A stretch of 32,123 nucleotides of DNA, from positions 1 through 32,123 of the forward strand of contig JALSGO010000014.1 in NCBI GenBank assembly GCA_026982655.1, in the 5' to 3' direction. Made by a program: the position numbers and the translations under genes. This DNA comes from Candidatus Bipolaricaulota bacterium (GTDB lineage: Bacteria; Bipolaricaulota; Bipolaricaulia; RBG-16-55-9). Below the pieces are notes generated by a model, which saw only the letters and a list, made by a program, of their open reading frames with translations, was not told where the DNA came from and did not search any database. Each line of letters opens with the position of its first letter. Position 1 is the stretch's first letter. Positions 1-32,123 of the stretch are shown here, in pieces.

Positions 1-225
1 GAATCCGAACACCACGCCTACAACGGCGGCAAAGTTCCCGCTGAAGCCGTTGATCGGGTAGTTATACGTGAAGATCGTCCGAAAGCCTTTCAAGGTCTTG
101 GCATAACATGGGCTATGGAAGGGACGCACTGCAAGCCATCGCCAACTGGTTATCAGGTCTTCCCGCGATTCGATGGGTTCACCGCATTCCCAACAGGTGA
201 TCGGGCTTGGCTTTGAGGTTTTCAT
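1..225 (-). CDS. Partial hypothetical protein with an N-terminal Cys-rich (CWEC...HSPC) putative zinc motif and a hydrophobic segment; runs off the window start
   Basis: Own reverse-strand translation from ATG at 225: MKTSKPSPITCWECGEPIESREDLITSWRWLAVRPFHSPCYAKTLKGFRTIFTYNYPINGFSGNFAAVVGVVFGF, open to the window edge. Confidence 0.55.
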   Translation of the reverse strand, partial: MKTSKPSPITCWECGEPIESREDLITSWRWLAVRPFHSPCYAKTLKGFRTIFTYNYPINGFSGNFAAVVGVVFGF

Positions 226-330
226 CGCTCGGGTCGCCCTCCTCCGGAGCGCACTCTACTGGAACACAGTATAGCATAACGCCTTCCCCCTCAGGAGGGA
301 AATTCGGTACAATCCCCTCGGGGATCGAAG

Positions 331-1722
331 ATGCGCGTACACAATCTTGTAAGAGCAGGGCTTGGGATCGCCGCGGGATCGCTTCTCATGCTGGCCGGGG
401 GGGATTTCTCGCTCGTCTCCGCTCAGCCCGGGGACAAGATCGTCCACGCCGAGCTGCGGGCGAGCATCAACCCCGTCACCAAAGACTACGTGCTGCGGGT
501 GCTCCGCCTAGCCCGCGAGGAGGGGGCCTCTCTCGTCATCCTGCAGCTGGACACCCCCGGCGGCCTGGTTAGCTCCACCAAGGACATCGTGGATGCCATC
601 CTGAACTCGCCAATCCCCGTCGTGGTCTACGTGGGCCCGGCGGGGGCTTGGGCCGCCTCGGCGGGGACGTTCATCACCATGGCCGCCCACGTGGCCGCGA
701 TGGCCAAGGGAGCCGCCATCGGCGCGGCCCACCCCGTGGGCCTCGGTCCCCCCGGTGGCGGCGGGGGCGAGGAAGGCGATCAGGGAGCCGACCCCGCCGC
801 CCAGAAGGCCGTGAACTTCTTGGCCCGGTGGGCCCGCGAGATCGCCGAGAAGCGGGGACGCGACCCCGACTGGGCCGAGCGGGCCGTCCGCGAGAGCGTC
901 ACCCTCGGCTGGGAGGAGGCCCTGGAGCGCAAGATCATCGACTTGGCCGTGGACGACTTTCAAGATCTCCTAAGGCAACTCGACGACTATCAACTCCCGG
1001 ACGGACGCACCCTGCGCACCGCGGGCGTGCCCTTGGTGAAGGTCCCGATGAGCTGGCGGGAGCAGGCGCTCAACTACCTCGCCGACCCGAATGTGGTCTT
1101 CATCCTCCTCATGCTGGGGATCTACGCGCTCATCTTCGAGTTCATCAACCCGGGGATCGGGATCGGGCTCATCGCCGGGGGGATCTCCCTGCTCTTAGCC
1201 TTCTTGGGGCTTCAGATCCTGCCCGTGAACCTCGTGGGCGTGGGGCTCATCCTGTTTGGAGCGCTGCTCATGGTGCTCGACGTCTTCTACACCCCCACGA
1301 ACGGGATCCTCACCACGGGCGGGGTCGTCTCGCTGCTGGCGGGGGCGTTCACGCTCTTCGACTTCCAGGGGATCGAGCGCTCGGTGTTTGAGCTGGCCTG
1401 GTGGAACGTGCTCCTCACGGTGGGGGTGATCACGGCGTTCTTCGTGTTCCTGGTGGCCAAGGGGCTGCTGGCCCAGCGCAAGCAGCCCGCCGTGGGGATG
1501 GAGGCGATGATCGGGGCCATCGGGCACGCCAAGGCCCCCTTGGGTCCGGGGCGCGAGGGCTTGGTGCTCGTGCGCGGCGAGTACTGGCGGGCTATCTCCC
1601 AAGAGCCCATCCACGAGGGCGACGAGGTCGAAGTGGTCGCCGTCCAAGACGGGCGCTTGGTGGTGAAGCGGGCGACAAGGACGATCCTGCCTGCCCCGTC
1701 TTCTTCCGAGAGCCCCCCTTAA
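331..1722 (+). CDS. nfeD: NfeD family membrane-bound ClpP-class serine protease
   Basis: Protein shows LDTPGGLVSSTKDIVDAIL, AASAGTFITMAAHVAAMAKGAAIGAAHPV, multiple TM helices and a C-terminal OB-like domain (GxxGxALxPLGPGREGLVLVRGEYWRA). Confidence 0.9.
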   Translation: MRVHNLVRAGLGIAAGSLLMLAGGDFSLVSAQPGDKIVHAELRASINPVTKDYVLRVLRLAREEGASLVILQLDTPGGLVSSTKDIVDAILNSPIPVVVYVGPAGAWAASAGTFITMAAHVAAMAKGAAIGAAHPVGLGPPGGGGGEEGDQGADPAAQKAVNFLARWAREIAEKRGRDPDWAERAVRESVTLGWEEALERKIIDLAVDDFQDLLRQLDDYQLPDGRTLRTAGVPLVKVPMSWREQALNYLADPNVVFILLMLGIYALIFEFINPGIGIGLIAGGISLLLAFLGLQILPVNLVGVGLILFGALLMVLDVFYTPTNGILTTGGVVSLLAGAFTLFDFQGIERSVFELAWWNVLLTVGVITAFFVFLVAKGLLAQRKQPAVGMEAMIGAIGHAKAPLGPGREGLVLVRGEYWRAISQEPIHEGDEVEVVAVQDGRLVVKRATRTILPAPSSSESPP

Positions 1723-2840
1723 AGAGGGATTCCTCCCCTGCCCCTGCCTCCTTCAACGCAAGAGGAGGGAGGACGACTCCAAATCCCCGGAATCCTCCGC
1801 CCGCAGTCGGGACACCTCCCGTCGTTCAGGCGATTCCGTTGGATAAAGAAGCCGGAGCGCTCGATCAAGAGGGAGCCGCAGCCGGGACAGTAGGTGTTCT
1901 CGTAACGGCCCACGAGGCCGGGGAGGTTCCCCGCGTAGACGAAATGCAATCCCTCCTCATACCCGATCTCGGCGGCTCGGAGGAGCGTTTCGGGCAGGGT
2001 CCCTCCCCGGTCCGTCAGCCGGTAGTCGGGATGGAAGGCCGTCACGTGCCAGGGGATATCTCGAGACACGGAAGCGATGAACTTTGCGGCTTGGCGGAGC
2101 TCGGGTTCGGAATCGTTGAAGCCCGGGATGACGAGGGTGACGACCTCGACCCAGAAGCCCCGCTCGTGGGCCATCTCGATCGTCTGGAGGATGTTTTCGA
2201 GCACCCCGCCCAGCCGGCGGTAGTTCTTGTCCTGCATCGTCTTCAAGTCGACCTTGTAGCAGTCGAGGTGAGGCTTTAAGTAATCGAGCACCTCGGGGGT
2301 GGCGTTCCCGTTGGAGATGTAGGCCGTCACAAAGCCCTCGCGCTTCGCGAGCCGGAAGACCCCGACGGCCCACTCGGACGTGATCAGGGGCTCGTTGTAG
2401 GAGCTGGCGACCATCTGAGCGTCGTACTGCTTGGCCAGCTCGACGATCCGATCGGGAGAGATGCGCATCGGGCGCACCCCGGCTTGACTGTCTCTAAGTG
2501 TCTGAGAAATAATCCAATTGTGGCAGAATGGACAATAAAAGTCGCAGCCCAACATGCCGAACGTCAACGCCCGCTCCCTCGGCAAAACATGATAGAAGGG
2601 CTTCTTCTCGATGGGGTCGCATTGCAGAGCCCCAACGTACCCCCAGGGGACGTAGAGCTTTCCGTCGCGGTTGAAACGGACCTGACAGATGCCGCGCTTT
2701 CCCGGGAAGATCACGCAGCGGTGGGCACACGCGTAGCAGCGAACCTTCCCGTCGGGGAGCTTTTCGTAAAGCTCTCCCTCGCGGGCCATCGCGTCGAGCA
2801 GATCCGCCAGGGTCTCCGCTTGGATCGCCACAGGGATCAC
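1719..2840 (-). CDS. amrS: AmmeMemoRadiSam-system radical SAM enzyme (AmrS-like)
   Basis: GMLGCDFYCPFCHNWIISQ CxxxCxxC cluster motif, N-terminal CYACAHRCVIFPGKRGICQVR and C-terminal zinc-ribbon-like CPGCG...CPDCG. Confidence 0.88.
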   Translation of the reverse strand: MIPVAIQAETLADLLDAMAREGELYEKLPDGKVRCYACAHRCVIFPGKRGICQVRFNRDGKLYVPWGYVGALQCDPIEKKPFYHVLPRERALTFGMLGCDFYCPFCHNWIISQTLRDSQAGVRPMRISPDRIVELAKQYDAQMVASSYNEPLITSEWAVGVFRLAKREGFVTAYISNGNATPEVLDYLKPHLDCYKVDLKTMQDKNYRRLGGVLENILQTIEMAHERGFWVEVVTLVIPGFNDSEPELRQAAKFIASVSRDIPWHVTAFHPDYRLTDRGGTLPETLLRAAEIGYEEGLHFVYAGNLPGLVGRYENTYCPGCGSLLIERSGFFIQRNRLNDGRCPDCGRRIPGIWSRPPSSCVEGGRGRGGIPL

Positions 2841-2888
2841 CCCCGGGCCATGGTAGCGCGACGGGGCCGATGGGAATCAACCCCCGGA

Positions 2889-4226
2889 TCACTCGTACCG
2901 CAGCGCCTCTATGGGGTTGACGCGGGCGGCCTGCCAGGCGGGATACAGTCCGCTTACGATCCCCACGATCATCCCCGTGATCACGGCGATGGCGTACCAG
3001 TCCCACACGAACACCAAGGGGATGGACTCGTCCATCTCGAACAGAGATGCGGTGAAGCGGTTGAACACCTCGGCCAGCCCGATTCCCGCCAGGATCCCGA
3101 AGACGGCCCCCAGCACGCAGATGAAGACGGCTTCCGTCAAGAACAAGCGCAAGACCCCGCCCCGGGTCGCGCCCGTGGCCTTCATCACCCCGATCTCCCG
3201 GGTCCGCTCCTTGACCGTGATGAGCATGATGTTCATCACGCCGATCATCCCGACGAGTAGGGCGACCACGGCCACCGCGCCGATCCAGACCGTGAACTGG
3301 GCGAAGTTCTGCCGGATCTCGTCCACGATCTCCTTGAGGGTGCTTACCTCGATCTCTTTGTCGTCGCCGATGAGCTTGCGCGCGTCGGACTCGTAGCTGT
3401 CGAAGTACTCCCGCAGCCGCTGGGCCACGGCCTCCAGCTCCTCGATGTCGGCGACGCTCACCACAAGGCCCGTAAACACGGGCAGCTCCTCGCCCTCGAT
3501 CGTCTCCGTGAACCCCTGGTAGTCGATGCTCACGTAGGAGTTTCGGCTGCTGATGAACTCGGATTCCTTGACGATTCCCACCACCGTGAGGGGCTCCCCC
3601 CGGTGGACCTTCTTCTCGCTGTCGATGTACGTAAGCTCGACGGTCTGGCCCAAGATCTTTTGGGCGATCTCCGGGGTGCGCCCGGGGTGCTCGCAGCGGG
3701 TCTCGATCTCTTCTTCATCCACCTCTTGACCTTGGGCCTTGAGTTCATCGGCAAGAAGGCGCTTGCAGATCGTGCGGGCCACGGCGACCCCGATCACGAC
3801 CTCGCCGGGGCCCTCCACGAACCTCCCCGCGTCAAGCGGGATGATCTCGCGGCTGGTGGTCACCCGCACGTTCGCCCCGGAGATGAGCCGCCCCTTGTAC
3901 TTGAGGGGGTTCCCGTTGACGGGCGCGAAGACGTCGGCGGCGGCCACCCCCGGCATCGCCCGAACCCGTTCCACGTCCCGACGGGTGAAGACCCGATCGG
4001 CCCCGAAGAGCGAACGGCTCCCCTCCACAGCGATGCTGATCATGTTCGCCCGCAACAGATCTTTCGTGAGCACGTCCAAAAGCGACGACTCAAACCCCTT
4101 GCTCATCGTCACCACGGCGATCACCGCGGCGATCCCGATGGTGACACTGAGCACCGCGAGGATGTTCCGCAGCTTGTGACTCTTTATGTTCGTAAAGCTC
4201 AAGCGCACGGCCTCACGCAGCTCCAC
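2889..4226 (-). CDS. ABC transporter permease, MacB/FtsX type
   Basis: N-terminal LRNILAVLSVTIGIAAVIAVVTMSKG, periplasmic domain, C-terminal GVMNIMLITVKERTREIGVMKATGATRGGVLRLFLTEA and AARVNPIEALRYE. Confidence 0.92.
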   Translation of the reverse strand: MELREAVRLSFTNIKSHKLRNILAVLSVTIGIAAVIAVVTMSKGFESSLLDVLTKDLLRANMISIAVEGSRSLFGADRVFTRRDVERVRAMPGVAAADVFAPVNGNPLKYKGRLISGANVRVTTSREIIPLDAGRFVEGPGEVVIGVAVARTICKRLLADELKAQGQEVDEEEIETRCEHPGRTPEIAQKILGQTVELTYIDSEKKVHRGEPLTVVGIVKESEFISSRNSYVSIDYQGFTETIEGEELPVFTGLVVSVADIEELEAVAQRLREYFDSYESDARKLIGDDKEIEVSTLKEIVDEIRQNFAQFTVWIGAVAVVALLVGMIGVMNIMLITVKERTREIGVMKATGATRGGVLRLFLTEAVFICVLGAVFGILAGIGLAEVFNRFTASLFEMDESIPLVFVWDWYAIAVITGMIVGIVSGLYPAWQAARVNPIEALRYE

Positions 4227-4998
4227 GGCTTCCCTCTCCTCCTCCCCCCGCTCCCTGTCCCTGTCCCTGCCCCACGGAGACGCGGGTCCCGCGCTCGATC
4301 GCCGAGGGCTGGACTTGAACGTCCACGATCTTCCCGTCCACCAAGCGGACGATGCGCTCGGCGCAAGAAGCTACATCCGGGTCGTGGGTCACCAACACGA
4401 TCGTCCGTCCCTGGCGATGGAGCTCCCGGAAGAGCTCGAGGATGGCCCGACCCGTCTTCGTGTCCAGGTTCCCGGTGGGCTCGTCGGCCAAGAGGAGTTT
4501 GGGATCGTTCGCTAAAGCGCGGGCGATCGCCACCCGCTGCCGCTCCCCGCCCGAGAGCTCGTTGGGCATGTGCGTTACGCGATGGCCCAGGCCCACCTGC
4601 TCCAGGAGCCGAACGGCCCGCCGGCGCCGTTGGGATTTGGGGATCGCGCCCACCAGGCCCATGGGCAGGAGCACGTTGTCCAGCGCGCTGATCCTTGGGA
4701 TTAAATTGAACGTCTGAAACACGAAGCCGATGGTGCGCCCCCGCAGCCTCGCCAGACGACGGTCGCTCAGCTTCCCGACGTCCTGGCCGTCCACGAGCAG
4801 CGTCCCCGAGGTGGGCTTGTCCAGGCAGCCGATGAGGTTCATCAGGGTGCTCTTCCCCGAGCCCGAGGGGCCCATGATCGCGAGGAACTCCCCCTCCGGG
4901 ATCGTGAGCGAGACCCCGTCGAGGGCCTTTACGTCGACCTTGCCCATGCGGTAGATTTTCACCAGGTCCTCGGCGTGGACGATCCCGTTGGTGCTCAT
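4213..4998 (-). CDS. ABC transporter ATP-binding protein, MacB/LolD type
   Basis: Walker A GPSGSGKST, LSGGERQR signature, LLADEPTGNLD Walker B; overlaps the permease start; low-complexity C-terminus. Confidence 0.95.
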   Translation of the reverse strand: MSTNGIVHAEDLVKIYRMGKVDVKALDGVSLTIPEGEFLAIMGPSGSGKSTLMNLIGCLDKPTSGTLLVDGQDVGKLSDRRLARLRGRTIGFVFQTFNLIPRISALDNVLLPMGLVGAIPKSQRRRRAVRLLEQVGLGHRVTHMPNELSGGERQRVAIARALANDPKLLLADEPTGNLDTKTGRAILELFRELHRQGRTIVLVTHDPDVASCAERIVRLVDGKIVDVQVQPSAIERGTRVSVGQGQGQGAGGGGEGSRGAA

Positions 4999-4999
4999 C

Positions 5000-6088
5000 T
5001 TATAGGGACACCTCGGCCTCCCCCAAGATCGTAAAGCCGCCCTCGAAGAGATCCACCCGGAAGACGAGGAGCCGGGAGCCGCTTAAGCGCACCTCGATCT
5101 CTAGAGTCTCGTCGTCGCGGACCACGGTGAGGGTGACGGGCTCGTTCGGGTTGAGGAAGCGGATGAGGTTCCGCAGGTCCCGCACGTCCTCCACCCGGGT
5201 GCCGTTTACGTGGGTGATGATATCCCCCTTCCGGAGCCCGGCCTGGGCGGCGAACGATCCGGGCGCGACGTCCACCACCAAGGCCCCGCCTCCCGGCGCG
5301 TCTTGGAGACGGACGCCCGCCAGCGTCGCCGTGCTCGAGAGAAAGCCCAAAAAGCGACCCTCTTTCGCGCAGGGACCCTCTTCCTCTGCCGTTTCACAGG
5401 CCAAGAGCTCTGCGCGGAACTCCTCTTGCGTGACGGCCACGCGCGCGGCGCGGATCTGCCGCTTGGTGCGCACGTCTTCCAGCAGCACCGGAGCCAAGCG
5501 CTCGAAGGTGAGCTCTACGAAGGGCTCGTCGATGTCGGTGGGGTCGAAGGCCACCCGCGTCACGCTCTCCCCCTCGGGGAGGTCCAACTTCCGGTTGATG
5601 TATTCTTGCATCAAGAAGAACTGGCTGGCGGCGATCCCCGTGGTGATCACCTCGTCCTCGAGAATCACTTGGCGTTCGCCGCGCTCCGTCTCCCCTTCGG
5701 GGTCCACGAATTCAAACCGAAGGGTGGCGATCCCGTCCTCCACGGTCACCTCGACGAAGAACCGGCCCCGTCCGGTGTCCGAGTCGATGCGATACGAGAC
5801 GAGTTGAAGTTCCGGGGTGAGCACCACTTCTTGGGTGAAGAGCTTGTCCGTCCCGAAGTCCACCACGAGTTCCTCGGAGAGGGCCTGGAACTCCGAGGCG
5901 AGTCGAAGGTTTCCGTCTTCCAACTGTTCATACGAAAACCCCTCGATCCCCACGTCCTCCTCGATCTGGAAGAAGAAGGTCCCGCTCTCGATCACGGTGG
6001 CCTGCTGAGAAAGCCCCAACGTCAACGTCGCGCCGAGGAGGAGGGCCCCCAACGCCGAGATCAAGGTCCGCGTTCGCCCGTGCGCCAT
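5000..6088 (-). CDS. Secreted PDZ-domain protein
   Basis: Signal peptide MAHGRTRTLISALGALLLGATLTLG; PDZ core GSFAAQAGLRKGDIITHVNGTRVEDVRDLRNLI. The ORF extends to 6211 but a plausible start is the ATG at 6088. Confidence 0.82.
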   Translation of the reverse strand: MAHGRTRTLISALGALLLGATLTLGLSQQATVIESGTFFFQIEEDVGIEGFSYEQLEDGNLRLASEFQALSEELVVDFGTDKLFTQEVVLTPELQLVSYRIDSDTGRGRFFVEVTVEDGIATLRFEFVDPEGETERGERQVILEDEVITTGIAASQFFLMQEYINRKLDLPEGESVTRVAFDPTDIDEPFVELTFERLAPVLLEDVRTKRQIRAARVAVTQEEFRAELLACETAEEEGPCAKEGRFLGFLSSTATLAGVRLQDAPGGGALVVDVAPGSFAAQAGLRKGDIITHVNGTRVEDVRDLRNLIRFLNPNEPVTLTVVRDDETLEIEVRLSGSRLLVFRVDLFEGGFTILGEAEVSL

Positions 6089-6121
6089 CGCCGATTGCTC
6101 CCTTCTCGTGCTTCTCCTTGC

Positions 6122-6150
6122 TGTCGAGTTCGACATATCGGATTCGATAT
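6122..6150. promoter_or_regulatory. Two abutting inverted repeats, candidate operator for the PDZ-ABC operon
   Basis: TGTCGA-GT-TCGACA (6122-6135) and ATATCG-GATT-CGATAT (6135-6150), immediately upstream of the likely start at 6088, next to a minus-strand TACAAT (6149-6154). Confidence 0.45.
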
Positions 6151-6227
6151 TGTAGCATCCCTTGGGCAGGGGTGCTACCCAGTGAATGCCGAAATCGGGC
6201 TCGGGGTTCAAGGGTTCCCATTAGCAT

Positions 6228-6257
6228 TTGACGGATCGGTGTAAGGGACAGTAGACT
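6228..6257 (+). promoter_or_regulatory. Candidate sigma70-like promoter for the first hicBA pair
   Basis: TTGACG (6228-6233), 18 bp spacer, TAGACT (6252-6257), just upstream of HicB-like start 6268. Confidence 0.4.
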
Positions 6258-6267
6258 CCGTGCTGAG

Positions 6268-6507
6268 GTGAGTTCCGTGCCTACGGCGCGAATCGAGTTC
6301 GAAGCCTATTGGGACGGGGAAAGCTGGCGTGCCCGCGCCCGTCGGCACAGCATCTATACGTTCGCGGACACTTTAGATGAACTACTGAAAAACGTGAAAG
6401 AAGCGGCCCAGCTCTACGCTGAAGGAGAAGAAGGCTTTGAGGGACAGGTGGAGATCGTGCTGAGGGTGCAAGACCATGTCCCCGAGGTGGCCGCGGGTTC
6501 CGGCTAA
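6268..6507 (+). CDS. HicB-family antitoxin-like protein (pair 1)
   Basis: 79 aa: IEFEAYWDGESWRARARRHSIYTFADTLDELLKNVKEAAQLYAEG, HicB-like fold pattern; overlaps a HicA ORF. Confidence 0.75.
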   Translation: MSSVPTARIEFEAYWDGESWRARARRHSIYTFADTLDELLKNVKEAAQLYAEGEEGFEGQVEIVLRVQDHVPEVAAGSG

Positions 6508-6724
6508 GCGTCTCGTTGCGTTGCTCAAGCGTTTAGGGTACGAAGAGGTCCGTCAGCGGGGAAGCCACCTAAAGCTGCGGAAAATCGTCAAAGGGAGACG
6601 TCATACGATCGTGATTGCCGTCCACTCGGGAAGGGATCTTCCCCCAGGCTATGTCGGCGACGTGCTCAAGGACGTTGCCCGTAGGCATGAAATCCCGGTG
6701 GAGGACCTTATCAACCAGCTGTAA
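6476..6724 (+). CDS. HicA-family toxin-like mRNA interferase (pair 1)
   Basis: 82 aa: [29 protein letters not shown]...[17 protein letters not shown], includes GSH catalytic motif. Confidence 0.85.
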
Positions 6725-6744
6725 GACGACGAAGGAGGTGCCGG

Positions 6745-7227
6745 ATGGAGCTTCTCACCGTAAGGATCGAGAAGCCGGAGGACGTGAACCTCATCCTGGG
6801 GCAGTCGCACTTCATCAAGACCGTAGAGGACCTCCACGAGGCGCTCGTCACTTCGGTCCCCGGCATTCGGTTCGGATTGGCGTTCTGCGAGTCCTCGGGA
6901 CCCGCGCTCGTGCGCGGGAGCGGCACGGACTCCGAGCTTACGAAGCTGGCCAAACAGAACGCCTACAAGTTGGGGACAGGCCATGCCTTCTTGATTTTCT
7001 TGCGGGACTGCTTCCCCATCAACGTGCTGAACGCCGTCAAGATGGTTCCGGAGGTCTGCCGCATCTACTGTGCCACGGCCAACCCCGTCGAGGTGATCGT
7101 CGCCGAGACGGAGCAGGGGCGGGGGATCTTGGGCGTCGTAGACGGGGTGAGGTCGAAGGGCATCGAGACGGAAGAGCACGTCCGAGAGCGCAAGGAGTTC
7201 TTGAGGAAGATCGGGTATAAACTCTGA
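6745..7227 (+). CDS. Adenosine-specific kinase (DUF355 family)
   Basis: Whole-length family pattern: [30 protein letters not shown]...[18 protein letters not shown]...[21 protein letters not shown]. Confidence 0.88.
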
Positions 7228-7254
7228 GGAGGGGTAAGCACCTCAGGGACGATA

Positions 7255-7542
7255 ATGGCCATCTCCGAGGGCAAGCTGAAGTCCTATACATTCCGGGTCG
7301 TTCTGGAGCGGGACAAGTGGCCGGATGAGCCCGAAGAGGTTGCCGTTTGGCGGGCGTATGTTCCCGCCCTCGAGGAGAAAGGGGCGGCCACTTGGGGGTC
7401 CACTCGGGAAGAGGCCCTGCAAAACCTGCAGGAGATCCTCGTCGTGATCCTAGAAGAGCTCCTCCGAGAAGGGCAGCCCCTTCCTCAGGAAGCCCTCCTC
7501 CAAGAATCGGAGGAGCCTTTGGTGACGGTGGTCCTCACGTGA
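7255..7542 (+). CDS. HicB-family antitoxin-like protein (pair 2)
   Basis: YTFRVVLERDKW...WRAYVPALEEKGAATWGSTREEALQNLQEILVVILEEL. Confidence 0.8.
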   Translation: MAISEGKLKSYTFRVVLERDKWPDEPEEVAVWRAYVPALEEKGAATWGSTREEALQNLQEILVVILEELLREGQPLPQEALLQESEEPLVTVVLT

Positions 7543-7546
7543 GGCA

Positions 7547-7798
7547 ATGGCCATCGACTACGGGAGGCTCCGCGGCCTCACCGCCCGACGGCTCATCCGG
7601 GCCTTGGAGCGGGATGGGTTCCGGCTCGTCTGGAGCAAAGGCTCCCATCGGCGGTACCACCATCCCGACGGTCGTCGGGTCACGGTCTCCTATCACCGTC
7701 CGGGGGAGACGTTTAAGCCCAAGACCCTGAAATCCATCATCGAGATCCAAGCTCGTTGGACGGAGGAGGATCTTAGGAGGCTTACGCTACTGAGATGA
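7547..7798 (+). CDS. HicA-family toxin-like mRNA interferase (pair 2)
   Basis: LTARRLIRALERDGFRLVWSKGSHRRYHHPDGRRVTVSYHRPGETFKPKTLKSII. Confidence 0.87.
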   Translation: MAIDYGRLRGLTARRLIRALERDGFRLVWSKGSHRRYHHPDGRRVTVSYHRPGETFKPKTLKSIIEIQARWTEEDLRRLTLLR

Positions 7799-8259
7799 TC
7801 GAGCTACCCCGCTACAAGTCCTGCTTCGTCTGCGGCGACCCCGCGCGGAACCCGCAGTCGCTGGGGCTGCGTTCCCGCTTGGACCCCGAGAGCGGGGCGG
7901 TCACCGCCGTCTTCATCCCGAAGGAGCACCACGTGGGCTATCCCGACGTCGTCCACGGCGGGATCCTCACGGCTCTCTTGGACGAGGTCTCGATCTGGGC
8001 CGCCTCCTTCCGCGCGGAGGCCTTCTGCGTCACCCGGGAGCTGCGGGTGAAGTTCGCCCAGGCCGCTCGGCCCGGCGAGCCCCTCCAGCTGAGGGCTGAG
8101 GTCACGGAGTACCATCCTCGGATGATCACCGTGCAAGCCTCCGCCCTGCGAGCGGGCGAGGGGGAGGAGAGGGTGGTGGCCCGAAGTTTAGGGAGGTTCT
8201 ACCCGGCGTTCCCGGAGGAGTGGGTCGAGTGGGCCCGTAGGCTCGGCCTGTCGCCTTAG
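7795..8259 (+). CDS. PaaI-type hotdog-fold thioesterase
   Basis: CFVCGDPARNPQSLGLR...HHVGYPDVVHGGILTALLDEVSIWAA motif; ATGA overlap with the upstream HicA ORF. Confidence 0.85.
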   Translation: MIELPRYKSCFVCGDPARNPQSLGLRSRLDPESGAVTAVFIPKEHHVGYPDVVHGGILTALLDEVSIWAASFRAEAFCVTRELRVKFAQAARPGEPLQLRAEVTEYHPRMITVQASALRAGEGEERVVARSLGRFYPAFPEEWVEWARRLGLSP

Positions 8260-8825
8260 GACCAAGGGCGGAACTTCGGCGTCGAGAGGGGCTCGGAGCC
8301 GTTCCCGTCGGGGGAGCGGGACGGGGATTTCGGCCGCATGGAACGGGCCATCTGCTCCATCAGCTCCTGGAAGCGGGCCGAGCGGTGCTCCTCGATCTCG
8401 AGCCAGCGGCCTACCAGCCCCGAGAGGTGGCTCACCTGGCGGTGGGTCAACAGGCTCGTCAAGATCAGCAGCAGAACGGCGGCCACGGCGGTGGCGGTCA
8501 CGAAGTTGGCCATGCGGCGGACGGCCTCGTTGGAGCGCTCGATCGCCTTGGCCTCCTCCTGGAGGAGCCGGGCGGCGGCCTGGACGCCCTCGATCGCGGG
8601 CGCGGCCTGGTCGGCCACCTCTTGGACGACCCCCTCGGGGACCTGGACGGCCACCTGAGGGGGGCCGCCCACGATCCACGCCAGCCCCGCCGTCACCGCC
8701 GCCGCAGCGGCCAAGATCCACGGCCAGTTTTCCACAGCACCCACGCTCCTCTCTCTGCCTGAGCGTACCGGGAGCGCTCCGCAGAGAGGAGGGCGCGCGG
8801 ACCGGGAGGTGATGAATTCCGACAC
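8256..8825 (-). CDS. Hypothetical membrane protein with two TM segments and coiled-coil regions; start uncertain
   Basis: Hydrophobic WILAAAAAVTAGLAWIVGG and FVTATAVAAVLLLILTSLL separated by a helical linker; start may be a downstream GTG near 8744. Confidence 0.6.
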   Translation of the reverse strand: MSEFITSRSARPPLCGALPVRSGRERSVGAVENWPWILAAAAAVTAGLAWIVGGPPQVAVQVPEGVVQEVADQAAPAIEGVQAAARLLQEEAKAIERSNEAVRRMANFVTATAVAAVLLLILTSLLTHRQVSHLSGLVGRWLEIEEHRSARFQELMEQMARSMRPKSPSRSPDGNGSEPLSTPKFRPWS

Positions 8826-8856
8826 CTCCAGCGGGGCGGTGTGAACGTGATTTGCA

Positions 8857-9714
8857 TTACGCTTGTAGGCGGGGGAGCAGCGCGCGGATGAGCTTCGCTA
8901 AATCCTTCTCGCGCTGCTTGGTGACCTCCAACACTTCCTCGTGGGTGGGCCGGGCCTCGGGCCGGATCCCCGCGGCGTAGTTCGTCACGCAGGAGATCCC
9001 CAGCACCTCCAAGCCGCAGTGGCGCGCGGCGATCACCTCGGGAACGGTGCTCATCCCCACCAGATCCGCCCCCCAGCGCTTATAGGCTTGAATCTCGGCG
9101 GGCGTCTCGTACATCGGGCCGGGGGTGGCTATGTAGACCCCTTCTCGCAGGGTAAGTCCGACCTCTTGGGCGGCCTCGTGGGCCAAGGCCCGCAGGTGGG
9201 GGCTGTAGGCGTCGTTGAGGTTGGGGAAGCGGGGGCCCAGCTCGTCCAGATTGGGCCCGCGCAGGGGGCTTTCGGGGATCGTGTTGATGTGGTCGGTGAT
9301 CAGCACGAAATCCCCGACGTTAAAGGAGTCATTGATCGCCCCGGCGGCGTTGGTGAGCACTACAATCTTGACCCCCAAGAGCTTCATCAGGCGCACGGGG
9401 AAGACGATCTCGCCCATCGAGCGCCCTTCGTAATAATGCACTCTCCCCCGCTGGACCACCAAGGGTTTGCCCTCGAGGACGCCGAAGGTGAGCTCCCCGG
9501 CGTGGCCCGCGACCGTGGGCTGCGGGAAGTGGGGGATCTCCCCCCAGGGGACGCTCACCTCGTCCTCCAGGGTCCCAAGGGCCGCCGAGAGCCCGGATCC
9601 CATGACCAGCCCGATCTTCGGAGGTTGGGGTACGCGCTCCTTCAAGAAGCGCGCAGCGCTTTGCAGCTTCTCCCATTCTTGCCGTGGCTCCGACCGGACG
9701 GAGGTCTTACTCAT
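8857..9714 (-). CDS. punA: Purine nucleoside phosphorylase (trimeric, PunA type)
   Basis: PKIGLVMGSGLSAALG, GRVHYYEGRSM, LTNAAGAIN, GPMYETPAEIQAYKRWGADLVGMSTVPEVIAARHCGLEVLGISCVTNYAAGI. Confidence 0.96.
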   Translation of the reverse strand: MSKTSVRSEPRQEWEKLQSAARFLKERVPQPPKIGLVMGSGLSAALGTLEDEVSVPWGEIPHFPQPTVAGHAGELTFGVLEGKPLVVQRGRVHYYEGRSMGEIVFPVRLMKLLGVKIVVLTNAAGAINDSFNVGDFVLITDHINTIPESPLRGPNLDELGPRFPNLNDAYSPHLRALAHEAAQEVGLTLREGVYIATPGPMYETPAEIQAYKRWGADLVGMSTVPEVIAARHCGLEVLGISCVTNYAAGIRPEARPTHEEVLEVTKQREKDLAKLIRALLPRLQA

Positions 9715-9940
9715 GCCGGACTCCTTCGAGCTCGAACGAGGGCACTTTAATCTCCAGGCGAATCGTGTCGCCCAGCAGTTCCGAGGCGTCTAAGATCTCA
9801 ATCCCGATGAGTTTTCCGTTGCGATCGAAGTCGGCGTGGACACCGGGACAGATCGTCTCCGTGCGGGCTGCCTTCGCCTGCGCCTGGGAACGGAACACCA
9901 AGTACAGCAGGTCCCGTTCGGGATCATATTCCACTCGCAT
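9707..9940 (-). CDS. DUF2283-family protein, putative antitoxin
   Basis: MRVEYDPERDLLYLVFRS...CPGVHADFDRNGKLIGIEILDASELLG, the DUF2283 pattern. Confidence 0.85.
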   Translation of the reverse strand: MRVEYDPERDLLYLVFRSQAQAKAARTETICPGVHADFDRNGKLIGIEILDASELLGDTIRLEIKVPSFELEGVRHE

Positions 9941-10232
9941 CCTGACCTCCTTGGGGGAATGCTTTTCCGTAGCGGGCCTTCACCGTGAGGACGATCACCC
10001 GCCCTTCGACGACCTTATAGTACACGGTGACCTCCTTCTCTTCATAGAACTGCCCCTCCCACTCGCGTCGGTAGGGAAACACGAGGACCTTCCCTTCCGT
10101 TCCCGGCTTGGCATCCGTCGCAGCCCACCCCTCCTGCAGGGTTTGGTTCAGCTCTCGGAGCGTGACCCCTCTCTGGCGCATCCGAGCCCGCAGGTGAGGG
10201 TGAAGATCGGCTTGTTGGAGCTTCACTCCCAA
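9924..10232 (-). CDS. DUF4258-like small protein, putative toxin partner
   Basis: HPHLRARMRQRGVTLRELNQTLQEG...VTVYYKVVEGRVIVLTVKARYG, DUF4258-like; overlaps the DUF2283 gene. Confidence 0.72.
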   Translation of the reverse strand: MGVKLQQADLHPHLRARMRQRGVTLRELNQTLQEGWAATDAKPGTEGKVLVFPYRREWEGQFYEEKEVTVYYKVVEGRVIVLTVKARYGKAFPQGGQDASGI

Positions 10233-11260
10233 AGCAAGAGGCTTCTCTTGAGGCGCTGGAGCCCGATGCGGATCGCCCGCGCCCGGACCTGGGCGATCCC
10301 CTTGACCTCCATCAGCTCCTCCTCCGAGGCTTCTAAAATCTGCTGCAACGTCCCGAAGCGCTCCACCAGTCGCTCAATCACGCTCAAGGGGATCCGCGGG
10401 ATCTGGCTGAGCACCCGGTACCCCCGCGAGGGGATCGTCCGCTCCAGTACCTCTTCGGTGCCCTCGTACCCCAGCGCTTCCATGATCTTCTCCGTGGAGA
10501 GAAGCTCTTCGGGGGACATCGCCTGGATGCGGGCGATGATCTCCTTGGGATCGCGTTTGTCCGCCTGCATGTCCCGAATGATGAGGATGAGGTCGTCCAA
10601 GACGTCGAGCATGAGCCAGTCGAGCTGTAGCTCCATCAGCTCGCGCTCCTCGCCCAGCTCGAGGAAGATGCGCTCGATCTCCTCCTGGATGGTGAGCATC
10701 TGCACCACGGTCTGGATGATGCTCGCCACATGATACGGAAGCACCCGGCCCTCGAACTCCAGGGCCGTAAGCTCCCGGGAGAGGTCGTCGAACGTGACGC
10801 GGTACTGCTCCAAGATGCGCAGGGCTTGGTTGGCCCGCGCCGTGAGCGTGATGATGTCGCGCAGGGTGTGCTTGTGCGGGCCGAAGTAGATCGTCACCCG
10901 TCCGCGGCTGGCGGAGATCGCGATCACGGGGACCTCCAGCTGCTTGGCCACCTTCTCGGCGGTGAGGTGCCGCGTCCCCGTCTCGCTGGAGGGGATCTCC
11001 GGGTCGGGGACCAGATACGCGTTGGCGTACAAAATCGTCTGGAGGTCGGCATCCAGGACAATGGCCCGGTCCATCTTGGAGAGCTCGATCACCCGCTGGG
11101 GCGTCATGCGGGTGTGCAGCTCAAAGCCGCTCTCGACGACCTCCTTAGCGCGGTTCTCGTCGGCGATGAGGATGAGTCCGCCGCGGCCCAGGTCAACGAT
11201 GCCGTCGATCGCCTGGCGCAAGGGGGTCCCGGGCGCGGTGGCCTTGAGGATCTCGAGCAT
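10223..11260 (-). CDS. disA: DisA-family DNA integrity scanning diadenylate cyclase homolog (variant catalytic motifs)
   Basis: VPDPEIPSSETGTRHLTAEKVAKQL, C-terminal HhH GTLQQILEASEEELMEVKGIAQVRARAIRIGLQRL. ORF extends to 11329; likely start MLEILKATAPGTPLRQAIDGI at 11260. Confidence 0.92.
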   Translation of the reverse strand: MLEILKATAPGTPLRQAIDGIVDLGRGGLILIADENRAKEVVESGFELHTRMTPQRVIELSKMDRAIVLDADLQTILYANAYLVPDPEIPSSETGTRHLTAEKVAKQLEVPVIAISASRGRVTIYFGPHKHTLRDIITLTARANQALRILEQYRVTFDDLSRELTALEFEGRVLPYHVASIIQTVVQMLTIQEEIERIFLELGEERELMELQLDWLMLDVLDDLILIIRDMQADKRDPKEIIARIQAMSPEELLSTEKIMEALGYEGTEEVLERTIPSRGYRVLSQIPRIPLSVIERLVERFGTLQQILEASEEELMEVKGIAQVRARAIRIGLQRLKRSLLLWE

Positions 11261-11341
11261 CGCCTCCTCCTTAGCCCGCCCCCGCGTCGGCGTCCAGGTC
11301 GTCGGATTCCCCTTCCCTCCGCTCCTCATCGTCGTTCGTTC

Positions 11342-12709
11342 TCATCCGAGGAGCCCCAAGTGCTCCATCGCCTCGCCCAGCTCCTCCGCGGGGAGGACTT
11401 CCAAGCCGTCCGGAGAGAGCCCAGAGTTGCGGGCGGGCACCACGGCCCGCGCGTACCCCAGCCGGGCCGCTTCCGTGAGCCGCTCTTTTAGCTTTCGCAC
11501 GCGGCGGACCTCCCCGGAGAGCCCCAGCTCGCCCACCACCACGGTGTCCCCATCCAGCGAACGGTTCTTGTAGCTGGAGACGACGGCTGTGACCACCCCC
11601 AAATCCGTGGCCGTCTCCCGGAGCGAAAGCCCTCCCGCCACGTTCAGGTACACGTCGTCGTGGGAGACGTGCAGCCCCAAGTGCTTCTCGATGACAGCCA
11701 GGAGCAGCGCGACCCGGTTGGCGTCGAGCCCCGTGGCTCGCCGCTGGGGGAGAGACGCCCGGGAGGCGGCCACCAGCGCCTGGATCTCGACGAGAATGGG
11801 TCGCGTCCCCTCGAGGCTGGGCACGACCACCGAGCCGGGCTTGGCCGCCCCCACCCGCTCCGTGAAGAACTCCGAGGGGTTGCGGATCTCCTGCAACCCC
11901 TCCTCGCCCATACGAAAAACCCCGATCTCCTCCGTGGAGCCGTAGCGGTTCTTAACGGCTCTTAGGATGCGGACGTCCCCCTCGCGCCCGCCCTCCAAAT
12001 ACAGGGCTACGTCCACCAGGTGCTCGACGGCCTTGGGGCCAGCGAACTCCCCGCCCTTGGTGATGTGGCCGATGAGGAACGTGGGGATGCCCTGGGATTT
12101 GGCGAGCTGGGCCAGGCGGTAGGCGACCTCGCCCACCTGCTGGGGGGTCCCCAGCCCGCCCTCCTTGAGGGCGTGGGGGTAGATCGTCTGGATGGAATCG
12201 ACGACGAGCGCGGAGGCCTTCGCGTCACGCGCCGCTTCCAGCACGGCCCGCAGTCGCTGCTCCCCCAGCACCCAGAGCCGCTCCTGGGCCGGGGGCGGAA
12301 GCCCTAAGCGTTCGGCCCGCAGCTTGATCTGCTCCGGGGCCTCCTCGCCCGAGACGTACAGCACAGGCCCCTGCGAAGGGGCTTGGGTCAAGCGCCCGGC
12401 CACCTCGAGCAGGAGGGTGGACTTCCCGATGCCGGGCTCCCCGCCCAGCAGCACCGTGGAGCCGGGGAGGACGCCGCCTCCCAGGATGCGGTCGAACTCC
12501 TCCAAGCCGGTGGCCCAACGGGCCTTCCCCCCAAGGGGGATCTCCCGCAGGGGACGGGGAGCCGCTGCGGGCGCGGCCTCGGCCCCGGCCCCGGACGCCT
12601 CCTCCCCCTCCTCCTCGGCGAGGACGAGGGTCTCCCACTCGCCGCATCCGGGGCAGCGGCCCAGCCACTTCAGCGACAGATACCCGCAGCTTCGGCACCG
12701 ATAGGCCAT
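11342..12709 (-). CDS. radA: DNA repair protein RadA
   Basis: Zinc finger YRCRSCGYLSLKWLGRCPGCGEW, Walker A GGEPGIGKST, KNRYGSTEEIGVF, Lon-like C-terminal domain. Confidence 0.97.
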   Translation of the reverse strand: MAYRCRSCGYLSLKWLGRCPGCGEWETLVLAEEEGEEASGAGAEAAPAAAPRPLREIPLGGKARWATGLEEFDRILGGGVLPGSTVLLGGEPGIGKSTLLLEVAGRLTQAPSQGPVLYVSGEEAPEQIKLRAERLGLPPPAQERLWVLGEQRLRAVLEAARDAKASALVVDSIQTIYPHALKEGGLGTPQQVGEVAYRLAQLAKSQGIPTFLIGHITKGGEFAGPKAVEHLVDVALYLEGGREGDVRILRAVKNRYGSTEEIGVFRMGEEGLQEIRNPSEFFTERVGAAKPGSVVVPSLEGTRPILVEIQALVAASRASLPQRRATGLDANRVALLLAVIEKHLGLHVSHDDVYLNVAGGLSLRETATDLGVVTAVVSSYKNRSLDGDTVVVGELGLSGEVRRVRKLKERLTEAARLGYARAVVPARNSGLSPDGLEVLPAEELGEAMEHLGLLG

Positions 12710-12731
12710 GCCTCCATCTCATCCCCGTCCC

Positions 12732-15227
12732 TTAGGCGGATTGCGACTCGGTCTCCACCGGCTTCTTCTCCTTCTCTTTCTCTTTGGTCTTGGCCTTCTC
12801 CTGGGGCTTGCGTTCGAGCTTGAGCTGCCCGTCCCGAGCGCGGATCACGATGAGGTCGCCTTGGGTGAACTCGCCCTCCAGGATCTTGTCGGAGATCGGG
12901 TTCTCCACCAGGCGCTCGATCGTCCGCCGCAGGGGGCGCGCGCCGTACTTGGCGTCGAAGCCCTTCTCGATGAGGATCCTCTTGGCGTCCGGCGTGATCT
13001 GGATGTGGATCTCCCGCTCCGCCAGCCGCTCTTCCAGCTCCCGGATCATGAGGTCGGCGATCGCCTCCACGTCCTTCTCGGAGAGGGGCTGGAAGACGAT
13101 GATGTCGTCCAAGCGGTTCAGGAACTCGGGACGGAAGAGCTCCTTGACCTCGCTCATGACGCGGTTGCGGATCTCCTCGTAGCTCAGACGCCCCTGTTCG
13201 CTCCCGCTCCCGCGCCCGAACCCCAGCGTGGTGCGGTCGGTGATCAGCTTGCTCCCGATGTTGCTCGTCATGATGAGCACGGTGTTGCGGAAGTCGACCC
13301 GCCGCCCCTGGGCGTCCGTGAGCACTCCGTCGTCCATCACCTGCAACAACAAGTTGAAGACGTCCCGGTGGGCCTTTTCGATCTCGTCGAAGAGGACCAC
13401 GGAGTAGGGTCTCCTCCGGACGGCCTCGGTCAGCTCCCCGGCCTCCTCGTACCCCACATAGCCGGGCGGGGCCCCGATGAGCCGGGAGATGGCGAAGCGC
13501 TCCATGTACTCGCTCATGTCGATCCGGATCATCGCCTCTTCGTCGCCGAAGAGGAACTCGGCGAGCACCTTGGCCAGGTACGTCTTCCCCACGCCCGTCG
13601 GCCCCAAGAACAGGAAGGAGCCGATGGGGCGCTTGGGGTCTTTGACGCCCGCATACGCCCGGCGGATCGCCCGCGCCAGGGACTGGATGGCGTCGTCCTG
13701 GTTGACGTAGCGCTTGTGGATCTCCTGCTCCATGAAGAGGACCCGCTTGGACTCCTCCATCTTCATGTGGCCGACGGGGACGCCTGTCCAGGTGGAGACC
13801 ATCTCCGCGATGTCGTCGGCGGTGACGACCCCTTCGACCTCGCGGAACTCGCGGCGCAGCTCCGCCAGCTTGCGGCGAAGCTCCTCCTGGCGGTCTCGCA
13901 AGGCGGCGGCCCGCTCGTAGTCCTGCTCGCGCGCGGCGGCCTCCTCCTCCTCCATGAGGCCGCGCAGCTCCTCCTCCAGGGCGCGGATCTCCGGCGAGGG
14001 CGCGCTGCTCTGCAGCTTGATCTTGGCCGCCGTCTCGTCGATGAGGTCGATCGCCTTGTCGGGGAGGAAGTGGTCGGTGATGTAGCGGTCGGAGAGCTTG
14101 GCCGCGGCCCAGAGCGCCTCGTCGGTGATCTTGACCCGGTGGTGGGCCTCGTAGCGGGGCCGAAGCCCCTTCAGGATGCGCACCGTCTCCTCGATGGAGG
14201 GCTCCTCGATGAGGATCTTCTTGAACCGCCGCTCGAGCGCCGGGTCCTTCTCGATGTATTTGCGGTATTCGTCGAGGGTGGCCGTCCCGATGCACTGGAT
14301 GAGCCCCGAAGCGAGGGGGGGCTTTAGGATCGAGGAGGCGTCGATCGCGCCCTCCGCGCCGCCCGCGCCCACGACGGTGTGTAGCTCGTCGATGAAGAGG
14401 ATGACGTTGCCGGCTTCGACCACTTGGTTGACGAGGGTCTTGAGGCGCTGTTCGAACTCGCCGCGGTACTTGGTCCCGGCGACCATGGAGGCCATATCCA
14501 ACTCGAGGATCTCCTTCCCTAAGAGGGGGGCGGGCACGTCCCCGGCGGCGATCCGCTGGGCCAGGCCCTCGACGATCGCCGTCTTGCCCACGCCGGGCTC
14601 CCCGATGATCGCGGGGTTGTTCTTCTTGCGGCGGCTTAAGGTTTGAATGATCTGGTTGATCTCCTTCTCGCGCCCGATGACCGGATCGAGACGTCCTTCA
14701 CGGGCTTCCTCCACCAGATTGCGCCCAAATTCTAGGGACTTCCAGCGCTTCTCCTCCCCCCGACGGGACCGACTGCCCGCAAGCCCTCGTTCGGGGGAGA
14801 GGAAACGACGAACCTTGTGGGCATCGATGTTGTAGCGTCGGAGGATCTGATGGGCGATGCTGTCCCCCTCCTCCAGCAGGGCCAACAGCAAGTGCTCCGG
14901 GTTGATGAGCGAGTACCCATATCGACGGGCCTCGTCGTAGGCGACTTGAATGATCCGCTTGAGCTTCGGGGTCGGCGGGAGTCTCCCCGCCGAGGGAAAG
15001 GGGGCGTCCCCCTGTCCGATCTCTCGCTCCAGCTCGCGTGCCACCTTGTGGTAGGTGATCCCGTTGATCTCCAGGAAGCGCTGTACCCCGCTCCCCTTCA
15101 GGCGGGTGAACGCCAGAAGGAGGTGCTCCGCGTTCACGTAGTTGTGCTTCCAGTTCTCTGCCTCCTGGGCAGCATAGGCCATCGCTTGCTGGGCTTCCCG
15201 GGAGAAGAGGTCGTACATCTCGTGCAT
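12732..15227 (-). CDS. clpC: ATP-dependent Clp protease ATP-binding subunit ClpC
   Basis: Two AAA+ modules ([40 protein letters not shown]), Clp N domains, UVR-like motif, LGF ClpP-binding loop (TLGFGRG). ORF opens at 15476; plausible start [16 protein letters not shown] at 15227. Confidence 0.97.
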
Positions 15228-15327
15228 GGCCGAACCACTCCTGTGGGGGTCTCTCGTTGCTGCCTGCGGCCCTGAGCCGTCGGGAAAGCGGAGAAGCGCA
15301 GAGGTAAAAGCTCCGCAGGCTGCGTGC

Positions 15328-15356
15328 ATTATAGAGGTTGGGGGACCGGATGTCAA
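15328..15356 (-). promoter_or_regulatory. Consensus sigma70 promoter for clpC-radA-disA
   Basis: Minus strand TTGACA (15356-15351), 17 bp spacer, TATAAT (15333-15328); about 100 bp upstream of the clpC start. Confidence 0.85.
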
Positions 15357-15442
15357 GGAATTTACGTATCTCAGCGAGTTTGCCCTTTCCCTTGCACGCG
15401 CTGCCTCCGATATGGTAGCGTACTCCCGCGGAGGCGATCCTC

Positions 15443-16066
15443 GTGAACGATCTACGCTCTCCCCCACGATGGCCACGGTGGGGCTTGACCCTCGTCGCGC
15501 TCGGGCTCGCCGCCGGGCTCTCCGGCTGCTTCTTGGGCGTCTACGAGACAGCCGGAATCACCCCCTCAGGGCGGGTCACCTTCGGGTGGGGCGTCGGAGC
15601 GCTCCTCTCGTGGGATTCCGGGCTTGCGGGCTACGTCACCCAACTGCAGGCCCGCTATGGGATCGTGAAGCGGTTTGACGTGGGATTGGCCGCCGGGTTC
15701 CGCGCGGCCTCCAACTTTCAAGACGTCGAGTTCGCGGGCGTAATCGGAGATTTGCGCTACCAGCTCTTGGGAAGCGGCCCGAACGATCCGGGGCTGGATC
15801 TGAGCTTGGGGTGGATGCCCGGAACCTTCCCGCTCTGGGGGGACGTCTTGGGCGGCGGGGCCGTCTACCTGAGCCGGACGCTCGGCACGCTTACGCCCTA
15901 CGGGTTCTACCGGGGAATTGTGCGCAGGGGGGCCGATGGGAACCTCCGCTTCTCCCACCAAGTGGCGGCGGGGGTGGAGGTGGCCAACCCCGGGCGCGTG
16001 CCCGCTTTCTTTGAGCTGAGCTGGAAGGACGGGCTCTTCCTGCTGGGGTTGGCGTTTCGGTTTTGA
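15443..16066 (+). CDS. Putative outer-membrane lipoprotein/beta-barrel protein
   Basis: Signal peptide with lipobox-like LAAGLSGC, alternating beta-strand pattern, ends in ...LGLAFRF (C-terminal aromatic). Confidence 0.6.
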   Translation: MNDLRSPPRWPRWGLTLVALGLAAGLSGCFLGVYETAGITPSGRVTFGWGVGALLSWDSGLAGYVTQLQARYGIVKRFDVGLAAGFRAASNFQDVEFAGVIGDLRYQLLGSGPNDPGLDLSLGWMPGTFPLWGDVLGGGAVYLSRTLGTLTPYGFYRGIVRRGADGNLRFSHQVAAGVEVANPGRVPAFFELSWKDGLFLLGLAFRF

Positions 16067-16116
16067 TTCTCTGATTCTGCGTGTTGTCGACAGGGATCGG
16101 GCTAGATGGTTAGACC

Positions 16117-16213
16117 GTAATGCAAGCATGCTGCAGGGAAAGCGTGCCAACGTCGAAAGTGTCTCTCTGTTCTTTTGGTACACGCTGTAATGCAAGCATG
16201 CTGCAGAGAAAGC
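16117..16213. repeat. Near-identical 27-bp direct repeat pair flanking a 43-bp spacer
   Basis: GTAATGCAAGCATGCTGCAGGGAAAGC (16117-16143) and GTAATGCAAGCATGCTGCAGAGAAAGC (16187-16213), one mismatch; each has a perfect AGCATGCT dyad core. Confidence 0.9.
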
Positions 16214-16221
16214 CTCTAAGG

Positions 16222-16593
16222 ATGAGTAGGACAACGGTGGATTTGCTCGGAAGCTACCGCAAGACTGTGAAGAGAAGAGACCAGCAAAGGCCGCAGGAGC
16301 TGGAGTGTCGGCGGGCCTGCGCTTGGGAGACGGCCCGCAAGGCGGCTCGGCTCCTCAAGGAGGAATTTGGGGCAACTCGGGTAGTTCTCTTTGGCTCCCT
16401 GGCACATTCGGAGCGATTCACCCTTTGGTCCGACGTAGATTTAGCTGCCTGGAGGATACGGCCTGAGGATGCTTTCCGCGCCGTAGCCGCAGTGCTGGGG
16501 GTCGACTCAGAAATCGAGATTAACCTTGTAGACATGAGCATGTGCCGCCCCGCACTGCGGGAAACCATCGAGCGAGAAGGTATCGAGCTATGA
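16222..16593 (+). CDS. mntA: MNT-domain nucleotidyltransferase, MntA-like antitoxin
   Basis: GATRVVLFGSLAHSERFTLWSDVDLAAW (GSx..SDxD motif). ORF opens at 16120 inside the repeat; start MSRTTVDLLGSYRK at 16222 is more plausible. Confidence 0.85.
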   Translation: MSRTTVDLLGSYRKTVKRRDQQRPQELECRRACAWETARKAARLLKEEFGATRVVLFGSLAHSERFTLWSDVDLAAWRIRPEDAFRAVAAVLGVDSEIEINLVDMSMCRPALRETIEREGIEL

Positions 16594-17111
16594 GTGAGCG
16601 CTATCGCGTGGTGGCCGGTCGGATCCGCCGGGAACTGAACGATTTAGAGCGCGTCATCGCACGGGCGAAGCGGGCTCTGCAAGCGGCTCAACAACGTCCG
16701 GAGGATCAAGATCTCTATCTCGACTCGGTTGCCCTCAATCTGCACGACTTTCTGCACGACTTTTACGCGGGCTTAGAGCGACTGTTTTCGCTGATCGCCT
16801 CTGAGATCGACGGCAGCCTGCCAACCGTCCCCCAATGGCACCGCGCGCTGCTTCAGCAGATGGGAGCCGACATCCCCTCCGTGCGCCCGGCGGTCCTCTC
16901 CGAAGCCGTTCTTAGGTCTTTAGAGGAATACCTCGGCTTCCGTCATGTGGTGCGAAGCATTTACGCTTTTGAGTTCGACCGCGAGCGCCTAGAGCCTCTG
17001 GTGCGGCGGCTTCCGCCCACGTTTCAAAGGGTTCGAGAGGAGTTGTTGACGTTCTCCGACTGGCTCGAGCAGGTGGCCGGCAACTCCGGCTCAGCATCAG
17101 AAGATGAATGA
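16590..17111 (+). CDS. HepT-like HEPN-fold ribonuclease toxin
   Basis: Start ATG 16590 overlaps mntA stop; LNLHDFLHDFYAGLERLFSLIASEIDG...YLGFRHVVRSIYAFEFDRERLEPLVRRLPPTFQRVREELLTFSDWL. Confidence 0.8.
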   Translation: MSERYRVVAGRIRRELNDLERVIARAKRALQAAQQRPEDQDLYLDSVALNLHDFLHDFYAGLERLFSLIASEIDGSLPTVPQWHRALLQQMGADIPSVRPAVLSEAVLRSLEEYLGFRHVVRSIYAFEFDRERLEPLVRRLPPTFQRVREELLTFSDWLEQVAGNSGSASEDE

Positions 17112-17943
17112 GATCCGGGAGGCGCTGCTGCTGGGGGCCGTGCAGGGGGCGGCGGAGTGGCTCCCCATAAGCAGCGAGGGGGTCCTCACGCTCCTCCAGC
17201 TCCACGTCCTGCAAAAGCCCCTGGCGGAGTCCGTGGCGTTCGCGATCTGGCTCCACCTGGGGACCCTGCTGGCCGCCGTGGGGTACTTCCGCCGGGAGCT
17301 CCTTCAGTTTCTAAGGGTTCTCCCCCGATGGATCTCCCCCCGGCGTCGCGACCGCATGTCTGTAATCGACAGGAAACTTCTCGATTTTCTCGGCATCGCG
17401 ACGGCCCTTACGGGCCTCGTGGGCGCGCCCCTCTTGGCCCTGAGCCTCTCGCTCGACGTGCTCAATCGGTGGGGGACCGTGATGATCGGCGCATTGCTCA
17501 TTGGAACGGGACTAATCCAGCTGGCCGCTCCCCGCTTGAGGTTGGGGGAGCGAACGACTCAGCAGCTGAGCGTTCGGGACGCCCTGTGGGTGGGCCTCGC
17601 CCAGGGCTTCGCGGCGCTGCCGGGGCTGAGCCGCTCGGGGCTTACGATCTCCGTGTTGCTCCTGCGCGGCTTCCGGGAGACGGAGGCCCTGCGCCTCAGC
17701 TTCCTTATGAGCATCCCGGTGATCTTCGCCGCTCAGTTCCTGCTGAAGCTCTGGGAGTTCCTTCGATCCAACGGAGAGCCCCTGATGAACACCGGAGCCC
17801 TCGCCGGCGCTGTGGGGGTGCTCTCCGCCGCCTTGGTGGGCTGGCTTACCATCTCCGCGCTCCTGACCCTCGCGCGCCGGTTGCCCTTCGGGGCCTTCGC
17901 CATCGGGCTCGGAGTGCTCAGCGTCCTCGCGGCGCTGTTCTGA
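17104..17943 (+). CDS. uppP: Undecaprenyl-diphosphatase UppP/BacA family
   Basis: GAVQGAAEWLPISSEGVLTL, GFAALPGLSRSGLTIS, multiple TM helices. Confidence 0.9.
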   Translation: MNEIREALLLGAVQGAAEWLPISSEGVLTLLQLHVLQKPLAESVAFAIWLHLGTLLAAVGYFRRELLQFLRVLPRWISPRRRDRMSVIDRKLLDFLGIATALTGLVGAPLLALSLSLDVLNRWGTVMIGALLIGTGLIQLAAPRLRLGERTTQQLSVRDALWVGLAQGFAALPGLSRSGLTISVLLLRGFRETEALRLSFLMSIPVIFAAQFLLKLWEFLRSNGEPLMNTGALAGAVGVLSAALVGWLTISALLTLARRLPFGAFAIGLGVLSVLAALF

Positions 17944-17949
17944 GCACCC

Positions 17950-19434
17950 TTACTCGATCCCCTGCGCCTTCTGGAGCCTGCCGGAGTAGTCGATGTAGAC
18001 GGACTTCCACTCCGTGTACTCGTCGAGGGCGGCCAAGCCCGCCTCGCGCCCTCCGTTGCCCGTGTCCTTCACCCCGCCGAAGGGGAGGTGAATCTCTGCC
18101 CCGATCGTCCCGTGGTTGATGTAGGTGATCCCGGCTTCGAGATCTTCGATGGCCCGCATCGCCAGGTGGATGTCCCGGGTGAAGATCGCGGAGCTCAGCC
18201 CATAGGTCGTGTCGTTGGCTAGCCGTATGGCTTCGTCGTAGTCCCGCGCTTTGACCACGCAGAGCACCGGGCCAAAGATCTCCTCGCGGAAGATGCGCAT
18301 CTCGGGGGTGACGTCCACGAAGAGGGTCGGCTTGTAGAAGTAGCCCTGGGCCAGATCTCCCTCCGTGGCCCGCTCCCCGCCCAAGATCTTCGTGGCGCCC
18401 CCTCGAATCCCCAACTCCACATACCGATGGACGCGGTCGAGCTGGACCTCGTTGACCAGCGGGCCCACTTGCACGTCCGGGTCCAGGCCATCGCCCAAGC
18501 GCAGGGCCTGCGTCGCCTCTGCGAGGCGCTCGATGAGTCGGTCGTAAACGGGCTCGTGGACGATCAGTCGTGAGCAGGCGGTGCATCGCTGTCCCGTGGT
18601 GCCGAAGGCGCTCCAGACGATCGCTTCCACCGCCAGATCCAGGTCCGCGTCGTCCATTACGATGATCGGGTTCTTCCCCCCCATCTCCAGGTGCACGCGG
18701 ATGAGCTTTCGGGCCGCTCGGGTGTAGACGTCGCGTCCGACCTCGGTGGACCCCGTAAACGAGATCATGTCGATCTGGGGGTGTTCTACCAAGGGGCGGC
18801 CGGCTTCCTCGCCGTAGCCGAAGACGACGTTGAGCACCCCGGGAGGGAGCCCGGCCTCTTCGAAGATCCGGGCGAACTCGTAGGCCGTACGGGGCGTGTC
18901 CTCCGCAGGCTTCCAGACGAGGGTGTTCCCTGCCACCAGTGCCGGGAGGATCTTCCAGCTGGGAACGGCGATGGGGAAGTTCCAGGGGGTGATCAATCCG
19001 ATGCGCCCGATGGGCCGTCGGATCGCGAAGCAGGCCTTCGAAGGCAGCTCGGACGGGGTGGTGTACCCCAAGAGTCTTCGTCCCTCTCCGGCCATGTAAT
19101 AGGCCATATCGATGGCCTCTTGGACGTCTCCGCGGGCCTCGTTTAACACCTTGCCCATCTCCCGGGTCATCGTCCGGGCGAGTTCCTCCTTGCGCTCCTC
19201 GAGAAGGCGGGCCACCCGGTAGAGGATCTCCGCCCGTTTGGGCGCGGGAGTGCGGCTCCAGGCTGCGAAGGCCTGAGCGGCGGCGTCCACCGCCGCCCTC
19301 ACGTCCTCCCCCCGCGAGCGGGGAAACTCCCCCAGCTCCTCTGCGGGACGGGCCGGGTTCGTCGAGACGAACGTCTCCCCGCTGCGGGCTTCCACCCACT
19401 CCCCACCGATCCAATTGCGATAGCGGGTTTCCAT
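17950..19434 (-). CDS. NAD(P)-dependent aldehyde dehydrogenase family protein
   Basis: [81 protein letters not shown]. Plausible start [14 protein letters not shown] at 19434. Confidence 0.96.
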
Positions 19435-19461
19435 GGCATCCCCCTCCTTGCTCTTTGGCCG

Positions 19462-19491
19462 ATTATAGGGGGAAGCTGCGCGCCAAGGCAA
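19462..19491 (-). promoter_or_regulatory. Candidate sigma70-like promoter for the aldehyde dehydrogenase
   Basis: Minus strand TTGCCT (19491-19486), 18 bp spacer, TATAAT (19467-19462), with a GGAGG-type SD before the ATG. Confidence 0.6.
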
Positions 19492-19503
19492 CGCGCCCTC
19501 CGG

Positions 19504-19532
19504 TTGACAGGGGCGCAGGGAGCGTCTATAAT
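19504..19532 (+). promoter_or_regulatory. Consensus sigma70 promoter for the Rieske/cytochrome b/Rnf-like operon
   Basis: TTGACA (19504-19509), 17 bp spacer, TATAAT (19527-19532). Confidence 0.85.
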
Positions 19533-19629
19533 TCGAGCCGATTTTCGCTAGGATCGGAGCTCCAGGGCCGTGGCTCCTGCCGTTGATCCCGGTCATGGCC
19601 CGGCCGAGTCAGTGGAAGTAAAATAGCAA

Positions 19630-19709
19630 ACCGCCCTCACCGGGGGTTCCAAGGCGGTCCTGTGCCGGCGGAAGCGAGCAGGCAGGACCGACTCTATCGG
19701 ACGATAGAG
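19630..19709 (+). promoter_or_regulatory. Structured 5' leader with three hairpins, two mutually overlapping
   Basis: ACCGCC/GGCGGT (19630-19635/19653-19658), GGTCCTG/CAGGACC (19656-19662/19683-19689), CTCTATC/GATAGAG (19692-19698/19703-19709). Confidence 0.55.
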
Positions 19710-19749
19710 GGCGGACCAGGCTATCGCACGCACGAGTGACATCGACATC

Positions 19750-20376
19750 ATGAAGATAGGTCGCGTGGAAGAGGAGTTTCCCCTCTCGCCGGAGGCTCGA
19801 CGACTGACCCGGCGGAAGTTTCTGAGTCGGCTGGGGATCGGGGCTTTCGCCTTGAGCGCCGGGGCGTTTGCCACCAGCGTAGGGGCGTACATCCTTCCGA
19901 AACTGAACTTCGAACCCTCCTCCGTCTTCTCCATCGGGCGTCCCGAGGAGTACCAGGTCGGGGACATGCGGTTGCTGGAGTCCCAGCAAGTCTATGTCTT
20001 CCGCGCTCCGCTGGGCTTTCAAGTGGTCTCGGCCATCTGCACGCACTTGGGGTGCTCGTATCGACCCTTTGGACCGCCGAACGAGGAGTTCCCCTTGGTA
20101 CACGCCTTATGCCCTTGTCACGGCTCGGTCTTCGCGCGGGACGGGCGCGTGTTGGGAGGACCGGCTCCGCGTCCGCTGCCCTTTTACCACATCGACCTCA
20201 CGCCGGACGGACGGCTCTTGGTGGACAAGAGCGTAGTGCAGCTCACGGACCCCCTCAGCAAGGCGAGCGGGGAAGGCATCGGGCACAACCTCTACTTTGA
20301 CCCGGAGCGCCGGCAGCTGGTGGAAGGACCGCTCCCCGACGGGAGCGATTGCCTTCCGTGCCAGAAGGGAGGCTGA
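19750..20376 (+). CDS. Rieske [2Fe-2S] protein with Tat-like/TM anchor
   Basis: LTRRKFLSRLGIGAFALSAGAF anchor; CTHLGC and CPCHGS Rieske cluster motifs. Confidence 0.95.
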   Translation: MKIGRVEEEFPLSPEARRLTRRKFLSRLGIGAFALSAGAFATSVGAYILPKLNFEPSSVFSIGRPEEYQVGDMRLLESQQVYVFRAPLGFQVVSAICTHLGCSYRPFGPPNEEFPLVHALCPCHGSVFARDGRVLGGPAPRPLPFYHIDLTPDGRLLVDKSVVQLTDPLSKASGEGIGHNLYFDPERRQLVEGPLPDGSDCLPCQKGG

Positions 20377-20384
20377 GCCCACCG

Positions 20385-21161
20385 ATGGACCTCTTCTTCT
20401 ACGGGCTCATCGACCGGTGGGTGCTGCTTCAGCAGCAGATCCGCCGCAGCTCGGTGTGGATCTCCATCTTCCGCCGGGAGCATCTCCCTCAGACGGAGAC
20501 GGACTTCCTGGCCATGAACCGGAAGAACTTCTTCGTCCACATCCTGCCCGCCACCATCGACAAGCGGTCCCTGCGCATCACCTACAGCTGGTTCTGGATG
20601 GGGGTCATCGCGTTTTGGCTCTTCGTCATCCTGGTGGTCACGGGGATCTACCTGATGTTCTACTACGTCCCCTCGGTGGAGCGGGCCTTCGACACGGTGC
20701 GCCAGATCATCAATCAAGTCACCTTAGGGCGGTTCATCCGCAACCTGCACAAGTGGGCCGGGGAGTTCATGGTCTTGGCCGTCTTCCTGCACATGCTGCG
20801 GGTCTTCTACACCGGGGCGTACCAGAAGCCTCGAGAGTTCAACTGGGTCATCGGGATCTTTCTCTTTTTGATCACCATCATGTTCGCCTTCTCCGGGTAC
20901 ATCCTCCCCTGGGATCAGTTGGGGTACTACGCGGCGAAGATCGCCTGCAACATCGCGGAGAACGTCCCCTTTGCCGGCGATCAAGTCCGCCAAGCGCTCC
21001 TTGGGGTGAGCGACTGCAACAACTTAAACCAGTTCTCGCTGCTGCGCTGGTACGTGATCCACGTCTTCCTCCTGCCCGTGCTCATGGTCCTGCTCATCGC
21101 AATTCACTTCTGGCGAATCCGCAAGGACGAGTACACGATCCCGCCGGAGGAGGGAGCCTGA
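20385..21161 (+). CDS. Cytochrome b6-type cytochrome b N-terminal subunit
   Basis: LHKWAGEFMVLAVFLH and IHVFLLPVLMVLLIAIH heme-ligand pairs (13 and 14 intervening residues, b6-like); GYILPWDQLGYYA. Start taken at 20385 (MDLFFYGLIDRW). Confidence 0.93.
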   Translation: MDLFFYGLIDRWVLLQQQIRRSSVWISIFRREHLPQTETDFLAMNRKNFFVHILPATIDKRSLRITYSWFWMGVIAFWLFVILVVTGIYLMFYYVPSVERAFDTVRQIINQVTLGRFIRNLHKWAGEFMVLAVFLHMLRVFYTGAYQKPREFNWVIGIFLFLITIMFAFSGYILPWDQLGYYAAKIACNIAENVPFAGDQVRQALLGVSDCNNLNQFSLLRWYVIHVFLLPVLMVLLIAIHFWRIRKDEYTIPPEEGA

Positions 21162-22603
21162 TGGCCATCGTCGGCACCTTAAAGACCTTCAAAGGCGGGC
21201 GCTACTTCCCCCGCTTGGAGGGGCTACCCCGTGGACCCATTGTAGAGGCTCCCCTCCCCGCCCGGGTGAGGATCCCGCTGCGCCAGGGGTTCGGAGAGGA
21301 GCCGGACCTCCAAGTCCGGGTGGGCCAACGGGTGCGCACGGGCGAGGTGATCGCCCGCTCCGACGAGAAGATCTCCACCCCGGTGCTCTCCCCCCTCACG
21401 GGAACTGTGGTGAGCATTGAGGAGGGGGTTCATCCCCTGGACGGGGAACCGACCACGATCGTCCTCGTCGAAGCCGAAACGTCTCCCTCCGGCGCTTACG
21501 AGGACGATTGGGCTCCGCTGGAGGTTCCTCAGGGGAACTTCGAGCGCTGGGGGCCGGAGGAACTGGGGCGCATCCTGTACGAGGCCGGGGTGACCGCCTT
21601 GGGGAAGTGGGGATTTCCTACGGTATACCGCACCGCCCCTACGGAACCCTCTGCGATCAAAGCCTTGCTCATCAACGCGGTCGAAGCGGAACCCTACCTG
21701 CGGGGGGATCGCGCGCTCCTGTACGAGGAGTTTGAGAAGTTCGTGACCGGGATCAAGATCCTCAAGAGCGCCCTAGGCAACGTCGAGGTGCACGTAGGAA
21801 TCGGGTATGACCGGCCTCACATCCTGGCCGAGCTGGAGGCTCGGATGGAGTACCACGACTGGCTTTACCTTCACCCCCTGCTTCCCAAGTACCCCCAGGG
21901 AGAGGACGAGGTCCTGATCAAGACGATCCTCAACCGGGAAGTGCCTGCCGGTCGTCCCGCCGGCGAGCTGGGCGTTGTGGTGTGCGACGTACAGCAGGTG
22001 ATCGCTGCCTATGAGGCGGTCGTCGAAGCCCGTCCTCTGGTGGACCGGGTGATCTCCTTGGGGGGATCCGCGATGGCGCGCCCTGCCAACGCCCGGGTGC
22101 GTCTGGGGACACCCGTAGGGGATCTGTTGGAGGCCTTCGGCCATCGAGGCCCTTCCCGGGTCGTCCTGGGGGGACCGCTCCGGGGGAACTCCGTGACGGA
22201 CGTGGAAACCCCCGTTACCCGGGAGGTCCGCGCGCTGGTGGCGTTGGAGGAGCCCCGTTCCCCTTCGGCCGCCCTGCGCTGGGGCTTCCTCCCTCGGACC
22301 GACGCCCATGTCCGGCTTTTGCCCCCCCTGGGCCGCACGAAACGGGCCACCACCGCGTTGGTAGGGGGGACGAAGCCGTGCATCCGGTGCGGGGATTGTG
22401 TGGACGTATGCCCTCAGAACCTATTCCCCTTCGAGCTGGCCGAGGCCAGCAAGCAGGGGGACCTGGACCGAGCCGAGCGGATGGCGATCTTCGCCTGCAT
22501 CGAGTGTGGACTGTGCAGCTACGTCTGCCCCTCGAAGATCGACCTCCTCGAGGACATCCGAAGGGGCAAACGCTGGATCCGCGAGGAGAGGCTGGAGGCG
22601 TAG
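21161..22603 (+). CDS. rnfC: RnfC-like electron transport subunit with two 4Fe-4S motifs
   Basis: FKGGRYFPRLEG...APLPARVRIPLRQGFGEEPDLQVRVGQRVRTGEVIA; CIRCGDCVDVCP and CIECGLCSYVCPSKI. Start ATG 21161 overlaps the cytochrome b stop. Confidence 0.9.
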   Translation: MAIVGTLKTFKGGRYFPRLEGLPRGPIVEAPLPARVRIPLRQGFGEEPDLQVRVGQRVRTGEVIARSDEKISTPVLSPLTGTVVSIEEGVHPLDGEPTTIVLVEAETSPSGAYEDDWAPLEVPQGNFERWGPEELGRILYEAGVTALGKWGFPTVYRTAPTEPSAIKALLINAVEAEPYLRGDRALLYEEFEKFVTGIKILKSALGNVEVHVGIGYDRPHILAELEARMEYHDWLYLHPLLPKYPQGEDEVLIKTILNREVPAGRPAGELGVVVCDVQQVIAAYEAVVEARPLVDRVISLGGSAMARPANARVRLGTPVGDLLEAFGHRGPSRVVLGGPLRGNSVTDVETPVTREVRALVALEEPRSPSAALRWGFLPRTDAHVRLLPPLGRTKRATTALVGGTKPCIRCGDCVDVCPQNLFPFELAEASKQGDLDRAERMAIFACIECGLCSYVCPSKIDLLEDIRRGKRWIREERLEA

Positions 22604-22675
22604 GCGAAGTCGCAGCGAAGGTCTAGAAAAGGACGAGCACGAAGACGGAAACGAGAACGGGAAGGGGATGGAACC

Positions 22676-23758
22676 ATGAGGAATCCGACGGCGACGTCCT
22701 CGATCCCAACGGAGGCCTCGGGGCCGCAGCGAGAACGGGATCGGCGGGGTGGGCTCTTCCCCGCAGGGGGACGTTTTGCCGTTGCGCGAGCCCCCTACCT
22801 GCGCGATGGGGTAGGGGTGCGCGGCTACTTGGGGGCGTTTGCGGTCACCCTCCTACCGATCGTCGGGGGAGCGGTAGCGCTCTTCGGGCTCCACGTGCTC
22901 GCGCTCGTTGCCCTTTCCTACGCTGTAGGGCTTGGATTTCACCTGGCGTTCTCGCGGGGGCTTAGGCAGCCCCGTCCCAATGAGGGGATCTTCCTGACCG
23001 CGGTGCTCTTCGCGCTCGTGTTGCCCCCGAACCCGCCCTGGGGGTTGGTGGTGCTCGGGGCAGTCTTCGTCGCCCTGGCGCGGGAGCTCTTCGGCGGGCT
23101 GGGACGTTACCCGTTCCACCCCGCGCTTGTGGGGAAGGCCTTGCTGGTGATCCTCTTTCCCACGGCCATGACGCGCCTTTGGGAACCGCTCTCCGGGGGA
23201 GGGGCAGGGTTTACCCAATGGGCCCCTACGGAGATGGCCTCTCAAACCCCCTTAATGGCCGCGCTCCAGGGGCAGGAGGTGGCGCTGGGAACGTGGTTAG
23301 GCGGCCAAGCCGCCGGCTTGCTGGGAGGCGCTCCGGCAGGGTTGCTCTTGCTGGCGGGCCTGTGGCTCGCCTTTACCCGAGCGGTCGATTGGCGTATCCC
23401 TCTGGGAATGGTCCTCACGCTCGCCGTGGGGGGAGGCTTGTTGGGCATGCTCTATCCGGAGACCTTTGGCGGTGGGTTTCTGGCCCACCTCTTGGGGGGA
23501 GGCTTCCTGTTGGCCGCCTTCTGGCTGGCCGGCGATCCCGTGACGAGCCCCATGACGCCGCGGGGGAAGTGGATCTTTGCCGTGGGGACTGCCCTGCTTA
23601 TCGTGGTGTTGCGAGGCCTTACCCCCTGGCCGGAAGAGGCGATCGTCTTCGCCGTCCTTGCGATGAACGCCTTGGTCCCCTGGCTCGATCGAGTGGCCGC
23701 ACCCCGTCCCTTTGGGATGGAGGGGCACCGAGGGATGGGGAAGGGAGGGAATCGATGA
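22676..23758 (+). CDS. rnfD: RnfD/NqrB family membrane subunit
   Basis: RYPFHPALVGKALLVILFPTAMT, ASQTPL, LTLAVGGGLLGMLYPETFGGGFLAHLLGGGFLLAAFWLAGDPVTSPMTPRGKWIFAVGTALLIVVLRGLTPWPEEAIVFAVLAMNALVPWLDR. Confidence 0.9.
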   Translation: MRNPTATSSIPTEASGPQRERDRRGGLFPAGGRFAVARAPYLRDGVGVRGYLGAFAVTLLPIVGGAVALFGLHVLALVALSYAVGLGFHLAFSRGLRQPRPNEGIFLTAVLFALVLPPNPPWGLVVLGAVFVALARELFGGLGRYPFHPALVGKALLVILFPTAMTRLWEPLSGGGAGFTQWAPTEMASQTPLMAALQGQEVALGTWLGGQAAGLLGGAPAGLLLLAGLWLAFTRAVDWRIPLGMVLTLAVGGGLLGMLYPETFGGGFLAHLLGGGFLLAAFWLAGDPVTSPMTPRGKWIFAVGTALLIVVLRGLTPWPEEAIVFAVLAMNALVPWLDRVAAPRPFGMEGHRGMGKGGNR

Positions 23759-24717
23759 GGGACCGCCTGCATCAAGCACGCGAGGAGTGGGAAACCCGTC
23801 GCCGACGGGTCCGGCGACAAGCGGCGATCCTCGGCGGCCTGACGGTGGGGGTCCTCGTCAGCTACGCGCTGCTCACGTCCGCGGGTTGGAGGGACGTGGT
23901 GTTGGCTGCCCTCTTCGGGGGAATCGGCTGGGCCCTGCTCGGATCGGCTTTTCAGGCGCTCGTCGAGCGTGTGAGACGGGAAGGGGTCTTGCCCCCGCCC
24001 GTGCGCTCCCATCGCCTGGGGATCTCCTTCGTCTTGGGGTTCCTCGTCTTGGTGGGGTTCTACGGGATCTTACAGATCCCCGGGATCGTCGCGCCCATCG
24101 TGTTGGGGGCCCTCACGTGGATGTCCGGCCAGGAGCTCCTGCAGCTCCGAGAGGTCTCCCGGCCGAGGGCTTTTGTGTCGATAGGGGACGACGCGCATGT
24201 GCTGCCCGTCCTTCCGGGAACCCATCTCCTGACCGCCTTGGAAGAGGCCGGGTATCGCTTGCTCACCCAGTGCGGGCGCAAGGGGCAGTGCGCGACGTGT
24301 CGAGTACGAGTACGCGCGGGCGCGCGGACGTGGACGTCGAAAGAGCAAGGGGCGGCGCTCACTCCCCGCCAGAAGGGACAGGGATGGGTGCTCTCTTGCC
24401 AGGTGACCGTCGATCGGGACATGGAGATCGACCTCTTCAAGCCCCTGGTGCTGCGCTGGCCGTCCTTCCCGGCCCGCCGCCTCTCGGAGGCGGCCCGATC
24501 GCTGCGCCGGGCGTTGCCGGGCTTCCACTGCGAGGTCTGCGGCTACCGCCTCTGCGAGGAGTATGCCCAGGCGATCGCCGAGGGGAGAGAGCCGATTACC
24601 CGCTGCCTGCCCGGAGGGGAACCCGTCCTCCGACGTCTGGAAGAGATCGCACAGCGCGAGAAGATCGTCCTGCGGAAGGCGGAAAAGACGGAGCCGGAAA
24701 GGAGAGGGGAGGGCTGA
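23755..24717 (+). CDS. Membrane-anchored fusion of an NqrF-type 2Fe-2S ferredoxin domain and an RnfB-type Fes (4Fe-4S) domain
   Basis: About 3-4 N-terminal TM segments; CGRKGQCATCRVRV...LSCQ; then HCEVCGYRLCEEYAQAIAEGREPITRCLPGG. Start ATG 23755 overlaps the rnfD stop (ATGA). Confidence 0.85.
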   Translation: MRDRLHQAREEWETRRRRVRRQAAILGGLTVGVLVSYALLTSAGWRDVVLAALFGGIGWALLGSAFQALVERVRREGVLPPPVRSHRLGISFVLGFLVLVGFYGILQIPGIVAPIVLGALTWMSGQELLQLREVSRPRAFVSIGDDAHVLPVLPGTHLLTALEEAGYRLLTQCGRKGQCATCRVRVRAGARTWTSKEQGAALTPRQKGQGWVLSCQVTVDRDMEIDLFKPLVLRWPSFPARRLSEAARSLRRALPGFHCEVCGYRLCEEYAQAIAEGREPITRCLPGGEPVLRRLEEIAQREKIVLRKAEKTEPERRGEG

Positions 24718-24722
24718 TTGCA

Positions 24723-25784
24723 GTGCCCAAGGTGATCATCCTCGGCCAGGAGGAGATCGAGGTCGAAGCGGGAGCGAACCTCCTGCGGGTGATCCAACAA
24801 CACGGCTACGATCGGGCACTCCCGGCTACCTGCGACGGACGGTGCACCTGTAGCACCTGTGCCGTGCGGGTGCTCAAGGGGGGCGACGAGGTCAAGCCCT
24901 GCGAGAAGGACCTCCTCAAGGACAAGATCGAGAAGAACTGGCGACTCTCCTGCCAGGTCCTCGTCGAGCAGGACATCGAGGTGGAGGTCCCCGGGTATGA
25001 AGTCGCCGAGGCCCTCGAGATCGAGCCGGGCCTTTTGGCGGACATCTTGGACTACTGCGCCGAACACCTTCCCCTCGCCCACATACGCTCCGGACAACGC
25101 ATCACGCTCAAGCGCCTGCGGGATCTGAGACGGCGTGTCCATGCCCTCGTGGAGGGCGGCGGCGATCCCCCGGACTTCGAGATCCTGCGGGACCTGTTGG
25201 TCTACCTGTTGGACCGTGACTTGGTGAAGGAAATCCCTTCGCGCCATCCCTTCACCGAGCGGACCGTGGAGATGATGGTTCAGGTCTTTGAGAAGCGTAT
25301 CCCTGCCCCCCTCGAGGAGCGCGAGGAGATCCTCACCTATCCCTATTACCTCTACGTGGTCTTCGCCCTCTTCTTCTTCCTGCTAGGGGGGTTGAGCATC
25401 TATGCGCTGTTCGTGGACGCCCCGCTGGAGCAGGCGGCCACCCCGACCTTCACTCCCAACCCCGAGAAGGCCCCGTGGTATTTCCTAGGGATCCAAGAGC
25501 TGTTGGCCATCTCCCCGAACTTGGGCGGGTTCCTCAACTCCATCGCCTTGGGCGGGGTCATCCTGCCGGGGTTGCTCGTCTTCTTCTGGATGGCCATCCC
25601 CTACATCGAGCACCGTCTCGAGTTTTGGCGCTCCGATCGCTCTCAACCGCCGGGACGCCGACTCCGGGAGCGGCCGGTAACCGTAGCCCTCTTCACCCTA
25701 ACGGTCTTCCTGTTTGTGGCCTTGATCATCGTCGGGACGTACTTCCGCGGCCCGAACTGGGAGTTCGTCCTCCCCTGGCGCTAG
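24723..25784 (+). CDS. 2Fe-2S ferredoxin domain fused to a cytochrome b C-terminal (subunit IV/PetD-like) domain
   Basis: CDGRCTCSTCAVRVLKGG...LSCQVLVEQDIEVEVP, then YYLYVVFALFFFLLGGLSIYALFVDAPLEQAATPTFTPNPEKAPWYFLGIQELLAISP and TM helices. Start inferred as GTG 24723. Confidence 0.85.
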   Translation: MPKVIILGQEEIEVEAGANLLRVIQQHGYDRALPATCDGRCTCSTCAVRVLKGGDEVKPCEKDLLKDKIEKNWRLSCQVLVEQDIEVEVPGYEVAEALEIEPGLLADILDYCAEHLPLAHIRSGQRITLKRLRDLRRRVHALVEGGGDPPDFEILRDLLVYLLDRDLVKEIPSRHPFTERTVEMMVQVFEKRIPAPLEEREEILTYPYYLYVVFALFFFLLGGLSIYALFVDAPLEQAATPTFTPNPEKAPWYFLGIQELLAISPNLGGFLNSIALGGVILPGLLVFFWMAIPYIEHRLEFWRSDRSQPPGRRLRERPVTVALFTLTVFLFVALIIVGTYFRGPNWEFVLPWR

Positions 25785-26288
25785 GCCGTCCGGCGTGGAG
25801 GAGAAGGGCTCGATGACCACCCGTCGGTTCCTTCCGCGTCCCTTGCTGTGGGTGCGCACCCTGGGATCCTCCGCCAGGGCCTCATGGATGGCTTTGCGCT
25901 CGTAGGCCTCCATGGGGGCGAGCTCTAGAGGCTGCCCTCGCTGCAGGGCCTCCATCGCCCACTCCCGGGCGAGTCGGCGCAGCTCGGCAGCACGGCGCTC
26001 CTTGCGGGAATTGATGTCGAGGTGCACTTCGACCGTCTCCCCCAGCCGGCGCCGCACGGCGATCTCGGCCAAATACCCCAAAGAACGCAGCGTTTGTGTG
26101 TCCGCATCCCGAAGCGCTTCGGTCCCCTGGAGGTCTACGTGGAACTCCCGGTCCGCTCGGTGGGTGAGGCGGACTTCCACATGAGGCTCCCCCAGGATCG
26201 CGACCAGCTCTCGGAAGTAGCTCCGTACCGCTTCCCGGCACCTCGAGCGCAGCTCGCTCACAGGATCTCCCGCTTCCCTCGTCTCCAT
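25698..26288 (-). CDS. jag: Jag/KhpB-like KH-R3H RNA-binding protein
   Basis: YLAEIAVRRRLGETVEVHLDINSRKERRAAELRRLAREWAMEALQRGQPLELAPMEAYERKAIHEALAEDPRVRTHSKGRGRNRRVVIEP; adjacent to yidC. Confidence 0.88.
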   Translation of the reverse strand: METREAGDPVSELRSRCREAVRSYFRELVAILGEPHVEVRLTHRADREFHVDLQGTEALRDADTQTLRSLGYLAEIAVRRRLGETVEVHLDINSRKERRAAELRRLAREWAMEALQRGQPLELAPMEAYERKAIHEALAEDPRVRTHSKGRGRNRRVVIEPFSSTPDGLAPGEDELPVRAAEVRPDDDQGHKQEDR

Positions 26289-26324
26289 CGCAGAGCAGAC
26301 ACGCGCCGTCGTGCGATCGGGCGG

Positions 26325-28250
26325 TCAAGGCGTCGGTGGCTCTTCCTCCGACCGCCGCGCTCGGCTGGGCTGCCTTGGCTCCTTCCCGTCGCGTTCGCGG
26401 CCCTTGCGACCGGCATCGGCAAGGTCCTCGCTCCCGGTGTCGGCGTCCGTGTCTGTGTCCGTGTCCGTGTCGTTGGCGGGGGGGGCCGTCGCGGCCGAGG
26501 CCGACGGACGTCCCTCCCGATCCCGGCCCGTCTCCGTATCGGACGACCTCTTGCGCTGCAGCTGCTCCAGCTCCCAGTTGATGAAGACCTGCTGTCCCAC
26601 TTGGATCACGGTCGTGAGGAAGTAGTAGAGCCACAGTCCGGAGGGGAAATCCTTGAGGAACAGCACCATGAGCCCGATGGAGAAGAGCATCATGATCATG
26701 GGGTTGGGGCCTTGGGAGGAGGTGTTCATCGTCGGGGTGGTCTTCGTCTGCAGGATCATCGCCAGGGCGGTGAGCGCCACGATCAGGTAATACGGATCCC
26801 GCAGGGAGAGGTCGTCCATCCAGAGGAAGCCGGGGCTTAGGTGGATGGCCTCGGCGCTGTAGAGGATGGCCCGCCACAGGATGATGAGGATGGGGAACTG
26901 GATCAGCAGGGGGAGGCAGCCCCCCAGGGGGTTGACCCCCTCCTCGCGATAGAGCTCCATCATCTTCTCTTGGAGGGCGCGGCGGTTCTCCCGGTCGCGC
27001 TTCATCAGCTCCTCGTCGCCGAGGTTGGGGTGGAGCTCCCGCAGGCGTCTGAAGGTGGGATAGCGCTGCTGGAGCTTCTCGAGCTTGGGGCGCAGCTCGG
27101 CCATCTTGGCCATGGCGTGGAACTGCTGGCGTGTCAGGGGGAACAGCAGGATCCGCGTGATCAGCGTAAAGAGGATGATGGCGTAGCCGTAGTTCCCCGT
27201 GGCCCGATAGAGCCAGTCGAGGAGCTCCACCACGGCGATGACGAGCTGGGAGAAGAGCCCGGGGGGGGCAAGACCTCCTAACCCCTGCTCGTCGAGCAGG
27301 GTGTACTTCGCGCGGCCGGCATAGAGGGTGAACGCCCAGCGGAGGCTCTGCCGGGGGGGGAGAGGGCGTGAGGGGAGAGCCAACCCCCATAGGACCTGTC
27401 CTTCGCTCCCGACGAGGCGTCGAGGGCGTAGGTCTTCGAGGGGACGATCCCCTGCATCCCGGAGGAAGAAGGCCAGCCCATCCCCGACGAAGCCGATTCC
27501 GCGGAAGTCCGGAGCCTCCAGCGGTTCCGTGCGCACCTCCGTGCCGTACAGGAAGCGGACCTGGGCGTCGGGATCGGGCGAGCGCCCCACGCCCCGACCG
27601 ACCACCAGCGTGGTGTTCGGGGCCAGCAGGAGCTCGGCATCCGTGGGGTTCCGGATCTCCACCTCCACTCGAAGGGTGTAGACGGCCGTCTCGGCGACCC
27701 GATACCGTTTGACGACCTGCAAGCCGGAGGGCCAATCCGCAACGAACTCGAGGAAGACCTCGTCGTCGCGGCGCTCCGCCGAGACGGAGTAGGTTCTGTC
27801 CCCGTCCGGAACCCCTCCGTCTAGGATCTGCAACGGGAAGACCGCTCCCTGCACGTAGACGCGTTCGCGACGGCCCCTCTCCGCTGCGGGGCGCGTCTCC
27901 GTATCGGGGATGAGTTCCGTCGGGAGGATGCCCGCGGGAGCGAAGTAGAGGTAGACGCTCCGCAGCGCGCCGCCCCGGCTGCCGAAGACGAACTCCGCCA
28001 GTTTGGGACGTACGAGAATCTCCTCCTCATCGCCTCGGATGGAACGTTCCCAATACGGGCGGGCTTCGGGATCGCCGTCTTGAGAGGCCTGAGCTTCTCG
28101 CTCGTAGGGCGTCGTAGCTGCGGCTGCAAGCGCAAGGGCGATCGCGAAGGCTGCCAGAGCGGTCCTTGGCCCAGACCTACCCCCGGATCGCACGAGGTCC
28201 CCGATCGTCCGCCGTCGCGCCCGTGTGTCCTCTGTTCCTCGATCGTGCAT
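26325..28250 (-). CDS. yidC: Membrane protein insertase YidC (with large periplasmic domain)
   Basis: NYGYAIILFTLITRILLFPLTRQQFHAMAKMAELRPKLEKLQQRY, PLGGCLPLLIQFPILIILWRAI, periplasmic P1-like domain. Confidence 0.96.
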   Translation of the reverse strand: MHDRGTEDTRARRRTIGDLVRSGGRSGPRTALAAFAIALALAAAATTPYEREAQASQDGDPEARPYWERSIRGDEEEILVRPKLAEFVFGSRGGALRSVYLYFAPAGILPTELIPDTETRPAAERGRRERVYVQGAVFPLQILDGGVPDGDRTYSVSAERRDDEVFLEFVADWPSGLQVVKRYRVAETAVYTLRVEVEIRNPTDAELLLAPNTTLVVGRGVGRSPDPDAQVRFLYGTEVRTEPLEAPDFRGIGFVGDGLAFFLRDAGDRPLEDLRPRRLVGSEGQVLWGLALPSRPLPPRQSLRWAFTLYAGRAKYTLLDEQGLGGLAPPGLFSQLVIAVVELLDWLYRATGNYGYAIILFTLITRILLFPLTRQQFHAMAKMAELRPKLEKLQQRYPTFRRLRELHPNLGDEELMKRDRENRRALQEKMMELYREEGVNPLGGCLPLLIQFPILIILWRAILYSAEAIHLSPGFLWMDDLSLRDPYYLIVALTALAMILQTKTTPTMNTSSQGPNPMIMMLFSIGLMVLFLKDFPSGLWLYYFLTTVIQVGQQVFINWELEQLQRKRSSDTETGRDREGRPSASAATAPPANDTDTDTDTDADTGSEDLADAGRKGRERDGKEPRQPSRARRSEEEPPTP

Positions 28251-28341
28251 CGTCCTGGGTATGAAGTTGAAGGGATCCCATCCTTCGAAGCTCCCCTGAG
28301 GCGAGAGGGTTCGGATTCAGTCTACTTCAGCCCGAAAGGGA

Positions 28342-28371
28342 TTGCAACTCGCAAGCCCTCGATGGTATCAT
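28342..28371 (+). promoter_or_regulatory. Candidate promoter for ribE, giving a possibly leaderless transcript
   Basis: TTGCAA (28342-28347), 18 bp spacer, TATCAT (28366-28371), only 7 bp before the ribE ATG at 28379; no SD. Confidence 0.5.
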
Positions 28372-28378
28372 TCACCGG

Positions 28379-28993
28379 ATGTTCACCGGCATCGTCCAAG
28401 CGCTGGGGGAGGTGCGGGCTCACCGGGAGGGGCGTCTCATCGTCTGCGCTCCTTCCCTCGTCCGGGATCTGGCGGTGGGGGGCAGCGTCGCCGTGAACGG
28501 GGTCTGCCTCACCGCCGTGGCCGTAGACCCCCACGCCGGGACGTTTGCGGCGGAGCTGAGCCCGGAGACGCTCCGCCGCACCACGCTGGGGGAGCTCGCC
28601 GAGGGCGACCGGGTGAACTTGGAGCTTCCCCTGCGCGCGGGGGAGTTCCTGGGGGGGCACCTCCTGCAGGGCCACGTGGACGCCGTGGGCGAAGTGCGGG
28701 CGGTGGAGCCTCAGCCCGACGGCTCCTATCTCTTCGCGTTCCGGGTGGACCCGGAGTACGATCCCTGGATCGTGGAGAAGGGCTCGATCGCCGTGGACGG
28801 AATCAGCCTTACGCCCTTCGGGGTGGAGGGGGGACGCTTCCGCGTTGCGGTCATCCCGCACACCTACCGGAACACGACCTTGCAGGCGCGCGGACCGGGT
28901 GCTAGAGTGAACGTGGAGTTTGACATCCTCGCAAAATACGTGGCCAAACAGCTTCAGTGCCAGCGGAGGGGGGCAGAGCGCGAATGCCGCTGA
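28379..28993 (+). CDS. ribE: Riboflavin synthase alpha subunit
   Basis: [51 protein letters not shown]. Confidence 0.97.
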
Positions 28994-30243
28994 ACACCGT
29001 GGAAGAAGCCCTTGCGGCCCTCCGCCGGGGCGAGATGGTCATCGTCGTCGACGACGAGGACCGCGAGAACGAGGGGGATCTCGTCCTGGCGGCGGAGAAG
29101 GTGACACCGGAGAAGATCAACTTCATGGCCAAGTACGCCCGGGGCCTCATCTGCGTCCCCATGACGGAGGAGCGCTTAGAGGAGCTGGGGCTTAAGCTGA
29201 TGGTCCCCAGCGATCCGCACGAGAACAGCTGCGCGTTCACCGTCTCCGTGGACGCGCGGCGGGGGATCAGCACGGGGATCTCGGCCTATGATCGGGCACA
29301 CACCATCAAGACGCTGATCGACCCTAACACCAAGCCCGAGGACTTGGTGAAGCCGGGGCACGTCTTCCCGTTGCGGGCCCGGCCCGGGGGGGTGCTCCAG
29401 CGCGCCGGGCACACGGAGGCCAGTGTCGATCTCGTGAAGCTGGCGGGCCTCTACCCCGCGGCGGTCATCTGCGAGATCATGAACGAGGATGGCACCATGG
29501 CCCGGCTGCCCCAGCTGCGGGAGTTCGCCGAGCGCTTCGGGCTTGTCATCATCAGCATCGCCGACCTCATCCGGTACCGCCTCCAGCGCGAAACCCTGGT
29601 GGAGCGGATCGCCGCGGCCCGGCTGCCCACCCGCTTCGGCGAGTTCGAGATCCACGCCTACCGCAGCCTCATCGACGGGAAGGAGCACATCGCCCTGGTC
29701 AAAGGGGAGGTGGCCGGACGGGAGAACGTCTTGGTGCGGGTTCACTCCGAGTGCCTGACGGGCGACGTCTTTGGGTCCCTCAAGTGCGACTGCGGGGAGC
29801 AGGTGGAGGCGGCCCTACGGCGCATCCACGAAGAGGGGCTGGGGGTCTTTCTCTACCTGCGCCAGGAGGGCCGCGGCATCGGACTGGGGAACAAGATTCG
29901 CGCGTACCACCTCCAGGACGAGGGGCTCGACACGGTGGAGGCGAACCACCGATTGGGGTTCCCCGCGGATCTGCGGGAGTACGGCCTGGGGGCTCAGATC
30001 CTGCGGGATCTGGGGCTTACGACCCTCCGGATCCTCACGAACAACCCGAAGAAGATCGTGGGTCTGGAGAGCTACGGGCTGCGAATCGTCGATCAGATCC
30101 CGCTCACCGTGCCTCCCAACGAACACAACTACCGCTATCTCCGAACCAAGTACGAGAAGCTGGGCCACAAGCTGGAGGACCTCTTCCGACCGGAGGGGCC
30201 GGAGCCCCTTCCCGTAGACGGTCGCGATGAGCCGAACGATTGA
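28984..30243 (+). CDS. ribBA: Bifunctional 3,4-dihydroxy-2-butanone-4-phosphate synthase / GTP cyclohydrolase II
   Basis: [60 protein letters not shown]. Start [10 protein letters not shown] at 28984. Confidence 0.97.
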
Positions 30244-30691
30244 GGGCAAGCTCTCCGCCGAGGGCTTACGGATTGCGATCGCCATAAGCCGCTTCAACCG
30301 CGGCATCACGGAGAAGCTGCTCGAGGGGGCCCTCTCTTGTCTCCATCGTCTAGGGGCTTCCGAGGAGGACGTGGACGTCCTCTGGGTTCCCGGGGCCTTC
30401 GAGCTGCCCCAGGCCGTGCAAGCCCTGATGAGGACGCAGCAATACGACGGGATTCTCCCCTTGGGCTGCGTGATCCGCGGCGAAACCCCCCACTTCGAGT
30501 ACATCTGCCAGGCGGTCACCCAGGGGCTCACGCGGCTCGCGCTGGAGGGGGAGGTCCCCTTGGTGTACGGGATCCTCACGACGGATACGGCGGAGCAGGC
30601 CTGGGAGCGCGCCGGGATCAAGGGCAACAAGGGGGCCGAGGCCGCCGAGGCCCTCGTCGAGCTCATCCATGCCCTGCAGGCGCTCGAGTGA
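30227..30691 (+). CDS. ribH: 6,7-dimethyl-8-ribityllumazine synthase
   Basis: [65 protein letters not shown]. Confidence 0.97.
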
Positions 30692-30756
30692 TCTTGGGCC
30701 TCTTGATCTTGGCCTCTGGGCGCTGCGGATCGGATCGGGGTCCTTTGAGAAGCGGA

Positions 30757-31746
30757 ATGGGTGGGGGAGGGGAGAAGGGCGGCCTTGAGGGGCGGCGGTT
30801 CCGCGAGAAGACCGTAAACCCTCGGGAGGGGGTGCTCATCTACACGGTGATCCCGCCCCCGCGGGGAACCCCTCGGGCAGCCGTACAGGCCTCCGCGGAG
30901 AGCGTCTACCGGCTAATAGAGGATGTCCCGGCCATTGACGCCGTCCACGTCCCCGAGGTGCGACAGGAGGAGGCCCGCCCCGGGCTGCGAACCGTCCCCT
31001 TCGTCCCCAAGCTCGAGCCCCGGGCCTTTGCACACCTTCTCCAAGGGGGAGCCTGCGGGCGTGTTCGCGTGGAGGCGATCGTCAGCCGCCGGGTCGTCTA
31101 CACCCATTGGGCCAACCAGAGGCGGTGGCTCCTCCGCACCTGGCGGGAGTACGGGATCCGAAACCTCCTGCTCGTAGGGGGGGAGTCCCATCGGATCCGC
31201 TATCCCGGGCCGTCGGTGGCAGAGGCCGCCCACCGCATCTCTCAGGAACTCGCACCTCAAGGGTACGAGTTCTTCCTAGGCGGGATCGCGATTCCCACCC
31301 GCGAGAGGGAACCCCAAAGGCTTCTCGAGAAGGCCCGCTCCGGGATCCGCTTCTTCACCACGCAGCTGCTCTACGAGGCGGAGAGCACGCAAAGGCTCCT
31401 CAAGGGCTATCACGATCTCTGCCGGGAGGGAGGGGAAGCCCCTCGGCGGATCTTTTTGAGCTTTGCCCCGATCTCTTCCCAGCAGGATCTCGAGTTTCTC
31501 CGGTGGATGGGGGTGAAGATCCCTCGATCGGTAGAGGCCGAGATCCTCCGGGGCTGGCTCGGGACGGCCTGGCGTTCCATCGCGGTGATCGAGCGCATCG
31601 TACGGGAGATCCTCGCCTTCTGTCGGGATGAGAGGTTAAACGTCCCCCTAGGGATCAACGTCGAGCACGCGCGGAGACACAACTTCGAGGTATCTCGGGA
31701 CTTAGCGTGGGCTTTAACGGAGATCTGCAACCCGCAGATGCGATGA
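30757..31746 (+). CDS. Methylenetetrahydrofolate reductase-like (MetF-superfamily) protein; start uncertain (30757 ATG or 30688 GTG)
   Basis: VIPPPRGTPRAAVQASAESVYRLIE, RNLLLVGGES, FFLGGIAIPT, KARSGIRFFTTQLLYEAE, GINVEHARRHNFEVS; TIM-barrel MTHFR-like ordering. Confidence 0.7.
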   Translation: MGGGGEKGGLEGRRFREKTVNPREGVLIYTVIPPPRGTPRAAVQASAESVYRLIEDVPAIDAVHVPEVRQEEARPGLRTVPFVPKLEPRAFAHLLQGGACGRVRVEAIVSRRVVYTHWANQRRWLLRTWREYGIRNLLLVGGESHRIRYPGPSVAEAAHRISQELAPQGYEFFLGGIAIPTREREPQRLLEKARSGIRFFTTQLLYEAESTQRLLKGYHDLCREGGEAPRRIFLSFAPISSQQDLEFLRWMGVKIPRSVEAEILRGWLGTAWRSIAVIERIVREILAFCRDERLNVPLGINVEHARRHNFEVSRDLAWALTEICNPQMR

Positions 31747-31822
31747 TGACGTCGGAAACATGGAAGAGGTACACTGCAATACATGCTTATCCTGAGTGCG
31801 TTAATTCGTTGGAGGTGTGCGG

Positions 31823-32123
31823 ATGCACGAGCGACATCCTAACTCGGACTGGGAAGATGCTGAAGACTTAGCCGCAGGGGATCGCTCCCGAATGGGAGTA
31901 CTGCTTAGGGGCTTTTCGGGACAACTGAGCTCGGCTTGGGAGCTGGCCTCTGGCATCTCTGTAGAAGAGCCATTTGCACGCGTACTGGTTTGTGGGATGG
32001 GGGGCTCGGCCATCGGAGGCGATTTTCTGCGGATCTATCTGCAACAAAAGGGCTTCTCTAAGCCCATAAACGTGGTCCGGGGCTATGAGCTGCCGCCCTT
32101 TGCCGACGAGAGAACGCTGGTCT
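31823..32123 (+). CDS. Truncated bifunctional phosphoglucose/phosphomannose isomerase-like SIS protein
   Basis: Own translation from ATG 31823: MHERHPNSDWEDAEDLAAGDRSRMGVLLRGFSGQLSSAWELASGISVEEPFARVLVCGMGGSAIGGDFLRIYLQQKGFSKPINVVRGYELPPFADERTLV; GMGGSAIGGD SIS motif; SD GGAGG at 31811. Confidence 0.85.
   Translation, partial: MHERHPNSDWEDAEDLAAGDRSRMGVLLRGFSGQLSSAWELASGISVEEPFARVLVCGMGGSAIGGDFLRIYLQQKGFSKPINVVRGYELPPFADERTLV

Follow-up and report, generated by a model that had tools for sequence, protein, structure and literature searches.

Do Rnf-type genes, placed between the two halves of a split cytochrome b, encode parts of the same membrane complex as the cytochrome and, if so, in which direction would electrons pass through it? 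The question is raised by an operon in the window, the whole analysed stretch of 32,123 nucleotides from a Candidatus Bipolaricaulota genome (a MAG of 169 contigs, 90% complete). A sequence-only reading had proposed a single complex of Rieske/cytochrome b and Rnf/Nqr modules, in which cytochrome b replaces the RnfA/E half. The first proposal is supported by operon synteny, which spans genera and families; the second is rejected, since relatives carry cytochrome b together with RnfG, E and A, whose loss is secondary.

Organization of the operon

Six tightly packed genes, all on the + strand, extend from 19750 to 25784: Rieske, cytochrome b N-half, RnfC, RnfD, a protein indicated as B' (TM-Fer2-FeS) and a Fer2-cytochrome b C-half fusion. 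All had been described in the sequence-only reading, and all are present with domain matches; the region, taken there from 19504, begins at 19750, while 17950-19596 is an aldehyde dehydrogenase gene on the opposite strand. The six genes are all under purifying selection.

The Rieske 2Fe-2S protein (19750..20376, +; PF00355, E=5e-8) features a Tat-like anchor (RRKFLSRLG), one TM helix and the CTHLGC...CPCHGS motifs; its gene is kept in 12 loci. The cytochrome b6-type N-half (~20385..21161, +; PF00033, E=9e-45; also PF13631) probably starts with the ATG at 20385, where homologues begin. Its four heme histidines (134, 148, 238 and 253, in the numbering of the ORF from 20349) are spaced as in b6; in the alignment to cytochrome b6 from 7r0w and 1vf5, the heme c(n)-binding Cys is replaced by Trp.

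The other half of cytochrome b closes the operon (~24723..25784, +; likely start GTG at 24723; ExtQ, 53 bits). It is a fusion, where a 2Fe-2S ferredoxin (residues ~1-100; PF00111, E=7e-10) is followed by a helical linker and by subunit IV, with three TM helices and a Qo-like motif, EKAPWYFLGIQE. The PF00032 match, weak in the window protein alone (E=0.043), is supported by the family: 7 of 8 members are matched, the best with E=9e-4. Foldseek returns ferredoxin/NqrF matches, and the AlphaFold model is weak beyond the ferredoxin, too weak for domain placement. Outside the phylum, 289 genomes were sampled, and none has the fusion. Given the topology of PetD in b6f, the ferredoxin-bearing end of subunit IV would face the n-side.

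RnfC (21161..22603, +) scores 334 bits with TIGR01945 (cut-off 246) and matches PDB 7zc6_C with E=4e-60. It contains barrel-sandwich and Nuo51-like domains and two CxxCxxCxxxCP 4Fe-4S motifs, whose eight cysteines are all retained (omega 0.13, indicating purifying selection). Its flavin/NAD loop is altered, GVTALGKWGFPT in the window compared to the canonical GIVGMGGATFPT, the second glycine being replaced in 13 of 13 copies. RnfD/NqrB (22676..23758, +; PF03116, E=4e-64, 217 bits; 8ahx_D, E=5e-38) is Cys-free, and its flavinylation motif, D....AT, is broken (STEMASQT).

B' (23755..24717, +; PF00111 and PF04060), when compared with its full-form counterparts described below, is composed of a C-terminal stump of RnfA, an NqrF-like 2Fe-2S ferredoxin and an RnfB-like FeS domain. 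Domain searches found in it neither a FAD/NADH domain nor RnfB Fer4 domains; the NqrF profile matches with its N-terminal part only (48 bits, cut-off 295). The stump lies at approximately 23821..24072 (+), with B' residues ~23-106 corresponding to RnfA residues ~114-190. It is recognized at family level by HHalign (E=1.4e-8, 95.5%) and, in the window sequence alone, by hmmsearch (E=0.012), with a score that 0 of 300 shuffles reach. As judged from these alignments, the N-terminus of B' is what survives of the C-terminal helices of RnfA, ~75 residues.

The absence of RnfA, E and G, already pointed out in the earlier reading, extends to the whole source genome: profile searches for PF02508 (RnfA/E) and PF04205 (RnfG) were empty, so that, at 90% completeness, copies hidden elsewhere are rejected. 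The claim needs correction for RnfA, of which the stump persists. As also claimed, the operon contains no CxxCH gene, such as would encode cytochrome f or c1; nor, isolated single motifs aside, do the f1 operon flanks.

Distribution and two forms of the operon

The operon was found in 15 genomes, all from a single Bipolaricaulota order. Its gene order does not vary among untruncated copies, and in every copy the Rnf genes are placed between the two cytochrome b halves, as the earlier reading had seen in the window. The order being kept in independent MAGs, it reflects neither chance nor an assembly chimera. A one-sequence search of genome contigs, of low sensitivity, returned nothing beyond three close relatives and, outside the phylum, a single cytochrome b.

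Eight relatives from families f3 and f4 (G050-G055, G057 and G058; the loci of G051 and G052 end at contig ends) carry a full form: Rieske-cytb-rnfCDGEA-B'-(Fd-cytb). In the stripped form, to which the window belongs, PF02508 is absent in 7 of 7 genomes. As the sequences show, the ancestral form had a full Rnf set (rnfC-D-G-E-A and an NqrF/RnfB-like B') between the cytochrome b halves. By the same comparison, the stripped form arose by deletion, which removed rnfG, rnfE and the front part of rnfA, the rnfA stump being fused to B'. Independent gain of rnfGEA by the full forms is unlikely, given the stump.

Markers of covalent flavinylation are lost in the same genomes as rnfG/E/A. ApbE, not found in the source genome, is present in 0 of 7 stripped-form genomes versus 7 of 8 full-form ones, and the RnfD motif is intact in all aligned full-form copies and broken in all stripped-form copies. 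With the deletion and the loss of flavinylation, Rnf/Nqr ion pumping has lost the trans-membrane Fe-S/FMN wire by which it is driven.

The stripped G048 groups with full-form f3 in the concatenated, RnfC and Fd-cytbC trees; in the RnfD tree it falls outside f3 and f4. This conflict suggests either two deletions, or one deletion and a transfer.

Respiratory context

A COX1 match is present in 14 of the 15 operon carriers, weak in one; the exception is a genome 61% complete. In the f5 genomes the operon is absent, and neither has a COX1 match. The source genome has a CuA oxidase. The operon is tied to oxidase-bearing genomes, which speaks for a respiratory role. NuoD of complex I is found in 7 of 7 stripped-form genomes. 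A redox partner of the Rieske protein is missing from the window operon; a tetraheme c is found near full-form operons.

As to quinone synthesis, the source genome shows just part of a pathway, with a MenF-like gene and a MenD cut off at a contig end. MenD scores above cut-off only in G058; MqnA/D were found nowhere in the phylum. Full-form f3 has neither MenD nor MqnA/D. The strongest UbiA match, in G061, adjoins COX1/COX3 and is probably a heme O synthase.

Comparison with known systems

With the Rnf complex, the window shares RnfC and RnfD homologues, the RnfB FeS domain, the order C-D-(G-E-A)-B and an RnfC with the cysteines for two 4Fe-4S clusters. It differs in that RnfA, E and G are missing, cytochrome b genes flank the Rnf set, the covalent FMN motif of RnfD is broken and ApbE lost, and the multi-cluster ferredoxin domains of RnfB are missing, B' having FeS and Fer2 instead of Fer4. 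The TM and 2Fe-2S part of B' is NqrF-like, and the 2Fe-2S domains resemble NqrF; unlike in Na+-NQR, the FAD/NADH domain of NqrF is lacking, the NqrC and NqrD/E families are absent from the genome, and electron output is presumably at cytochrome b, not at NqrA/B. With cytochrome b6f/bc1, the Rieske protein, the split b6/subunit IV, the four heme ligands and the Qo-like motif are shared; the operon differs by the absence of cytochrome f or c1, by the ferredoxin fused to subunit IV and, compared to b6f, by the Trp in place of the heme c(n) Cys.

Rieske/cytb complexes of anammox bacteria (Kuenenia; PMC12954380) likewise combine a Rieske/cytb core with a cytoplasmic electron-exchange module, which, however, is an NAD(P) oxidoreductase instead of RnfC/RnfD/2Fe-2S; the window operon also lacks their multiheme c subunits.

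The novelty claimed in the sequence-only reading holds in part. A single sentence in Takami et al. 2012 (PMC3267732) ascribes a cluster of rnfCDGEAB, Rieske and cytochrome b, interpreted as an ordinary Rnf, to 'Ca. Acetothermum autotrophicum', from the same phylum. Compared by published description, the gene content of that cluster matches the f3/f4 full form, hence the eight genomes listed above, and not the window, where G/E/A are missing; the ferredoxin-subunit IV fusion, the NqrF-like B' and the stripped form were not reported there. We found no literature report of the stripped form, the RnfA stump, the ferredoxin-cytochrome b fusion or the flavin losses, and a 2025 RNF/NQR review mentions neither Rieske nor cytochrome b.

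Proposed electron route and alternatives

Synteny and domain fusions make it very likely that the six proteins form one membrane complex, with a Rieske/cytochrome b core and Rnf/Nqr-type modules. The cytoplasmic face of the b6f-type core would be wired, via ferredoxin domains, to the RnfC-type Fe-S/flavin protein. Reduced ferredoxin or NAD(P)H would deliver electrons to RnfC, to the 2Fe-2S and FeS domains of B', or to both. The n-side ferredoxin domain of subunit IV would take them up next and hand them to heme b(H), and from there they would reach quinone at Qn. At Qo, the quinol would be oxidised again, through Rieske, a P-side carrier and a heme-copper oxidase. A Q-cycle fed by ferredoxin or NAD(P)H would result, much as ferredoxin drives cyclic electron flow into b6f, with RnfD retained as RnfC anchor. 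In the full form the route would be identical, the Rnf pump being passed first.

This route is suggested by the conserved order, the full form, the RnfA stump, the ApbE and RnfD motif losses and purifying selection, and by the n-side ferredoxin end of subunit IV, the oxidases, the MenF-like gene and partial MenD, the altered RnfC loop and NuoD. The direction of electron flow we infer solely from thermodynamics and topology. Such n-side entry into a b6f-type complex, in a chain that respires O2 and has given up Rnf pumping, is put forward at somewhat less than even confidence; the explanation as a whole, i.e. one complex, pump loss and a ferredoxin/NAD(P)H-fed Q-cycle, is given about an even chance.

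The main rival, rather unlikely, is quinol-driven bifurcation: of the quinol electrons, one would pass via Rieske to the oxidase, and hemes b and the ferredoxin domains would conduct the second to RnfC, from where it would reach NAD(P)+ or ferredoxin, so that a low-potential reductant would be generated. The same idea has been advanced for the anammox complexes, backed by measured Rieske potentials (PMC12954380), and the oxidase matches, seen in all carriers but the incomplete one, would serve the high-potential branch. The glycine replaced in every RnfC copy speaks against it, and, on general grounds, the full form would push already-uphill electrons through the Rnf core in the ion-exporting sense.

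It is improbable that a Rieske/cytb complex and the degenerate remnant of an Rnf are two separate complexes sharing only their transcript. Loss of the pump fits such a remnant, as does the faster evolution of RnfD and B' (76% and 64% identity to G062, versus 94-95% for the cytochrome b parts); yet the Rnf genes lie between the cytochrome b halves in all copies, a 2Fe-2S domain on subunit IV would be out of place in a plain bc/b6f complex, and RnfC shows constraint and intact cluster ligands. That the remnant feeds or drains another partner, for instance a redox sensor or a reducing system of the Rsx kind, and draws its electrons from the quinone pool, is scarcely plausible: Rnf homologues can serve SoxR reduction, as E. 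coli Rsx does (PMC12174285), but the conserved operon is without a regulator, and its link with oxidase-bearing genomes indicates respiration. An assembly or binning chimera, or loss of rnfGEA in a contig gap, conceivable for a fragmented MAG, can be practically discarded, as the junctions are identical in independent MAGs, including one 118-kb contig (G061, L041), the RnfA stump is in frame, and both PF02508 and ApbE are missing from all stripped genomes.

Returning to the ferredoxin/NAD(P)H-fed route, we tentatively propose, at slightly under even confidence, a distinct class of Bipolaricaulota complexes: in the full form an Rnf/Nqr pump would feed Qn of a b6f-type complex, while in the stripped form, the pump being abandoned, a direct cytoplasmic wire would lead from ferredoxin/NAD(P)H to cytochrome b, so that the whole would act as one oxidoreductase between ferredoxin or NAD(P)H and a high-potential carrier. 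If true, this would connect Rnf/Nqr pumps and bc/b6f complexes, energy-converting families usually handled separately. The stripped lineage looks like a natural experiment, with ferredoxin or NADH electrons wired straight into cytochrome b, and nature also offers the comparison, a full form of the complex that still has the ion-pumping half next to a stripped one that has lost it. How low-potential electrons enter the n-side site of cytochrome b, and which Rnf parts become dispensable once the pump is abandoned, would then become testable.

Gene content of the operon

The window lies in a 2.08-Mb genome of 169 contigs, 90% complete and 4% contaminated (the window is its contig 14), whose nearest named relatives are Bipolaricaulota/Acetothermia MAGs. 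Six + strand genes, overlapping or separated by short gaps, span 19750-25784; identities were assigned via Pfam and NCBIfam. The first four code, in order, for a Rieske protein, the N-terminal half of cytochrome b, RnfC (TIGR01945, 334 bits, cut-off 246) and RnfD/NqrB (PF03116, 217 bits). The fifth, indicated as B' (23755-24717), encodes a membrane protein that combines a 2Fe-2S ferredoxin with an FeS domain of the RnfB type; in the product of the sixth, Fd-cytb (24723-25784), a 2Fe-2S ferredoxin is followed by three transmembrane helices. The three-helix part is cytochrome b subunit IV: seven of the eight family members match PF00032 (E=9e-4 at best; the window's own copy, E=0.043), ExtQ matches the window protein with 53 bits, and the C-terminal part of the family profile retrieves apparent cytochrome b C-halves from many other bacteria. 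The Qo-like motif of the window's subunit IV is EKAPWYFLGIQE. Two extra cysteines (CDGRCTCSTC, CEKD; Fd-cytb residues 38-47 and 61) are present in the subunit IV ferredoxin of the window, G062 and G064, and are not seen in the other Fd-cytb copies.

B' shares with NqrF the transmembrane and 2Fe-2S part, but lacks its FAD/NADH domain; it has a small FeS domain, but not the ferredoxin domains of RnfB. Judged by these domains, B' is not RnfB. All six genes are under purifying selection (omega 0.06-0.23, window vs G062): in this comparison the cytochrome b parts evolve slowest (94-95% identity), RnfD (76%) and B' (64%) fastest.

Conservation of the operon

The full-length Fd-subunit IV fusion is found in 15 of 100 Bipolaricaulota genomes, distributed over four families, all within the window's order; among 389 genomes scanned with a profile, of which 289 are not Bipolaricaulota, there was no full-length match beyond those 15. 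All loci that are not truncated by a contig end share the order Rieske, cytochrome b N-half, RnfC, RnfD, (further genes in some), ferredoxin-FeS, Fd-subunit IV. The suspicion of a chimeric assembly at 21161 and 24723 is dispelled by the same junctions in independent MAGs, one within a 118-kb contig.

The riboflavin genes ribE-ribBA adjoin the operon in family f3, directly upstream and divergent, and lie about 2.6 kb downstream of it in the window (28379-30243) and its f1 relatives; loci with this neighborhood are the window, L043 (15668-17573), L038, L041, L044, L046, L048 and L050. Two order-mates without the operon, G059 and G060, carry a related ferredoxin-type protein (L053:8025-9338; L055:93-1082), within an apparent complex I/membrane hydrogenase-like cluster.

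Full and stripped forms

In most of f3, and in f4, about 2 kb more are found between RnfD and the ferredoxin-FeS gene, coding for RnfG, RnfE and RnfA (NCBIfam identities). This full form, Rieske - cytb - rnfC-D-G-E-A-B' - (Fd-cytb), amounts to an Rnf operon in the usual C-D-G-E-A-B order, placed between the two halves of one cytochrome b. Since the sole PF02508 pair of the eight full-form genomes is the one at this locus, the hybrid is their only Rnf/Nqr.

Such a cluster had been noticed before: in 'Ca. Acetothermum autotrophicum', rnfCDGEAB was reported to cluster, operon-like, with genes for Rieske and cytochrome b, and was handled as a normal Rnf (Takami et al. 2012, PMC3267732). In the open-licence literature no later discussion of it was found, and a 2025 RNF/NQR review does not mention Rieske or cytochrome b at all; as far as found, the full hybrid has not been analyzed. 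In the same literature nothing was found on the stripped form, on the stump of RnfA, on the fusion of Fd to subunit IV, or on the joint disappearance of ApbE and the motif in RnfD, all described here.

The operon without rnfG, rnfE and rnfA is found in seven genomes (window, G062, G061, G063, G064, G047, G048), none of which contains PF02508 anywhere. Their B' begins with three or four additional hydrophobic helices. This block is the tail of RnfA: HHalign aligns it to RnfA residues 120-186 (95.5% probability, E=1.4e-8), while RnfE gives no match. By RnfA profile search, E-values are 7e-10 for G048, 5e-6 for G063, 2e-5 for G047 and 0.01 for the window, and for these four 0/300 shuffles attain the observed score; the other three copies, each taken singly, score near noise in this control. 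The lost front of RnfA includes the cysteines that belong to the intramembrane Fe-S site of Nqr/Rnf. In G048 (L047:7703-9770) two tandem genes share the B' function: the first encodes the helix block (RnfA stump) and a 2Fe-2S domain, the second a 2Fe-2S and an FeS domain.

Because an RnfA tail remains on its B', the stripped form derives from the full one. The sequence-only reading was right in its observations and partly right in its interpretation, a hybrid of Rieske/cytochrome b with Rnf/Nqr modules; its suggestion that cytochrome b replaced RnfA/E fails, as relatives hold cytochrome b together with RnfG/E/A, and the stripped B' bears the stump.

In the concatenated tree (displayed midpoint rooted), stripped G048 groups with full-form f3 (97% support), f4, also full, is outside this group, and f1+f2 are apart. 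The position of G048 implies two deletions, or one plus a transfer; the RnfD tree disagrees on this position.

Flavin machinery and respiratory setting

ApbE attaches FMN to RnfD and RnfG (PMC12174285). It is matched in none of the seven stripped genomes and in seven of the eight full ones (Fisher p=0.0014, relatedness ignored), the single exception being a 72% complete genome. All seven aligned full-form copies of RnfD keep the motif D....AT, which A. woodii also shows; in 7/7 stripped ones it is broken, the window reading STEMASQT; both Asn of QNxxNP are also gone from the window RnfD. The conserved Asp of ATDP/AGDP, tied to riboflavin and Na+ in C. tetanomorphum (PMC9588780) and matched by alignment, is kept. 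In stripped lineages, the flavin machinery was lost along with rnfG/E/A.

Of the 15 carriers, 14 have COX1 matches (only weak in G047), the remaining one being a 61% complete genome; the two f5 genomes, both without the operon, have none. By its sequence, the CuA oxidase subunit II of the window's genome has no fused heme c; MenF-like, NuoD-like and NuoI-like genes are also present, as is a MenD that runs off its contig. NuoD is found in 7/7 stripped vs 3/8 full genomes (p=0.026, relatedness ignored): where the Rnf pump has been lost, the lineages possess complex I.

Near full-form operons (L043:4144-5340, L044, L046, L049, L051:917-2650) lies a c-type cytochrome (tetraheme c) that is anchored in the membrane and contains four or five CxxCH, its N-termini being similar in f3 and f4; none adjoins f1 operons. 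It is a possible partner of Rieske. Two further full-length cytochrome b proteins of the window's genome (L052, G000:C83:38000-57000) neighbor a cupredoxin, a flavin oxidoreductase, a copper-type P-ATPase and an MMPL transporter; the scanned ORFs around them contain neither c-type heme motifs nor Rieske.

Proposed electron flow

That the six proteins assemble as one complex is probable. If subunit IV is oriented like PetD, its ferredoxin would face the cytoplasm, close to heme b(H) and the Qn site; in Rnf/Nqr, the B' and RnfC counterparts are also cytoplasmic. In the stripped form all cofactors from cytoplasm to heme b(H) could share one face and would need no transmembrane wire, in keeping with A/E/G and covalent FMN having been lost.

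Two directions may be considered. Quinol bifurcation towards NAD(P)+ has been proposed for anammox complexes on the basis of measured potentials (PMC12954380); here it is the less likely of the two. The opposite direction, tentatively favored, is entry: electrons from ferredoxin or NAD(P)H would enter RnfC/B', then pass to heme b(H) and to quinone. With ferredoxin at about -450 mV and NADH at -320 mV, flow to menaquinone is downhill. In the full form, entry would let the Rnf core work from B' to C, the direction in which it exports ions, with RnfC passing electrons to the subunit IV ferredoxin in place of NAD+. The second glycine of the RnfC flavin/NAD loop is replaced in 13/13 copies, which might hint at a loss of NAD+ chemistry.

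As a compromise among structure and history, assembly and direction, the explanation as a whole has about an even chance of being right. For structure and history taken by themselves, the window's complex is very probably an Rnf-b6f hybrid that lost its pump.
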